Assembly: GCA_030647435.1 (NCBI GenBank)
Contig: JAUSJX010000048.1
Location: 62,001-126,000 of the forward strand
Direction of reading: 5' to 3'
Length of the DNA stretch: 64,000 nucleotides
DNA from: Candidatus Rokuibacteriota bacterium
GTDB taxonomy: Bacteria > Methylomirabilota > Methylomirabilia > Rokubacteriales > CSP1-6
Positions 1 through 64,000 of this stretch are shown one piece after another. How positions within the stretch are numbered: position 1 is the stretch's first letter; each line of letters begins with the position of its first letter. The position numbers were made by a program, and so were the translations under genes. The notes beneath the pieces were generated by a model. That model made no database searches. It was given only the letters and a program-made list of their open reading frames with translations, and was not told the DNA's origin.

Positions 1-291
1 GTGGCGACCTATACGATCAGCGCCGTGCCGGACCCCGTCGCGGTGCTGCGGGAGATGCGCCGGGTAGTCAAGCCGGGCGGCAACATCGTGCTCCTGAACC
101 ACTTCCGCAGCGAGCGCCGCGTGGTCGGGCGCCTCGAGGACCTGATCTCGCCCGTGTGCACGCGGCTGGGCTGGAAATCGAACCTGCCGCTCGAGCCGCT
201 CCTCGAGCAGGTCGGCCTCATCCCGGACCTCTCCGCCAAGGTGAATCTCTTCAACGGCTGGCGCCTGATCAAGTGCCTCAACCGCAAGTAA
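1..291 (+). CDS. Class I SAM-dependent methyltransferase, C-terminal part (partial)
   Basis: The open frame enters from the left edge and ends at TAA 289-291, so only the last 96 residues or so are visible. The segment 'REMRRVVKPGGNIVLLNH' is the motif-III strand and turn typical of UbiE/phosphatidylethanolamine-N-methyltransferase-like enzymes, in which a reporter loop 'R..KPGG' precedes a beta strand. The tail 'FNGWRLIKCLNRK' resembles lipid/PE methyltransferases. The SAM-binding motif I lies outside the window. The next gene is convergent, 10 bp away. The substrate cannot be told from this fragment. Confidence 0.75.
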   Translation: MATYTISAVPDPVAVLREMRRVVKPGGNIVLLNHFRSERRVVGRLEDLISPVCTRLGWKSNLPLEPLLEQVGLIPDLSAKVNLFNGWRLIKCLNRK

Positions 292-301
292 CCCGCCCGC
301 T

Positions 302-1218
302 TCAGCGATTCGGCCGGTAGTCCATCAGCTCCAGAGCCTCCCTGACGGGCTCGTAGTCCGCGTCCCGCGCCTCCACGAAGCCGTCGATGTCGTAGATCTG
401 CTTCAGCACCGCCGCGTGCTCGGGCTTCTTCATGGCGAGCAGCGCCCGCTTGACCGCCTGGATCGCGGCCGCGGGCAGCCCCGGGCGGGCGCAGATGCCC
501 GCTTCCGGAATCTCCGGCGTCTCGCCAACCACGGCGAGCTGTGCGATGAGCGCGAGGTCCTTCAGGTGGATCTCGGGCGCCGAGTCGAAAGAGGCGGCGG
601 AGTCCACCCGTCCCTGGAGGAGCGCGCGCAGCGCCGCCTCGTGCGTGCCCGCGAAGAGAGCGTCCTTAAAGAACGTCTTCGGGTCCCGGTCCCGGACCAG
701 CCCGCGCTTGATCAGGAACACCATCGGGTAGATGTAGCCCGAGCTGGACGCCGGGTCCACGAAGGCGATCGTGCGGCCGCGAAGCTCCTCGACGCGCGTG
801 ATCCCGCTTGCCTTGCGGACGTAGAAGCGCGCGGTGTAGGCGGTCTTGCCCTGCCAGACGTCACGCACGAGGATCTCACAGCCGGCCTCGCGCCGGGCCA
901 GGACGTAGCCCACCGGGTGGACGAAAGCCAGGTCCACACGGCGGCTTCTGAGCGCCTCCACGACGCCCGCGTAGTCCGAGGCGACCTGCGCCCGCACCGG
1001 TACGCCCGACAGTCGCGCGACCGCCGCCACGAAGGCGTCCGCGGCCTCCTGGAGCGCCGTTGGATCGCGCGAGGGCGTGAAAGCCATGATCAGCGGCTTC
1101 TCGGGCATCCCGCGCTGGCCCCAGGCGGACCCGGGCGCTCCGAAGCCCCCGAGAGCTCCAAAGCCGATGATGGCGGCGAATGCCGCCAGGAGCGCGGCGG
1201 GGCGGCGAAGACCGGAGC

Positions 1219-1222
<4 letters not shown>
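302..1222 (-). CDS. PhnD-like phosphate/phosphonate ABC transporter substrate-binding protein
   Basis: This is a periplasmic binding protein of the PhnD/SsuA-like clamshell fold. '[17 protein letters not shown]', '[16 protein letters not shown]' and 'DSAASFDS' are the usual ligand-cleft segments. The first canonical codon is ATG 1108 (268 aa), but the frame stays open upstream and encodes a signal peptide (two Arg, then a hydrophobic [20 protein letters not shown] stretch). The only plausible start giving that leader is CTG 1222-1220, which overlaps the upstream TGA as CTGA, the same 4-bp coupling that ATGA and GTGA give elsewhere here. I prefer the CTG start (306 aa), as inference. No permease or ATPase partner is adjacent. 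It is the last gene of a run with a sigma-54 response regulator and HtrA, so it may act as a sensor component rather than in transport. Confidence 0.8.
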
Positions 1223-2661
<1,439 letters not shown>

Positions 2662-2665
2662 GGCC

Positions 2666-4132
2666 TCAGGGCTTGTCCGGGACCTTGAGGACGACGTACT
2701 CGCGGCCGGCCCCGCTCCGCGCGATCTGAACGGGCACGGCCTCGCCCGGCTTGAGCGCGGCCACCGCCTTCTTGAACTCCTCAACGCTGCCGACCCGGCG
2801 GCGGTTGACCTCGAGGACGAGGTCGCCCTCCTTGATGCCGGCCGCCGCCGCCGCGCTGTCAGGCGCCACGTCTGTGACCACGACGCCGGAGCGCCCGGGC
2901 AGCCCGTACGCCTGCGCCGCGTCCTCGCCGAGCTCCTCGACCGTCACCCCGAGGCCCTCGCCCTTCGATCCGGCCGCCACCACCATCTCCTCAGCCGGCT
3001 GCTCCCCGATCTTGACCGTGAGCTTGGAGGTCTTGCGGTCGCGCAGCACCGTGAGAGTGACGGCTCGGCCCGGCGGGATGGCGGCCACGCGCTTCTGGAG
3101 GTCGGTCACCTCCTTGATCGGGACGCCGCCCAGCTCGACGATGATGTCGCCCGGCTTCATGCCGGCCGCCTCGGCCGGGCCGTCCTTCAGCACGTCCGCC
3201 ACCAGCACTCCGCCCTTGCTGGGGACCCCGAAGCCGTCGGCGAGGTCGTCCGACAGGTCCTGGATGGAGATGCCGAGCCAGCCGCGCACCACCCGGCCCT
3301 TCGCGATCAGCTGGGTCATGACCTCGCGGGCCATGTTGATCGGAATGGCAAAGCCGATGCCCTGCCCCGCGGACACGATGGCGGTGTTGATGCCGATCAC
3401 GCGCCCGTCGAGGTTGAGCAGCGGCCCGCCCGAGTTGCCGGGGTTGATGGAGGCGTCGGTCTGGATGAACGCCTCGTAGGTCGCCACGCCGACCCGCGTG
3501 CGTCCGGTCGCGGAGATGATGCCGACCGTAACGGTCCGGTCGAGACCGAACGGGTTGCCGATGGCGATGGCCCACTGGCCGATACGGAGCTTGTCGGAGT
3601 CGCCGAGCTCCGCCGACGGCAGCGCGCCCGCGCCCGGGTCGATCTTGACGACCGCGAGATCGGTCTTCGCGTCGCGCCCCACGAGGGTCGCCGCGAACTT
3701 GCGGTCGTCGGACAGCCGCACCTCGATCTCGGCCGCGCTCTCCACGACGTGGGCGTTGGTCAGGATGTAGCCGCGGGCGTCCACGATGACGCCTGAGCCT
3801 GCCGAGCGCGCCTCCTCGCGCGGCGCGCGGCGCTTGAAGAAGCGGTCGTAGAACTCGGGGCCGAAGAAGTCGCGGAAGCGCTGCTCGCCTTCGGGAGGCT
3901 GGCCGCCCTCGCCGGGGGGCGCCTTCTTGGGCTTGACGCTGACATTGACCACGGACGGCGTCACCCGGTCGGCGACGGAGGCGAAGGCGTCTTCCAGCGC
4001 GTGGAGTATAGCCTTGCTGTCCGGCCCTTTGGCGGCGGCAGATCCAGACTGGGCAGCGGCCGGCTGGGGGACGAGCCAGAGCGCAGCCAACAGCATCCCC
4101 GTGGCCAGCAACCGCTCCCGCGTCAGTCCCAT
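2666..4132 (-). CDS. degP: HtrA/DegP-family periplasmic serine protease
   Basis: 488 aa. The signal peptide spans residues 1-28 and ends AAA-Q. The trypsin-like domain carries the triad H128 (TNAHVV), D158 (KTDLAVVKI) and S234 (GNSGGPLLN). Two PDZ domains follow, at roughly 275-365 and 385-478, the DegP/DegQ layout. It degrades or refolds misfolded envelope proteins. It is co-directional with tilS upstream (21-bp gap) and the sigma-54 regulator downstream (4-bp gap), so it probably shares a transcript with both. The length is normal and no catalytic residue is missing. Confidence 0.95.
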   Translation of the reverse strand: MGLTRERLLATGMLLAALWLVPQPAAAQSGSAAAKGPDSKAILHALEDAFASVADRVTPSVVNVSVKPKKAPPGEGGQPPEGEQRFRDFFGPEFYDRFFKRRAPREEARSAGSGVIVDARGYILTNAHVVESAAEIEVRLSDDRKFAATLVGRDAKTDLAVVKIDPGAGALPSAELGDSDKLRIGQWAIAIGNPFGLDRTVTVGIISATGRTRVGVATYEAFIQTDASINPGNSGGPLLNLDGRVIGINTAIVSAGQGIGFAIPINMAREVMTQLIAKGRVVRGWLGISIQDLSDDLADGFGVPSKGGVLVADVLKDGPAEAAGMKPGDIIVELGGVPIKEVTDLQKRVAAIPPGRAVTLTVLRDRKTSKLTVKIGEQPAEEMVVAAGSKGEGLGVTVEELGEDAAQAYGLPGRSGVVVTDVAPDSAAAAAGIKEGDLVLEVNRRRVGSVEEFKKAVAALKPGEAVPVQIARSGAGREYVVLKVPDKP

Positions 4133-4153
4133 GTCCCCTCCTGGCGCGCCATC

Positions 4154-5557
4154 TTACTCTCCCGCCTCATGCCCCGCCAGAGGAGACCGAAGTGTCACCT
4201 CGAGGATACGCCGCGTCCCCGGCCCGACCGGGGCGGCCTGCCCGCGCCGGAGCCCGGCGACCCAGATGATGTCGCCCCCCGCCTCGACGAGGGGCACGCG
4301 ATCGCGCTCCCAGCGGGGCACACCCGCGTCGATCAGGAACGACTTGAGCCGCCGCTCGGCAGGGCCGCCGAACGGCGCGAAGCGGTCCCCGCGCCGTCTG
4401 CCGCGGACGTGAAGCCGGCTCGGGAGGAGATCGGCATCGAAAGCCGCGCGCGCGGCCTCGCGCGGGGCGGCATAGCCTGGGGCCCGATCGAAGCAGCGGG
4501 CGTCCAGCACCAGGCCGACCTCGGGCAGCGGGAGCTCACCCGGCACCGGAAACTCATGGGCCGCGAGCGCCGGGAGCCGCCCCTGCCCGACGCGCAGCCA
4601 CCGGCCGCTCCGCTCGACGATCACGCCTCCCGAGCGCAGGGCGCCCCGCCGCGCCCCGGGCACGAGAAGCCCGCGAAGGGCCTTCTGGGCGTGGCCGCGT
4701 AGGGCGCCCGAGTGCCCGAGATCGCGCGCGGCCTGGCGCACCGTCTCGGCCGCCGCCTCGCCCGGCAGCCCCGCCAGGTCGGCGACGCTCAACACCCAGC
4801 CTGCCGCGCCCCGCCGCCCGAGCCGCGGCAGCTCCCGCGCGGCGACGCGCTCGAGGTCGTCGACCATGGCGCGCACGAGAGCGGCCGAGCGCGCCAGGTG
4901 CTCGACGAGCCCTGGCTCGACGGCCTCGGCCAGGAAGGGCAGCACCTCGTGGCGGATGCGGTTGCGCAGGAAGCGCGGGTCGCTGTTGCTCGCGTCCTCG
5001 ACCCACGCGAGCCCTCGCGCGCGCAGGTGCGCCTCGATGTCCGCCCGTCGCGCGCCGAGGAACGGCCGGATGAAGATCCCGCGCACGGGGGCGATCCCCG
5101 CGAGCCCTCGCGGGCCTGCGCCCTCGAGGAGACGCATGAGGACCGTCTCGGCCTGGTCGTCGGCCGTGTGGGCCGTCGCGACGCGCTGGGCGCCCACGCG
5201 GCGTGCAACTTCACGGAAGGCGCCGTAGCGGGCGCGGCGCGCCTCCGCCTCGAGGCCGTCCCAGGGCGGCTCCCGCGTCACCGAGACGCGCTCGAGGTGG
5301 AACGGGATGCCGAGCCGGGCGCAGAGGCCGCCTGCGAACCCGGCGTCGGCGTCGGCCTCGGGCCGGAGACCGTGGTGGACGTGGACGACCTGGAGCGTGA
5401 GGCGGAGCTCTGGGGCGAGGGCGCCGAGCACGTCGAGGAGAGCGACGGAGTCGGCGCCGCCCGACACGGCGACCAAGACAGCTTCGCCGCCCCGGAGCAT
5501 CCCGGAGCGGCGAATGGAGTCGAGGGCGAGCGCGCGGAGCTCAGTGCCCGTGGTCAC
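4154..5557 (-). CDS. tilS: tRNA(Ile)-lysidine synthetase
   Basis: 467 aa. The PP-loop ATPase signature SGGADS sits at residues 32-37, followed by 'TAHTADDQAETVLMRLLEGAG', the TilS-specific segment. The C-terminal third holds the TilS substrate-binding domains ('RRRGDRFAPFGG'). The enzyme ligates lysine to C34 of the CAU-anticodon tRNA-Ile, changing its decoding from AUG to AUA; a CAU tRNA gene lies at 12.7 kb. The start is GTG 5557, inside the last 17 bp of the MoaD-MoaE gene, so translation is probably coupled. Confidence 0.95.
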   Translation of the reverse strand: MTTGTELRALALDSIRRSGMLRGGEAVLVAVSGGADSVALLDVLGALAPELRLTLQVVHVHHGLRPEADADAGFAGGLCARLGIPFHLERVSVTREPPWDGLEAEARRARYGAFREVARRVGAQRVATAHTADDQAETVLMRLLEGAGPRGLAGIAPVRGIFIRPFLGARRADIEAHLRARGLAWVEDASNSDPRFLRNRIRHEVLPFLAEAVEPGLVEHLARSAALVRAMVDDLERVAARELPRLGRRGAAGWVLSVADLAGLPGEAAAETVRQAARDLGHSGALRGHAQKALRGLLVPGARRGALRSGGVIVERSGRWLRVGQGRLPALAAHEFPVPGELPLPEVGLVLDARCFDRAPGYAAPREAARAAFDADLLPSRLHVRGRRRGDRFAPFGGPAERRLKSFLIDAGVPRWERDRVPLVEAGGDIIWVAGLRRGQAAPVGPGTRRILEVTLRSPLAGHEAGE

Positions 5558-6227
5558 ATTCGCCTTGGAGACCGACCCAGACTTCTCCGTCCTCGAAGTA
5601 CTCCTTCTTCCAGACGGGCACCGTCTCCTTGAGCGTGTCGATGGCGAAGCGGCAGGCGTCGAAGGCCTCGCCCCGGTGCGGCGAGGAGACCGCGATCATG
5701 ACGCTCGACTCGCCGATCTCGAGCCTCCCGATCCTGTGCACGAGCGCCAGGGCGCGCACGCCCGGCCACCGCGCGCGCACGGCCGACGCGATCTCCCGCA
5801 TCTTGGCCGCGGCCATGGGCGCGTGCGCCTCGTACTCGAGGTACTTCACGCGCCGCCCACCCGTCTCCTCGCGCACGACGCCCGAAAAGAGCACGAGGCC
5901 GCCAGCGAAGGGATCGCCGACGGCGGCCATGATCCGCTCCTCGGAGAGCGGCTCGGCGGTGACCTCGACGAGGTCTTCGCTCGCGCCGCCACTCACGGGC
6001 GGGAAGAAGCAGAGCTCGTCGCCCGCGCGCAGGGGATGGGTCGGCGGAACGTAGTCGGTGCCGAGGGCGAACAACGTGAAAGGGCGGTACGGCTGAAGGA
6101 CCGGGAAGCGGCTCGCCACCGCCTCCCAGGCCGACTCGACCGTACCGCCCTCCGGAAGGTCCAGCTCGACGTGGTCGCGGCCGGCCACCTCGCGATAGCG
6201 GGCGAAGAACCGGACGGCGACCTTCAT
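5541..6227 (-). CDS. MoaD-MoaE fusion (molybdopterin synthase small and large subunits)
   Basis: 228 aa. Residues 1-81 are a beta-grasp MoaD ending in Gly-Gly (80-81, 'PPVSGG'). Residues 84-228 are a complete MoaE with 'FSGVVRE', 'HRIGRLEIGE' and the conserved 'VPVWKKEYFEDG'. Molybdopterin synthase needs the MoaD C-terminal glycine free as a thiocarboxylate, so the fusion should be cleaved after GG, as described for mycobacterial MoaX. Three residues link the two halves. The gene follows the Fe-S carrier gene and overlaps tilS by 17 bp. No other moa gene is in the window. Confidence 0.92.
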   Translation of the reverse strand: MKVAVRFFARYREVAGRDHVELDLPEGGTVESAWEAVASRFPVLQPYRPFTLFALGTDYVPPTHPLRAGDELCFFPPVSGGASEDLVEVTAEPLSEERIMAAVGDPFAGGLVLFSGVVREETGGRRVKYLEYEAHAPMAAAKMREIASAVRARWPGVRALALVHRIGRLEIGESSVMIAVSSPHRGEAFDACRFAIDTLKETVPVWKKEYFEDGEVWVGLQGECDHGH

Positions 6228-6243
6228 GACGTGCGTGAAACGC

Positions 6244-6570
6244 TTAGAACTGGTGAGACGATCCGCAGCCGCAGGAGGACTTCACGTTGGGGTTCTTGAT
6301 GGCGAAGCCGGCCCCCAGCATGTTGTTGTCCACGTAGTCGACCTCGCTGCCCTTGAGGTACGGCGCGCTCTTGCTGTCCACGAGGACCTTGACGCCGTGC
6401 GACTCCATGACGTCGTCGTCGGCGCCCACCGCGTCGTCCCAGCCGAGCTCGTAGGACATGCCGGAGCAGCCGCCGCCGACCACGCGGATCCTGAGGCCCC
6501 ACTCCGGCTTACCCTCTTCGAGCTTCAGGTCCGAGATCTTCTTCGCAGCCGTTTCGGTCAGTGAGATCAT
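6244..6570 (-). CDS. erpA: A-type iron-sulfur cluster carrier (ErpA/IscA family)
   Basis: 108 aa with the three cluster-ligating cysteines C35 (GGGCSG), C100 and C102 (SSCGCG), and the family segment 'NPNVKSSCGCG'. It accepts Fe-S clusters and passes them to apo-proteins. A strong Shine-Dalgarno AAGGAGGG precedes ATG 6570. A -10-like TATACT lies at 6623-6618 without a clear -35. It is the first gene of the run that continues into the MoaD-MoaE fusion, tilS and htrA, which fits Fe-S supply for molybdopterin synthesis. Whether it is strictly ErpA or IscA cannot be decided from sequence alone. Confidence 0.9.
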   Translation of the reverse strand: MISLTETAAKKISDLKLEEGKPEWGLRIRVVGGGCSGMSYELGWDDAVGADDDVMESHGVKVLVDSKSAPYLKGSEVDYVDNNMLGAGFAIKNPNVKSSCGCGSSHQF

Positions 6571-6673
6571 GAATCCCTCCTTGGGTTCCGTGTCGGATAG
6601 TACGCGACAACACCCTTAGTATAGCAGAGCCCCACCGCCCGGTGGAGCCCCCTGGAAGAATGCCAAGAAACCG

Positions 6674-6941
6674 GCAGGCGGCTCAAAAAGGTCCAGATGC
6701 GAGGCGGCGCCCCGCCCTTCGAGTTGAGCGGCGGCCGCCGGCCGACGCGAGACGAGGGCTGAGTCGATTCCGCAGGTCGGCGAGAAGGGTCCAGATGCGA
6801 GGCGGCGAGGGATGCGACGAGCGAGGCGTACGTCTGTCTCAGCCCTCGCCTCGGGGCTGCGCCCTCAGCTCGAACTGCCACGTACGTTACGCGAGGAGCG
6901 ACCGAGCCAACGAAGCAGATGGGCCCTTATCGCCGGCCTGC
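6674..6941. repeat. Dispersed structured repeat, copy R1 (composite)
   Basis: The 370-bp gene-free stretch between erpA and the SDR holds this element. A type-A left arm GCAGGCGGCTCAAAAAGG starts at 6674. After a segment shared with copy R4, a complete type-B element follows: left arm 6772-6798 (GCAGGTCGGCGAGAAGGG...) and right arm 6915-6941 (...CCCTTATCGCCGGCCTGC). It contains the conserved inner strands GAGGCGTACGT and ACGTACGTT, here separated by an enlarged loop. The stop codon TAG of the SDR (6943-6941) overlaps the end of the right arm. Confidence 0.85.
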
Positions 6942-7657
6942 TAGAGGACCCCTCGCTGGGGCAGGAGGGTCAGCTCCTCGAGGGTCGCTCCCGGCGGCAG
7001 GGCCGCCATGAGAAGGGCCGCCTCGGCGATCAGCGCAGGTTTCAGCATGAGCGCCCGGTCGGGCGGCTGGGGCACGGCATCCCAGAGCGGCGTGTCCGTC
7101 GCCCCTGCCGACAGCACGCCCACGCGCACCCCGTGAGGCCGCATCTCCTCGGCCAGGACCCGCGAGAAGCCCAGGAGGCCGTACTTGGCGGCCGTGTAGG
7201 CGCCGCTGCCCGGAAGAGTCCGACTGGTGACGACGGAGCCGATGTTAATGATGGTGCCCCGCCCCTGCGCCGTCATGGCGGGCAGCACGGCGCGGCAGCA
7301 GAGGAAGGCGCCGCGCAGGTTGACCGCGATCAGCTGGTCCCAGTCCTCGGTCTTGGCATCGGCCACCGGCCCGAAGGCCGCGAGCCCCGCCGCCGTCACG
7401 AGGCAGTCGAGGCGCCCGCCTTCGGCGAGGGCGCGGGTCACGAGCGCCGCCACCGCGGGCTCTTGCCTGACGTCCGTCGGAACCGCCAGCGCCCGCCCGC
7501 CCGCCGTCTCGATCTCACGCTGAATGGACGCAAGCTCGCGCGTCGACCGCGCGGCCAGGACCACGAAGGCGCCTTCGCGGGCGAAAGCGGCGGCGACGGC
7601 CCGGCCGATGCCCCGTCCCGCCCCGGTGACGAGGGCGACCTGGCCCGTGAGCCTCAC
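6941..7657 (-). CDS. Short-chain dehydrogenase/reductase next to FolE (possible pterin reductase)
   Basis: 238 aa classical SDR. The NAD(P)-binding TGAGRGIG lies at residues 11-18, and the catalytic Ser and YTAAK motif are in '[19 protein letters not shown]'. The start is GTG 7657, overlapping the folE stop as GTGA; the 105 codons before it in the same frame only shadow folE. The place directly after folE and two PTPS genes suggests a sepiapterin-reductase-like or dihydropteridine-reducing role, but SDR sequence alone does not show this. The stop codon abuts repeat R1. Confidence 0.85.
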
Positions 7658-9216
7658 AGGACGAGGCCGCCCCGCGACCTGATCAGCTCCATGAACTCGG
7701 CGCGGGTCTCCGGGCGGTCCCGGAACTGCCCGAGCATGGCGGAGGTCACCGCCTTGGAATTCTGCTTCTCGACCCCGCGCATGAGCATGCACATGTGGAG
7801 GGCCTCGATGACCACGGCGACCCCGCGCGGCTGGAGGACCTCGTTGAGCGTCTGGGCGATCTGGGTGGTCAGCCGCTCCTGGACCTGCAGCCGCCGCGCG
7901 AACATCTCGACGAGCCGCGGGAGTTTCGACAGCCCGACGATCTTGTGTGACGGCATGTAGGCGATGTGGCACTTGCCGAAAAAGGGAAGCAGATGATGTT
8001 CACAGTTATGCGTAAGATGACCCGATATCAGGAACGTGGAATAGGGTTCACATTTGAAGCTATACACCGTGTACGGCTTCCTGGGCGCAGGAAGATGTCT
8101 GACCTCAATGACCTCCGTGTAGGTGCTATCAAAGGGCACGTAAAAATCGCTCTCCCGGCGGAAACCGTGTCTCCCGTACCACCCGGCCTGATCCCATCGA
8201 TCCGGGAGGTACAGTTGGAAGCAACTCTTCGAGGCTTTGCCGACACTGCAGCCCAGGTACTCGGCCAACTCGGTCATAAACTCGCTATTCGAACTTCCGA
8301 TGAATCGCCCTGACCCGTTCCTGTGGCCGTCGCCATCGCAATAGCCGTCGAGGAACCCTTGCATCATTTCCTTCGAGGATGTGACAACCCTCGGAAACTT
8401 GAAGGTCTTTGTCTTACTTCTCGATCCCTTCTCAGAGACGCTCAGCCAGCGGCAAAGTTTCTCGCCGATATGCCTTGAGACAATTCGGACTCGGTACATT
8501 TGTACCCGGCGCCTGAGGAAACCGGAAGGCACCTTGATGGCCTCCACTTCGGGTGCCGACGAGGGAAACGCTGCGATGACCATGGTGCGGTACTTGAGCG
8601 CAAATTCGAGGTTCTTCACGACCAGGCTGATCCGGCGGCCCTCTTGGATACTGCCATCGGCCGCTGTGGCGCCAAGCATGTAGCCGAGCGCGTACCCGGG
8701 CTGCGGTTCTGATAACTCGCGGCAGAGTGACCTCGCGCTGATCCACTCGACGGGCGCGCCCGGCTTCAACTCTTGCGCTTCCCTCCAGCCTACGTCCGTC
8801 TTCACTGGATGATCGGGTGTCACGCGGAAGCGGCCGTACCTCGTCCTGACCTCCACGACGTCGCGCACCTTCCTAGACGTGATCGCTCGCACCTCCGTCT
8901 GCTTCAGATAGCCACCGTCGAGGGTCCATACCTTGTTGCCTGGCATAACGTCCCGGGCCCGCTTCTGCCCCCCAACTACATCGACCAGTTGCCTACTCGG
9001 GACGCACACGCTGTACAGGTCGATGTCTTTCACGATCACCATCTCGTCGTATTCCTCGGTGAAGAGCGCCTCGTTGAGGACCTGGTGGGCTTCCTGCCTG
9101 TAGCCTGACGTCAGGTACTCCCAAGCCTTGGCGACTCGGGTCGGCGTCCTCTCGAGGCCCTCGCGCATTGGGTCCTCGCCGATCTCCTTCAAAAGCTGAC
9201 GGATCAGGTCCTCCAT
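7654..9216 (-). CDS. folE: GTP cyclohydrolase I interrupted by an intein
   Basis: 520-aa precursor. Residues 1-70 and 405-520 join into a normal 186-residue FolE; its C-extein has '[19 protein letters not shown]' and a normal end. Residues 71-404 are an in-frame intein (see separate entry) lying between '...DIDLYSV' and 'CEHH'. FolE converts GTP to 7,8-dihydroneopterin triphosphate. Cys405, the +1 splicing nucleophile, is also the FolE zinc ligand of the CEHH motif, so the unspliced protein cannot be active. ATG 9216 is preceded by GAGGTGA. The gene lies 17 bp after a PTPS gene and overlaps the SDR by 4 bp. Confidence 0.95.
8005..9006 (-). mobile_element. LAGLIDADG intein in folE (334 aa)
   Basis: Precursor residues 71-404. 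Splicing block A starts at Cys71. Block B contains TPDH (133-136). Two LAGLIDADG motifs lie at about 176-188 ([13 protein letters not shown]) and 286-297 ([12 protein letters not shown]). The C-terminal block ends 'GHLTHN' and is followed by Cys405. All splicing residues (C1, TxxH, terminal His-Asn, +1 Cys) are present, so splicing and homing should both be possible. GC content drops: 33 of 60 bases in line 8101-8160 against 43 of 60 in the extein line 7801-7860. This points to horizontal arrival. Confidence 0.93.
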
Positions 9217-9233
9217 GTGGGTCACCTCGCGGC

Positions 9234-9638
9234 TCAGCCGCGGTACTCGAACATGTTGTTGTCGGTCTCGACCACGGCCACGCGGCGCAGGCTTCCGGCC
9301 GCGAGGACGGGCTCCAGCCACTGCCAGAATGCGCGGGCGAGGTTCTCGCCCGTCGTCGGAATGCCGGCCAGGGCATCGACCGAGCTCGACAGGTCGTAGT
9401 GATCTACGCGGTCGAGGACCAGACGCTTCACGGCGGCGTCGAGTGCGCCCAGGTCCGCCGCCATGCCGGTGACGGGATCGGGCTGCCCTCCGACGGTCAC
9501 CTCGACCAGGTAGTTGTGTCCGTGCTGGCGGTAGCACTGGCCGTAGATCCGCGCGTTGTCCTCGGGAGAGAAGGCTGGGTTCTCGAGCCTGTGCCCCGCG
9601 CTGAAGTGGTACTGCCGCGTCAGCTCGATCGCGCTCAT
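9234..9638 (-). CDS. 6-pyruvoyl-tetrahydropterin synthase / QueD family, with catalytic Cys
   Basis: 134 aa. Zinc ligands are H16 (FSAGHRL), H39 and H41 (HGHNY). The catalytic Cys35 lies four residues before H39 in '[10 protein letters not shown]', as in PTPS and QueD, and the active-site Glu is in 'VVETDN'. The enzyme acts on dihydroneopterin triphosphate, giving 6-pyruvoyl- or 6-carboxy-tetrahydropterin. ATG overlaps the stop of the preceding PTPS gene (ATGA at 9638-9635), and folE follows 17 bp later. The family cannot separate biopterin from queuosine use. No queC, queE or queF is nearby, which argues weakly against queuosine. Confidence 0.9.
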
Positions 9639-10048
9639 GCGCCGAAGTAGTCCACGTAGAAGGTCGGATCCTCCCAGAGTCTCAGCCGCCAGAGCCTCTC
9701 CGGCCCCACCTTCGGCGCCAGCAGATCCCAGGCCGCGCGGACGAGATTCTCCGTGGTCGGGATAGTGCCCTGGGCGAAGAGCGGGTCGGCGGTGAGATCG
9801 GCGTGGTCGAAGCGCTGGACGACGGCGTCCGACACCACGCGCTTCAACTCGGCAAGGTCCATGACCATGCCGGTCTGAGCGTCTACCGGTCCGCGGATCG
9901 TCACCTCGAGGACGTAGTTGTGCCCGTGGGACACCGTGAGGTTGCCGAAGAGGCGGCGGTTCTCAGCAAAGCTCCACTCGTCCCGCCAGTAGCGGTGGGC
10001 CGCGGAGAACGTAAACTTCCGAGTCGCGTACACGTGACCGGCGTTCAT
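9635..10048 (-). CDS. PTPS-like protein lacking the catalytic Cys
   Basis: 137 aa. Same fold as the next gene, with zinc ligands H18 (FSAAHRY), H41 and H43 (SHGHNY). The residue aligned with the catalytic Cys is Leu37 ('[11 protein letters not shown]'). The Glu region '[13 protein letters not shown]' is changed too. Either it does a different pterin side-chain reaction or it forms mixed oligomers with the Cys-containing paralogue. It overlaps the glycosyltransferase stop (ATGA at 10048-10045) and the next PTPS start. The ATG is chosen because homology begins at once and upstream codons belong to the glycosyltransferase. Confidence 0.87.
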
Positions 10049-11127
10049 CGCGACTGCCCCCTTTCGAGGCCCAATCTTACCGCTTCCAGGAACCGTGCGG
10101 CGACCCGTTCGGGTACGTAGGCGCGCACCGCGCGGCGCCCAGCCTCGCCCATGGCGCGTGCCCGCTCGGGATCGACGGCCAGCGCCTCGAGCGCCCGGGC
10201 AAGGCCCGCGGGGTCGCGCGGCGGCGCGAGCAGGCCCGTCACGCCGTCCTCGACCACCTCCGGGATGGCGGCAGCCCGGCAGGCGACAACCGGGAGCCCC
10301 GCCGCCATGGCCTCGAGGAAGACGATGCCGAAGCTCTCCTGCACCGACGGCAGGCAGAAGATGTCCGCGCTCACGTACTCCTCGGCGAGCCGATCCCGCG
10401 AGACGTCGCCCAGGAGGGTGACCGTTTCGCCGAGCCCGAGCTTGGCGTGGAGCCGGACGGCATCCTCCCACTCGGGACCCTTACCTACGATGCGGACCCG
10501 GGCGCCGGGGATTCGGGGGCGGAGGAGAGCGGCCGCCTCGAGGAGGTCGCCGACGCGCTTGCGCGAATACATGCGCGCGACGCAGAGGATGGTGGGGCCG
10601 CCCCGCGGGCACCGCGCGGCTGCGGCAAAGAGCGACGTCCACCGCTCGAGCTCTATGGGCTCGGGGACGACGGCAATCTTCTCGGCCGCCACGCCGTACT
10701 CACGGCGGGCGACGTCGGCGGAATAGCGGCTGGGAGCGATCACGATGTCGGCACGCCGCGCGTTGAGGCGCTCCCAGCGAGCCTGGATGGCGAGAAGGAC
10801 GCGCACCCACCCGCGTTCGTTCTTGAGCTCGTCGGCGATGACGCCCTTGAGGCTCACGACGAAGGGCAGGCTGCGGGCCCTGGCCCAGAGGAAGCCGTCC
10901 AGGTCCACGCCGTAGACGAGGTCAACGCCCTCTGGCGGGCTCCAGGCGATGCCTGCGTTGTAGAGCCACCGGTCGAGGGTGTGGAAGCCGCTCCGGAGGC
11001 GGAGCGGCCGGAGTTCCAGGCTGTGGCCGAGCGCTTCGAGGCCGCGCTTGAGGCCCGCGATGCCGGCGAAGGTGCCGCTCCCCTCCAGCGGGTTGAGCGG
11101 CGTAGAGGAGAGGGCGGCGATGCGCAG
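10045..11127 (-). CDS. GT4-family glycosyltransferase
   Basis: GT-B retaining glycosyltransferase. The C-terminal half has 'ILCVARMYSRKRVGDLLEA' and the nucleotide-sugar E-x7-E motif in 'PSVQESFGIVFLEAMAAGLPVV'. The first ATG/GTG/TTG in frame is GTG 10908 (287 aa), which would remove most of the acceptor domain. The frame is open back to the crotonase stop and encodes a proper GT4 N-terminus ('LRIAALSSTPLNPLEGSGTF'). I therefore place the start at CTG 11127, 3 bp after that stop and behind AAAGGTAAG (360 aa). Location upstream of two PTPS genes and folE suggests a pterin acceptor, as in the cyanobacterial BH4 glucosyltransferase. This is inference. Confidence 0.83.
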   Translation of the reverse strand: MRIAALSSTPLNPLEGSGTFAGIAGLKRGLEALGHSLELRPLRLRSGFHTLDRWLYNAGIAWSPPEGVDLVYGVDLDGFLWARARSLPFVVSLKGVIADELKNERGWVRVLLAIQARWERLNARRADIVIAPSRYSADVARREYGVAAEKIAVVPEPIELERWTSLFAAAARCPRGGPTILCVARMYSRKRVGDLLEAAALLRPRIPGARVRIVGKGPEWEDAVRLHAKLGLGETVTLLGDVSRDRLAEEYVSADIFCLPSVQESFGIVFLEAMAAGLPVVACRAAAIPEVVEDGVTGLLAPPRDPAGLARALEALAVDPERARAMGEAGRRAVRAYVPERVAARFLEAVRLGLERGQSR

Positions 11128-11130
11128 ACG

Positions 11131-11916
11131 CTACTTACCTTTGAATCCGGGCTTCCGCTTCTCGAGAAACGCCCGCGTGCCTTCGGCGTAGTCGTGGCTG
11201 TTGAAGGTTTCGATGCCCATCTCGAAGAGCTCCTTCCTGTGTTCCTCGTTGACGCCTTCGAAGATCGCCTGCACCTGCGCCTTGGTGCCGCGGATGGACA
11301 GCGGCGCGTTCTCGGCGACGGTGCGGAGGTAGTCGTACGTGTACGCCTCGAGCTCGGAGGCGGGCACGAGGCGCTGGATGAAGCCGATGCGGAAGGCCTC
11401 GGCGGCGTCGAGGGTGCGCGCCGAGTAGAGGATGTCCTTGGCGTACGCGGGCCCGACCAGGTCCACGAGCTGGTGCACCGGGTCGAGGCCGTAGATGATG
11501 CTGAGCCGGGCCGCCGGAATGCCGAACTTGGAGCCGCCCGCGGCGAAGCGGAGGTCGCAGGCCATGGCGAGCGCCATCGCCCCGCCGATGCAGAAGCCGA
11601 AGACCATGGCGACGGTCGGCTTGGGGCAGAGCCTGATCGAAGTGTACGCGGCCTCGGTCTTCTTGTTGTAGGCGAGCGCGGTCTGGGTGTCCTTGCGGTT
11701 CTCCGTGAACTCGGAGATGTCCGCGCCCGAGGCGAAGGCATCGCGCCCGGCGCCGCGGTAGACGATGGCGCGGACCGCGTCGTCCTTGGCCAGCCCGTCC
11801 GTCACGTCGGCGATCTCGCCCCACATGGCGAGGCTGACCGCGTTGCGCATCTTGGGCCGGTTGAACACCACGGTGGCGATGCCGCCATCCCGCTCCACGA
11901 GGATCTCGTCGCTCAT
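11131..11916 (-). CDS. Enoyl-CoA hydratase/isomerase (crotonase family)
   Basis: 261 aa. Crotonase fold with oxyanion-hole segments 'SGADISEF' and 'KPTVAMVFGFCIGGAMALAMACD'. ATG 11916 follows GGGGGAG. Crotonases hydrate or isomerise acyl-CoA thioesters; the exact substrate is not predictable. Only 3 bp separate it from the glycosyltransferase, so it heads the pterin-type operon on the minus strand, but a direct role there is unclear. Upstream, 200 bp separates it from the divergent nuclease gene. Confidence 0.88.
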   Translation of the reverse strand: MSDEILVERDGGIATVVFNRPKMRNAVSLAMWGEIADVTDGLAKDDAVRAIVYRGAGRDAFASGADISEFTENRKDTQTALAYNKKTEAAYTSIRLCPKPTVAMVFGFCIGGAMALAMACDLRFAAGGSKFGIPAARLSIIYGLDPVHQLVDLVGPAYAKDILYSARTLDAAEAFRIGFIQRLVPASELEAYTYDYLRTVAENAPLSIRGTKAQVQAIFEGVNEEHRKELFEMGIETFNSHDYAEGTRAFLEKRKPGFKGK

Positions 11917-12081
11917 CCCGCTCCCCCTTTGTGCTTCGCCCCGGAGCCCCCCCCGCCCCGGAGCCCCCAAATGCCGCCCTCAGCGAAAAGCGCGTCGATG
12001 GTGGCCGTGCCTGTGTCGCTCACGGGAAGGACAGTCTAGCGGAGCCGTCCGCAAACTTCAATTCGCCTCTGCGGAAAGCCC

Positions 12082-12111
12082 TTGGTGCCGGCCTGTATCT
12101 TCTGGGATACT
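12082..12111 (+). promoter_or_regulatory. Candidate leaderless promoter of the PLD-nuclease gene
   Basis: TTGGTG (12082-12087), an 18-bp spacer and GATACT (12106-12111). The -10 ends 6 nt before ATG 12118, placing the transcription start on or beside the start codon. There is no Shine-Dalgarno sequence. Confidence 0.5.
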
Positions 12112-12117
12112 CGGGGC

Positions 12118-12672
12118 ATGGGTGCCGATTCAGCCGCTCGACGGTGGCGCTTCCGGCTCGGCGCAATTCTCGTGGCCGTCGGCCTCGCGCTGATGCCCAC
12201 GCCGCGGGCGGCGCCGGACGAGCCGGCATGGCAGGTGTACTTCTCGCCGACCCACGGCGCCACCAAGGCCGTCGTGGATGCCCTCGCGGCGGCCAAGGCG
12301 ACCGTGCTGGTCCAGGCGTACTCCTTCACCTCGGCCCCGATTGCCAAGGCGCTGGTCGAGGCCCACGATCGCGGCGTCGACGTCCAAGTCATCCTCGACC
12401 GGAAGGAGACGGGCTCCAGGTATTCCTCGGCCGACTTCGTGGCGCACGCCAGGATCGTGACCCTCATCGACGGGGCGCACGCCATCGCCCACAACAAGGT
12501 CATGGTCATCGACGGCAAGGCCGTCATCACCGGCTCGTTCAACTTCACCACGGCAGCGGAGCAGCGGAACGCCGAGAACCTGCTCGTGATCCACGACAGG
12601 GCGCTGGCCGCCCGGTATACCGCGAACTGGCAGGCGCACGCGGCACACTCGGCTCGGTACGTGGGGCGCTAG
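12118..12672 (+). CDS. Phospholipase D-like nuclease (single HKD domain), exported
   Basis: 184 aa. An N-terminal hydrophobic segment (about residues 12-30) after basic residues looks like a signal peptide or anchor. One HKD motif is present, 'HNKVMVIDGKAVITGSFN'. Short single-HKD proteins such as Salmonella Nuc form dimers to build one active site and cleave phosphodiester bonds in DNA. ATG 12118 is preferred over GTG 12082 because a -10 hexamer lies 6 nt before it and the signal segment follows. It stands alone, with a tRNA gene convergent to it downstream. Confidence 0.88.
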   Translation: MGADSAARRWRFRLGAILVAVGLALMPTPRAAPDEPAWQVYFSPTHGATKAVVDALAAAKATVLVQAYSFTSAPIAKALVEAHDRGVDVQVILDRKETGSRYSSADFVAHARIVTLIDGAHAIAHNKVMVIDGKAVITGSFNFTTAAEQRNAENLLVIHDRALAARYTANWQAHAAHSARYVGR

Positions 12673-12695
12673 CGCTTCGGAACTGGCTGGGGGAG

Positions 12696-12771
12696 TGGTG
12701 GCGGCGGGAGGACTCGAACCTCCGACACGGGGCTTATGAGACCCCTGCTCTGCCACCTGAGCTACGCCGCC
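12696..12771 (-). tRNA. tRNA with CAU anticodon (elongator Met or lysidine-type Ile2)
   Basis: A 76-nt cloverleaf including encoded CCA. Acceptor stem GGCGGCG/CGCCGCC, D-arm 'GTAGCTCAGGTGGCAGAGC', anticodon stem GGGGT/GCCCC with loop CTCATAA, T-arm 'GGAGGTTCGAGTCCTCC'. The initiator features (three consecutive G-C pairs at the anticodon and an unpaired first base) are absent. CAU can be elongator Met or the tRNA-Ile modified by TilS; the sequence does not settle this. Confidence 0.95.
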
Positions 12772-12781
12772 GAAAATCGCG

Positions 12782-12808
12782 TTGACACGAAAAACGCTTT
12801 GCTATAAT
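12782..12808 (+). promoter_or_regulatory. Consensus-hexamer sigma-70 promoter
   Basis: Perfect TTGACA (12782-12787) and perfect TATAAT (12803-12808) separated by 15 bp, shorter than the usual 17. It lies in a conspicuously AT-rich patch between the divergent tRNA gene and the acidic protein gene, whose ATG is 75 bp downstream. Confidence 0.75.
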
Positions 12809-12882
12809 CCCGCCGAACGACGTCCAACAGTAACGACTCCCGTCTCGCAAGTCAAGGCGGGGACTGTCCGGAGGAGCCTTTC

Positions 12883-13110
12883 ATGGCGTGGCTCGGCGAT
12901 CGACCATGGGTCGAAGACGAGGAGAATCCCGTGTACGCGCAGGACGACGCTGAAGCCGAAAAGGAACAGGACGACGAGGACGACGAGGACTTCGACGACG
13001 ATGATGATGACGACGAGGACGACGATGACGACGACGAGCTCGACGACGAGGACGAGCTCGATGACGACGAAGAGGAGGATGAGGACCTCGACGACGAAGA
13101 CGACACGTGA
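12883..13110 (+). CDS. Hyper-acidic small protein
   Basis: 75 aa, of which 51 are Asp or Glu. Residues 1-20 are mixed ('MAWLGDRPWVEDEENPVYAQ') and the rest is almost wholly acidic with no Arg. GGAGGAG lies 7 nt before ATG and a consensus-hexamer promoter lies upstream, so I accept it as a real gene despite the low complexity. The acidic tail is probably disordered and could bind divalent metal or basic proteins. I recognise no family. The urate-oxidase-N-like gene follows after 40 bp in the same direction. The poly-Ser frame on the opposite strand is its shadow. Confidence 0.7.
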   Translation: MAWLGDRPWVEDEENPVYAQDDAEAEKEQDDEDDEDFDDDDDDDEDDDDDDELDDEDELDDDEEEDEDLDDEDDT

Positions 13111-13150
13111 CGGCAGCGTCTGACCCGCAGTCCTCTCCAAGGAGGCTTCG

Positions 13151-13858
13151 ATGGCACTGTTGAGCGACTCAGGTTTGCTGTTCCTGCTGCGGTGGATCCA
13201 TTTCCTGGCCGGCATCACCTGGATCGGCCTGCTCTACTACTTCAATTTCGTCCAGACCCCGTTCTTCGCCGAGACCGATGCCCCCGTGCGCAGCGGCGCC
13301 CAGCAGAAGCTCCTGCCGCGCGCCCTCTGGTGGTTCCGCTGGAGCGCGATGATCACGTTCCTGTCTGGCCTGCTCTACCTTCTCCACTACTGGATCGAAA
13401 AGCGGGGCCTCGGCGATCCCGGCACCTGGGTCATCCTGCTGGGCGGCCTTCTCGGCACCGTCATGTGGGCGAATGTCTGGTTCGTGATCTGGCCCAAGCA
13501 GAAGCTCGTCATCCAGAACGCGCTCGATACGGCGGCCGGCAAGCCGGCCAACCCGGCCGCGGCTCCCGCGGGCGCCCGCGCGGGGCTCGCCTCTCGCACG
13601 AACACCGTGTTCTCGATCCCAATGCTCTTCATGATGGGCGCGGCCTTCCACCTGCCCATGCCGATGCCCGGCTCCGGCGCGGCATTCTGGCTGATCGCGC
13701 TGATCATCATCGCGCTCGTCGAGTGGAATTGCCTCGCGATGGCCCCCGGTAAGCCCACGACCAAGCCCCTCGGCACCGTCAAGGGCACGCTCTGGTTCGG
13801 CTTCATCCTGACGGCGGTCTTCTATCTGCTCTTCGAGGTGATGAAGAAGGGCGGGTAG
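13151..13858 (+). CDS. Urate-oxidase-N (PuuD)-like membrane protein
   Basis: 235 aa with several transmembrane segments. The conserved start 'LRWIHFLAGITWIGLLYYFNFVQ' and 'MWANVWFVIWPKQK' match the membrane domain of PuuD-type urate hydroxylase (Urate_ox_N). PuuD normally carries a C-terminal cytochrome c, which is absent here: no CxxCH is seen. The role may be a quinone- or haem-linked oxidoreductase, with the substrate unknown. AAGGAGG precedes ATG. A strong hairpin follows the stop. Confidence 0.8.
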   Translation: MALLSDSGLLFLLRWIHFLAGITWIGLLYYFNFVQTPFFAETDAPVRSGAQQKLLPRALWWFRWSAMITFLSGLLYLLHYWIEKRGLGDPGTWVILLGGLLGTVMWANVWFVIWPKQKLVIQNALDTAAGKPANPAAAPAGARAGLASRTNTVFSIPMLFMMGAAFHLPMPMPGSGAAFWLIALIIIALVEWNCLAMAPGKPTTKPLGTVKGTLWFGFILTAVFYLLFEVMKKGG

Positions 13859-13882
13859 GCAGCAAGAAGGGACGCGACTCAC

Positions 13883-13915
13883 AGGCCGGGCGGGGCGTGA
13901 TGCCCCGCCCGGCCT
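13883..13915. terminator. Bidirectional hairpin terminator
   Basis: A 14-bp perfect GC-rich stem (AGGCCGGGCGGGGC) with loop GTGAT lies exactly between the convergent stops at 13858 and 13923. Only a short T-rich tract follows on either side. Confidence 0.75.
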
Positions 13916-13922
13916 TCGTCTG

Positions 13923-14555
13923 TCAGCCCCGAAGATCCTCGAGCAGCTGCGCCTTGCTCTCGGCCGGGAGCTCGACGCGCGCGCGCACGGCGGGGTGGTC
14001 CACCACCAGATGGACGGGCGAGCTCGCGAAGGCACGGACAGCCTCGGGCGGGAACGCGAAGCGGACGAAGTGGACGGCTGAGAGCTTGCCCTTCTCCTCG
14101 TCGGAGTGCCCGGCCTCGAACTCGCCCGGGACGGCGAACTCCTTGCCCACCTGGATCCAGACCGTCGGCCCCACGTCGATGCCCCCCGCGTCGATACCCC
14201 CCGCGTCGATACCAATGAACCGGTCGAGCACGGCCTGGATCTGGTCCTTGTCGGTGATCTCGATGAAGAGCGTGGCGCTGAGCTCGCCCGGGCCCGGGAG
14301 GAGGGCGTTGTAGACGTCGAGCTCGTCCTGGACGCGGGCGTCGTCCGTGATCCGTTCGACGCGGCACATCTCCTGGATCTGGAAGAGCACGGTGTCGCGG
14401 TTCTCGAAGACGAAGCTCAGGTGCTCGCCCACAGGCACCCGGCGCATCCGCTTGAGATCGATCACCCTCCCCCGCATTTCGGCGCGCACCTTCTCGTAAT
14501 CGAAGAAGTTCAGGACGTCCTTCAGTTGGATCTTGTCATGCCCCGCCGGGCTCAT
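13923..14555 (-). CDS. DUF3501 family protein
   Basis: 210 aa. Starts 'KIQLKDVLNFFDYEKVRAEMR' and continues 'RVPVGEHLSFVFENRDTVLFQIQEMCRVER', which I recognise as DUF3501. The family is typically found beside a HdrD-like Fe-S protein and rubrerythrin, as here, but its biochemistry is unknown. The start overlaps the stop of the Fe-S gene (ATGA at 14555-14552). A GGIDA repeat encoded by a 15-bp tandem repeat sits in the middle. It is the last gene of the operon and ends at a bidirectional terminator. Confidence 0.88.
   Translation of the reverse strand: MSPAGHDKIQLKDVLNFFDYEKVRAEMRGRVIDLKRMRRVPVGEHLSFVFENRDTVLFQIQEMCRVERITDDARVQDELDVYNALLPGPGELSATLFIEITDKDQIQAVLDRFIGIDAGGIDAGGIDVGPTVWIQVGKEFAVPGEFEAGHSDEEKGKLSAVHFVRFAFPPEAVRAFASSPVHLVVDHPAVRARVELPAESKAQLLEDLRG
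14173..14213. repeat. 15-bp tandem repeat inside the DUF3501 gene
   Basis: Nearly three units of a 15-bp repeat (GCGTCGATACCCCCC on the plus strand) encode successive Gly-Ile-Asp pentapeptides, 'GIDAGGIDAGGID'. The unit is a multiple of three, so copy-number change would keep the frame. Confidence 0.8.
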
Positions 14556-15814
14556 GGTTCTTCGATTCCGTAGGCGTCGGCGAGGACCTGGATCGGGTGC
14601 CGGGCTGGGAGCCCCGTGCCTTGCTTGATCTGGAGCGCCGCCAGCGGACAGTCCGTCGCGACACAATCCGCGCCGGCCTCTCGCACGCCTTTGAAGAGTG
14701 GCTCGGCCAGCTTCATGGACAGCTGGAAGTATTCTTTCTTCATTCCCCACGTGCCGTCGACGGCGGAGCATTTCTCTATGGTCTCGACCTCCGCGCCCGT
14801 CAGACGCAGCACGTCGGCCGACTTCGTGCCCATGTTCTGCGCCTTCAGGTGACAGGGCAGCTGGTAGGCGATCTTCCTCGGAGGATTCGGGAACCGCGTA
14901 TCGAGCTGGCCGGCGGCGTGGAGCCCTGCTAAGTACTCGAAGAGATCGCGCGTGTGGCCGGCGACCAGGTTGGCGTCCTCGGAGCCGTCGAGCCACGGGT
15001 ACTCCTGCTTGAGCATGTAGGAACAGGTCGGCCCCGGCACCACGATCTCGCGTCCCTGCCTGACGGCCTCAGCCAGCGACTTGACGTTGTCGGCGATGAG
15101 ACCCTTCGCCTCCTTCACCGCCCCGCCGTCGAGGTACGGCATGCCGCAGCAGCGCTGCGCCGGCAGCGAGACGTCCACCCCGTTTCGCTCGAGCACGGCG
15201 ACGGCGGCCTTGCCCGTCGCGGGGTCATTGAACTCGACGGAGCACGTGGCGAAGAGCGCCACCCGAGCCCGAGGCTGGAAGGACGGCGAGCGGCGCCGGT
15301 CGAACCAGGCCGAGAAGGTCTCGCGGTGGAAGGGCGGCAGCTGCCGGTCCTTGTGGATGCCGACGACGGCCTGCATGAGCGCGCGCTGCGGCGGCAGTGA
15401 GGACGCCCAGTTGGACAGCGGCGCCGTCAGGCTCCCGAGGCGCCCGACCAGCTCGGTGTTGCCGAGGAACCGGTCCTGGAGGGTCACGCCCTTCTGCCTG
15501 GCTTCCGCCGAGCGAGAGCGGAGCATGAGCCGCGGAAAGTCCACCTGCCAGCGGTGCGGCGGCGTGTACGGGCAGTGGTTGTAGCAGAGCTTGCACTGGT
15601 AGCAGAGATCCACGACCTCCTTGATGTCCTTGGCCGGCAGCTTTAGGACGTCGCCGTCCACCGCCTCCGTGTCGAGCCGGTCGAACATGACTTTGAACGA
15701 CGGGCAGAGCGGCAGGCAGCGACGGCAGCCGCTGCAGATGTCGTAGACGCGGCGAAGCTCGTGATCGACCAGTTCCAGGTTCCAGAATCCGGGCTGCCGT
15801 ATGTCCAGCGTCAT
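14552..15814 (-). CDS. HdrD/GlpC-like Fe-S oxidoreductase
   Basis: 420 aa. Two [4Fe-4S] ferredoxin-type motifs: C27, C30, C33, C37 ('CSGCRRCLPLCP') and C71, C74, C77, C81 ('CYQCKLCYNHCP'). One clear CCG-type motif follows ('QRCCGMPYLDGG'). The second CCG block is degenerate, with single cysteines near 'PCHLKAQ' and 'KCSAVDG'. Such proteins pass electrons between quinone or disulfide partners. Between rubrerythrin and DUF3501 it is the natural candidate electron donor to rubrerythrin, which here has no rubredoxin domain (inference). GAGGTCAAC precedes ATG. Confidence 0.9.
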   Translation of the reverse strand: MTLDIRQPGFWNLELVDHELRRVYDICSGCRRCLPLCPSFKVMFDRLDTEAVDGDVLKLPAKDIKEVVDLCYQCKLCYNHCPYTPPHRWQVDFPRLMLRSRSAEARQKGVTLQDRFLGNTELVGRLGSLTAPLSNWASSLPPQRALMQAVVGIHKDRQLPPFHRETFSAWFDRRRSPSFQPRARVALFATCSVEFNDPATGKAAVAVLERNGVDVSLPAQRCCGMPYLDGGAVKEAKGLIADNVKSLAEAVRQGREIVVPGPTCSYMLKQEYPWLDGSEDANLVAGHTRDLFEYLAGLHAAGQLDTRFPNPPRKIAYQLPCHLKAQNMGTKSADVLRLTGAEVETIEKCSAVDGTWGMKKEYFQLSMKLAEPLFKGVREAGADCVATDCPLAALQIKQGTGLPARHPIQVLADAYGIEEP

Positions 15815-15832
15815 GTTGACCTCGTGAAGTGC

Positions 15833-15862
15833 GGCGGGGCGGCGCTCTCACGCCGCCCCGCC
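15833..15862 (-). terminator. Hairpin between rubrerythrin and the Fe-S protein gene
   Basis: A 12-bp perfect stem (GGCGGGGCGGCG) with a 6-nt loop lies 18 bp after the rubrerythrin stop. There is no T-run. As the downstream gene is co-directional, partial termination or mRNA stabilisation, giving more rubrerythrin than Fe-S protein, is likelier than full termination. Confidence 0.55.
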
Positions 15863-15880
15863 AACCAAAGAAGAAACAGG

Positions 15881-16330
15881 CTAGATCGCCTCGGCCGGGT
15901 CCTTGCCCGCGATCTGCTTCAGCCCCTTGGCGAAGCGGCCCGCGTGCGACTTCTCGGCCTTGGCCAGCGTCTCGAACCACTCCGCCAGCTCGGCGAAGCC
16001 CTCGTCGCGCGCGGTTTTGGCCATGCCCGGGTACATCTGCGTGTACTCGTAGGTCTCGCCCGCGACGGCCGACTTGAGGTTCGCCTCGGTCTTGCCGAAC
16101 GGCTCCCCGGTCGCCGGGTCGCCGACGTCCTTCAGGAAGTCCATGTGCCCGAAGGCGTGGCCGGTCTCGGCGTCGGCCGTGTCCTTGAAGAGGCCGGCCA
16201 TGTCCGGGAAGCCCTCGATGTCCGCCACGCGGGCGAAGTAGAGGTACCGGCGGTTCGCCTGCGATTCGCCGGCGAACGCTTCCTTGAGGTTCTCGTGGCT
16301 CTTGGTGCCCTTGAGGCTCTTGCCTGCCAT
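15881..16330 (-). CDS. Rubrerythrin (erythrin type, no rubredoxin domain)
   Basis: 149 aa four-helix ferritin-like protein. Di-iron ligands are in '[16 protein letters not shown]', '[13 protein letters not shown]', '[13 protein letters not shown]' and '[13 protein letters not shown]'. It reduces hydrogen peroxide in the cytoplasm. The C-terminal rubredoxin of classical rubrerythrin is missing, so it needs an external electron donor; the HdrD-like gene follows. AAGGAGGG precedes ATG 16330. It lies 31 bp behind the PerR-like regulator. Confidence 0.94.
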
Positions 16331-16361
16331 GGTGTGCCCTCCTTGCGGGTGTGCGCGCGAC

Positions 16362-16826
16362 TCAGGGTGAACGTCGCGGCCGGTGCGGCCGGGCCTTCGC
16401 GGACCGGCACTGCGGACAGCGGCCGAAGAACTCGATGCGGTGGTGCGTGATGGCGAGCCCGGTGCGCGCCGCGATCCGCACGCGGAGCGCCTCGGCGTGG
16501 GGCTCGGCCAGCGGGCCGTCGACGTCCACGATCCGGCCGCAGCGCACACACGTGAAGTGGTGGTGCGCGTCCATGTTGGCGTCGAAGCGAGCATGCGGAC
16601 CCGGAATCTCGGCCGCCAGCCCTTCGGCGACGAGGAGACGCAGGTTGCGGTAGACCGTGCCGAGGCTGACGCGGGGCAGCCGGCGGCGCACGAAGCGGTA
16701 CACCCATTCGGCCGTCGGGTGCGACTCCGTGCCGCGCAGCACCTCGAGGATCACCCGCCGCGGGCCCGTCAGCCGGAGACCACGGGCGCGGAGCGCCGCA
16801 TCGGGACTCTTAGGAATGGTTCTCAT
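16362..16826 (-). CDS. Fur-family peroxide regulator (PerR-like)
   Basis: 154 aa. Winged helix with 'LTGPRRVILEVLRG' and 'SLGTVYRNLRLLVAEGL'. Regulatory metal residues include H36 ('HPTAEWVY', as in PerR) and the 'HHHFTCVRCG' cluster. Structural Zn sites are CxxC 93-96 and CxxC 137-140. ATG 16826 is chosen over TTG 16865 because the latter is the -35 TTGACA of its own promoter. Control of rubrerythrin just downstream and the box over its start codon fit an autoregulated peroxide sensor. Confidence 0.9.
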   Translation of the reverse strand: MRTIPKSPDAALRARGLRLTGPRRVILEVLRGTESHPTAEWVYRFVRRRLPRVSLGTVYRNLRLLVAEGLAAEIPGPHARFDANMDAHHHFTCVRCGRIVDVDGPLAEPHAEALRVRIAARTGLAITHHRIEFFGRCPQCRSAKARPHRPRRSP

Positions 16827-16830
16827 TACG
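16813..16830 (-). promoter_or_regulatory. Candidate Fur/PerR operator over the regulator's start codon
   Basis: CGTAATGAGAACCATTCC on the minus strand contains the inverted repeat AATG-N5-CATT and matches the Fur-type core TAATGATAATCATT at 12 of the first 14 positions (all but two). It overlaps ATG 16826 and the expected transcription start. Confidence 0.6.
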
Positions 16831-16836
16831 AAATGG

Positions 16837-16865
16837 AGGCTACACGCCCGCCGCCGGGCTGTCAA
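16837..16865 (-). promoter_or_regulatory. Promoter of the PerR-rubrerythrin operon
   Basis: TTGACA (16865-16860), a 17-bp spacer and TAGCCT (16842-16837). The expected start is only a few nt before ATG 16826, so the mRNA has almost no leader and no Shine-Dalgarno. Confidence 0.6.
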
Positions 16866-16901
16866 GGGAAGCGGGCCGAGAGTGTAGGGAGCGCGCGGCG
16901 A

Positions 16902-16930
16902 TTGACACGCCGGAGGCCTTCACCTACCAT
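16902..16930 (+). promoter_or_regulatory. Promoter of the DAO-oxidase/hydantoinase operon
   Basis: TTGACA (16902-16907), 17-bp spacer, TACCAT (16925-16930). ATG 16943 follows after 12 nt, predicting a leader of about 5 nt. Back-to-back with the PerR promoter. Confidence 0.6.
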
Positions 16931-16942
16931 CAGCGGGCACCT

Positions 16943-18232
16943 ATGGAGCGCGAGGCGGACGTCGTCGTGGTCGGCGCGGGGATCGTCGGGTGCGCCACGG
17001 CCTACTATCTGGCCCAGCGTGGCGTGCGGGCCGTCGTCGTCGAGTGCGGCGCGGTCCTCGGTGAGCAGTCGCGGAAGAACTGGGGCTTCGTGCGCCAGCA
17101 GGGCCGGGACCCGCACGAGGTGCCCCTCATGATGGAGGCCAACCGAATCTGGCGCGGCCTCGAGCGGGAGCTGGGCGCCGACATCGAGTGGGTCCAGGGC
17201 GGCAACCTGGCGCTGGCCGCCGACCCGGCGCGAATGGCGCTCTTCGAGCGGTGGCTGGAGGTCGCGCGCCAGTTCGACCTCGACACACGGCTGCTTCGGG
17301 CGCGCGACCTGCCGGCGGTCGTGCCGGGGCTCGGGGGCGACTGGGTCGGCGGCATGCACACCCCGACTGACGGCCACGCCGATCCGGGCAAGGCCACCGA
17401 CGCCCTCGCCCGGGCGGCCGCGGCGCACGGGGCAGCCGTCCACCTGGGATGCGCAGTGGAGGGCGTCGCCACGCGCAACGGCGCGGTCAGCGCGGTTATC
17501 ACCGAGCGTGGCGAGATCCGCACCTCGTGGCTGGTGTGCGCCGCGGGCGCCTGGTCATCGCGCCTCGCGCGCACCCTCCGTCTCGAGCTGCCTCAGCGCT
17601 GGGTGCGCGGCACCGTGGCCAGGACGACGCCGGCACCGGCCGTCACGTCTTGCGCCGTGTGGGGGCCCGGGGTGGCCTTTCGCCAGCGGAAGGACGGCTG
17701 CTTCAACATCGCCGCGGGCGGTGCGCTGGACCACGACGTCACGCTCGACTCGCTCCGGCAAATCCGCTTCTTCCTGCCCAACTACTGGAAGAACAAGGCG
17801 CTGTTCCGCTTCCACGTCGGACTGCCACTGGTTCAGAGCCTCATGGCCGCGCTTCCGGGATCGTCGGCGCGGCGCCACCCGCTCATCTGGGACCGCGGCG
17901 TCGAGCCCCGGCCGAACCCCGCCAAGGTCCAGCGCAGCTTCGCCGAGCTGCAGCGCCTGCTGCCGTCGCTGCCGCGGCTCGGCATCGCCGAGAGCTGGGC
18001 CGGCTACATCGACGCCACGCCCGACCTGGCGCCCGTGCTGGGCGAGGTCCCCGGGCTCCGCGGCTTCGTGTTCGCCACGGGGTTCAGCGGTCACGGGTTC
18101 GCCATGGGGCCCGTGGCGGGGCGGCTGGTCTCCGAGCTGATCGTGGACGGCAAGCCGTCGCTCGACATCGCCCCCTTTCGATTCTCGCGCTTTGCCGAGA
18201 AGGCGGTCGGCAAGCCGCGCAACGTCCTGTGA
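16943..18232 (+). CDS. FAD-dependent oxidoreductase, DAO/DadA-type
   Basis: 429 aa. ADP-binding GAGIVG at residues 9-14 after a hydrophobic strand, an acidic end of strand 2 ('AVVVECG'), and the C-terminal DAO segment 'GFSGHGFAMGPVAGRL'. DAO-family enzymes oxidise amines such as D-amino acids, sarcosine or glycine. Here it leads an operon with hydantoinase A and B, so the substrate may be an N-substituted amino acid released from a cyclic amide (inference). It overlaps the next gene by 4 bp. Confidence 0.9.
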   Translation: MEREADVVVVGAGIVGCATAYYLAQRGVRAVVVECGAVLGEQSRKNWGFVRQQGRDPHEVPLMMEANRIWRGLERELGADIEWVQGGNLALAADPARMALFERWLEVARQFDLDTRLLRARDLPAVVPGLGGDWVGGMHTPTDGHADPGKATDALARAAAAHGAAVHLGCAVEGVATRNGAVSAVITERGEIRTSWLVCAAGAWSSRLARTLRLELPQRWVRGTVARTTPAPAVTSCAVWGPGVAFRQRKDGCFNIAAGGALDHDVTLDSLRQIRFFLPNYWKNKALFRFHVGLPLVQSLMAALPGSSARRHPLIWDRGVEPRPNPAKVQRSFAELQRLLPSLPRLGIAESWAGYIDATPDLAPVLGEVPGLRGFVFATGFSGHGFAMGPVAGRLVSELIVDGKPSLDIAPFRFSRFAEKAVGKPRNVL

Positions 18233-20346
18233 GCCCCGCGGCCGCGCCTCGCCTGCGGGGCTACACCATCGCCCTCGACGTGGGCGGCACGTTCACCGAC
18301 GTGACGCTGCTCGACCCGGCAACGGGACGGCTCTGGATCGCCAAGACGCCCACCACGCCACGCGACCCTTCGGAGGGCTTCCTCGTCGGCGTGGAGAAGG
18401 TGCTGCGGATCGCCGGTGCTCACCCGGGCGGGCTCGGGCAGGTGCTCCACGGCACGACCACCGCCACCAACGCCATCCTCGAGGACAAGGGCGCCCCGAC
18501 CGGACTCCTCACGACGGCGGGGTTCCGCTACGTGCTCGAGATCGGGCGCCACGACATCCCGCGCCGGGCCAACATGTTCGCCTGGGTGAAGCCGTCGCGG
18601 CCCGTGCCGCCCGAGCTGATCTTCGAGATCCCCGGGCGGATCGGGGTGGACGGACAGGAGCTGGAGCCCGTGACCGAGGGCGCAGTGCGCGCCGCCGCGC
18701 GGCACCTGCGCGAGGCGGAGGTCGTCTCGGTGGCCGTCTGCTTCCTGCACAGCTACGCCAACGACACGCACGAACGCCGGGCCCGGGAGGTGCTGCTCGA
18801 AGAGCATCCGGGCTGCGCGGTCTCCCTGTCCAGCGAGGTGCTACCGGTGTTCCGCGAGTACGAGCGCACCATGGCCACCGTTCTCAACGCCTACGTGCAG
18901 CCGCTGGTCGGGCGGTACGTGGAGCGCCTCGAGGAGCGGCTCCTCTCGCGAGGGATCTCGGCGCCGCTGCGCATCATGAAGTCCAACGGCGGTGTCGTCG
19001 GAGCGGACGTCGTGCGCCGGCAGTCCATCCACACCGCGCTGTCCGGGCCGGCGGCCGGCGTGGTCGGCGCGCGCCTGGTGGGCGGGGCGGCAGGGTTCGA
19101 GGATCTCATCTCGGTGGACGTCGGGGGCACCAGCGCCGACGTCTGCATGATCCGCGGCGGCGAGGCGGAAATCACCGTCGAGGGGACCGTCGGCGCCTGG
19201 CCGCTCCACCTGCCGATGATCGACATCCACACCATCGGCGCGGGGGGTGGCTCTATTGCGCGGGTCGCAGATGACGGCACGCTCACGGTGGGGCCCGAGA
19301 GCGCCGGGGCCGAACCGGGGCCGGCGTGCTACGGCGCCGGCGGGGAAGAGCCGACGGTCACGGACGCCCACCTCGTCCTCGGCCGCATCTCGTCACATCT
19401 GGTGGGCGGCGAGATCGCGCTGGACGTGGAGCGCTCCCGGCGAGCCATCGAGGAGCGCGTGGCCCGGCCCCTGGGACTCAGCCTCGAGGCGGCGGCGGAC
19501 GGGATCCTCGACATCGTGAACAACAACATGGTCGGCGCCATCCGCCTCGTCTCGGTGGAGCACGGCTACGACCCGCGCGACTTCGCCCTCTTGCCCTTCG
19601 GGGGCGCGGGCCCGCTCCACGGGGCGGACCTGGCGACGCTTCTGGGGATGCGCACGGTCGTGGTCCCGCGCCACCCGGGCGTGCTGTCGACCTTCGGGCT
19701 GCTGGGCACCGAGGTGCGGAACGACTACGCGCGCACGAGTCTGCAGAAGCCGCCGGACTACGATCTCGAGGCGATCGCAGCCGTCTACGCCGACCTGGAG
19801 CGGCAGGCCCAGGCGTGGCTCGCCGCGGAGGGCGTGCCGCCGGCGCGCCGCCGCCTGCGCCGGCTGGCGGACCTGCGCTACCGGCATCAGGGCTTCGAGA
19901 TCACGGTGCCATGGGAGGAGCGCGGTCTCTCGCCGGACACCCTCATCCGGCGCTTCCACGCGCGTCACCGCCAGCTCTATACCTACGCGCTGGAGGACGC
20001 GCCGGTGGAGATCGTCACCCTGCGGGTGGCCGCGGCGGGCCGCGTGCGGCGCTTTGCCCTGCCCACGCTCGATGCCCGCCGGGGGCCGGCCCGGCGCGCG
20101 CGCCCAGGTGGGCGGCTGGTCTACTTTGCGGGCGCGGGCTGGGTGAGCTGCCCGTGCGTGGACCGCGCGGCGCTCGGGGTGGGCGCGGTCCTCGCGGGGC
20201 CGGCCATCGTCGAGCAGCTGGACTCGACCACCGTGGTGTGGCCGGGGCAGCGGGCGACGGTGGACCGGCATGGGAACCTGATCGTTCGGCTGGGCGCCGT
20301 CCGGCGGCCCGCGGCGGCGCGGGGCGTACGAAGGGGCAGGCGGTGA
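18229..20346 (+). CDS. Hydantoinase/oxoprolinase A subunit (cluster 1)
   Basis: 705 aa HyuA. ASKHA-fold ATP sites: 'IALDVGGTFTDVTLLD' near the start, 'TALSGPAAGVVGA' and 'SVDVGGTSADVCM' in the middle, and 'LPFGGAGPLHGADLA'. HyuA and HyuB together open hydantoin, N-methylhydantoin or 5-oxoproline rings at the cost of ATP, or related carboxylations. The start is GTG 18229 overlapping the oxidase stop (GTGA). A paralogue lies at 30.0 kb. Confidence 0.93.
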   Translation: MSPAAAPRLRGYTIALDVGGTFTDVTLLDPATGRLWIAKTPTTPRDPSEGFLVGVEKVLRIAGAHPGGLGQVLHGTTTATNAILEDKGAPTGLLTTAGFRYVLEIGRHDIPRRANMFAWVKPSRPVPPELIFEIPGRIGVDGQELEPVTEGAVRAAARHLREAEVVSVAVCFLHSYANDTHERRAREVLLEEHPGCAVSLSSEVLPVFREYERTMATVLNAYVQPLVGRYVERLEERLLSRGISAPLRIMKSNGGVVGADVVRRQSIHTALSGPAAGVVGARLVGGAAGFEDLISVDVGGTSADVCMIRGGEAEITVEGTVGAWPLHLPMIDIHTIGAGGGSIARVADDGTLTVGPESAGAEPGPACYGAGGEEPTVTDAHLVLGRISSHLVGGEIALDVERSRRAIEERVARPLGLSLEAAADGILDIVNNNMVGAIRLVSVEHGYDPRDFALLPFGGAGPLHGADLATLLGMRTVVVPRHPGVLSTFGLLGTEVRNDYARTSLQKPPDYDLEAIAAVYADLERQAQAWLAAEGVPPARRRLRRLADLRYRHQGFEITVPWEERGLSPDTLIRRFHARHRQLYTYALEDAPVEIVTLRVAAAGRVRRFALPTLDARRGPARRARPGGRLVYFAGAGWVSCPCVDRAALGVGAVLAGPAIVEQLDSTTVVWPGQRATVDRHGNLIVRLGAVRRPAAARGVRRGRR

Positions 20347-22169
20347 GGGGTGCGCGCGCGCGGCGGCGCGCGGGAGCTCCGGCGGCGGCCGATCCCCAAC
20401 CCGATCCGGTCACGCGCGAGATCGTCAAGGGCGCGCTCCGGGCGGCCCAGGCCGAGATGGAGGCGGTGATCGAGCGCACAGCCATGTCGCCCTTCATCCG
20501 CGAGAAGAAGGACTACTTCGCCGGCATCCTCGACGCCCGCGGGCGGGTGGTGTGCGGGACCATGATCCCGCTGTTCGGCAACCTCACGGAGATCATCTTC
20601 CGACAGTACCGGCCCGAGACGATGCGGCCCGGCGACCTCTACTGGTACAACGACTGCTACGGCTCGCGTGGCGGCGTGTCCCACTCGCCGGACATGGTGT
20701 TCGCCGCGCCCGTGTTCCACCAGAACCGGCTGGTGGCGTTCTCGCAGACCTGGGGGCATTTCTGGGACATCGGGGGTATGCGGGCCGGCAGCATCTCGCC
20801 GGACGCCACCGAGATCTTCCACGAGGGCATCATCGTTCCGGCCGTCCGCATCTACCGGGAAGGCGTGCTCAACGACGAGGCCTTCCGCATCTTCGTCCGC
20901 AACTCGCGCTTCCCCGACATCCTGCAAGGGGATATCCGCGCGGTACTGGCCGGCTGCCGGCTAGGCGAGCGCCGCGTGCAGGAGCTGTTCGCGCGCTTCG
21001 GCGCCGCGACCGTGCTCGAAGCCTGGGCGTTCTTCGAGCGGCAGTGCCGCGACACCATCCGGAAGACGCTCGATTCGCGCATCCCGGACGGCGCCTACGA
21101 AAGCGAGGACGCGGTGGACGGCGACGGTATGAGCGGGCGGCCCTTCCACGTGCGGATGCGCCTCACGAAGGACGGCGGGCGGATCGCCATCGACACGCGG
21201 GAGAGCGACGACCAGGCCAAGGGGCCGATCAACTTCATCATGCACGAGAGCGTGCCGAAGCTGATCATCGGCATCTACCTGCTCTCGGGCCACCCGACCG
21301 TCCTCCTCAACGACGGCGCGCAGGACGCGATCGACGAGGTGCGAGTGCGGCCGGGGAGCATCCTGCAGCCCCACTGGCCCGCACCTCTCGGCAACCGCGC
21401 GCACACCCTGGCCCGCGTGCAGTCCAACGTGCTGGCACTCCTGGCTCTCGCGACCGGCGGCGACGTGCCGGCCTCCAACTCCGTCTACAACATCTACTTC
21501 CTGCGCGGCTTCGACCGGGCGCAGCAGGAGTTCTTCCTCGTGAGCGACGGCGTGGCCGTGGGCTACGGGGCGCGGCCCTTCGCCGACGGCCTCGACGCCA
21601 TCTACTACGTCGCGCAGAAGAACTACCCGGCCGAGTTCATGGAGATGGTCTTCCCCATGCGCCTGCGCCAGTACGGCCTGCACCGGGACTCGGGCGGGCC
21701 GGGGCGCTTCCGCGGCGGCTGCGGCGTCGTTCGGGAGATCGAGCTGCTCGCCGACGAGGCGGTAATCGCCATCCGGCAGGACAATATCCTCTTCCCGCCC
21801 GCCGGGGTGAACGGCGGGCACGCCGGCCGCCCCGGGCGCTGTGTGGTAAACCCGGGGCGTCTGGACGAGCGCGTGCTGCCGCCCATGTCCGATGGGAACG
21901 TCCTCCGCCGGGGCGACGTGGTCCGCCTGGACACCAGCGGAGGCGGAGGCTGGGGCAATCCGCTGGACCGGCCCATCGAGCGTGTGCGCAAGGACGTGCT
22001 CGGCGGTTTCATCTCTGCCGAGTCGGCGATGGAGGACTACGGCGTGGTGATGGAAGGGTCGAGGGGTGCGGTGGACGCGGCCGAGACGGGGCGCCTCCGC
22101 GCCGCCAAGCGCGGCCCCGTCCGCATGTTCCACCGCAACGGCTACTTCGGCCCGCTGGTGACACCGTGA
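20343..22169 (+). CDS. Hydantoinase B/oxoprolinase subunit (cluster 1)
   Basis: 608 aa HyuB. Typical segments are 'IVKGALRAAQAEMEAVIERTAMSPFIREKKDY', 'YWYNDCYGSRGGVSHSPDM', 'DSGGPGRFRGGCGVVREIE' and a C-terminal 'TSGGGGWGNPLDR'. The partner is HyuA immediately upstream (GTGA overlap at 20343-20346). The first 20 or so residues are Arg/Ala rich and may be dispensable. It acts in the cytoplasm. The substrate is not fixed by the sequence. Confidence 0.92.
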   Translation: MRGARARRRAGAPAAADPQPDPVTREIVKGALRAAQAEMEAVIERTAMSPFIREKKDYFAGILDARGRVVCGTMIPLFGNLTEIIFRQYRPETMRPGDLYWYNDCYGSRGGVSHSPDMVFAAPVFHQNRLVAFSQTWGHFWDIGGMRAGSISPDATEIFHEGIIVPAVRIYREGVLNDEAFRIFVRNSRFPDILQGDIRAVLAGCRLGERRVQELFARFGAATVLEAWAFFERQCRDTIRKTLDSRIPDGAYESEDAVDGDGMSGRPFHVRMRLTKDGGRIAIDTRESDDQAKGPINFIMHESVPKLIIGIYLLSGHPTVLLNDGAQDAIDEVRVRPGSILQPHWPAPLGNRAHTLARVQSNVLALLALATGGDVPASNSVYNIYFLRGFDRAQQEFFLVSDGVAVGYGARPFADGLDAIYYVAQKNYPAEFMEMVFPMRLRQYGLHRDSGGPGRFRGGCGVVREIELLADEAVIAIRQDNILFPPAGVNGGHAGRPGRCVVNPGRLDERVLPPMSDGNVLRRGDVVRLDTSGGGGWGNPLDRPIERVRKDVLGGFISAESAMEDYGVVMEGSRGAVDAAETGRLRAAKRGPVRMFHRNGYFGPLVTP

Positions 22170-22915
22170 GCCCAGGATCGGTGGCGATCGTGACGGGGGC
22201 GGCCCGGGGAATCGGGCGCGCGTCGGCCCTGGCGCTCGGGCGGAAAGGCTTCGCGCTCGCCCTGGTCGATGTGCGTGCGCGGGAGCTCTCCGATACGGCG
22301 GGCGAGGTGCGCGGGCTGGGCGTGGAGGCGCTCGCGCTCGAGGGCGACGTCTCGGACTTCGTGCGGGCGCAGGCGCTCGGCCGCCAGGTGCTCGACGCCT
22401 GGGGCCGCGTGGACGTGCTGGTGAACAATGCCGGCGTGTCGCAGCCGAAGGGGCTGCTCGAGATCACGGAAGGCGAGTGGGACCGCACCCTCGCGATCAA
22501 TCTCAAGGGCGCCTTCAACTGGGCCAAGGCGGTGGCGCCGGCCATGCTGGCGCAGGGCGCGGGGCGCATCGTCAACATCTCCTCGGTGAGCGCGCATACC
22601 GGCGCGGGGTTCGGCGCGGTAAGCCAGTTCGCCTACTGCGCGGCCAAGGCGGGGTTGCTCGGGCTCACGCGCGGGCTGGCCAAGGAGCTGGCACCGCGCG
22701 TGACGGTCAATGCCATCTGCCCCGGGCTCATCGAGACGGACCTGACGGCGCAGATGATCGCCAGCCGCGGCGAGTCCATCGTGGGGTCCATCCCGCTGGC
22801 GCGGCTCGGCACGCCCGAAGACATCGCCGAGGTGGTCGCCTTCCTCGCCACCGTCACGCCGTGCTTCATGACGGGCGAGGTGATAGACGTGGACGGCGGG
22901 CAGTGGGTGAACTGA
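22166..22915 (+). CDS. SDR-family oxidoreductase (cluster 1)
   Basis: 249 aa classical SDR. TGAARGIG at about 10-17, NNAG ('LVNNAGVSQP'), catalytic 'SSVSAHTGAGFGAVSQFAYCAAK'. It resembles 3-oxoacyl-ACP reductase but is the fourth gene of a hydantoinase operon (GTGA overlap with hyuB), so it probably reduces or oxidises a catabolic intermediate. A related SDR follows the second hyuAB pair at 33.9 kb. Confidence 0.9.
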   Translation: MSPGSVAIVTGAARGIGRASALALGRKGFALALVDVRARELSDTAGEVRGLGVEALALEGDVSDFVRAQALGRQVLDAWGRVDVLVNNAGVSQPKGLLEITEGEWDRTLAINLKGAFNWAKAVAPAMLAQGAGRIVNISSVSAHTGAGFGAVSQFAYCAAKAGLLGLTRGLAKELAPRVTVNAICPGLIETDLTAQMIASRGESIVGSIPLARLGTPEDIAEVVAFLATVTPCFMTGEVIDVDGGQWVN

Positions 22916-23095
22916 CCCGCACCCTCGCCCCGACCCTCCCGAGGGAGATGGAGTCCGAACGGAACCCATCGCCCCAGGGGGGGGCAGCGTGAGGGGGCGG
23001 GCTGGCCGGGTACGGGCTGGATGACGACGCGGGGGCGCAGTATGATAGCCCCGCATAACGGTCGCGATGAACCACATACACGTGGGAGGACAGAC

Positions 23096-24664
23096 ATGAG
23101 ACACGCACGCGCGGTGGTCGCAAGCTTCTCGATGCTCCTGGCCGTGGCGCTGGCCGCGCCGATCGCCCCGGCGGAGGCGCAGACGCGCTTCGTCTTCGCC
23201 AACGAGAGCCCCTACGACACCATGGATCCGCACGCGGCCTTCGACGTCGGGCGGGTGGCGGTACGACTCAACCTCTACGACGGGCTGTACCGGTGGCTCG
23301 ACAACCCGGCCGTCCTTCAGCCGTGGCTGGCCGAGAGCCACACCGTCTCGGCCGACGGCCTGACCTACACGTTCAAGCTACGCCGCGGCGCCAAGTTCCA
23401 CGACGGCACCGACGTCACGGCGGAGGACGTCCGCTACAGCGCCGACCGCATCCTCGCGCTCAAGAAGGGGGCGGCGGCCCTGCTGTCTACCATGCTGGCG
23501 CCCGGCTCGACCAAGGCCGTCGACAGGTCCACGGTGCAGTTCACGCTCACCAAGCCCACCGCCATCTTCCTGGCCGTCATGCCCGAGATCCACGTGGTCA
23601 ACTCGGTCCTACTCAAGAAGCACGAGAAGGACGGTGACTGGGGCGCCGCCTGGCTCACGGGCAACGACGCAGGCTCCGGCTCCTATATGCTCGCTCGCTA
23701 CGACCCCGCCCTCGGCTTCCAGGCCAAGCGCTTCGCGGGCCACTTCATGCCGTGGGGGCCGAAGTCCATCGACGAGATCGAGTTCCGGCACGTCAAGGAA
23801 GACAATACCCGCGTGCTCGGGATGATCAAGGGGGACTACCAGGGCACCGGCGGCTACCTGCCCATCGACCAGGTCAAGCGCCTGCGCGAGGCGGCCAACG
23901 TGAAGATGGTCGAGCAGGAGTCGATGCGCATCATGATGTTCCAGATCAATAACCAGCGCGCACCGCTCACCGACGTGAACGTGCGGCGCGCCATCAGCTA
24001 CGCCTTCGACTACGACGGCTTCAACAAGGAGATCCTGAGCGGCTCCGTGGAGCGGAACCCGGTGCCGATCCCCAACAACCTCTGGGGCGTGCCCCGGGAC
24101 GTGAAGGGCTACAGCTACGACCTGGAGAAAGCCAAGCAGGAGCTGGCCAAGGCCAAGGTGAAGGTGGACCGGCCGATCACCGTCGGCTACCTCACGGGGT
24201 TCAGCCAGACGGAGCAGGCGGCGACGGTGATGGCCAACGGGCTCCGGAAGATCGGCATCGACACCAAGATCGTCAGCGAGCTGTGGCCGGCCATGGTCGA
24301 TCGCATGAAGAAGCCCGAGACCTCGCCCGACCTGGTCGTCTACTGGATCAGCACGTACTACGCCGACCCCCATAACTGGATCGGCGAGATGTTCCATTCC
24401 GGGCAGTGGGGCACCTTCAAAGCCTCGAGCTTCTACAAGAATCCGCGAGTCGACGATCTCCTGGACACGGCGCTCACGTCCACCGACCGAAAGGTCCGGG
24501 ACAAGGCCTACCAGGACGCGGCGCGCATCGTGGTGGAGGAGGCGGCGGGCGTGTGGATCTACAACACCAAGTACTTCGGCCCCTGGGCGAAGAATCTGGA
24601 GGGTATCCGCTTCAGCCCCATCGGCAATGGCCAGGAGATGCGCTGGGTCTACTACGCGAAGTAG
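23096..24664 (+). CDS. Family-5 extracellular solute-binding protein (DppA/OppA type)
   Basis: 522 aa. Signal peptide about 1-28 (VALAAPIAPAEA-Q). The SBP family-5 signatures are present: 'YDTMDPHAAFDVGRVAVRLNLYDGLYRW' and 'TYTFKLRRGAKFHDGTDVTAEDV'. It binds oligopeptides or similar compounds in the periplasm and hands them to the permeases that follow. GGGAGG precedes ATG 23096; a -10-like TATGAT is at 23041-23046. The first gene of a complete importer. Confidence 0.93.
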   Translation: MRHARAVVASFSMLLAVALAAPIAPAEAQTRFVFANESPYDTMDPHAAFDVGRVAVRLNLYDGLYRWLDNPAVLQPWLAESHTVSADGLTYTFKLRRGAKFHDGTDVTAEDVRYSADRILALKKGAAALLSTMLAPGSTKAVDRSTVQFTLTKPTAIFLAVMPEIHVVNSVLLKKHEKDGDWGAAWLTGNDAGSGSYMLARYDPALGFQAKRFAGHFMPWGPKSIDEIEFRHVKEDNTRVLGMIKGDYQGTGGYLPIDQVKRLREAANVKMVEQESMRIMMFQINNQRAPLTDVNVRRAISYAFDYDGFNKEILSGSVERNPVPIPNNLWGVPRDVKGYSYDLEKAKQELAKAKVKVDRPITVGYLTGFSQTEQAATVMANGLRKIGIDTKIVSELWPAMVDRMKKPETSPDLVVYWISTYYADPHNWIGEMFHSGQWGTFKASSFYKNPRVDDLLDTALTSTDRKVRDKAYQDAARIVVEEAAGVWIYNTKYFGPWAKNLEGIRFSPIGNGQEMRWVYYAK

Positions 24665-24678
24665 CCACGATGCCGGTG

Positions 24679-24702
24679 CCCGGGGCGCCCTGACGCCCCG
24701 GG
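24679..24702 (+). terminator. Hairpin between binding protein and permease genes
   Basis: A 9-bp perfect stem CCCGGGGCG/CGCCCCGGG with loop CCCTGA, 14 bp after the binding-protein stop. No T-run, so probably an mRNA-stabilising or partial-termination hairpin that keeps binding protein in excess over permease. Confidence 0.55.
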
Positions 24703-24723
24703 TCGCCCTCTCGCCGGACCTCG

Positions 24724-25731
24724 ATGAGACTGCTGGCCCTCACGCTCCGGCGCCTGGCGTGGTTCGTTCCCACCTTGCTCGGCCTGCTCACCGTCACCTT
24801 CGTGATCTCGCGGGTCATTCCCGGCGATCCAGTGGCGCTGGTGGCGGGCGACACAGCCACCCCGGCTCAAGTGGAGGCCCTGCGGCGGCAGCTCGGCTTC
24901 GACCGGCCGCTGCCGGTCCAGTTCGTCAGCTACGTCGGCCGCCTCCTCCGGGGCGATATGGGCACGAGCCTGTACACCACGCGCCCCATTTCGGACGACC
25001 TCGCGAGCCGTCTCCCGGCCACCATCGAGCTCACGTTGGTGGCCATGGCTTTCTCGGTGGTCGTCGGGATCCCGCTGGGTGTGGTCTCCGCCCTGTGGCG
25101 CAACTCGGCCCTCGACCACGCCCTGCGCGTGATCACGGTCTCCGGCCTGGCCATCGCCAGCTTCTGGCTCGGGATCATGCTCCAGCTCCTCTTCGCCATG
25201 CGCCTCGGCTGGATGCCGCTCAACGGGCGTCTCCAGGGCTTCCCTCCGCGCGGTGTGACGGGGCTCTTCGTCGTCGACGCGGTGCTGGCGTGGGACGGGG
25301 CGGCCCTCGGGGCAGCGCTGGCCCACCTGGCGCTGCCCACCGCGACGCTGGCGTTCCCGGCCCTGGCCACGCTCGTCCGGTTCACCCGGGCGGGGGTCCT
25401 GGACGTGATGCAGTCCAACTCCGTCCTCTACGAGCGCGCCATGGGGCTGCCGCGCTCCGTGATCGTCTGGAAGTACATCCTTCGCAGCGCGCTCACGTCC
25501 ACCGTGACCCAGATCGGGCTCTTGTTCGGCATTCTCCTGGCAGGGGCGGTCGTCACCGAGACCGTGTTCGACTGGCCGGGGATCGGGACCTATGCGGTGA
25601 ACTCCATCATGCGCTCCGACTACAACGGGGTGATGGGCTTCACGGTGTGGGCGGGGGCGATCTTCATGGTCGTCAACCTGCTCGTCGACATCGTCCAGAC
25701 CTTCGTCGATCCGCGCGTGGGAGCGTCGTGA
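24724..25731 (+). CDS. ABC transporter permease, DppB type
   Basis: 335 aa with about six transmembrane helices. N-terminal 'LRRLAWFVPTLLGLLTVTFVISRVIPGDPV' is typical of DppB/OppB, and the EAA loop is 'YERAMGLPRSVIVWKYILRSALTS'. It forms the inner-membrane channel with the next gene. The start codon of dppC overlaps its stop (GTGA). Confidence 0.93.
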   Translation: MRLLALTLRRLAWFVPTLLGLLTVTFVISRVIPGDPVALVAGDTATPAQVEALRRQLGFDRPLPVQFVSYVGRLLRGDMGTSLYTTRPISDDLASRLPATIELTLVAMAFSVVVGIPLGVVSALWRNSALDHALRVITVSGLAIASFWLGIMLQLLFAMRLGWMPLNGRLQGFPPRGVTGLFVVDAVLAWDGAALGAALAHLALPTATLAFPALATLVRFTRAGVLDVMQSNSVLYERAMGLPRSVIVWKYILRSALTSTVTQIGLLFGILLAGAVVTETVFDWPGIGTYAVNSIMRSDYNGVMGFTVWAGAIFMVVNLLVDIVQTFVDPRVGAS

Positions 25732-26603
25732 GCGCCGTCCTCTTCGTCCTCTCGCGGGTGTGCCGGGACCGGTCGGCGCTGATCGGGCTCGTGCTGATCC
25801 TGGCCCTGGTGGTCTGCGCGGTCCTCGCTCCCGTGCTCGCGACGCATCCGGAGGACGTGTTCGAGCTCCACCCGGCCGAGCGGCTCCGGCCGCCCGGGGC
25901 CCAGCACCTGCTCGGCACCGACCGGATGGGAGCCGACATCTATAGCCGGCTGCTCTTCGGCGCCCGGATCACCATCCTCATCGGCGTCATCGCGGTCGGC
26001 GCCTCGCTCGTGATCGGGGTGCCCGTGGGTCTCATCGCCGGCTACTACCACAACTGGCTGAGCGATCTCCTGATGCGCGTGTCCGACATCTTCCTGGCCA
26101 TCCCCCAGGTGGTCCTGGCCATCGCCATCGCGCAGACCCTGGGCCCGTCGCTCCCCAACGTGATCCTCGCCCTGTCCGTCACCTACTGGCCGTGGTTCGC
26201 CCGGCTGGTCTACGCGGAGACACGCTCGCTCCAGAAGGAGGTCTTCATCGAGTGCACCGCCGCCCTTGGGGCCTCGCCCGTCCGGCTGATCGCGCTGCAC
26301 GTGCTGCCCAACGTCGCCTCGCCGATCATCGTGCGCGCCTCCATCGGCATGGGCTTCACCATCCTCACCGCGGCGGCGCTGGGCTTCCTCGGGCTGGGGC
26401 CGCCGCCGCCCACGCCGGAATGGGGCCGGACCATCGCGGAAGCGCGCGAGTTCCTGCCGGATGCGTGGTGGTATGCGGCCGCGCCGGGTCTGGCCATCTT
26501 CCTCACCGTCATGGGCTTCAACCTGCTCGGCGACGGGCTGCGCGACGTGCTGGACCCCCGGATCCGCCGCGGGCAAGGCGGCGCTAAGGACTCCGGTGAC
26601 TGA
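25728..26603 (+). CDS. ABC transporter permease, DppC type
   Basis: 291 aa. 'HLLGTDRMGADIYSRLLFGARITI' is the DppC/OppC hallmark, and the EAA loop is 'FIECTAALGASPVRLIALHVLPN'. GTG 25728 overlaps the preceding stop. Its own stop overlaps the start of the first ATPase by 8 bp. Heterodimer partner of the DppB-type permease. Confidence 0.93.
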   Translation: MSAVLFVLSRVCRDRSALIGLVLILALVVCAVLAPVLATHPEDVFELHPAERLRPPGAQHLLGTDRMGADIYSRLLFGARITILIGVIAVGASLVIGVPVGLIAGYYHNWLSDLLMRVSDIFLAIPQVVLAIAIAQTLGPSLPNVILALSVTYWPWFARLVYAETRSLQKEVFIECTAALGASPVRLIALHVLPNVASPIIVRASIGMGFTILTAAALGFLGLGPPPPTPEWGRTIAEAREFLPDAWWYAAAPGLAIFLTVMGFNLLGDGLRDVLDPRIRRGQGGAKDSGD

Positions 26604-27633
26604 GCTGCTCTCCGTGCGCGAGCTGGAGGTGGAGTTCGCCACCGACCAGGGCGTGGCCCAGGTGCTGGACCGCATCAACCTGGGCATCGCGCCGGGCGAG
26701 GTGGTGGGGCTGGTGGGCGAGAGCGGTTGCGGCAAGACCACCCTCGCGCGGGCGATCCTCGGCATTTTGCCAATGGGGGCGGCGCGAATCCGCGGCGGCG
26801 AGATCCGCTTCAAGGGCCGGGATCTGCTCCGGGAGGACCGCAACGTCGTCAACGACGAGGTGCGCGGCACGGCCATCACCTTCATCCCGCAGGACCCGTT
26901 CAGCTCCTTCAACCCCCTCTTCACCGTGGGGACGCAGATCATGGACCTCATGAAGTGGAAGTCGCCGCGGCGGCGGGACGAGGGCGGGCCGGCGGCGCCG
27001 GGACGCTGGCCGGCGCTGCTCCGCGGCTACCCGCGCGATCGGCGGCGTGCGGACCGCGAGGCGGCGCTCGAGATCCTGCGCGCGGTGCAGATTCCGGAGC
27101 CCGAGCGCGCCCTGCGTCGCCTGCCGCACGAGTTCTCCGGCGGCCAGCGGCAGCGGCTGATGATCGCCATGGCGTTCCTGCCGCGCCCCGACCTGATCAT
27201 CGCCGACGAGCCCACGACGGCGCTGGATGTGACCATCCAGGCGCAGATCCTCCGCCTGCTCCGCGCGCTCGTGAAGGAGCGGGGCGTGTCCGTGCTCTTC
27301 ACGACGCACGACCTGGGCACCGCGCATGAGATCTGCGATCGGGTCGTCGTCATGTACGCCGGACAGGAGATGGAGTCGGCGCCCACCGACGCCTTCTTTC
27401 ACCGGCCCGCGCACCCGTACACGCAGCGGCTGCTCGAGAGCCTGCCAAACCCTGGCGGGGAGATCCGGGACATCCCGGGGGAGGTGCCCAGCCTGATCGG
27501 ACCGCCGCCGGGCTGCCGCTTCCACCCACGCTGCGACTCCGCCACGGTGGAGTGCCGTGCCGGCCGGCCGGAGGCACAGACCGTCGGCGGCGAGCACCGC
27601 GTCCGGTGCTACCACCCGGTGGCGGCGCCGTGA
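26596..27633 (+). CDS. ABC transporter ATP-binding protein, DppD type
   Basis: 345 aa. Walker A 'GESGCGKTT', signature 'FSGGQRQRLMIAMAF', Walker B 'LIIADEPTTALD', and the oligopeptide-specific C-terminal Cys region 'GCRFHPRCDSATVEC'. The Leu of LSGGQ is Phe, as often in DppD. GTG 26596 is inside the end of dppC. It drives uptake together with the next ATPase. Confidence 0.93.
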   Translation: MTELLSVRELEVEFATDQGVAQVLDRINLGIAPGEVVGLVGESGCGKTTLARAILGILPMGAARIRGGEIRFKGRDLLREDRNVVNDEVRGTAITFIPQDPFSSFNPLFTVGTQIMDLMKWKSPRRRDEGGPAAPGRWPALLRGYPRDRRRADREAALEILRAVQIPEPERALRRLPHEFSGGQRQRLMIAMAFLPRPDLIIADEPTTALDVTIQAQILRLLRALVKERGVSVLFTTHDLGTAHEICDRVVVMYAGQEMESAPTDAFFHRPAHPYTQRLLESLPNPGGEIRDIPGEVPSLIGPPPGCRFHPRCDSATVECRAGRPEAQTVGGEHRVRCYHPVAAP

Positions 27634-27657
27634 GGCCAGACGCATGAGGCAGGCCGC

Positions 27658-28635
27658 ATGACGCAGGCCACGGAGCGTCCGGCGCCGTTGCTCGAGGTCC
27701 TGGAGCTGGCCCGGTACTTCCCGACGCGGAACGCCTTCGGCCGTCGCACCGGCTGGCTCCGGGCGGTGGACGGGGTGACCCTCGCGGTGTGGCCGGGGGA
27801 GACGCTCGGTCTCGTTGGCGAGAGCGGCTGCGGAAAGTCGACGCTGGGGAAGACCGTGATGGGAATCCACGCGCCGACGGCCGGCGAGATCCGCTTCCTG
27901 GGCCGGGAGATCGGCCGACTCCCGGCGCCCGAGCGCCGGAAGGTCGCCAAGGACCTCCAGTACGTCTACCAGGATCCCGGCGCGTCGCTCGACCCGCGCT
28001 GGAAGATCAAGAACTCCCTGCACGAGCCGCTGAAGATTCACACCACCTTCTCGCGGGCCGAGCGCGCGGAGCAGGTGCAGGCGATCCTGCGGGCCGTGGG
28101 CCTGCCCGACGCCCACCTCGATCTCTACCCGCACGAGCTGTCCGGGGGCCAGCAGCGGCGCGTGGCCCTGGCGCGCATCCTCACGCTCAAGCCGCGGCTG
28201 ATCATCCTCGACGAGCCTACCTCGGGGCTTGACGTCTCGGTCCAGGCCAGCGTGCTCAAGCTATTCCGCCGCCTTCAGGAGACCTTCGCGCTCACCTATC
28301 TCTTCATCTCCCACGACCTGGCGGTGGTGCAGGCGATGTGCCGGCGGGTCGCGGTCATGTACCTCGGCAAGATCGTGGAGCTCGGCGAGGCCGCCGGCGT
28401 GTTCGAGGCGCCGCGCCACCCCTACACGCAGTCGCTGCTCGCGGCGGTTCCCCGCATCGGCGGACGGCGCGTGACCCTGGAGTTCTCCCTCGAGGGCGAG
28501 CCGCCGAACCCGCGCGACGTCCCCAGCGGCTGCCGGTTCCGGACCCGGTGTCCGGTTGCCAAGGACGTGTGCGCCGCCGAGGAGCCGCCGCTGCGCTCGG
28601 TCGGCGGGCAGCTCGTAGCCTGCCACTTCGCCTGA
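27658..28635 (+). CDS. ABC transporter ATP-binding protein, DppF type
   Basis: 325 aa. Walker A 'GESGCGKST', signature 'LSGGQQRRVALARIL', Walker B 'LIILDEPTSGLD', C-terminal 'GCRFRTRCPVAKDVC'. The N-terminal 'ARYFPTRNAFGRRTGWLRAVDGV' is typical of DppF/OppF. It completes the ABC importer begun at 23.1 kb. A convergent M20 peptidase gene follows 35 bp after the stop. Confidence 0.93.
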   Translation: MTQATERPAPLLEVLELARYFPTRNAFGRRTGWLRAVDGVTLAVWPGETLGLVGESGCGKSTLGKTVMGIHAPTAGEIRFLGREIGRLPAPERRKVAKDLQYVYQDPGASLDPRWKIKNSLHEPLKIHTTFSRAERAEQVQAILRAVGLPDAHLDLYPHELSGGQQRRVALARILTLKPRLIILDEPTSGLDVSVQASVLKLFRRLQETFALTYLFISHDLAVVQAMCRRVAVMYLGKIVELGEAAGVFEAPRHPYTQSLLAAVPRIGGRRVTLEFSLEGEPPNPRDVPSGCRFRTRCPVAKDVCAAEEPPLRSVGGQLVACHFA

Positions 28636-28670
28636 CGCTCTAGCCTGGCGCGCGATCCCGTCGAAAGCGC

Positions 28671-29837
28671 CTACCCGATGGAAAAACCGGCCGCCCAGCG
28701 GTCGAGGAAGACCGCGATCATCTTCGTCCGCTCCAGCAGGGTGGCCACCTCGATGAACTCCTCGGCGCTGTGGGCGCGGCTCCCCTTGGGGCCGAGGCCG
28801 TCGATGGTGGGGGCCACCGCCGAGGTGTGGTTGCCGTCGGAGCCGCCGCCGGTCTTGATAGCCCTGACCTCCACCCCCAGCTCACGCCCCGAGGCACGCA
28901 TGATCTCGAGCAGCCGCTCGGTGCCGGGGTGCCCGGGCGGCCAGGGCGGGAAGTGCACGCGGCCCCAGAAGCGCGCAGTGGTGCCGGGCACGCGGACGCG
29001 CTCGCAGATCTCGCGCATGGTGGCGATGGCGCGGTCGGCCTCCTCCTGTGTCCAGGCCCGGAGGTCGATCTCGGCGATGGCGTGGTCGGCCACCACGTTC
29101 GGGCGCTCGCCGCCCTTGACGGTGCCCACGTTGACCGTGGTGCCGCTGTCGAAGTCGGTCAGCGCGTGGAGCGCGGCGACCTTCTGCGCCAGGTCCCAGA
29201 TGGCGCTCGCGCCCAGCTCGGGCTGGAGCCCGGCGTGCGCGGCCTTGCCCGTGACCTCCAGATGGAACGTGCCCGCTCCCTTGCGGGCCATGACGTACTC
29301 GCCGCCGGGGCGCGCGGGCTCGAGGATGCCCACGCTGTGCGCCCGGCGGGCCTCGGCCTGGATCAGGTCGTGAGAGGTGGGTGAGAGCCGTTCCTCGTCG
29401 GAGTTGAACACGACGGCGACGCTGGTCTCCGCCCAGGCGCGCGTCCTGGCTTCCTTGTGGGCGCGGAGCGCGTAGAGTACGGCGGCGAGGCCGCCCTTCA
29501 TGTCGTAGACGCCGGGACCCCAGGCCAGACCTCGCTCGTCGATCCGGAACGGGCGGTGCTTCACGGTCCCCGACGGGAAGACCGTGTCGAAGTGCCCGAC
29601 GAAGAGGAAGCGCTTGGGCCCCGTGCCGGACTTCTCTCCCACGATGTGGTCGCCGAAACGCTCCTGGGGGATGCGCCGCGTGGTGAAGCCCAGGAGATCG
29701 AGCCGCTCAGCGAGGATGGCGCCGACGCGGTTACTGTCGATCGGGTCGTCGGTGCCGCTGTCGTGGTTCACCAGGCGGGCGAGGAATTCGATCTGCTCGT
29801 CGCGCCAGCCGTCGAGACGGTCCAGGAGCTCACGCAT
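28671..29837 (-). CDS. M20 family metallopeptidase (carboxypeptidase G2-like)
   Basis: 388 aa. Zinc-site motifs are 'GHFDTVFPSG', 'GVYDMKGGLAAV' and 'NSDEERLSPTS', and a dimerisation domain lies in the middle. It has no signal peptide, so it is probably cytoplasmic, hydrolysing acyl-amino acids or dipeptides brought in by the neighbouring importer. ATG 29837 is chosen because a -10 TACTAT ends 6 nt before it and the 51 earlier codons lack family similarity. Confidence 0.9.
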   Translation of the reverse strand: MRELLDRLDGWRDEQIEFLARLVNHDSGTDDPIDSNRVGAILAERLDLLGFTTRRIPQERFGDHIVGEKSGTGPKRFLFVGHFDTVFPSGTVKHRPFRIDERGLAWGPGVYDMKGGLAAVLYALRAHKEARTRAWAETSVAVVFNSDEERLSPTSHDLIQAEARRAHSVGILEPARPGGEYVMARKGAGTFHLEVTGKAAHAGLQPELGASAIWDLAQKVAALHALTDFDSGTTVNVGTVKGGERPNVVADHAIAEIDLRAWTQEEADRAIATMREICERVRVPGTTARFWGRVHFPPWPPGHPGTERLLEIMRASGRELGVEVRAIKTGGGSDGNHTSAVAPTIDGLGPKGSRAHSAEEFIEVATLLERTKMIAVFLDRWAAGFSIG

Positions 29838-29843
29838 GGCGGC

Positions 29844-29849
29844 ATAGTA
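29844..29849 (-). promoter_or_regulatory. -10 element of the M20 peptidase gene (leaderless)
   Basis: TACTAT on the minus strand ends 6 nt (GCCGCC) before ATG 29837. No Shine-Dalgarno and no good -35. Confidence 0.45.
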
Positions 29850-30034
29850 CCGCGCCGCCGTCGGGTGCGGACCTGTTCTCCGAGTCCCCGAATATATGGA
29901 GCAGCTGTTGGCGAAGGCGAAGGCAAAGACCAGATGGGGCTGCGCCGGATGACGCGGGAAACCCAGGACGGGAACCCGATGGAGAGGCACCGAACCCTGC
30001 TAGAATCGGTCGGCGGGTCGGGGGGACCGCGCGC

Positions 30035-32080
30035 ATGCAGATCGGCGTCGACATCGGCGGCACCTTCACCGATATCGTGGCCCTCGACGGCGAGGGCCGC
30101 CTGGTCCTGACCAAGGTCCCCACCACGCCCAAGGATTTGCTGGAGGGCATCGACGCGGCGGTGCGCCGAGTCCTGGCGCTGGCGGGCGCCCCCGCCGGGG
30201 CCGTCGAGCGGTTCATCCACGGAACGACCGTCGCCACCAACGCCGTGCTGGAGCAGAAAGGCGCGGTCACGGCGATCCTCACCACCGAGGGCTTCGAGGA
30301 CGTGCTGGAGCTCGGGCGGATGAAGCGCTCGCGCATGTACGACCTCGACATGGACCCCGAGACACCGACCTTTCTGGCGCCGCGGCGGCGCCGCATCGGC
30401 ATCCGCGAGCGGCTCGACGCCCGCGGGGCCGTCCTCACGCCGCTCGACGAGGAGCAGGTCCGCGCCGCCGTGGCGGGCCTCCGGGACCAGGGCGTGCAGG
30501 CGATCGCGGTGTGCTACCTCTTCTCCTTCGTCAATCCCGCGCACGAGCGCCGCACCCGCGAGATCTGCCAGGCGGTGGCGCAGGAGATCAGCGTCTCCCT
30601 CTCGTCCGAGGTGGATCCGACCTTCCGGGAGTACGAGCGCCTGTGCGTCACCGCCTTCGACGCCTACGTGGGCCCTGTGGTGAAGCGCTACCTCGCCGGC
30701 CTGGCCGAGACGCTACGGGGCCTCGGCATCCCGGGCGTGCCCCTCGTCATGCGCTCGCGGGGCGGGATCGTCTCTGCGTCGCTGGCGGCGCGGCAGCCGG
30801 TGACCCTCTTCCTCTCGGGCCCGGCCGGGGGTGTCATCGGCGCCCGGTTCGCGGCCGAGCGCTCCGAGGTGCACGACTTCGTCTCCCTCGACATGGGCGG
30901 CACGAGCAATGACGTGGCGGTGGTGCGGGGCGGCGCGCCGCTCATCGCCAGCGAGGGCTCGATCGGGCCGTACCCGGTGCGCACGTCCATGGTGGACGTG
31001 AACACCATCGGAGCCGGCGGCGGGAGCATCGCGTGGATCGACGGGGCCGGCGGGCTCCGCGTGGGCCCCCGGAGCGCCGGCGCCGATCCCGGCCCCGCGT
31101 GCTATGGCCGGGGCGGCGACCAGGCGACGGTGACCGACGCCAACCTCCTGCTCGGCTACCTGAACCCGGAGCGTTTCGCCGGCGGCTTGATGGCGCTCGA
31201 TGTGGGAGCCGCCGAGCGCGCCGTCGGCGCCGTCGCCAGCCGGCTCGGCCTGGACCTGATCGCGGCGGCGGCGGGCATCCACCGCGTGATCAATGCGCGG
31301 ATGGCCGACCAGATCCGCCTCGTGACCATCAAGCGCGGCTACGACCCCCGGCAGTTCGCGCTGGTGGTGCTGGGGGGCGCGGGACCGGTGCACGGCGCGC
31401 CGCTGGCCGAGGAGATGGGCATGGCTGAGGTGATCGTGCCCGAGACGCCGGGAGTCCTGGCGGCCTTCGGCCTGCTGGCCGCCGCCATCGAGCACCACCA
31501 TGCGCGGACACTCCAGGCGGGCACCGACGGCGTCGACCTGGACGCGGTCAACCAGTGCCTCGCCGAGCTGGATGCGGCCGGCCAGGCGCGGATGCGGGAA
31601 GAAGGCGTGCCGGCTGCCGAGGTCCGCGTCGCCTACTCGGCGGACATGCGGTACGTCGGCCAGGCCTACGAGCTCGAGGTGCCTATCGCCGCCCCGCTCA
31701 CCCGCGAGCGGGTGCCGAAGGCCGTGGGCGCCTTCCATGCGGCGCACGAGCGCGTCTACGGTTACGCGCGCGTGCAGCAGCCGGCCGAGTTCGTCAACTT
31801 CCGGGCAGTGCACACCTTCCCGCTCCCGCGACCCGTGGTGCGGCCGCCCGCGCGCGCCGCCGGCGCGGCGGACGGCGCGCGCGTCGGCGAGCGGCGCGCG
31901 TACTTCGCTCCCGGCGGCTTCGTCACGACGGCCGTCTACGATCGCGCCCGCCTGCCGCTCGGGTCGCGGGTGCCGGGACCGGCCATCGTCGAGCAGGACG
32001 ACACCACCACGGTCCTCCCTCCGGGGCACACGGCCCTCGTGGACGCCTCGGGGAACCTGCGCATCAGGAGAGCGTCTTGA
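30035..32080 (+). CDS. Hydantoinase/oxoprolinase A subunit (cluster 2)
   Basis: 681 aa HyuA with 'GVDIGGTFTDIVALD' at the start, 'LFLSGPAGGVIGA', 'SLDMGGTSNDVAVV' and 'VLGGAGPVHGAPLA'. ATG 30035 lies behind GGGGGGACC. A -10-like TAGAAT is at 30001-30006. It is a clear paralogue of the 18.2-kb HyuA but divergent enough for a different substrate. It leads a three-gene operon with hyuB and an SDR. Confidence 0.93.
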   Translation: MQIGVDIGGTFTDIVALDGEGRLVLTKVPTTPKDLLEGIDAAVRRVLALAGAPAGAVERFIHGTTVATNAVLEQKGAVTAILTTEGFEDVLELGRMKRSRMYDLDMDPETPTFLAPRRRRIGIRERLDARGAVLTPLDEEQVRAAVAGLRDQGVQAIAVCYLFSFVNPAHERRTREICQAVAQEISVSLSSEVDPTFREYERLCVTAFDAYVGPVVKRYLAGLAETLRGLGIPGVPLVMRSRGGIVSASLAARQPVTLFLSGPAGGVIGARFAAERSEVHDFVSLDMGGTSNDVAVVRGGAPLIASEGSIGPYPVRTSMVDVNTIGAGGGSIAWIDGAGGLRVGPRSAGADPGPACYGRGGDQATVTDANLLLGYLNPERFAGGLMALDVGAAERAVGAVASRLGLDLIAAAAGIHRVINARMADQIRLVTIKRGYDPRQFALVVLGGAGPVHGAPLAEEMGMAEVIVPETPGVLAAFGLLAAAIEHHHARTLQAGTDGVDLDAVNQCLAELDAAGQARMREEGVPAAEVRVAYSADMRYVGQAYELEVPIAAPLTRERVPKAVGAFHAAHERVYGYARVQQPAEFVNFRAVHTFPLPRPVVRPPARAAGAADGARVGERRAYFAPGGFVTTAVYDRARLPLGSRVPGPAIVEQDDTTTVLPPGHTALVDASGNLRIRRAS

Positions 32081-33873
32081 GCGCGCGTACGGTCATCGAC
32101 CCCATCCTCCTGGAGGTGCTGCGCAACCGCCTGGACACCATCGCCGACGAGATGGAGCTGACGCTGCTCAAGAGCGCGGCGTCGCCCATCGTCAAGGAAG
32201 GCCTCGACGCCTCGGCGGCGCTCTTCAATACCCAGGGGGAGACCATCGCCCAGGCGGCAGCCATTCCCATTCACCTGGGGGCGCTCCAGTTCGCCGCGCG
32301 GCGCCTCGTGCGGGCCTTCCCGCCCGCGCGCATGCGGGACGGCGACGCCTATCTCCTGAACGATCCCTACGACGGCGGCACCCACCTGCCGGATATCACC
32401 CTGGCGGTGCCCGTGTTCTCCGAGGGGCAAGCGGTGGCGCTGGCGTGCACCATGTGCCACCACCAGGACGTGGGGGGGCGCACGCCCGGCAGCGTGCCGA
32501 CGGACGCCACCGAGCTGTACCAGGAGGGCATCATCATCCCGCCCACGCAGCTCTTCCGGGCGGGGGAGCTGGACGAGAACCTGTTTGGCCTCCTCACCCG
32601 CAATGTCCGCCTGCCGGACGTGTTCACCGGCGACCTCATGGCTCAGGTGGCGGCAGGGCGGCTGGGCGGTATCCGGCTGCGCGAGCTCTTCGCCACTCAT
32701 GGGACCCAGATCGTGCTGGACTATATCGAGGAGCTGCTCACGCGGGGGGAGACGCTGACGCGGCAGGGGATCGAGGCCATTCCCGACGGGGAGTACCGCT
32801 TCGAGGACTATCTCGACAATGACGGCGTGGAGCTCGACCGCCGCGTGAAGATCGCGGTGACGCTCCGGGTGCGGGGCTCGTCCATGACGTTCGACTTCAC
32901 GGGGACGGATCCGCAGGTGCGCGGGCCCTTCAACTCGGTGCCGGCGTCAACCCTGTCGGCAGTGTACTATGCCATCCGCGCCATCTCCGACCCGTCCGTC
33001 CCGAACAACGGGGGCTGCTTCCGCGCGGTGGACGCGGTGCTGCCCGAGGGGACGGTGGTGAACCCGTGGCCGCCGGCGCCGGTGAGTTGCCGCACGGCGA
33101 CCATCAAGCGCATCGCCGACACCATCCTCGGCGCGCTGGTCCGGGCGCTGCCCCACCGCATGCCCGCCGCCAACTCCGGCACGCTGCTCGTTATGGCCCT
33201 CGGCGGAAGCGACCCGCACACCGGCCGCCCCTTCGTGGCCAGCGAGCTCGCCGCGGGCGGCATGGGCGCGCGCCCGCGGAAGGACGGGATCGATGCCATC
33301 GAGACCGACGTCTCCAACTGCATGAACATCCCGGTGGAGTCGGTGGAGATGGGCTTTCCGTTGCGCATCCCGCGCGCCGGCCTCTGGACGGACTCGGGCG
33401 GCGCGGGGCAGTTCCGCGGGGGCCTGGGGCTGGAGAAGGTGTTCGAGGCCACGACCACCGACGTCATGGTCTCCCACCGCGGCGAGCGCTTCGCGTCGGC
33501 GCCCTGGGGGCTCCATGGCGGCGCGCCCGGCCGGTGCGCCCGCGCTTTCATCCTCCGCAAGGACGGGCGACGGGAGGAGCTGCCGTCGAAGAAGATGATC
33601 GTGCTCCACGCGGGCGACCAGCTCTGGGAGTACATCGCCGGCGGAGCTGGCTACGGGGACCCGCTCGATCGGGACCCCGAGCTGGTCCTGTCCGACGTGC
33701 TGGACCGCAAGGTCTCGCTGGAGGCCGCACGCGAGGCCTACGGCGTGGTGCTCATGCCCGAAGGCGGCGCGCTGGACGAGCTGGGGACGAAGGAATGCCG
33801 CGAGGCACTCCGCCGCCAGCGAGGCCCGATCGGGTGGACCTTCGACCGCGGTGTCGACGGGCGCGAGGCCTGA
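32077..33873 (+). CDS. Hydantoinase B/oxoprolinase subunit (cluster 2)
   Basis: 598 aa HyuB: 'VLRNRLDTIADEMELTLLKSAASPIVKEGLD', 'YLLNDPYDGGTHLPDITL', 'CTMCHHQDVGGRTPGS', 'DSGGAGQFRGGLGLEKVFE', and 'GGAGYGDPLDR' near the end. The start is TTG 32077 overlapping the hyuA stop (TTGA). It pairs with HyuA of this cluster. The SDR start is 3 bp after its stop. Confidence 0.92.
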   Translation: MSARTVIDPILLEVLRNRLDTIADEMELTLLKSAASPIVKEGLDASAALFNTQGETIAQAAAIPIHLGALQFAARRLVRAFPPARMRDGDAYLLNDPYDGGTHLPDITLAVPVFSEGQAVALACTMCHHQDVGGRTPGSVPTDATELYQEGIIIPPTQLFRAGELDENLFGLLTRNVRLPDVFTGDLMAQVAAGRLGGIRLRELFATHGTQIVLDYIEELLTRGETLTRQGIEAIPDGEYRFEDYLDNDGVELDRRVKIAVTLRVRGSSMTFDFTGTDPQVRGPFNSVPASTLSAVYYAIRAISDPSVPNNGGCFRAVDAVLPEGTVVNPWPPAPVSCRTATIKRIADTILGALVRALPHRMPAANSGTLLVMALGGSDPHTGRPFVASELAAGGMGARPRKDGIDAIETDVSNCMNIPVESVEMGFPLRIPRAGLWTDSGGAGQFRGGLGLEKVFEATTTDVMVSHRGERFASAPWGLHGGAPGRCARAFILRKDGRREELPSKKMIVLHAGDQLWEYIAGGAGYGDPLDRDPELVLSDVLDRKVSLEAAREAYGVVLMPEGGALDELGTKECREALRRQRGPIGWTFDRGVDGREA

Positions 33874-33875
33874 GC

Positions 33876-34655
33876 GTGGGGGTGTGGTTCTCTGGGCAGG
33901 CGTTCCTGATCACGGGCGCCGCATCCGGGATCGGCCGGATGCTGGTCGAGATGCTGGCCGAGCACGGCGCCGTGCTCGTGCTGTGCGACGTCGACACAGA
34001 GCAGCTCGAGGCCACCCGCCGGGCGCTCGCCGAGGCCGGACGGCGCGTCCATGCCATCGCCGCGGACGTGTCGAGCCCGGATCAGGTCGAGCGCATGGCG
34101 GCCGAGGCGTTCCGCGTCGCCGGCCCGATCAGGGGGTTGGTGAACTGCGCGGGCATCTATCCGGTGACGCCGCTTCTCGAGATGGCCGCGGAGGAGTGGG
34201 ACCGTGTGCTCAACACCAACCTGAAGGGGCCGTTCCTGGTGACGCAGGCGGTGGCGCGGCGCATGATCGAGGCGCGCAGTGGCGGCAGCATCGTCAACAT
34301 CTCGTCAAGCGCGAGCCGGCTGGCGCGGCCGGGCATCGCCCACTACGGGGCGTCCAAGGCCGGGCTCAATCAGCTCACCGCCGTGATGGCCGTGGAGCTG
34401 GCGCCGCATGGCATCCGCGTCAACGCCGTGGCGCCGGGGCTGATCGGGACGGACCGCGTGCTGGCGGCGGCGCGCGGTCCCGCGGGGGAGGCGGAGCACA
34501 CGACGAAGCTGGCGCGCATCCCGCTCGGCCGTGAGGGAACGCCCGCAGAGGTCGCCGACCTCGTGCTGTTCCTGCTGTCGCCCGAGGCGAGCTATTGCAC
34601 GGGTGGTGTGTACGCGGTGGACGGGGGGTTCACGCTGGGGATTCCGCGCTACTGA
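33876..34655 (+). CDS. SDR-family oxidoreductase (cluster 2)
   Basis: 259 aa from GTG 33876 (GTG 33882 is an alternative). TGAASGIG, 'LVNCAGIYPVTP', 'SSSASRLARPGIAHYGASK' with the YxxxK catalytic pair, and the usual 'YCTGGVYAVDGGFTLG' end. It mirrors the SDR behind the first hyuAB pair, suggesting both operons run a ring-opening step followed by an alcohol/ketone redox step. Confidence 0.9.
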   Translation: MGVWFSGQAFLITGAASGIGRMLVEMLAEHGAVLVLCDVDTEQLEATRRALAEAGRRVHAIAADVSSPDQVERMAAEAFRVAGPIRGLVNCAGIYPVTPLLEMAAEEWDRVLNTNLKGPFLVTQAVARRMIEARSGGSIVNISSSASRLARPGIAHYGASKAGLNQLTAVMAVELAPHGIRVNAVAPGLIGTDRVLAAARGPAGEAEHTTKLARIPLGREGTPAEVADLVLFLLSPEASYCTGGVYAVDGGFTLGIPRY

Positions 34656-34768
34656 GGAGCGCCGCCGAGCCCACCGGGGCGTGATTGGACCGCGCGCGCG
34701 GAGCACGAGGCGCAGGACGGGCTGATAGCGGCAAGGGCCCGATTCGTTGATCCCGGAAAGAGGAGCGG

Positions 34769-35683
34769 ATGATGAGCGACCCAAAGAGCGGCGGACAGGA
34801 AGCGCCCTGGCAGTGGGCGGAAGCAAAGTGGCGCGGCATCGTCGGCAAGGTTCGGGCCGGCCGCTCGCTCAAGCCAATGCAGTGGAAGGACGGCGCGCGG
34901 GTGGCCGTCGCACTCTCGTTCGACTCCGATCACGAGAGCGGCACGCTCCGGGAGGGGGAGAGCTCGCCCGGGAAGCTCTCGCAGGGCCAGTACGGGAACC
35001 GGCAGGGCGTCCCTCGCATCCTGGCGCTGCTGAAGCAGCACCACGTCCCGGCGACCTTCTTTGTGCCCGCGGTCATCGCCCAGCTCTATCCCGACGAGCA
35101 GCGGCGCGTCGTCGCCGAGGGACACGAGATCGGCACCCACGGCTGGATCCACGAGCGCAACAGCATCCTGCCCGCCGAGACGGAGCGCGACTTGCAGAAG
35201 CGCGCCGCCGACACGCTGGAGCGAATCAGCGGTGTCCGGCCAGTGGGCATTCGCACGCCGTCCTGGGATTTCAGCCCGCACACTCTGGCCATTTCCCGCG
35301 AGATGGGCCTCGTCTACGACTCCTCGCTGATGGCCGACGACGAGCCGTACGAGCTGCTGGAAGACGGCCAGCCCACCGGCATGGTCGAGCTGCCGGTGGA
35401 GTGGATCCGAGACGACGCGATCTACTTCAACATGGACCGCTTCTCGGCCCTGCGCCCCTACACGCCGCCGGCCTCGGTGCTCGACATCTTCAAGGCGGAG
35501 TTCGACGGGGCCTATGCCGAGCGGGGGCTGTTCCTCTTGACCATGCACCCCCACATCATCGGCCACCGCTCGCGCATCGCGCTCCTGGCCCGGTTGATCG
35601 AGCACATCCGCGGGCATGCCGGCGTGTGGTTCGCCACCCACGCCGAGATCGCCCGCTACGTGAAGGCGCAGATCGGCCTCTGA
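34769..35683 (+). CDS. Polysaccharide deacetylase family protein
   Basis: 304 aa NodB-fold protein. Metal and catalytic residues are in 'SFDSDHESG' and 'EGHEIGTHGWIHERN' (His pair), with 'IRTPSWDFSPHT' and the closing 'LTMHPHIIGHRSR'. This subgroup, without signal peptide and next to hydantoinase genes, resembles allantoinase/PuuE-like cyclic-amide hydrolases more than cell-wall deacetylases, so it may join the hydantoin-type pathway (inference). GAGGAG precedes ATG. Confidence 0.87.
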   Translation: MMSDPKSGGQEAPWQWAEAKWRGIVGKVRAGRSLKPMQWKDGARVAVALSFDSDHESGTLREGESSPGKLSQGQYGNRQGVPRILALLKQHHVPATFFVPAVIAQLYPDEQRRVVAEGHEIGTHGWIHERNSILPAETERDLQKRAADTLERISGVRPVGIRTPSWDFSPHTLAISREMGLVYDSSLMADDEPYELLEDGQPTGMVELPVEWIRDDAIYFNMDRFSALRPYTPPASVLDIFKAEFDGAYAERGLFLLTMHPHIIGHRSRIALLARLIEHIRGHAGVWFATHAEIARYVKAQIGL

Positions 35684-35795
35684 TCGCAGCGCACCAGGCT
35701 CGGGCCATGCGGTCGAGCGCGCGTCGCTCGCCGGCTCAGAGTTGCCGCGCTGGTGCCGCGTCGGGTAGACTTTCCATCTCAGGAGGACCTATCGG

Positions 35796-38636
<2,841 letters not shown>

Positions 38637-39875
38637 GTGAGGCCCGCGCCGTTCTACGGCTGGGTGGTCGTGGGGGCGGCCTTCTCCGTCTTCTTCATGG
38701 CCTACGGCGCACAATTCTCCTTCGGGGTCTTCTTCTCCGCGCTGCTCGAGGAATTCGGCTGGAGTCGCGGCGCGCTCTCCGGCGCCTTCGCGCTCTACGC
38801 CTTCGGCTACAGCGGCCTGGCCGCCGTCTCGGGCCGGCTGACGGACCGCTGGGGGCCTCACGCCGTCATCGCCACGGGCGGCGTGTTCCTCGGCGCGGGC
38901 TGGATCGCCATGAGCGCGACCAGCGCAATCTGGCACCCGTACGTCTTCTACGGCGTCGTGGCCGCCGTCGGCATGTCCACGGCGAACGTCCCCTGCACTG
39001 CCACGGTGGCTCGCTGGTTCGCCAGACGGCGGGGGCTCGCGACGGGCCTGGCCTCGGCGGGCGGCAGCTTCGGCGCCTTCTGCCTGCCGCCGATCGCCCA
39101 GCTGCTCGTGTCGAGCGTGGGTTGGCGCCGGGCCTACGTCATCTTCGGCGCGGCCATCCTCGTGACGCTCAACCTCCTGGCCCCCTTCATGAAGCGCGAT
39201 CCCGAGGGACTCGGCTTCACGCCCGATGGCGACCCCCCCGCCGAGGCCAACGTCGTCCGGCCCGAGCGCGGCCGCGACTACACGATGCGCCAGGCGATGC
39301 GGACGCGGGCCTTCTGGGTGCTCTTCGCCCTCTTCGCGGCCACGTGGATTCCAGTCTTCGCGCCCTTGGTCCACCTGGTGCCCCTGGCCCGCGGGCTGGG
39401 TGTCGACCCGCTCGTGGCCGCGACGCTCGTGAGCGCGCTCGGTCTGGCGGGCATCCTCGGCCGCCTCATCCTGGGCGGCGTCTCCGACCGCATCGGCCGC
39501 CGGTCGGCGATCGGCATCGGGCTCCTGCTCCAGATCGCGGCCTTTCTCGGGTTCGCGGTGGCCGGCGCCCTCCCCGGCCTCTACGCCGCGTCGATCGCGT
39601 TCGGGTTCTCGTACGGCGCCGTCGGGTCGCTCTTCCCCGCGATCGTGGCGGATTTCTTCGGGCGCCGGCAGGCCGGCAGCCTGGTCGGCCTGCTCTTTGC
39701 GATGTCGGGCTCCATGGCGGCCTTGGGCCCGCTGGGCGCCGGCTTCATTTATGATCGCACCGGCAGCTACGGCCCGGCCTGGGTCGGCAGCGCGGCGCTC
39801 AACGTGGTGGCGCTGGGGCTCCTCGCCTGGGCCCGGCCGCCGCGTCGGCTCGAACTCTCTCTCAAGGAGGCGTGA
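38637..39875 (+). CDS. MFS transporter (oxalate/formate antiporter-like)
   Basis: 412 aa with about twelve transmembrane helices. 'GYSGLAAVSGRLTDRWG' is the loop 2-3 motif, with 'ARRRGLATGLASAGGSFG' and 'LGGVSDRIGRRSA' in the second half. It probably exchanges or takes up a small organic acid across the inner membrane. GTG 38637 follows directly after the uvrA stop, and its stop overlaps the thiolase start (GTGATG). Confidence 0.9.
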   Translation: MRPAPFYGWVVVGAAFSVFFMAYGAQFSFGVFFSALLEEFGWSRGALSGAFALYAFGYSGLAAVSGRLTDRWGPHAVIATGGVFLGAGWIAMSATSAIWHPYVFYGVVAAVGMSTANVPCTATVARWFARRRGLATGLASAGGSFGAFCLPPIAQLLVSSVGWRRAYVIFGAAILVTLNLLAPFMKRDPEGLGFTPDGDPPAEANVVRPERGRDYTMRQAMRTRAFWVLFALFAATWIPVFAPLVHLVPLARGLGVDPLVAATLVSALGLAGILGRLILGGVSDRIGRRSAIGIGLLLQIAAFLGFAVAGALPGLYAASIAFGFSYGAVGSLFPAIVADFFGRRQAGSLVGLLFAMSGSMAALGPLGAGFIYDRTGSYGPAWVGSAALNVVALGLLAWARPPRRLELSLKEA

Positions 39876-41089
39876 TGGCTGGGCTCAAGGACAAGTACTG
39901 CATCGTGGGCGTGGGCGAGACGGAGTACAGCAAGCATTCGGGCCGGAGCACGCGGGCCATGGCGGTCGAGGCCGTGAAGACGGCCATGGCCGACGCGGGG
40001 CTCAAGGCCGCCGACGTGGACGGCATGATGTCCTACCAGAGCGGCGACTCGACGCCGGCCAACTGGGTCGCCCCCGACCTCGGCATCCGCCTCAACTTCT
40101 ACATGGACGTGTTCGGCGGCGGCTCCTCGACCGAGGCGCTGGTGGGCCTGGCGATGGGCGCGATCGAGTCGGGCATGTGCAACACGGTGGCGATCTTCCG
40201 CTCCATGAACGGCTACTCCGACTTCCGCATCGGCGGCACCGGCGCGCGCGCCGCCCAGCCCGTGCGCGGGCTCGACCTGGCGCAGATGCCCTTCGGGATG
40301 CGCAGCGCCGGGCAGAGCTTCGCGCCCACGTTCATGCGCCACATGTACGAGTACGGCACGACCTCCGAGCAGGTGGCACGCGTGCGCGTGGCGCACAGCA
40401 AGCACGCCTCTCAGAACCACAAGGCGCTCCTGAAGGAGCGCGTGACGGTCGAGGACGTCGTCGGCTCACGCTGGATCACGAAGCCCCTCCATCTGCTCGA
40501 CTGCTGCGTCGAGACGGACAACGCGACCTGCATCATCGTCACCTCGGCCGAGCGCGCGCGCGACCTCAAGCAGAAGCCCGCCTACGTCATGGGCGTGGCC
40601 GGCAGGGTCAACAAGGCGCGCACCGACTTCCACTGGGCCGCCGGCCCCATCTCCCGCGTCGCAGGCTACTACGCCAAGGGCATCGTCTTCGGCCAGGCCG
40701 GCATCAAGCCCGAGGACGTGGACGTCACGGGCTCCTACGACGCCTTCACCTTCACGACCATGCTCCAGCTCGAGGAGTTCGGCTTCTGCAAGAAAGGCGA
40801 GGGCGGGCAGTACGTGTCGAGCGGCATCATCGAGCTGGGCGGCAAGCGGCCGAACAACACCTCGGGCGGCCACCTCTGCGAGGGCTACACCCACGGCATG
40901 AGCATGGTCATCGAGAACGTCCGCCAGCTGCGCGGGCGCGTGGACGACTACTGCCCCGGCTGGGCGGAGGGCAAGCACAGCTACGACTACTCCCCGGGCA
41001 AGTGCCGGCAGGTCAAGGACGCGAAGATCACGATGAACCTCGGATGGGCGATGCCGCCGACCGGCTCCGCCCTGATACTTCATAGCTAG
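39875..41089 (+). CDS. Thiolase family protein (SCP-x type)
   Basis: 404 aa. Thiolase fold starting 'IVGVGETEYSKHSGRSTRAMAVEAVKTAMADAGL', with 'DVTGSYDAFTFTTMLQLEEFGFCKKGEGG' and 'NTSGGHLCEGYTHGMS'. The first-half active-site position has no obvious nucleophilic Cys ('FGGGSSTEAL' instead of C-SG), as in DUF35-associated thiolases. AAGGAGG precedes ATG 39875. The next gene encodes the DUF35 partner that normally forms its complex. Confidence 0.9.
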   Translation: MAGLKDKYCIVGVGETEYSKHSGRSTRAMAVEAVKTAMADAGLKAADVDGMMSYQSGDSTPANWVAPDLGIRLNFYMDVFGGGSSTEALVGLAMGAIESGMCNTVAIFRSMNGYSDFRIGGTGARAAQPVRGLDLAQMPFGMRSAGQSFAPTFMRHMYEYGTTSEQVARVRVAHSKHASQNHKALLKERVTVEDVVGSRWITKPLHLLDCCVETDNATCIIVTSAERARDLKQKPAYVMGVAGRVNKARTDFHWAAGPISRVAGYYAKGIVFGQAGIKPEDVDVTGSYDAFTFTTMLQLEEFGFCKKGEGGQYVSSGIIELGGKRPNNTSGGHLCEGYTHGMSMVIENVRQLRGRVDDYCPGWAEGKHSYDYSPGKCRQVKDAKITMNLGWAMPPTGSALILHS

Positions 41090-41100
41090 GAGCGATAGAA

Positions 41101-41607
41101 ATGGCCAACGTCGAATACCGCGGCATGAACCTGGTGATTCCGGAGAACGACTCGGAGTGGCGCGAGCACTTCAAGCTGGCTCGCGGCCACAAGCTGATGC
41201 TGCGCGGCTGCAAGGCCTGCGGACTCATGCGCTACCCGCCGAGCCACGCCTGCCCCTGGTGCGCCGCCCTCGAGTGGGAGTGGAAGGAGGTCAGCGGCAA
41301 GGGCCACATCTACTCCTACGAGGTGGTGCATCACGCCATCCAGCCGGGCTTCAAGGAGTGGACGCCCTACGCGGTGGTGCTGGTGGAGCTCGACGAGCAG
41401 CGCGGCAAGCCCACGGCGGACGAGGCGCTCAGGATCATCGCCAACCTCGTGACACCGGACGGGAAGCCCGAGGCCGAGGCCAAGGTCGCCATCGGCAAGC
41501 GCGTGCGCGTGGTCTTCCAGGACCTCGCGGCCGACTTCGCCCTGCCCCAGTTCACCCTGACCGACGAGCCCTCCGTCGGCCGCGTCTGGAGCCTGCCAGG
41601 CGTCTGA
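41101..41607 (+). CDS. DUF35 OB-fold protein (acyl-CoA-associated)
   Basis: 168 aa. N-terminal zinc ribbon 'CKACGLMRYPPSHACPWCAA' (two CxxC pairs) followed by an OB fold ('GHIYSYEVVHH', 'YAVVLVELDE', 'GKRVRVVFQD'). Proteins of this family bind the partner thiolase and the CoA moiety. It starts 11 bp after the thiolase. Its last codons and TGA stop (41605-41607) lie within the arm of repeat R2. Confidence 0.92.
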   Translation: MANVEYRGMNLVIPENDSEWREHFKLARGHKLMLRGCKACGLMRYPPSHACPWCAALEWEWKEVSGKGHIYSYEVVHHAIQPGFKEWTPYAVVLVELDEQRGKPTADEALRIIANLVTPDGKPEAEAKVAIGKRVRVVFQDLAADFALPQFTLTDEPSVGRVWSLPGV

Positions 41608-41723
41608 AAAAGGCCCATCTGCTTCGTTGGCGCCCTCGGCCGCACGCTCAACGTAGAAGGACTACGCCTCGCGTGCGGCCCTTCGGGCGCCGCCTCGCAT
41701 CTGGACCTTTTTGAGCCGCCTGC
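41595..41723. repeat. Dispersed structured repeat, copy R2
   Basis: Type-A element. Outer arms are 41595-41622 and 41697-41723 (CCTTTTTGAGCCGCCTGC). The inner stem pairs GGCGCCC (41629-41635) with GGGCGCC, GGCCGCACGC (41638-41647) with GCGTGCGGCC (41671-41680), and GTAG with CTAC; the conserved internal-loop strands are TCAAC and GCCTC (the complements of GTTGA and GAGGC). It fills the gap between the DUF35 stop and the UGSC stop. Confidence 0.88.
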
Positions 41724-41729
41724 GGAAAC

Positions 41730-42257
41730 TTAGCTCGTAGTGAGGCGGGCGACGATCTCGTCAAACACCTTGTCGGCCAGCACCCTGACCTCGTCGCGGG
41801 TGAGCGTCTGGATCGGGTGCGGCACCATGATCGTCTTGTAGGCGTCGGCGCCCAAGGCGGATGCCTGGGCGCGCGCGGCCTTGGCGAACTCGGTCGAGAT
41901 CACCGTCGCCGCCGGCAATCCCTGATCTTCGAACCACACGCCGTCGTGCACACTGCACGTTGTGCAGGACCCTCAGTCGGCGAGGGCCTCGATGACGGCG
42001 TCGCTCGTCTTCAGGATCTCCGCCCGCAGGTCTTCCGGCGCGGGCCGCGCGAAGGTCGGCTTCTTCTTCCTCAGGATGGCCTTCGGCTTGGCGCGCTCGC
42101 GGAGCAGCTCTTCCACGCGGTCGAGCAGGTGGTCGCCCTTGGCCTTGGAAATGTCGAGGAGCGTGATCACCTTGCCGTCGAGCGTGGCCAGGCGCGCGGC
42201 CGTCTTGCGCGGCACCGCGACGGAGTCGGTCGGATCCAGGAACTCTTCGGTCGTCAT
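41730..42257 (-). CDS. UGSC-family selenoprotein (in-frame TGA = selenocysteine)
   Basis: 175 aa if TGA 41975-41973 is read as selenocysteine (U95). A standard caller splits it into 94 aa and about 73 aa. Across the TGA the frame reads 'EALAD-U-GSCTTCSVHDGV', exactly the UGSC motif of the selenoprotein family known from metagenomes (Cys forms exist). U95, C98 and C101 make a redox centre. The N-terminal part 'KVITLLDISKAKGDHLLDRV' and the C-terminal 'MVPHPIQTLTRDEVRVLADKV' are both needed for the fold. A short hairpin follows the TGA. The start overlaps the upstream gene (ATGA). Confidence 0.92.
41945..41959 (-). promoter_or_regulatory. Candidate bacterial SECIS hairpin
   Basis: CGTGCA-GTG-TGCACG on the minus strand is a perfect 6-bp stem whose GUG loop begins 20 nt after the UGA, within the usual 16-37 nt for SelB recognition. 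An alternative stem CTGCAC-AAC-GTGCAG overlaps it. Confidence 0.6.
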
Positions 42258-43309
42258 AGGTCCTCCCGGGGCGATTGTACCTTCTTAATGACCAGGCGCG
42301 ACATCTTCGGGAAGGTCCAGCCCGGGATGACGGCCGAGAAGCGGCCCGCGGTGCCGCCCGCCACCACGAACTTGAGGTTGGCCGGCTCGCGGAACTTCGG
42401 GATCAGCGTCGCGTCGGTCTCCGGGTGCGAGAACTTGGCCATCACGTGAGCCGGCAACCCATCGCCGCCCTCCAGCCCTGGGATCAGCTCGCTGACGGGC
42501 TTGCGCAGCCGGTGCCAGAGGAAGTCGCGCATGTCGGCCTTGCTCCAGCCGTCGCCGGCGATGGTGCGCGCGTGTTCGGGCGAGAGCACGACCAGCGTGT
42601 CACCGTGGTGCGTGGACTTGTGGTGCGAGATGACTTCCAGCGAGCGCGAGATGGTGATGAGGAGGTCCTTGGCCGTCAGGCTCCGGTGGTCATAGACGCC
42701 GTGGGGCGCCTCGGCCGCGAAGGCCGCGACCGTGCTCTCGTCCTGGGCGAAGCCGTGCTCGACGGCCAGCGAGTCCCAGGGGTTCTCTTCCTCGTGCTCG
42801 CCGATGCAGTAGGTGTAGCGCCCCGGGTGCGCCATGGTGGACATGCTGATGGTCCGGGCCGACGCTCCACCCACGTTGGCGACGATGAGCCTGAGCGCCC
42901 GCCCGATGGTCGCGTTGGCGCGCCAGCCGGGCCCGAAAACCCCCGCGGCGCAGTTGATGTCGAGCGCCTTTCGCGCGGGGCCGTTGACGATGAAGAGCGG
43001 CGAGTGAAAGTTGGTCGTGGCGGAGACGCCGTGGAGATCGAAGGCGTCGTCGCACATGGCCTCGACCCCGGCGATCACGACGGGCAGGTACTCGGGGCGG
43101 CAGCCGGCCATGACCGCGTTGACCGCGATCTTCTCGACGGTGGCGCGGCCGAAATTCGGCGGCACCAGCGCGACCAGCTCGCCGGCCTCACGCCCCGAGC
43201 CCGCGACCATCGCGGCGACGCGCTCGCGCGTGGGAGGAACGACGGGAAGGCCGTCGGTGACGCCGCGCTCGAAGAGAGTCTCGAAGGGATCCTGCTCAGG
43301 CTGAGGCAC
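42254..43309 (-). CDS. Conserved unknown protein coupled to the UGSC selenoprotein
   Basis: 351 aa from GTG 43309, the first start after the DUF3047 stop. I do not recognise a named family. Visible features are 'GVTDGLPVVPPTRERVAAMV' at the start, two blocks containing Cys ('INCAAGVFGPGWRANATIGRA' region and 'RYTYCIGEHEEENPW'), several His ('HHKSTHHGD') and a C-terminal 'LKFVVAGGTAGRFSAVIPGW'. No signal peptide and no membrane helix. The 4-bp overlap with the selenoprotein suggests a fixed partner, perhaps the substrate-binding subunit of a redox enzyme. Confidence 0.8.
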   Translation of the reverse strand: MPQPEQDPFETLFERGVTDGLPVVPPTRERVAAMVAGSGREAGELVALVPPNFGRATVEKIAVNAVMAGCRPEYLPVVIAGVEAMCDDAFDLHGVSATTNFHSPLFIVNGPARKALDINCAAGVFGPGWRANATIGRALRLIVANVGGASARTISMSTMAHPGRYTYCIGEHEEENPWDSLAVEHGFAQDESTVAAFAAEAPHGVYDHRSLTAKDLLITISRSLEVISHHKSTHHGDTLVVLSPEHARTIAGDGWSKADMRDFLWHRLRKPVSELIPGLEGGDGLPAHVMAKFSHPETDATLIPKFREPANLKFVVAGGTAGRFSAVIPGWTFPKMSRLVIKKVQSPREDL

Positions 43310-43320
43310 AGGCGCCCCGC

Positions 43321-43974
43321 TCAGGGCTTGCAGAGGCGGAAGTTTGCGTAGTCGCCCTGCGCGGTCGACTTCGTGTCGTCGGAGTCGGTGAGGACGGCGA
43401 TCCCGGAGGCCTTCGGCGTCTCGGTCTCGTCGAAGAACTTCTTGTAGTCCTCGAAGATGTTGACCCGCTCCTCCATCCACGAGCCCTTCCGGTCGGTGCC
43501 GTTCCGGATCACCAGCGCCTGGGTCAGGCCGCCGCTCGAGGAGAGACGCGTGCCCACCGGCACGACCGCGCTCCAAATGTACTTGAGCGACTTCACCGAC
43601 CAGGGCGTGTGGGGGAAGACGGCGTAGACGGAGACGGCGCTGTCGTTGGTCTTGGACTGCCGTTCGTCCGGCCCCGCCGGGAACTCAACCGGACGCCAGG
43701 ACCAGGCGAGCATCGGGTATGTCTTGGGGTCCCACTCGTACTGATTGGCGGCCTGGATACCAAGGCCCTTGGCGATGGCGTGGAGGAAGCGCAGGCCGTC
43801 CATCTCCTGGATCGAGTAGACTTCGCGCCCGGCGTCCTTGCGCGGCTTCCAGTCGGGCGGGAACTCGCCGACCTTTCCCCTGGAGAAATTCTCGACGGTG
43901 ATGCACTCCTGGGCACCCGCCGGCTCCGCCAGGAGCGCGGCGGCGACGAGGGCGATGACGAGACGCACCGGCAC
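43321..43974 (-). CDS. DUF3047 family exported protein
   Basis: 217 aa. Signal peptide 1-21 (VAAALLAEPAGA-Q). 'ENFSRGKVGEFPPDWKPRK' and 'YEWDPKTYPMLAWSWRP' match DUF3047, a beta-rich extracytoplasmic family of unknown function. The start is GTG 43974, 4 nt after the VWA stop, and the partner of the selenoprotein begins 11 bp after its stop, so the Cox-like genes and the selenoprotein genes may share a transcript. Confidence 0.85.
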   Translation of the reverse strand: MPVRLVIALVAAALLAEPAGAQECITVENFSRGKVGEFPPDWKPRKDAGREVYSIQEMDGLRFLHAIAKGLGIQAANQYEWDPKTYPMLAWSWRPVEFPAGPDERQSKTNDSAVSVYAVFPHTPWSVKSLKYIWSAVVPVGTRLSSSGGLTQALVIRNGTDRKGSWMEERVNIFEDYKKFFDETETPKASGIAVLTDSDDTKSTAQGDYANFRLCKP

Positions 43975-43978
43975 GGCG

Positions 43979-45388
43979 CTACCGCCCGCGGCGCCACCAG
44001 GAGTGGACGAGTTGGTCCACCACCTGCACCAGCTGGCCGACGGTGCGGCATTCCTTGACGATGTCGCACGCGGGCGAATACAGCGGCATCACGCTGTCGC
44101 CAATGCCCCAGCCCCACTGCCCTTCCGGATTCAGCCAGATGATGCCCTTGACCCGCTCCCGGATCTGACGGATCGCCCACGCCTGGGGGTCGTTGTAGTT
44201 GTTGCGCGCGTCGCCCAGGACAAGCACCGTCGTCTTCCGATCGAGCGAGTCTATCTCCGTGCGCACGAAGCGGCTGAAGGCGTAGCCGAAGTCCGATCGG
44301 CAGTGGTAGTCCACCGGCGAGGACTTGAGCGCCCACTCGATCGCGTGGTCCACCGGGTAGGTCTTGAATGCCTGGGTCACCTCGGCGATCTCCGAGACGA
44401 AGACGTACGAGCGCATGCGCGAAAAGCACTCCTGCAGGCTCCAGACCAGTTGGAGCATGAAGCGCGAGGCGTTGCGCACCGAGTCGGACACGTCGCAGAG
44501 CGTGACGAGCTTTGGCTTCTCCCGGTGGCGCCGCCGGAAGCACACCTCCATCGGGACTCCACCATACTGCAGGCTCTTCCTGATGGTCCGGCGCGAGTCG
44601 AGCCGCCCCTTCTCCTCCTGGCGCTGGCGCAGGGCGAGGGCGTCCTTGATCTTGCGTGCGAGGCGCGCGACCACCGCCTTCATCTGCGCCACCTCGTCCG
44701 GCGAGAGCGCGAAGAGCGGCTTGTCGGTCAGCACTTCGCGCGTGAGCTTCTCGCCCTGCCGGTAGGCTCGGCGCTCGAGCTCGCGCTCGACGTGCTGGCG
44801 GATCATGCGCCGGAAGGCCTCGAGGCGCAGGTCGAGGTAGTTGCGGATCCGCGCGAGCATGCCCGGGTCCATGCCCTGGGCCTCGAGCAGCTGCATGATG
44901 CGCGAAAGATCGCGCTCGATGGCCTCCCAATCGAACTTGTCGTAGATGCGCCGCGAGAAGTAGCCGATCTGCAGGAAGTACATCAGCCGCTCGAGCCCGG
45001 CGCCGTGCCCCTGGCCGCGGATGGCCATCTCCATGTCCGTGCCCTCGCCGCGGAGCATCAGCTCGGTCAGCTCGTCCATCTCCATGTTCTCCTGCGCCAT
45101 GAGCTGGTCGAGCATCTGCTGGATGCGCGGATCCTCCGGTCCGAGCGCCTTCTTGAGGCCCGCGCCGAGCGCCTCCAGGTCGAGGAAGTAGAGATCGAAC
45201 AGGCGGTCGAAGGTCGGCAGGTCCCGCGACTCCTTGATGAGCGTGGATGCCAGGGCGGCCTTGAAGGTGTCGCGGTGCTCGAGACCGATTTCCGAGGAGG
45301 CCGACAGCGCGTCCATTGCCTCGCTGGGCGAGATGCGAAGCTCCGCGCGCCTCAGGTCGCCGATGAACTCGAGTATTCTTTGATCCAT
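43979..45388 (-). CDS. VWA-domain protein, CoxE-like
   Basis: 469 aa. A long helical N-terminal part precedes a von Willebrand A domain with the MIDAS 'LVTLCDVSDSVRNASRF' (DxSxS), and 'LDRKTTVLVLGDARNNYND' near the end. CoxE-like proteins pair with MoxR AAA ATPases to mature metal enzymes such as CO dehydrogenase. A MoxR gene is two genes upstream, but no CODH subunit is in the window. There is no Shine-Dalgarno before ATG. Confidence 0.87.
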   Translation of the reverse strand: MDQRILEFIGDLRRAELRISPSEAMDALSASSEIGLEHRDTFKAALASTLIKESRDLPTFDRLFDLYFLDLEALGAGLKKALGPEDPRIQQMLDQLMAQENMEMDELTELMLRGEGTDMEMAIRGQGHGAGLERLMYFLQIGYFSRRIYDKFDWEAIERDLSRIMQLLEAQGMDPGMLARIRNYLDLRLEAFRRMIRQHVERELERRAYRQGEKLTREVLTDKPLFALSPDEVAQMKAVVARLARKIKDALALRQRQEEKGRLDSRRTIRKSLQYGGVPMEVCFRRRHREKPKLVTLCDVSDSVRNASRFMLQLVWSLQECFSRMRSYVFVSEIAEVTQAFKTYPVDHAIEWALKSSPVDYHCRSDFGYAFSRFVRTEIDSLDRKTTVLVLGDARNNYNDPQAWAIRQIRERVKGIIWLNPEGQWGWGIGDSVMPLYSPACDIVKECRTVGQLVQVVDQLVHSWWRRGR

Positions 45389-45504
45389 TTAAGTTCTGGG
45401 GGGGAGCGCCACCTGCCGCTCCGTTTGAGGGTTGGCTCGGCTCGCCTTCGGCTGCGCCTCACAAATCAGTCCCCAGCCCCCCCACCAGGCGTCTGCCGTG
45501 ATTC
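45389..45504. other. GC-rich intergenic segment with G7 and C7 runs
   Basis: 116 bp between co-directional genes. On the minus strand a run of seven G (ending GGCTGGGG) and a run of seven C (CTCCCCCCCAG) face each other and could pair. I see no promoter and no ORF. Confidence 0.4.
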
Positions 45505-46050
45505 TCATCGGGAGAAGGTCACCCAGGAGGATTTGAAGACGTCTTCGCCGCCGTCGCGGGTGATGGGGCAGAGGCGCCCGTCCTCGAGGCGCAGCAGGCC
45601 GTGGAAGGACCCGGGGGCGATGAAGTGCGTCATCTTGAGCTTCCACCCCAACCCCTCGCCCGGCGCCTCTTCCTCGCGCTCAGCAACGCGCGTGACGTCG
45701 GGCGCGTCGCCGACGAGGTGCAGGACGCGCACCGGCCCCTCCGAGCAGCGGAGCCCCAGCACGACTTTGTAGGCCGGGTCCTGGCGGGAGGTCTCCACGG
45801 TCATCTCGCCGGGCTGCAGCAGGTGCGGCACGGCCTCGGGCATGGCGGCGCGGAAGAACTCGCGAGGGGCCGGGTGCGTGTAGTAGAAGTGCCAGCGCCC
45901 GGCCGCGTGGATCCAGAGCTTGGTGTACTCGCCGAGCGCCGCCGAGATGCAGCGCCCGCCCTCGATAAAGACGGGCCCGCCCGGCCCGAGCTCCGGCAGC
46001 CGGATGCGTGGGCACGGAAACCACAGCTCGCGGAACTCGGTGAGACTCAT
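45505..46050 (-). CDS. Unknown protein between CoxE-like and MoxR genes
   Basis: 181 aa from ATG 46050; upstream codons in the frame shadow moxR. I recognise no family. It is soluble and rich in beta-type segments: 'GPVFIEGGRCISAALGEYTKLWIHAAGRWHFYYTHP', 'PAYKVVLGLRCSEGPVRVLHL', and a Trp/Phe-ending tail 'FKSSWVTFS'. It is 5 bp from moxR, so it probably functions with the MoxR/VWA pair, perhaps as a client or adaptor. Confidence 0.75.
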   Translation of the reverse strand: MSLTEFRELWFPCPRIRLPELGPGGPVFIEGGRCISAALGEYTKLWIHAAGRWHFYYTHPAPREFFRAAMPEAVPHLLQPGEMTVETSRQDPAYKVVLGLRCSEGPVRVLHLVGDAPDVTRVAEREEEAPGEGLGWKLKMTHFIAPGSFHGLLRLEDGRLCPITRDGGEDVFKSSWVTFSR

Positions 46051-46055
46051 GGCGC

Positions 46056-46970
46056 CTAGTCGAGGTCGGCCAGCACCTTGTCGAGCGCGCCCTTGACCCG
46101 CTCGAGGTCCTTTTCGTGCTTGACCAGCATCGTCAGCGTGGATTCGACCAGGTCGCGGTCCAGGCTGTCGGCATTCAGGATGATGAGCGAGCGCGCCCAG
46201 TCGAGGCTCTCCGACACGGAGGGCGCCTTGCGCAGGTCGAGCCCGCGGATGCGCTGCACGGTTGTCACGACGGTCTGGGCCAGCCGCTCGGAGATCTCCG
46301 GCACCTTCAGGCGGATGATGGCCAGCTCCTCGTCCGGCGGCGGGAAGTCGATGAAGAGGTGCAGGCACCGACGCTTGAGCCCGTCGGAAAGCTCGCGCGC
46401 GTTGTTCGATGTCAGCACCACCAGCGGGATGTTCGTCGCCTTGATGGTGCCGAGCTCCGGCACCGACACCTGGAAGTCCGAAAGGACTTCAAGCAAGAAC
46501 GCCTCGAATTCCGGCTCGGCCTTGTCGATCTCGTCGACCAGCAGGACGACGGGGTCGGGGGACTCGATGGCCTGCAGCAGCGGCCGCGGCGCGAGGAAGC
46601 GGTGAGAGAAGAAGGCATCGTCCTGGCCCGAGATCTTGGCGACCGCATCCGCCAGGGACGGCGCGTCGGCGATCAGCTCGCCGATGCGCTCGCGCAGCAG
46701 CTGGGTGTAGAGGAGCTGCTTGGCGTACTTCCACTCGTACAGCGCCTTGCCCTCGTCGAGACCTTCGTAGCACTGCAGACGGATCAGCCGCCGGTTGGTG
46801 ATCTCGGCCAGCGTCTTGGCCAGCTCGGTCTTGCCGACGCCCGCCGGGCCTTCGATGAGCACCGGCCGTCCCATGCGCTCCGCCAGAAAGACCACGGTGC
46901 AGATTCGGCGGTTGGCGATGTAGCGGGCGTTCTTGAAGTGCTGCTGGACGTCCTCCGGAGACTGGAACAT
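46056..46970 (-). CDS. MoxR-family AAA+ ATPase (CoxD-like)
   Basis: 304 aa. Walker A 'GPAGVGKTE' at 41-49, Walker B 'VVLLVDEIDKAE', sensor 'TSNNARELSDGLKRRCLHLFIDFP'. MoxR ATPases act as chaperones for metal-centre insertion with VWA partners; the CoxE-like VWA gene is two genes on. ATG 46970 follows AGGAG, and a TACACT -10-like box lies about 30 nt before it. First gene of this minus-strand run. Confidence 0.93.
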   Translation of the reverse strand: MFQSPEDVQQHFKNARYIANRRICTVVFLAERMGRPVLIEGPAGVGKTELAKTLAEITNRRLIRLQCYEGLDEGKALYEWKYAKQLLYTQLLRERIGELIADAPSLADAVAKISGQDDAFFSHRFLAPRPLLQAIESPDPVVLLVDEIDKAEPEFEAFLLEVLSDFQVSVPELGTIKATNIPLVVLTSNNARELSDGLKRRCLHLFIDFPPPDEELAIIRLKVPEISERLAQTVVTTVQRIRGLDLRKAPSVSESLDWARSLIILNADSLDRDLVESTLTMLVKHEKDLERVKGALDKVLADLD

Positions 46971-47044
46971 GTGGGCTCCTGTATGAGTGAATTGGCGTGA
47001 AGTGTAGCACACTTGCGCGCCGCCGGAACCCTTGGGCCGATCGC

Positions 47045-47073
47045 TTGGCTCTTCCGTCTCCCAGGGCGATACT
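47045..47073 (+). promoter_or_regulatory. Leaderless promoter of the M48 protease gene
   Basis: TTGGCT (47045-47050), 17-bp spacer, GATACT (47068-47073), then 7 nt to ATG 47081. No Shine-Dalgarno. Confidence 0.6.
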
Positions 47074-47080
47074 CGAAGCC

Positions 47081-48202
47081 ATGACCGAATCCAGGCCGGA
47101 CGAGGGCGAGGCCCGCTCCTACCATCGCTGGCAGTTCAGGCTGGGCGCGCTCGGCCTGGTCTTCACCGCGGGGTATCTCCTGGCGCTCCTCGTCACGGGA
47201 GCGGCCGCGCATCTCCGGGATCTGCTCGCCGCACGGACGCTCAACTGGTGGCAGGTCGTGCCGTCGGCCGTACTGATCCTGGGCGCGGGTCAGCAGCTCC
47301 TGACGCTCCCGGTCTCGTGGCTCGGCGGATTCTGGCTGCCGCGACGCTATGGGCTGAGCCACCAACAGCTCGTCTCATGGCTGTGGGACAGGGCCAAGGG
47401 CGGTCTCATCGGAGTCGTGCTTGCCACGGCGGGGTCCCTCGTCGTGTACGGGCTGCTCCGCTCGACGCCGTGGTGGTGGCTCTGGGCGGCGGCCGCCTTC
47501 TTCGCCGGCCACGCGCTGCTGGCCTTCGTGACACCCATCTGGCTCCTGCCCCTCTTCTACCGGCTGACACCGCTCGCCGACGGCGATCTCCGGTCGCGGC
47601 TCCTTCGGCTGGCGGAGCGCGCCCGCGTGCCCGCCGTCGGCGTGTGGATCGCCGACCAGTCCCGCTGGAGCCGCACCGCCAATGCCGCCGTGACAGGCCT
47701 CGGCAGGACCCGGCGCATCCTTCTCTTCGACACGCTCGTGAGCCGCTTCGAGCCGGAGGAGGTCGAGGCGGTGCTTGCCCACGAGCTCGGGCACCACGTC
47801 GCGGGCGATGCCTGGCGCGGGCTCGCCGTTCAGGGCGCGGTCACGCTGGCCGCGTTCTGGGTCGCCGATCGCGCGCTCGCCGCGGGGGCGGGAGCGCTCG
47901 GGCTCTCGGGGCCGGCCGACATCGCGGGGCTCCCGCTCCTCGGCCTCGTGACGATGGCCGTCAGCCTGATCGCGCTCCCTGTCATCAACGGGTGGTCCCG
48001 GCGGGTCGAGACGCGGGCCGACGACTTCGCTCTCAGGCTGTCTCAAAACCCCGCGGCATTCATCGGGGCCATGGAGCGGCTGGCCGACCTCAATCTTGCG
48101 GAGCGCGACCCACATTTTTTGAAGGAGCTGGTCTTGTATTCCCACCCTTCCGTGGGCCGACGCATAGCCCGCGCCAGAAATCGAGCGTGGTCAGAAGGCT
48201 GA
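47081..48202 (+). CDS. M48 family membrane metalloprotease (Ste24/CAAX-protease-like)
   Basis: 373 aa. Several transmembrane helices surround the zinc motif HELGH at 234-238 ('VLAHELGHHVAG'), and the third ligand is in 'VETRADDFAL'. Ste24-type enzymes cleave membrane or membrane-adjacent proteins; bacterial members assist envelope quality control. ATG 47081 is chosen for its close promoter. The gene is divergent from moxR. Confidence 0.92.
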   Translation: MTESRPDEGEARSYHRWQFRLGALGLVFTAGYLLALLVTGAAAHLRDLLAARTLNWWQVVPSAVLILGAGQQLLTLPVSWLGGFWLPRRYGLSHQQLVSWLWDRAKGGLIGVVLATAGSLVVYGLLRSTPWWWLWAAAAFFAGHALLAFVTPIWLLPLFYRLTPLADGDLRSRLLRLAERARVPAVGVWIADQSRWSRTANAAVTGLGRTRRILLFDTLVSRFEPEEVEAVLAHELGHHVAGDAWRGLAVQGAVTLAAFWVADRALAAGAGALGLSGPADIAGLPLLGLVTMAVSLIALPVINGWSRRVETRADDFALRLSQNPAAFIGAMERLADLNLAERDPHFLKELVLYSHPSVGRRIARARNRAWSEG

Positions 48203-48296
48203 CACTGTTCGATTTCTTGCGCTGACACATTGGTGGAGCGCCTGCGCCGGCCCGCCAACGTCCGCTGGGCACAGCCCGAAGCTCCCCCTAGCCTAG

Positions 48297-48312
48297 TGGC
48301 ACCGGACTTGCT
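48297..48312 (+). promoter_or_regulatory. Sigma-54 (-24/-12) promoter
   Basis: TGGCACCGGACTTGCT: GG (48298-48299) and GC (48310-48311) are exactly 10 nt apart, matching TGGCACG-N4-TTGCW except for one base. The expected start is about 48323, only 3-4 nt before ATG 48327. Confidence 0.7.
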
Positions 48313-48326
48313 ACCCTTGGGTCCTC

Positions 48327-49622
48327 ATGCGCAACCACGAGCCCACGTCCCTGATCCGGCATCTCCAGGTCCTCCGCGCGGTCTCCGAAGCCGTGAGCCG
48401 GTCCCTCGACCTCAACGAGGTCGTGCAGCGCTCACTGGCGGCCCTCACCCATGTGACGGGACACGAGATCGCGAGCCTTCATCTGATCTCCGCCGACGGG
48501 AACAACATGCTGCTCCGTGGAGACCGTGGGCTCAGCGATGAGCTGCGCCGCGTCAACCTCGAGCTGCCTTTGGGCGAAGGTTTGATCGGCCGGGTGGCGC
48601 TGTCGGGGACCGCTCGGCGGGTGGACGACGCGAGCCTGGAAGAGGATCTGCTGCCGGCCGCCCGCGCGGCGGTCAGCTCCGACGGTATCCGCGGCTTCGT
48701 CTGCGTGCCGATCCGGGCCCGCCACCGCATCCTGGGCACCCTCTCGCTTGGCCGCCAGACGGAGGACCGCTTCACCGACGAAGAAGTCGCGCTGCTCGAG
48801 TGCGTCGCCGACCAGATCGGTCTCGCGATCGACAACGCGCGGCTCTATGGCGAGATCAACCGCCAGCTCGACGACCTGCGCCGCGCCCAGGTCGAGGTGG
48901 TCAAGGCGGAGCGGCTGGCCGCCGTCAACGGCCTGGCGGCCGGCGTGGCGCACGAGATCAACAACCCGCTGACCATCATCATGGCCCAGCTGCACCTGCT
49001 GGCCCAGGGCGACCTGGACCCGCAGATCGAGGAGGCGATGGGAGTCATCGACGCCGCCGCCAAGCGCGCCGCCTCCATCGTGCGCGACTTGATCCTCTTC
49101 GCCGAGCACCGCCCGCCGCGGCGCTCGCGCTGCCAGGTGGGGGAGCAGGTCCGGGAAGTGGTGACCTTCGAGGAGGCGCGGCTCGAGGCCGAGGGCATCA
49201 CAGTGCGCGTGCACCTCGAGCCGGTGCCCGACATCTGGGCCGACCACAACCACCTCCAGGAGGTCCTGCTGCACGTGCTCCAGAACGCCCAGCATGCCGT
49301 GCGCGAGGCGCACACCGGCGGGGTCCTCTCGATCAGCGTCAAGCCGACGGCGACGGGCGTGCGCATCGAGGTAAAGGACGATGGACCCGGCATCCCACCG
49401 GAGCACCTGCCCCGCATCTTCAACCCGTTCTTCACCACCAAGCAGCCGGGGGACGGGCGCGGCCTCGGCCTGTCCGTGGCGCACAGCATCGTCACCGAGC
49501 ACGGCGGCCGCATCTGGGCCGAGAACATCCCGGAGGGCGGCGCGGTCTTCACCATCGACCTGCCGATCGGCGAGCCCGAGCCGGCCCGCGAGCCTCTTCG
49601 ATTCGAATCCCGCCGCCTCTAG
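48327..49622 (+). CDS. GAF-domain sensor histidine kinase
   Basis: 431 aa, soluble. GAF domain about 15-172 ('LDLNEVVQRSLAALTHVTGHEIASLHLIS'), then a dimerisation helix with phospho-acceptor H209 ('GVAHEINNPLTIIM'), and HATPase with 'NAQHAV', 'DDGPGIPPEHLPRIFNPFFTT' and 'GRGLGLSVAHSI'. No transmembrane helix, so it senses a cytoplasmic signal. It is preceded by a sigma-54-type promoter. The last 240 bp are duplicated at 55.0 kb. Confidence 0.94.
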   Translation: MRNHEPTSLIRHLQVLRAVSEAVSRSLDLNEVVQRSLAALTHVTGHEIASLHLISADGNNMLLRGDRGLSDELRRVNLELPLGEGLIGRVALSGTARRVDDASLEEDLLPAARAAVSSDGIRGFVCVPIRARHRILGTLSLGRQTEDRFTDEEVALLECVADQIGLAIDNARLYGEINRQLDDLRRAQVEVVKAERLAAVNGLAAGVAHEINNPLTIIMAQLHLLAQGDLDPQIEEAMGVIDAAAKRAASIVRDLILFAEHRPPRRSRCQVGEQVREVVTFEEARLEAEGITVRVHLEPVPDIWADHNHLQEVLLHVLQNAQHAVREAHTGGVLSISVKPTATGVRIEVKDDGPGIPPEHLPRIFNPFFTTKQPGDGRGLGLSVAHSIVTEHGGRIWAENIPEGGAVFTIDLPIGEPEPAREPLRFESRRL

Positions 49623-49664
49623 CTGCAGTCGTTTCTCCGGTTCGCCGGCCCGGCGAGGTCGCGG

Positions 49665-50069
49665 CTAGGGCCGGCCCCCCTCACCTCCCGGCCGCGCAAA
49701 GGGCGATCGGTAGCCGAGTATCTCGCGCACTTTGTGAGCCAGACCCGCCAGGGTGAAAGGTTTCGTGATCAGCGGATCTCCGGAGATCACCCCGTAGTCA
49801 GCGAGGAGCTCGCTTGTAAAGCCGGACATGAAGAGCACCTTCGTCTCGCGCCGGATCGAGCGCAGCCGGTCCGTGAGCTCCCGCCCGTTCATCCCGGGCA
49901 TCACGACATCGGTCAGCAGCAGATGAATGGGTCCAGCGTATCCCTCGGCGATTCGCAGCGCGTCTTCTCCGCCCGGCGCCTCGAGGACATGGTAGCCTTC
50001 TCCCGCAAGGATATCCCTCGCCAGGGCGAGCACCTGCTGGTCGTCATCCACCACGAGGATGGTTTCCAT
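49665..50069 (-). CDS. Single-domain response regulator (CheY-like)
   Basis: 134 aa receiver only. Acidic pocket D8-D10, phospho-acceptor D54 ('LLLTDVVMPGMNG'), K103. No output domain; a short Gly/Pro-rich tail follows. It starts 3 bp after the hybrid kinase stop and so is likely its downstream phosphate partner. It resembles the receiver at the C-terminus of that kinase, suggesting local duplication. Confidence 0.92.
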   Translation of the reverse strand: METILVVDDDQQVLALARDILAGEGYHVLEAPGGEDALRIAEGYAGPIHLLLTDVVMPGMNGRELTDRLRSIRRETKVLFMSGFTSELLADYGVISGDPLITKPFTLAGLAHKVREILGYRSPFARPGGEGGRP

Positions 50070-50072
50070 GAC

Positions 50073-53000
50073 CTACCCGTGCACGTTCCCGCGGGTCGGT
50101 CGCGGGTCAGGCGCGTCCAGGACGTCCCGCACCTTCCGGGCGAGCGTGTCCGGCGTAAAGGGCTTCTGGAGAAAGGCGGTCCCCAAATCCAGGACGCCGT
50201 GACGGACCACCGCGTCGTCTGTGTAGCCTGACATGTACAGCACCTTCATCTCCGGTCGCAGCGGCGCCAACCGTTCGGCGAGCTCCCGGCCGCTCATCTG
50301 CGGCATGACGGCATCCGTCACCATGAGCTGGATCGGGCCGGCATGCCGCTCGCAGGTGAGCAGCGCCTCCCCGCCGTGCTGCGTGTCCAACACCGTGTAA
50401 CCGTCGGCCCGAAGGATGTCCCGCGCCAGCTCTCGGACTCCCTCCTCATCTTCCACAAGGAGGATCGTTTCCGTCCCGTGGGGTACCTGGGCGAGCGCTG
50501 CCTTCGGCCTCGCCGGCGCGGAAGCCTCATCAACCCGCGGCAGATAGATTCTGAACGTCGTCCCCCGCCCCGGCTCCGTGTCGACCTCGATGTAGCCCTC
50601 GCTCTGCTTGACGATCCCGTAGACGGTGGCCAGCCCGAGCCCTGTCCCTTTGCCCGGTCCTTTGGTCGTGAAGAAGGGCTCGAAGATGTGAGCCTGAACC
50701 TCCGAGGGCATCCCGACCCCGGTGTCGCCCACGGCCAGCATCATGTGTGGGCCCGGGCTGGCCCCGGGGTGTCGCCGCACATACGCGGCGTCCAGGTCGA
50801 CACGGGTGGTCTCAATGCTGAGCCGGCCGCCCTGGGGCATGGCGTCCCGGGCGTTCACGACCAAGTTCATTATGACCTGCTCGATTTGGCTCGGGTCGGC
50901 TCGCACGTGTCCCAGCGCCGGGTCCAGCGTCGTGACCAGGCTGATGTCTTCGCCGATCAGCCGCCCAAGCATCTGCTCCAGGTTGGCAATAACCCCATTG
51001 AGGTCGAGCGAGGTCGGCTGGAGGACCTGCTTACGACTGAACGCCAGGAGCTGGCGCGTCAGGTCGGCGGCCCGGCCCGCGGTCTTCTGGATCAGCTCGC
51101 TCCCCTGGCGGAGGGGATCTCCGGGCTTCAGGGAACCCAGCAGCAGCTCGGTGCGACCCATGATCACCGTGAGCAGATTGTTGAAGTCGTGAGCGATGCC
51201 GCCAGCGAGCTGCCCCACGGCTTCCATTTTTTGGGCCTGCGTCAGCTGCCCCTGCGTCTGGGCGAGCTCTTCGTAGGCCCGGCGGGTCTCCTGTAGTAGC
51301 CGGCTATTCTCCAGCGCGACGGCTGCCTGGGAGGCGAACGCCGTCGCCGCGGTCAGGTCCTCCGGGGAAAACCCTCCGACCTGCCGGGTCTGGATGCTCA
51401 GGACCCCGACCACGCGCGCTCCAACCTTGACGGGCACCCCGAGATACGCCCGGAAGCCGAGGCGGCGCCACGCCTCCCGGTGCGCCGGGAGCAGCCGGGG
51501 ATCGTTCACCTGATCCGACACCATGAGGGGCTCACCCGTGACGGCCACGATCCCGCTCAGGCTCTCGCCGACCTTCAAGCGCGGGCTCAGTAGGGCCTTG
51601 TTCCACTGACCCCACGTCCCCACGACCACGAGATCATCGCCCTCCAGGAGCCGGAACCCGGCCGAATCCGTGCCGAGTAAGGCGCCGCACGCCTCGGCAA
51701 TGCGTCCGAGCAGCGAGTCCAGGGGCTGCATCCTGGACAGCTCGCAGCTCAGCGCAAGCAGAGTCTCAAGCCGACTCTGGCGAGCCCGCAGCTCCTGGAG
51801 GAGCTTGGCATGTTCGATGGCGATGGCCGCCTGGTTCCCAAATGACGTGAGACTCTGGAGCTCGGCCGTGCTGAAGCGATGATGGTGACGGGTCAGGAGC
51901 GAGAGCACCCCGACCAGTCGGTCCCGCACCGGGAGGGGGATGCAGAGGAGAGACACGTAGCCCTCCTCTCGCATCCACTCGGCGTTGACCGTCCGAGAAT
52001 CTGTCAGTACGTCTTCCACGACGAGCGTCTCTCGGGTGCGCGCGACGTACCCGGTCAGCCCTTCACCAACCGCAAACTCCGTCTTCCGCCCCGAGCCAGG
52101 CGCCCCCTGGGTCCCCGCCTCGGACCGAAGGACGAGGCGATCCCCCTCCAGGACCCAGATCCGCGATGCGGCACCGGGCAGGAGATCCGTCGCCGCTCCC
52201 GCCACACGTTCCAGCACCTCCGGGAGCTCCAGTGAAGCCGTGACGACCTGCGCCAGCCGGGCGAGGTCCTCCGCGTGACGCTGCCGCCGCGTCGCCTCCG
52301 CATAGAGTCGGGCGTTCTCCAGCGCGACCGCGGCCTGGTCCGCAAACGTCTGGACAAGTTGGATCTCTTCGGCAGTGAAGGCCCGCCCGGCGCGGTCCCT
52401 CACCGAGAGGGCGCCACGCACCCCGTCCTGCACGAGCAGGGGTACGGCAAGGACGGCTCGGTAGGGCCCCCGCTCGATTCGAGCCCGTACCTCCGGCGGC
52501 AAGACAATGCGCGGATCGGTCAAGATATCGGCCGTCGCCACGGGCTGCCGGTCCCGTAGGGCCAGGGCCGCCAGGCCGGTCCCCTGGGGGAACACCATGT
52601 TCGGCCCGAACGTGGGTCCGTCGTCACCTGACACGGCCACCGCCACCAGGTCGCCCGACTCTGGCTCCACCCGGAAGAGGGCGGAGTACTGGACGCCGAC
52701 CAAGCTCCGCAGGCTGTCGGCAATCCATTGACCGCACTGTTCGGGGTCGAGCGATCGGGCGATGCGCCGACCGGTCTCCGCCAGGCTCTCTGCGACCCGC
52801 CGGCGACGCTCGCTCTCCTCGAAGAGACGCGCATTGGTGAGGGCGACCGCCGCTTGGCCGGCCAGCAGCGCCATGAGCTCTTTCTCTTCGGGTGAGAAGA
52901 CGCGAGGGCTTGTGTAGAGAAGGGACAGCACCCCCGCCCCCTGACCGCTGGTCATCAGCGGGATGACCGCGCAGCCGTGGAGCCCCAGCGTCACGCTAAG

Positions 53001-54203
53001 GCGTCGGTTGAGAAAGCGCGGGTCCTCCTGGGCGTCTCTCACGTATTCGGCTCGGCCCGACTCGAAGACGCAGCCCGCCACACCCTTCCCGTAGGGGATA
53101 GCTTCGAATTCGACCAACGGCTCCTCTCCCGGAGCCAGACCAGAGGTGGCCTGCGGCCGGAGGACCCCTTCGGTCGGATCGTCGACACACACCTGCGCGA
53201 CCCGGGCGCCCAGAAGGACGGTCGCGGCCTTCGTGATCTCCTGGAACACGTGCCGCACGTCCCGGGCCGAGAGGATGAGATCGCTCAGGGCGCTCAGCGC
53301 AGTCAGCTTCTCGGCCCGCTCCTCGAGGCGCGTGTAGAGACGGGTGTTCTCGATCGCGAGGGAGACCTGACCGGCCAGCGTGGTCGCCAGCCGCGTCTGC
53401 TCCGGGGTGAAGGGACGGGCGGCGCGCCAATAGTCGAGGAGGCAGGCCCCGACGACTTGGTCCTTGCGGAAGATCGGCAGGACCAGGAGGGATCCGATCT
53501 CGAACAGGGTCGCCCAGCCCGCCGGCAGCAGGGGACTGGTGGTGGGATCATCGATCTCGATCGGGCCTCGCCGTTCCATGATCTCGTCGAAGAACGGGAG
53601 GTCTTCGAGCCTCAGCGAGCCGAGATCCTTGAAGGCGGTCCACATCCGCTCGTTCGACTGGCCCGTCGCGAACTGCGACGTGACGGGCAGGATCACTCCC
53701 GTCGTCTCATCCAGGAGAAGGAACGCGCACCGGTCGACACCACAAGCCTCGGCGAGCTTTCGAGTGGCAATCGCCACCTGCTCTTTCGGGTCGGCGACAG
53801 ACTCAAAAACTGTCGCCATGTCGAGTTGTAGCCTGAGTTGACGGGCCGCCTTGACTTGGCCCTGGAGGAGCGTCCAGAAGAACCGGAGGCTCCCGGCCCC
53901 AATCACCTCGACTGCTGGTGGCCTCGCCTGGAGAAGCTCCTCGAGGATGGCGCGTTGCCCCGTCACCTCGAGCACGACGTCTACGGCATGGGCGAAGACG
54001 TTCAGGTGGTGAGCGGCCGTCGGGATGCCGAGCACCCGGGCACGCTCGAGCGCCGGGGCATCCTGTCGAGGATCTACCACGACGACCACTCGGCCCTCCG
54101 GCCAATCCAGGAGGAGATCCAGCAGGGCGGCCCCTCCCCGTCCCCCGCCGACCAGGCCGACCCTCAGGCCCCCGGCAGACTGCCCCGAAGCGATAGTCAC
54201 CAC
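50073..54203 (-). CDS. Giant hybrid kinase: Rossmann domain, about five GAF domains, HisKA, HATPase, REC
   Basis: 1376 aa. Residues 1-130 form a dinucleotide-binding-like domain ('LRVGLVGGGRGGAALLDLLL', 'VVVVVDPRQDAPALERARVLGIP'). About five GAF repeats follow (roughly 140-970), each with the 'FA.QAA.ALENARLY' linker helix. HisKA has 'VGQLAGGIAHDFNNLLTVIM', HATPase has 'DTGVGMPSEVQAHIFEPFFTT', and a receiver ends the protein ('QLMVTDAVMPQMSG'). No membrane helix. Start GTG 54203 or GTG 54200. Flanked by two stand-alone receivers in one operon. The ligands are unknown. Confidence 0.92.
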   Translation of the reverse strand: MVTIASGQSAGGLRVGLVGGGRGGAALLDLLLDWPEGRVVVVVDPRQDAPALERARVLGIPTAAHHLNVFAHAVDVVLEVTGQRAILEELLQARPPAVEVIGAGSLRFFWTLLQGQVKAARQLRLQLDMATVFESVADPKEQVAIATRKLAEACGVDRCAFLLLDETTGVILPVTSQFATGQSNERMWTAFKDLGSLRLEDLPFFDEIMERRGPIEIDDPTTSPLLPAGWATLFEIGSLLVLPIFRKDQVVGACLLDYWRAARPFTPEQTRLATTLAGQVSLAIENTRLYTRLEERAEKLTALSALSDLILSARDVRHVFQEITKAATVLLGARVAQVCVDDPTEGVLRPQATSGLAPGEEPLVEFEAIPYGKGVAGCVFESGRAEYVRDAQEDPRFLNRRLSVTLGLHGCAVIPLMTSGQGAGVLSLLYTSPRVFSPEEKELMALLAGQAAVALTNARLFEESERRRRVAESLAETGRRIARSLDPEQCGQWIADSLRSLVGVQYSALFRVEPESGDLVAVAVSGDDGPTFGPNMVFPQGTGLAALALRDRQPVATADILTDPRIVLPPEVRARIERGPYRAVLAVPLLVQDGVRGALSVRDRAGRAFTAEEIQLVQTFADQAAVALENARLYAEATRRQRHAEDLARLAQVVTASLELPEVLERVAGAATDLLPGAASRIWVLEGDRLVLRSEAGTQGAPGSGRKTEFAVGEGLTGYVARTRETLVVEDVLTDSRTVNAEWMREEGYVSLLCIPLPVRDRLVGVLSLLTRHHHRFSTAELQSLTSFGNQAAIAIEHAKLLQELRARQSRLETLLALSCELSRMQPLDSLLGRIAEACGALLGTDSAGFRLLEGDDLVVVGTWGQWNKALLSPRLKVGESLSGIVAVTGEPLMVSDQVNDPRLLPAHREAWRRLGFRAYLGVPVKVGARVVGVLSIQTRQVGGFSPEDLTAATAFASQAAVALENSRLLQETRRAYEELAQTQGQLTQAQKMEAVGQLAGGIAHDFNNLLTVIMGRTELLLGSLKPGDPLRQGSELIQKTAGRAADLTRQLLAFSRKQVLQPTSLDLNGVIANLEQMLGRLIGEDISLVTTLDPALGHVRADPSQIEQVIMNLVVNARDAMPQGGRLSIETTRVDLDAAYVRRHPGASPGPHMMLAVGDTGVGMPSEVQAHIFEPFFTTKGPGKGTGLGLATVYGIVKQSEGYIEVDTEPGRGTTFRIYLPRVDEASAPARPKAALAQVPHGTETILLVEDEEGVRELARDILRADGYTVLDTQHGGEALLTCERHAGPIQLMVTDAVMPQMSGRELAERLAPLRPEMKVLYMSGYTDDAVVRHGVLDLGTAFLQKPFTPDTLARKVRDVLDAPDPRPTRGNVHG

Positions 54204-54237
54204 TGCCGGTCCCCTACGCGGGCCGCTCCGGCAGTGG
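54200..54237 (-). promoter_or_regulatory. Inverted repeat over the hybrid kinase start codon
   Basis: Perfect 10-bp arms CCACTGCCGG and CCGGCAGTGG with an 18-nt spacer. On the mRNA the spacer holds the Shine-Dalgarno-like GTAGGGGA and the 3' arm contains GTG 54203, so a hairpin would mask the start. It could instead be a protein operator. Confidence 0.5.
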
Positions 54238-54269
54238 TCGGCGCGAAACGGTCCTGCGGAAAAGAGTCA

Positions 54270-54659
54270 TCATCGCTCGCGGAGAGCTCGCTGGACGAGT
54301 CGCTGGAGGTCTTCGAGGCGGAAAGGCTTGCTGAGCACCGGAGCATGGGTCGCCTCAAGAAAGCTCGCGTACTCCAGCGGCTCCGTTGTCCCGCTCACGA
54401 ATACGAGCCGGCCCAGTAATGTCGGTTGTCCTCTCTCGAGCTCGCGATAGAGACCCACGCCGTCGAGCTCCGGCATCCGGAGATCACTCACGATGAGGTC
54501 GTACGAGCGGACGGCGATCTTCTCCAGCGCCTCACGGCCATTCCCGGCCATATCGACCTCGTGCCCCTCCATCGCCAGCACATCGGCCATGAGCCCAGCG
54601 ACCAGGGGCTCGTCATCAACCACGAGAATCAGGGCGCGGCGGGTTTCAGCAGTGGACAT
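54270..54659 (-). CDS. Single-domain response regulator
   Basis: 129 aa receiver. 'ILVVDDEPLVAGLMADVL', phospho-acceptor D59 ('YDLIVSDLRMPELDG'), K in 'PVLSKPFRLEDL'. ATG 54659 is chosen because the 51 codons before it have no receiver similarity. First gene of the REC-kinase-REC operon, 66 bp upstream of the giant kinase. Confidence 0.9.
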   Translation of the reverse strand: MSTAETRRALILVVDDEPLVAGLMADVLAMEGHEVDMAGNGREALEKIAVRSYDLIVSDLRMPELDGVGLYRELERGQPTLLGRLVFVSGTTEPLEYASFLEATHAPVLSKPFRLEDLQRLVQRALRER

Positions 54660-54997
54660 ATGATGGACAGGCAGTCGCCAGCCTCCTCTGAACAGGGAGA
54701 CGCAAGCGGCGGGCCATTCTCGAGGAGTAGAAGAATCAGGTGCTTGCGGCGCTCTGCGCCCAGCCTCGTTCCCGAAAACGGCCACTCGTGCCCACAAATC
54801 GGCAACCGACATGCGTCAGGCCCAAAGCCGCCGAGGGTAGGCGGGTGGGCGCAGCGGCTCTCCCCGACTTCAGCCGGAATTCCCGATATGGACCCATTTT
54901 CTATTCCTCCCTCTTACGCTGCTGAGTGAGCCGCGCGCCCTCCAACCAGGCATTTCGCCCATTCAGAATAGATGACAGGGGGGTTCTCGAGCTTCCG
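54660..54997. other. Gene-free region upstream of the REC-kinase-REC operon
   Basis: About 340 bp between the divergent receiver gene and the duplicated kinase tail. No convincing ORF, RNA gene or clear promoter hexamers were seen on either strand. It must contain the operon promoter. Confidence 0.4.
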
Positions 54998-55239
54998 ACG
55001 GGCCCGGCATCCCGCCGGAGCACCTGCCCCGCATCTTCAACCCGTTCTTCACCACCAAGCAGCCGGGCGACGGGCGCGGCCTCGGCCTGTCCGTGGCGCA
55101 CAGCATCGTCACCGAGCACGACGGCCGCATCTGGGCCGAGAACATCCCGGAGGGCGGCGCGGTCTTCACCATCGACCTGCCGATCGGCGAGCCCGAGCCG
55201 GCCCGCGAGCCCCTCCGCTTCGAATCCCGCCGCCTCTAA
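54998..55239 (+). pseudogene. Duplicated 3' fragment of the GAF histidine kinase
   Basis: About 240 bp nearly identical (roughly seven differences seen by eye) to 49382-49622, coding 'DGPGIPPEHLPRIFNPFFTT' through 'RFESRRL' and a stop. It lacks the H-box, N-box and most of the ATPase, and has no start or ribosome-binding site. It is a remnant, not a gene. It lies in direct orientation 5.6 kb from its source. Confidence 0.85.
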
Positions 55240-55339
55240 CAGCAGCCTGCTAGCCGGTCCCCCTCGACAAGACAGCGCCCGGGCGGTAGAGTGACAGCCC
55301 GTTGCCGCAGCGCGAACCCTCTCACCCCCGGAGGCCCGG

Positions 55340-56509
55340 ATGAGCACAGTCAAAGACGCCATCTCTCAGGCGGTGGATCGCCTCGCTGACGAGCTGGAGA
55401 CGCTGTCGAAGAAGATCCACGACAACCCGGAGCTCGCGTACCAGGAAGTCAAGGCCTGCGCCTGGCTCTCGGAGTTCCTCGGCAAGCAGGGCTTCAAGGT
55501 CGAGCAGGGCGTGGGCGGCGTGGAGACGGCCTTCCGCGCCACGATCGAGACCGGCGAGGGGCCGACCGTCGCGATCCTCTGCGAGTACAACGCGCTCCCC
55601 GGCATCGGGCACGCCTGCGGCCACAACATCATCGCGACCTCCGGCGCGGGCGCCGGCGCGGCGCTCGCGGCCGTCAAGGGCCAGCTGCCCAAGGGGCGCG
55701 TCCAGGTGATCGGGACTCCGGCGGAGGAGGGCGGCGGCGGCAAGATCAAGCTCATCAAGGCGGGCGTGTTCAAGGACGTGGACGCCGCCATGATGATCCA
55801 CGGCTTCGACCGCACGCTGTTGCACCAGGACCTGCTCGGCATCGCGCGCGCAACCTTGGAGTTCACCGGCAAGGCCTCGCACGCCTCGGCCGACCCGTGG
55901 GAGGGCGTCAACGCGCTGGACGCCTGCGTTCAGACGTACAACGCCGTCTCCATGCTGCGCCAGCAGGTGCGCCCCGACTGCCGGATCCACGGCATCATCA
56001 CGAGCGGTGGCGCGGCGGCCAACATCATCCCCGAGTACGCGTCGGCGGTTTTCTACGTCCGCGCTCCAAGCATCGACACGATGTGGGACCTCTATCGGCG
56101 AGTCATCGCCTGCGCCGAGGGGGCGGCCAAGGCTTCCGGCTGCGAGCTCCAGGTGACCCAGCACGACAGCGTCTACGAGCCGATGAAGTCGAGCCGCGTC
56201 CTCCTCGACCTCTTCAAGGCCAACATGACATCCGTCGGCCTCAAGGAGGGCGAGCCGATCCCCGACCGGAAGGGCTCCTCCGACGTCGGCAACGTCAGCC
56301 AGGTGCTGCCGACCATCCAGCCGATGATCGGCATCGCACCCGAGGGCATGGCCATCCACACGCGCGACTTCGCCGACGCGGCCGTCAAGCCGCTGGCAAG
56401 ACAGGGCATGGTCGCCGCCGCCAAAACCATGGCCATGACAACCTTCGATCTTCTCGCCGAGCCCGCGCGGATCACGGCCGCCAAGAAGGAATTCACCCAT
56501 GGCAGCTGA
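55340..56509 (+). CDS. M20 amidohydrolase (AbgB-like), first of a tandem pair
   Basis: 389 aa. Metal-binding Cys/His motif 'GIGHACGHNIIAT', 'GTPAEEGGGGKIKLI' with the catalytic Glu pair, and 'HGFDRTLLHQDLLG'. It resembles p-aminobenzoyl-glutamate hydrolase subunit B and N-acyl-amino-acid amidohydrolases; no signal peptide. Its last 11 bp overlap the next gene, a paralogue, which may form a heterodimer as AbgA/AbgB do. Confidence 0.9.
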   Translation: MSTVKDAISQAVDRLADELETLSKKIHDNPELAYQEVKACAWLSEFLGKQGFKVEQGVGGVETAFRATIETGEGPTVAILCEYNALPGIGHACGHNIIATSGAGAGAALAAVKGQLPKGRVQVIGTPAEEGGGGKIKLIKAGVFKDVDAAMMIHGFDRTLLHQDLLGIARATLEFTGKASHASADPWEGVNALDACVQTYNAVSMLRQQVRPDCRIHGIITSGGAAANIIPEYASAVFYVRAPSIDTMWDLYRRVIACAEGAAKASGCELQVTQHDSVYEPMKSSRVLLDLFKANMTSVGLKEGEPIPDRKGSSDVGNVSQVLPTIQPMIGIAPEGMAIHTRDFADAAVKPLARQGMVAAAKTMAMTTFDLLAEPARITAAKKEFTHGS

Positions 56510-57695
56510 GGCGCTCGACCAGGCGAAGACCAAGGTCGCGGAGGCGGTGGACCGCCTGGCCGACGACCTCGAAAAGATCTCCCACCAGATCCACGGCAAC
56601 CCGGAGCTCTGCTTCAAGGAGGAAAAGGCGGCAGGGTGGCTCAGCGACTTCCTCGAGAAGCAGGGCGCCCGCGTCGAGCGCGGTGTCGGCGGGCTGCCGA
56701 CGGCCTTCCGCGCGAGCATCGAGGGTAGCGGGCCGGGGCCGACAGTGGCCATCATGGCGGAGTACGACGCCCTGCCCAATATTGGGCATGCCTGCGGGCA
56801 CAACGTGATCGCCACCGCGGGCACCGGCGCGGGCGCCGCCATCGCTCTAGCCCTGGGCAAGGTGCCGTTCGCGGGACGCATCCAGGTGATCGGGACGCCG
56901 GCCGAGGAGGGCGGCGCGGGCAAGGTCAGGCTCATGGAGGCGGGAGTCTTCAAGGACGTGGACGCCGCCATGATGATCCACGGACGCTGCGGCACGCAGG
57001 TGTGGCGGCCGAGCCTCGGCATCATCAAGGTCAAGTGCGAGTTCTTCGGCAAGGCCTCGCACGCCTCGTCCTGGCCCTGGCGCGGAGTCAACGCGCTCAA
57101 CGCCATGATCCAGCTCTTCGTCTCACTCGACCTGATGCGCCAGCAGATCAAACCGGACGCGCGCGTGCACGGCATCATCACCAAGGGCGGCGACCAGGCC
57201 AATATCATCCCCGAGCACACGTCGGCGGAGTTCTACCTGCGAGCCCCCAGCAAGGACTACTGCAAGGAGCTGCTGCGGCGCTTCGAGGGGTGCGCCCAGG
57301 GCGCGGCAACCGCGACGGGCTGCACGACCAAGGTCACGGCGGACGCGACCATCCACGACCCGCTGAAGGCGAACTTCACGATGGCGGAGCTGTTCGGCAA
57401 GAACCTCGAGCGGATCGACTTCCCCGTCGATCCCGACGACGGCGAGGCGGGCTACGGCTCGACGGACTGCGGCAACGTCAGCCAGGCCATCCCGACCATC
57501 CACCCGTACATCCGCATCTCGCCCGACGGCATTCCGGGGCACTCACGCGAGTTCGCCGAGTGGGCGAAGTCGCCGCTGGCGCGCACCGGCATGGTCGCAG
57601 GCGCGAAAGCGCTCGCGCTGACCGCGCTCGACCTCCTGGCCAACCCCGCGGAGCTCAAGAAAGCCAAAGACGAGTTCGCCGGGACGAAGACCTGA
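56499..57695 (+). CDS. M20 amidohydrolase (AbgB-like), second of a tandem pair
   Basis: 398 aa, clearly homologous to the preceding protein along its length: 'NIGHACGHNVIATAG', 'GTPAEEGGAGKVRLM', 'HGRCGTQVWRPSLG', 'STDCGNVSQAIPTIHPY'. The pair arose by tandem duplication. The differing loop after 'MMIHG' suggests different acyl or aryl specificity. It ends 34 bp before repeat R3. Confidence 0.9.
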   Translation: MAAEALDQAKTKVAEAVDRLADDLEKISHQIHGNPELCFKEEKAAGWLSDFLEKQGARVERGVGGLPTAFRASIEGSGPGPTVAIMAEYDALPNIGHACGHNVIATAGTGAGAAIALALGKVPFAGRIQVIGTPAEEGGAGKVRLMEAGVFKDVDAAMMIHGRCGTQVWRPSLGIIKVKCEFFGKASHASSWPWRGVNALNAMIQLFVSLDLMRQQIKPDARVHGIITKGGDQANIIPEHTSAEFYLRAPSKDYCKELLRRFEGCAQGAATATGCTTKVTADATIHDPLKANFTMAELFGKNLERIDFPVDPDDGEAGYGSTDCGNVSQAIPTIHPYIRISPDGIPGHSREFAEWAKSPLARTGMVAGAKALALTALDLLANPAELKKAKDEFAGTKT

Positions 57696-57729
57696 GGCCC
57701 CGAAAGCCTGCTGCGCGCCGGCCGGGGGC

Positions 57730-57875
57730 GCAGGCCGGCGAGAAGGGTCCAGATGCGAGGCGGCGCCCGAAGGCCGCAGGTGAGGCGTAGTCTCTCTACG
57801 TTGAACCTGCGGCCGAGGGCGCCCCAACAGTCTTCTTGTTAAATGAAGCAGCTGGGCCCCTTATCGGCGGCCGGC
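57730..57875. repeat. Dispersed structured repeat, copy R3
   Basis: Type-B element. Outer arms are 57730-57756 (GCAGGCCGGCGAGAAGGG...) and 57848-57875. The inner stem is GGCGCCC 57762-57768 with GGGCGCC 57817-57823, GGCCGCAGGT 57772-57781 with ACCTGCGGCC 57805-57814, GTAG 57787-57790 with CTAC 57796-57799. Internal-loop strands GAGGC and GTTGA are conserved. The right end overlaps the stop TAG of the DinB-like gene. Confidence 0.88.
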
Positions 57876-58441
57876 TAGGCCTCGCGCACGGCGCGTAGGA
57901 CCTTGCGCGCCTGGCCTAGGTGGTCCATGACGTGGAGCCTGAAGATGACGGCGTAGGCTTTCCAGTCGAGCTCTTCGATCCAGTGCAGCGGCGTCTCGTG
58001 ACCGTCAGGCTCCTTCACGTTGATGACCATCACGACCGGCGCGCGCGCGTCGTAGAGTCTGTCGGGCGCCGCGACGAGGGCCGCCACGACCTCCGCCTGG
58101 AGCTTCTTGAGCTCGCCCAAGAGCTCCGCCCACGGGCGAGCCAGCGGGTCGCGAGACTGAAGCCCCGCCGGGATGGGCTCACCCGGGGGCCGCCTCCCCG
58201 CGAGCAGATCGTGGAGCTCCTCGAGGCTCGGCCGATGTGTCTCCACGAGGTGATCCGCCACCTCCTGAATGCTCCACTCGCCCGGAAGCGCCCGCACGCG
58301 CGCCTCGGCCTCCGTCACTCCGTCCAGGAACCCTTCGAGGGCGGCGAAACCGGCCGCGACACGCTCGTGGATCTGGGCAGCCGCGAGACGGGTGCCCTTG
58401 TCGCGTAGGTACTCTATCGCCTTGACCTGCTCGGGCCTCAT
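57875..58441 (-). CDS. DinB-like family protein
   Basis: 188 aa. Four-helix DinB fold with the metal-ligand His in 'LPGEWSIQEVADHLVETH' and 'FRLHVMDHLGQARKVLRA', as in DinB_2 proteins that often act as thiol-dependent (mycothiol or bacillithiol) transferases. The substrate is unknown. ATG 58441 is chosen because the 51 codons before it are not conserved in type. Its TAG stop coincides with repeat R3. Confidence 0.82.
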   Translation of the reverse strand: MRPEQVKAIEYLRDKGTRLAAAQIHERVAAGFAALEGFLDGVTEAEARVRALPGEWSIQEVADHLVETHRPSLEELHDLLAGRRPPGEPIPAGLQSRDPLARPWAELLGELKKLQAEVVAALVAAPDRLYDARAPVVMVINVKEPDGHETPLHWIEELDWKAYAVIFRLHVMDHLGQARKVLRAVREA

Positions 58442-58655
58442 AGAGGCGGAGCCTACTACAGCCCGGCGGACCCGCCCGGGCCTATCCCGGCCTTCACCCG
58501 CGCCTGACTGCCAAGCCACGCCACCAGACGCCATTTTCTGTCGCCGAAAACTGGCAGTCCAGGCTCCTCCCTGCCCGATCCATCCGCTGGGCATCTATTA
58601 TTTCACTTACTTACACGCTGTCTGGAGCTGAGCCCGGATGGTACACGAGGTGCAT

Positions 58656-58669
58656 ACCGTTTAAACGGT
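58656..58669. promoter_or_regulatory. Perfect 14-bp palindrome upstream of the FecR gene
   Basis: ACCGTTTAAACGGT, 63 bp before ATG 58733, inside a more AT-rich stretch (58595-58670). Possible operator; no known regulator is assigned. Confidence 0.35.
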
Positions 58670-58732
58670 CGCGCGAGGGGGCCCTGAGAGCCCAGTCAAA
58701 CCCGCACTTTGAAGCCCGGAACGGAGCTAACG

Positions 58733-60292
58733 ATGAGATTGATCCAGCGGGGTTGGCAGGCGGCAGGGGTCCTGGCTCTGGCCCTCCTCGTCAGCCCCAC
58801 GGCGATGGTGCAGGCCGCCTCCCCCGAGGGAGCAGGCGTGGCAACGGCGGTCAGCGGCGAAGTGACGGTCTCCCACGCGGTTTCGCCGGCGCCGCAGGCG
58901 CTCCACTTCAAGGACGAGGTCCTTTACCGGGACCGCATCAGCACGGCCGCCCGCTCGCTGGCGCGGCTGCTGCTCGGCAAGAAGGCCCTCGTCACGGTGC
59001 GCGAGCTCTCGGAGCTCCAGCTGATCGACCTGGCCGGGACCTCCACGGTGCACCTCGTGTTGGGCAAGATCGCCATCGGCGTCGCCCGCCAGCGCATGCG
59101 CCCCGGTGAGACCGTCGAGATCCGGACGCAGAACGCCGTGGCCGCCATCCGCGGCACCGTCGTCGTCGCCGAGAGGCTCACCCCTCCCGGCGGCTCCGAC
59201 CCCGTCACGCGCCTGCACGTCCTGTCCGGCTACATCGACGTCACCACGCCGGGCAACCCCGGCGCGCCTCCGCTGAGGCTGGTCGCGCCCTCGAGCCTCA
59301 CGGTCACCGGCAACACCATGGATCGGCCGGTGCCGCTCAACGCCGCGGCGCGGGCGGCGCTCCTGAGCGATCTCCAGCCCACGCAGCCGCTACCGACGAG
59401 GGTGCTGGGGAGTCTCGTGCGCGGCGAGCAGGCGAGGGCTGCCGGGCTGGCGCGCATCATCACCGGAGACCGGAACGGGGGCGGCGAGCGTGTGGACGTT
59501 CAGGGTCCGCCCGTGGACGTGCAGGCGCCGACCACACCGGTCACGCCACCCACACCGAGCACGCCGAGCGCCGGCCCGTCCTCCTCTCCGCCCTTTATTT
59601 TCAACAACCAAAGCCCCGAACTTACGGGCGATCTGTACACGGTTCGGGGCGGCTCGCCGCAGAACATCTTCACCGACTTCCTGGAGGCGACCAATAGCAC
59701 GGTCACCGTCGGCGGCAGCCCGCAGCTCTCCCCAACGGCCAACGGGTTCGTGGCTCAGAATCACGGGACGGTCGGCCTCGACGGCGGGCTCGTGGACGCG
59801 GCAAACCCCCAGATCACCTCCTCGGCCGACTTCGTCCTCGGCGCGGGCAAGGGCCAGTTCATCGTGACGGGCCCGGCGGCCCCCCTGGTCTCACTGACAG
59901 GCGGGACGGAGGAGCCGATCCAGCACAGCGGCGGCTTCCTCGACCTGAATGCGGCCGCGGTCACGACGGCGCGCGCCGTCCGGGTGGACGTGGCCCTGCT
60001 CGAGGCGAGCGCGCCGCTGCTGAACCTGTCCGGGGCCAGCGGATCGCAGCTGACCACGAGCGGGAACGCCATCGACCTGACGTCGAAGGCGAAGGTCACC
60101 AATACCGCCGCCTTCGTGACTGACCTGCCTGGGGATTTCCGAACCAAGGGAAGCTCGAGAGAATGGCGCCCTCCGGGACGGCGAGGGAGTCGTGCGAAAG
60201 GGGCGGTTTACCGAAAAGCAGATGGTCGCGATTCTGAGGGAAGCCGATCAACGGCCCGTGGCAGAGGTCGCGAAGAAGCACGGCGTCGGTGA
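58733..60292 (+). CDS. FecR-domain exported protein, 3' end replaced by an IS remnant
   Basis: Signal peptide about 1-28 (SPTAMVQAA-S). FecR/LysM-associated domain about 30-170: 'GVATAVSGEVTVSH', 'RISTAARSLARLLLGKKALVTVRELSELQL', 'NAVAAIRGTVVVAE'. A Pro/Thr linker near 270-295 precedes a repetitive beta-type region rich in Ser, Thr and Gly. From about 60130 the frame runs into IS3-derived sequence and ends with an Arg-rich nonsense tail, so the natural C-terminus is lost. FecR domains sense or anchor at the envelope. GGAGCTAACG precedes ATG. Confidence 0.75.
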   Translation: MRLIQRGWQAAGVLALALLVSPTAMVQAASPEGAGVATAVSGEVTVSHAVSPAPQALHFKDEVLYRDRISTAARSLARLLLGKKALVTVRELSELQLIDLAGTSTVHLVLGKIAIGVARQRMRPGETVEIRTQNAVAAIRGTVVVAERLTPPGGSDPVTRLHVLSGYIDVTTPGNPGAPPLRLVAPSSLTVTGNTMDRPVPLNAAARAALLSDLQPTQPLPTRVLGSLVRGEQARAAGLARIITGDRNGGGERVDVQGPPVDVQAPTTPVTPPTPSTPSAGPSSSPPFIFNNQSPELTGDLYTVRGGSPQNIFTDFLEATNSTVTVGGSPQLSPTANGFVAQNHGTVGLDGGLVDAANPQITSSADFVLGAGKGQFIVTGPAAPLVSLTGGTEEPIQHSGGFLDLNAAAVTTARAVRVDVALLEASAPLLNLSGASGSQLTTSGNAIDLTSKAKVTNTAAFVTDLPGDFRTKGSSREWRPPGRRGSRAKGAVYRKADGRDSEGSRSTARGRGREEARRR

Positions 60293-60364
60293 ACAAACGC
60301 CGTATGCCTGGCGGAAGCGCTTCGGGGCGCTCGAGGCCGTGGACGTCCGGCGGCTGCGGGAACT
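60131..60364 (+). mobile_element. IS3-family remnant
   Basis: About 230 bp with the 5' part of an IS3-type element, including the OrfA start. The right part is missing and the sequence passes straight into the thyX stop codon. The left boundary is estimated from where the FecR protein loses sense; no inverted repeats or target duplication could be defined. Confidence 0.65.
60192..60362 (+). pseudogene. IS3-family transposase OrfA fragment
   Basis: About 57 residues, 'RFTEKQMVAILREADQ' to 'AWRKRFGALEAVDVRRLREL', the helix-turn-helix N-terminus of IS3 OrfA (normally near 90 aa). The frame then continues only as a shadow of thyX. OrfB is absent. Confidence 0.85.
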
Positions 60365-61943
60365 AGCCGCCGGCGCGCCTCCGCTCGGCGACGCGCTCGG
60401 ACGCCAGGCGCCCTTCTTCGGCGTCCGAGAGATCGGCGAAGGACATGGCCGTCGCGATGGCGCGGTGGCCGGCCTGCTCGGCGATGAGCCGGTGCATGGC
60501 CTGGCAGATCCGCCTGTACGCCGGGTGACCCTGGGGCGTCGTCCGCAGCTCGATCACGTGTATGGCTTCGCGCGCGTTGAGCTCCATGTAGAAGCGCACG
60601 CGGTACGCCATGGCCACGGCATACGGCGCCACCTCCGGGAGGCCCGCGGCCACGAGCGCCTCATAGAGCCCCGCCCCGTCGTCCATGACCCGCCGCCAGT
60701 CCGGGAGCGCCCCGACTGTCTCGATCTCCTCGGAGACGACCCAGCCGTGGCGCGTGGACAGGGGCTGCCACTCCAGAGTGAGCAGGCGGTGGCGCTGGAG
60801 ATCGCGGAAGGCGCCGTAGTCGCCGAGCACGTCGAAGCGGTACGCAGTGCGCTCGAAGGCGCGGCCCGGCTTGTGCCGCCGGTTGGCGCGCGCGCCCACG
60901 TAGGCCTCCAGCACCTGGCGCCGCTCCTCAGCCCCGAGCTTGCGCGCCACCGCCAGCAGCTGGTCGTCGGGAAGCCGCGCGGAAGAGTACAGCGCCGCCG
61001 CCACGACCTTCACCTCGCCGTCCGGGTCGAAATCCGTCAGCGTCACCTCGTCGCGCGGCTCGGGCTCGAGCCCGGCAAGAAGTCGCCCGGCAACGTCGGC
61101 CGTCTCCCGCCGCGCCGCCTCGAGGTAGCGGCTCCAGGCCCCGCCCCGCTCGGGCCGGTCCACCCGCGTGAGGAAGGCCGGGATGACCTTGCGGAGCTCC
61201 CCCAGCATGAGCGAAGCATAGTCGCGCACCTCAGCCAGCGGGTGGGTGCGCATGCGGAGCAGCAGCGCCTCGTAGCCCTGCCCCGTGCCGAAGATGCCCA
61301 CGCTCGAGCGCGTGGCCGCCGGCAGTAGGCCGCGCAGGCTGTCGAGCGCCTTGGCGCGGATGGTCGCGCGCCAGGCGACGTCGCTGTCTCCGGCGGGCTT
61401 CGGGAAGCGCGCCGTCCAGTGCTCGCGCATCGGCTCGATCCAGCGCGCGTACGTCTCGAACGCCCGGTCGAGCGTCTCGACGTAGCGCTGCCGCAGCGGG
61501 TGGCCGTCGAGCTCGGCCGGGACGTGGTACTTCCAGCGCCCGCCCGGCCTGTCCGTATAGGGGATGTAGCGCGTGGACTGCTCGAGGTAGGCCATGAGCC
61601 GGCCCCACTCGAGCACCTTGGTCAGGATGTTCGACGCGCCCTCGCAGGCCAGGTGCACGCCGCCCAGCTGCGCCACCGAGTCGTCGCCGTACTCGGAGAA
61701 GACCCGCTCGTAGAGCTGCTCGGCCCGGGCCGTCCCGACGGTTCGCGCAGCAGCGCCGGCGGGTGATTGTTCGACGAACTCGTCGAGGAAGAGGCGGCGG
61801 AGCGACTTGGCCGAGCGGGAGTAGCGAGCGAAGAGCGCGCCCTTGACGACCTCGGGCAGGTTGACAAGGGCGAAGACCGGCCCGTCGAGATTGGTGAAGT
61901 AGGGCGCGAGCGCGGCCCGCTCCTCGGGGCTGAACGTCTCCAC
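60363..61943 (-). CDS. thyX: ThyX-type FAD-dependent thymidylate synthase, two-domain form
   Basis: 526 aa, about twice a normal ThyX. The N-terminal half has 'EWGRLMAYLEQSTRYIPY', aligned with the ThyX QSTRY segment but without RHRxxS. The C-terminal half has 'RDLQRHRLLTLEWQPLSTRHG', an RHRxxS motif with Thr for the last Ser. Long ThyX-like proteins of this kind exist in several phyla; whether they make dTMP is uncertain given both changed motifs. Start GTG 61943 has TAGGAT 6 nt before it. The stop may derive from the IS3 junction. Confidence 0.85.
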   Translation of the reverse strand: METFSPEERAALAPYFTNLDGPVFALVNLPEVVKGALFARYSRSAKSLRRLFLDEFVEQSPAGAAARTVGTARAEQLYERVFSEYGDDSVAQLGGVHLACEGASNILTKVLEWGRLMAYLEQSTRYIPYTDRPGGRWKYHVPAELDGHPLRQRYVETLDRAFETYARWIEPMREHWTARFPKPAGDSDVAWRATIRAKALDSLRGLLPAATRSSVGIFGTGQGYEALLLRMRTHPLAEVRDYASLMLGELRKVIPAFLTRVDRPERGGAWSRYLEAARRETADVAGRLLAGLEPEPRDEVTLTDFDPDGEVKVVAAALYSSARLPDDQLLAVARKLGAEERRQVLEAYVGARANRRHKPGRAFERTAYRFDVLGDYGAFRDLQRHRLLTLEWQPLSTRHGWVVSEEIETVGALPDWRRVMDDGAGLYEALVAAGLPEVAPYAVAMAYRVRFYMELNAREAIHVIELRTTPQGHPAYRRICQAMHRLIAEQAGHRAIATAMSFADLSDAEEGRLASERVAERRRAGG

Positions 61944-61949
61944 GGCGTT

Positions 61950-61955
61950 ATCCTA
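61950..61955 (-). promoter_or_regulatory. -10 element of the thyX gene (leaderless)
   Basis: TAGGAT on the minus strand ends 6 nt (AACGCC) before GTG 61943. No Shine-Dalgarno. Confidence 0.45.
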
Positions 61956-62003
61956 GCACGCGCCCCACCCGGGAGCGCGCCTTGGCAGGCCGCTGAAGAA
62001 CCC

Positions 62004-62181
62004 GCAGGCGGCTCAAAAAGGACCCGATGCGAGGCGACGCCCCGCTGCTCGAGGTGAGCGACGGCCTGTGCCGTCGCGAGACGAGGGCTGAGTTGATTCC
62101 GCACGCGAGGCGTACTTTCTGTACGTTGAGCGTGCGACCGAGGGCGTCAACGAAGCAGATGGGCCTTTTTCAGCCGCCTGC
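62004..62181. repeat. Dispersed structured repeat, copy R4
   Basis: Type-A element. Outer arms are 62004-62030 (GCAGGCGGCTCAAAAAGG...) and 62155-62181 (...CCTTTTTCAGCCGCCTGC). Inner stem CGCACGC/GCGTGCG, conserved strands GAGGC and GTTGA, terminal stem GTAC/GTAC. An extra hairpin GCGACGGC/GCCGTCGC lies in the left half. The right end overlaps the cupin stop TAG. Confidence 0.88.
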
Positions 62182-62546
62182 TAGCGCGCCAAATACGTGT
62201 CGCCGCCGGTGAACATGTCCTCACGCGGAGGCGCGAAGACGTCGATGACTTCCGTATCCTCCGGGAAGTAGGCCTCGTGCGGCGTGTTGCCGGGGATGAC
62301 ACCGAGGTCACCGGCGACACACGTGCGCTTCTCCCCCGCCAGGGTGAACTCCATCTTCCCCGAGAGCATCCAGAAGAGCTGCTCGTGCGGGTGCTGGTGC
62401 ATGGCGGCGCGGGCGCCCGCCTTCATCTTCCAGAAGACCACCATCTCCTTCTCGCCCACGAGGATCTTGCGGCTGATCTTGTCGCCGATCTTCTCCTCGG
62501 GCAGGGTCTTGAGGCTGGCATACCCCTTCATGACGGGAATCGGCAT
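62181..62546 (-). CDS. Cupin-domain protein
   Basis: 121 aa. Single cupin barrel with metal ligands in 'RAAMHQHPHEQLFWMLSGKMEF' and 'VIPGNTPHEAYFPED'. Small cupins of this kind include isomerases, dioxygenases and sensors; the substrate is not predictable. AGGAGG lies before ATG 62546. Upstream frame (to 63119) shadows other genes. The stop TAG abuts repeat R4. Confidence 0.88.
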   Translation of the reverse strand: MPIPVMKGYASLKTLPEEKIGDKISRKILVGEKEMVVFWKMKAGARAAMHQHPHEQLFWMLSGKMEFTLAGEKRTCVAGDLGVIPGNTPHEAYFPEDTEVIDVFAPPREDMFTGGDTYLAR

Positions 62547-62621
62547 ACGCGTGTGCCTCCTGGCATTTCTGACGTCGGGTGCCACGAGGCTAGCGGCAGC
62601 GTCCGGGCAAGTCAAGCCTCG

Positions 62622-62651
62622 TTGACCCCGTCGAACGGCGCGTGTGATAAT
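62622..62651 (+). promoter_or_regulatory. Leaderless promoter of the lipoprotein gene
   Basis: TTGACC (62622-62627), 18-bp spacer with extended -10 TGT, GATAAT (62646-62651), 6 nt to ATG 62658. No Shine-Dalgarno. Confidence 0.65.
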
Positions 62652-62657
62652 CCGTCC

Positions 62658-62987
62658 ATGCGTCCGGCCCTCGTGGCGGTTACGCTTCTCGTGGCGACGC
62701 TCTCGACCGGCTGCATCTCGAGCAAGTTCGGCCGCGAGTTCCCGTCGCCGGAGCCCCGCGCGATCACCGCGGGCAAGACCAACAAGGCCGAGATCCAGCG
62801 CCTCTTCGGCGAGCCCTACCAGGTCGGCATCGACAGCGGCGACGCGACGTGGCGCTGGTTCTTCGGCCAGCGCAGCTGGAGCACGGAGCAGACCAAGGAC
62901 CTCTCCGTGCGCTGGAACAGAGACGGCACCGTCAAATCCTACGCCTTCACATCCAACTTCCCCGACGACATGACACGGCTCAAGTAG
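62658..62987 (+). CDS. BamE/SmpA-like lipoprotein
   Basis: 109 aa. Signal sequence 'MRPALVAVTLLVATLSTGC' with Cys19 as the likely lipidated residue (lipobox imperfect: S at -3). 'ITAGKTNKAEIQRLFGEPYQVGIDSGDATWRWFFG' is the SmpA/OmlA (BamE) domain. BamE assists outer-membrane protein assembly, though many such domains are in unrelated small lipoproteins. ATG is chosen for the promoter 6 nt upstream. The tautomerase gene follows after 12 bp. Confidence 0.85.
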   Translation: MRPALVAVTLLVATLSTGCISSKFGREFPSPEPRAITAGKTNKAEIQRLFGEPYQVGIDSGDATWRWFFGQRSWSTEQTKDLSVRWNRDGTVKSYAFTSNFPDDMTRLK

Positions 62988-62999
62988 AAAGGACACCCC

Positions 63000-63182
63000 A
63001 TGCCCAACATCACCGTCCAGTGGTATGCCGGTCGCACCCCGCAGCAGAAGCGCGAAATCACCGCCGCCATCACCGAGGCCATGGTCAAGATCGGCAAGAC
63101 CACGCCCGACCAGGTGCACATCGTCTTCCAGGACATCGAGAAGTCGAACTGGGGTGTGAACGGGAAACTGGCGAGCGACTAG
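63000..63182 (+). CDS. 4-oxalocrotonate tautomerase-family enzyme
   Basis: 60 aa. Catalytic Pro follows the initiator Met ('MPNITVQWYAGRTPQQKREITAAITEAMVK'), and 'PDQVHIVFQDIEKSNWGVNGK' is the typical second half. 4-OT enzymes are hexamers in which Pro1 acts as general base. AGAAAGGA precedes ATG. The start of the LLM gene overlaps its TAG by 1 bp. Confidence 0.93.
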   Translation: MPNITVQWYAGRTPQQKREITAAITEAMVKIGKTTPDQVHIVFQDIEKSNWGVNGKLASD

Positions 63183-64000
63183 TGGCCAAGCTGAAGGTCG
63201 GCTTCATCCCCATCGAGGGCGGCCACTACTTCAAGGAGGCCCTCGAGGAGGTCGTCCGCGGCGAAGACCTCGGGTTCCACTCCGTCTGGATGGAGGAGCA
63301 CCACTCGGTCGTAAACCACTACTGGCCCTCCCCGTTGCCGGTGCTGGCCGGCTTCGCCACCCGCACCTCGCGGGTCCTGCTCGGCACGGACATCCTGGTG
63401 GCGCCCTTCTACCACCCCGTGCGGCTGGCCGAGGACGCGGCGCTGATCGACGTCATGTCGGGCGGCCGCTTCGTGCTGGGCGCGGCCATCGGCTACAAGC
63501 CCGACGAATTCGCGCTGTACGGCGCCGAACTCGAGAAGCGCGGCGCGCGCTTCGAGGAGCAGCTCCAGATCATCAAGGGTCTGTGGACCCAGGACGGGAT
63601 CGCCTTCAAGGGCCGGTACTACCAGGTCGAGGGCAAGCTCGAGCCGAAACCCGTCTCGAAGCCCCACCCGCCGATCTGGATCGGAGGCTGGGGCGACATC
63701 ACCCTCAAGCGCGCGGCCACGCTCGCCGACAACTGGATCCCGGGACCGACCGCCGACCTGCCACGCCTTCTCAACGGCAAGCGGCTGTTTCGCGACAACC
63801 GCGCGGCGGCCGGCCTCACGGCGCCGATCACGGAGTGGCCGCTGACCCGCGACGTCATCATCGCCGACACCGACAAAGAGGCGCGCCAGCTGGCGGACCG
63901 GCACATCATGGTCTCGTACCGCAAGGAGTACGCCGGCGGCTGGAAGCATCCCTTCATCGACGCCTCGATCGCGACCGATCTCGACGGGCTCATGAAGGAT
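63182..64000 (+). CDS. LLM-class flavin/F420-dependent oxidoreductase (partial)
   Basis: From GTG 63182 the frame runs off the right edge (273 codons seen). Luciferase-like TIM barrel: 'GFIPIEGGHYFKEALEEVVRGEDLGFHSVWMEEHH', 'LLGTDILVAPFYHPVRLAEDAALIDVMSGGRFVLGAAIGY', 'KPHPPIWIGGWG'. It uses FMN or F420; the type is not decided by what is visible. Coupled to the tautomerase gene, hinting at an aromatic or enol-type catabolic step. Confidence 0.92.
   Translation, partial: MAKLKVGFIPIEGGHYFKEALEEVVRGEDLGFHSVWMEEHHSVVNHYWPSPLPVLAGFATRTSRVLLGTDILVAPFYHPVRLAEDAALIDVMSGGRFVLGAAIGYKPDEFALYGAELEKRGARFEEQLQIIKGLWTQDGIAFKGRYYQVEGKLEPKPVSKPHPPIWIGGWGDITLKRAATLADNWIPGPTADLPRLLNGKRLFRDNRAAAGLTAPITEWPLTRDVIIADTDKEARQLADRHIMVSYRKEYAGGWKHPFIDASIATDLDGLMKD

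Follow-up and report, generated by a model that had tools for sequence, protein, structure and literature searches.

The window, i.e., the whole stretch of 64,000 nucleotides that was analyzed, carries a predicted selenoprotein gene of the UGSC family (41730..42257) on the reverse strand, as are all window features given here with coordinates. The gene spans 175 codons, from ATG (42257-42255) to TAA (41732-41730) by direct reading, with one in-frame UGA (41973..41975) that is the predicted selenocysteine (Sec) codon, residue 95, of the UGSC/UxxC motif. A preliminary description had reported a single frame with the TGA at 41975-41973 as its sole break and a family hallmark upon read-through; sequence and frame were as described, and translation across the TGA gave EALAD-U-GSCTTCSVHDG. 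The start codon overlaps the stop of an upstream gene (ATGA), and a Shine-Dalgarno sequence, GGGAGGA (42261..42267, direct reading), lies within the end of that gene. The second half of the UGSC gene, described earlier as having neither a start nor a ribosome-binding site of its own, indeed has no Shine-Dalgarno sequence, but an in-frame GTG is present at 41951-41949, which opens a 73-aa ORF and is positioned in the loop of the hairpin described below.

The upstream gene (42254..43309) encodes a 351-aa protein without a Pfam or NCBIfam family, hereafter the partner. It is preceded by genes for a DUF3047 protein (43321..43974) and a VWA_CoxE-domain protein (43979..45388), both kept in many sister loci, and an AAA (MoxR-like) ATPase (46056..46970). 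The segment 43979-46970, comprising VWA_CoxE, a 181-aa familyless protein and the AAA ATPase, was conserved upstream of the window's UGSC orthologue group. The window also contains a convergent thiolase-like gene and a ChsH2-type OB protein.

Family Assignment

When read with Sec, the protein matched Pfam UGSC (PF24696) over residues 6-173 with 169.9 bits (E 7e-50, cut-off 25) and the NCBIfam model NF041046, UGSC (seleno)protein, with 166 bits (cut-off 125). Both scores exceeded the curated cut-offs, in agreement with the membership proposed in the preliminary description, whose further remark that the gene is mis-annotated by default was overstated, since the family is covered by an NCBI (seleno)protein model. 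Judged by these profiles, the window gene is a new member of an already known family and nothing different in kind. UGSC is an environmental selenoprotein family of uncharacterized function (GOS survey, PMC2398784; PMC13188914). Since 2008, its members have been listed with the most abundant selenoproteins of the environment, without a function. For one Methylomirabilota genome, 63 predicted selenoprotein genes have been reported (PMC13188914).

Selenocysteine Machinery and Conservation of the UGA Codon

The best-named relatives were Candidatus Rokuibacteriota, which places the window within or close to this group. The host draft genome (5.79 Mb, 98% complete) contained a tRNA-Sec with a UCA anticodon (71 bits), adjoined by selA and selB on contig 56, and a selD (G000:C98:94090-95046) with a TGA of its own, i.e., Sec-containing. 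The machinery that the preliminary description had named as the thing to look for was thus all found, as expected of an organism that makes selenocysteine. Among related genomes, selA was found in 56 of 60. No selA match was obtained in four UGSC-positive drafts (G002, G003, G025, and G035), one of them rated 100% complete, a minor discrepancy for which gaps in the assemblies could account.

Twelve UGSC paralogues were found in the host genome (G000, contigs 137, 133, 48, 131, 141, 76, 35, 142, and 29), each with exactly one TGA and in differing gene contexts. The family was present in 45 of the 60 related genomes, where each of the roughly 150 copies among the matches listed had exactly one TGA and neither TAA nor TAG, so that the other stops proposed earlier as a possible refutation did not appear among them. 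Loci retrieved by way of the partner, with origins in Binatia, Chloroflexi, Proteobacteria, Acidobacteria, and other groups, likewise had TGA in nearly all of their UGSC genes; the genes in L149, L150, L152, and L163 had one TGA each. The alignment with homologues suggested in the preliminary description therefore gave TGA in near and distant relatives. Two isolates (L215 and L217), namely Candidimonas nitroreducens and Mycobacterium gordonae, have TGC or Cys in its place. Sec95 and Cys98 were the sole two invariant residues of the family.

Mean dN/dS against 18 orthologues was about 0.32 before the UGA and about 0.30 after it. Both halves of the gene are under similar purifying selection, and the second half is therefore probably translated in the same frame. 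If the UGA were an ordinary stop, the locus would hold two genes, or one gene broken as a pseudogene or by a sequencing error, and the 73-aa ORF beyond the stop would fit such a reading. That reading is very improbable given the recurrence of TGA in all paralogues and across many phyla, the selection on both halves, the conserved hairpin, and a GTG start without a Shine-Dalgarno sequence.

A Conserved SECIS Hairpin

A candidate bacterial SECIS core hairpin (41945..41959) follows the UGA, with a 6-bp stem (arms 41959-41954 and 41950-41945), a GUG loop (41953-41951) and 19 nt between UGA and loop. Its coordinates agreed with the 6-bp, GUG-looped hairpin reported earlier as beginning 14 nt past the UGA. 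The published bSECIS model calls for a loop of 3-9 nt, a stem of 4-16 bp, a distance of 16-37 nt from the UGA, a G within the first two loop positions, and a free energy of -7.5 kcal/mol or lower (PMC13188914). The window hairpin fits the geometry (3-nt loop, 6 bp, GUG, 19 nt spacing), but its 15-nt core, at -6.3 kcal/mol, misses the published energy value unless flanks are included. The 39 nt from the UGA reached -11.9 kcal/mol, but via an alternative pairing, and a rival hairpin, CUGCAC-AAC-GUGCAG, overlaps and competes with the SECIS hairpin in the window. Taken alone, the window hairpin showed no unusual stability (z = +0.71 over 53 nt; z = +1.16 against synonymous shuffles).

Comparison of 91 non-redundant loci gave a clearer signal. 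The stability of the 48 nt after the UGA exceeded that of shuffles with synonymous codons (mean z -1.36, SE 0.11), compared to a z of about 0 in the remaining stretches of UGSC genes. With the UGA numbered 1-3, the six stem pairs between nucleotides 17-22 and 26-31 were formed in 97.4%, against 68.8 ± 1.6% in synonymous shuffles and no more than 65% in slid controls, and the loop started with GU in 91/91 loci. Compensatory changes were found, in which Cys was replaced by Trp (UGC to UGG) together with GUC for GUG in the next Val codon, or the equivalent, thereby turning a C-G pair into G-C; G-U and A-U substitutions in the stem were also seen. The hairpin was gone in both Cys homologues. These comparisons make a strong case that the hairpin is a real bacterial SECIS, although the window sequence alone is no proof. 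Being conserved, it offers a compact, family-wide signature for annotating UGSC genes, which are otherwise shown as two fragments.

Reading of the UGA by a near-cognate tRNA, rather than Sec insertion, would be compatible with the reading frame taken by itself. It is scarcely credible given the tRNA-Sec, selA, selB, and selD of the genome, the replacement of the codon by Cys and not Trp in homologues, and the expected loop of the conserved SECIS. The window gene is thus almost certainly a selenoprotein gene, as judged by all these sequence comparisons.

A Constant Partner Protein

Neither the partner nor its profile matched a family or structure when searched against Pfam, NCBIfam, and PDB. 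The matches of the partner-family profile were the UGSC parts of fusion proteins, plus one weak chance match. The partner adjoined UGSC, before or after it, in 54/54 loci selected through UGSC and belonging to the window's class only. In a wider set from many phyla, UGSC was near 71 of 80 partner genes, although these loci were fetched through the partner and the set is biased towards pairs. Strict single-frame fusions numbered seven, six in the order UGSC-partner and one partner-UGSC, and the pairwise distance matrices of the two proteins correlated (r = 0.83). A natural fusion is located at 5548-7134 of L031. Pairing, fusions, and correlated distances are strong evidence for a two-component protein, and it is likely that UGSC and its partner form an obligate two-component enzyme.

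The AlphaFold2 model of the partner was confident (pLDDT 90). Compared with PDB, it gave no significant fold match; the best value was 3e-3, and the matches were class I fumarase and cyclic-amide-hydrolase-like fragments (TM about ≤0.3). In L146 and in Poribacteria loci, the partner match fell into two pieces, as if split by an in-frame stop, but the cause was a short internal deletion. The deleted partner genes, five from Poribacteria and one from Rokubacteria (L164, L169, L170, L183, L199, and L146), were without a nearby UGSC gene.

Relationship to GrdB and Predicted Fold

UGSC aligned Sec on Sec with the C-terminal domain of GrdB, with an hhalign probability of 95% and a score of 47.7 against an alignment of nine GrdB proteins from the same organisms. 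Controls did not exceed 9.9 in 100 column shuffles or 6.9 for unrelated families, and the score with the motif masked was 24.7. No match at E up to 10 was obtained between UGSC and the PF07355 (GRDB) profile, nor did hhalign match UGSC to the shorter GrdB-like proteins when the wide alignment was used (0.6%). The partner showed no resemblance to GrdB or GrdE by hhalign (GrdE 0.2%). The alignment of UGSC with GrdB indicates that it is remotely homologous to the GrdB C-terminal Sec domain. A GrdB/GrdE-type pair occurs in the host genome (G000:C106:47718-50214). In GrdB genes of the host and relatives, a TGA lies just past the PF07355 model, within the motif UGTSTRCG or UGTCNRCG. The relatives L124-L131 encode short proteins similar to GrdB, in which an in-frame TGA is part of U-[GP]-[LVI]-C and the PF07355 match ends at that stop.

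The AlphaFold2 model of UGSC (pLDDT 96) showed a five-fold alternation of strand and helix, with Sec in the loop connecting strand 3 to helix 3. Lumazine synthase and folds of flavodoxin-like or similar alpha/beta type led its PDB matches, and thioredoxin was absent among the 50 PDB matches listed. UGSC proteins were suggested to be Trx-like in 2008 (PMC2398784), which the alternating alpha/beta model and the non-thioredoxin matches do not support. In line with the antioxidant or detoxification roles given in selenoprotein surveys, UGSC could be a stand-alone thioredoxin-like thiol oxidoreductase with an incidental partner, for which the UxxC motif speaks. Such an enzyme appears unlikely in view of the predicted fold, of a partner always adjacent and at times fused, and of the many cassettes that sit among catabolic genes.

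Gene Neighborhood of the Cassettes

In the host and its relatives, UGSC-partner cassettes had as neighbors, some named by sequence inspection only, oligopeptide ABC and TRAP-type transporters, IclR-like regulators, CaiB-type CoA transferase, acetamidase/formamidase, and LigA/LigB ring-cleavage dioxygenase. In sister genera (L076, L079, L081, L082, L084, L085, L108, and L144), genes for LigB-/LigA-like dioxygenases come immediately after UGSC; they are absent from the window. A Pfam tally of the neighbors was diverse, with no single pathway, and thus indicated no substrate. The position of cassettes beside transporters and CoA-, amide-, and ring-degrading enzymes is consistent with different substrates.

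If UGSC and its partner formed an enzyme linked to a metal or cofactor, the neighboring MoxR-like and VWA_CoxE proteins might mature it, and the AAA and VWA_CoxE genes do lie upstream on the same strand, both in the window and at several sister loci. These genes accompany only the window's orthologue group, however, other cassettes being without them, and the invariant columns of the partner contain no Cys or His, which makes such maturation improbable.

Proposed Mechanism

The explanation favored here, which we consider very likely as a whole, is that of a UGSC selenoprotein with SECIS-directed Sec, whose gene is paired with that of the partner. SelB and tRNA-Sec would insert Sec at the UGA (41975-41973), guided by the downstream SECIS hairpin. 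Sec95 and Cys98 would form a redox center in the loop that leads from strand 3 into helix 3. The alpha/beta domain carrying this loop presumably has a common ancestor with the Sec-bearing C-terminal domain of GrdB, and the partner would provide the remainder of the enzyme, probably substrate binding. Sec may then attack the substrate and bring about its reductive cleavage, as in GrdB/PrdB, and would be regenerated via a Sec-Cys bond that cellular thiols reduce. The 12 paralogous cassettes of the host genome may serve different substrates.

From the gene contexts and remote homology, we infer a catabolic two-component selenoenzyme with variable substrates. By analogy with GrdB, reductive chemistry of the same kind is suggested for UGSC and its partner, with somewhat less than even confidence. 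More tentative again is the broadest reading, that the pair represents a widespread, unrecognized class of selenoenzymes, two-component and sometimes fused, which apply GrdB-type Sec chemistry to many organic substrates. Such a class, if true, would lie outside the Stickland reductases and occur in soil, groundwater, and marine bacteria. The constant partner, the fusions, and the remote kinship to GrdB turn a family without a function into an experimentally testable case.

Comparison with Known Systems

The window gene resembles described members of the UGSC family (PF24696, NF041046; PMC2398784) in sequence, length, UGSC motif, in-frame UGA, and bSECIS. No description of the constant partner, the GrdB link, or the 12-fold expansion in one genome was found in the literature searched. 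A conserved domain fused to UGSC proteins is designated 'Unknown_1' in PMC2398784 (Figure S1A); it is like the partner in being a conserved domain fused to UGSC, and the two may be the same. Compared to GrdB/PrdB of glycine and D-proline reductase (PF07355), UGSC lacks the N-terminal domain of GrdB as well as a Pfam GRDB match and has a partner unrelated to GrdE, whereas it is alike in its Sec UxxC following a strand, a similar 80-residue tail, and a two-gene organization.
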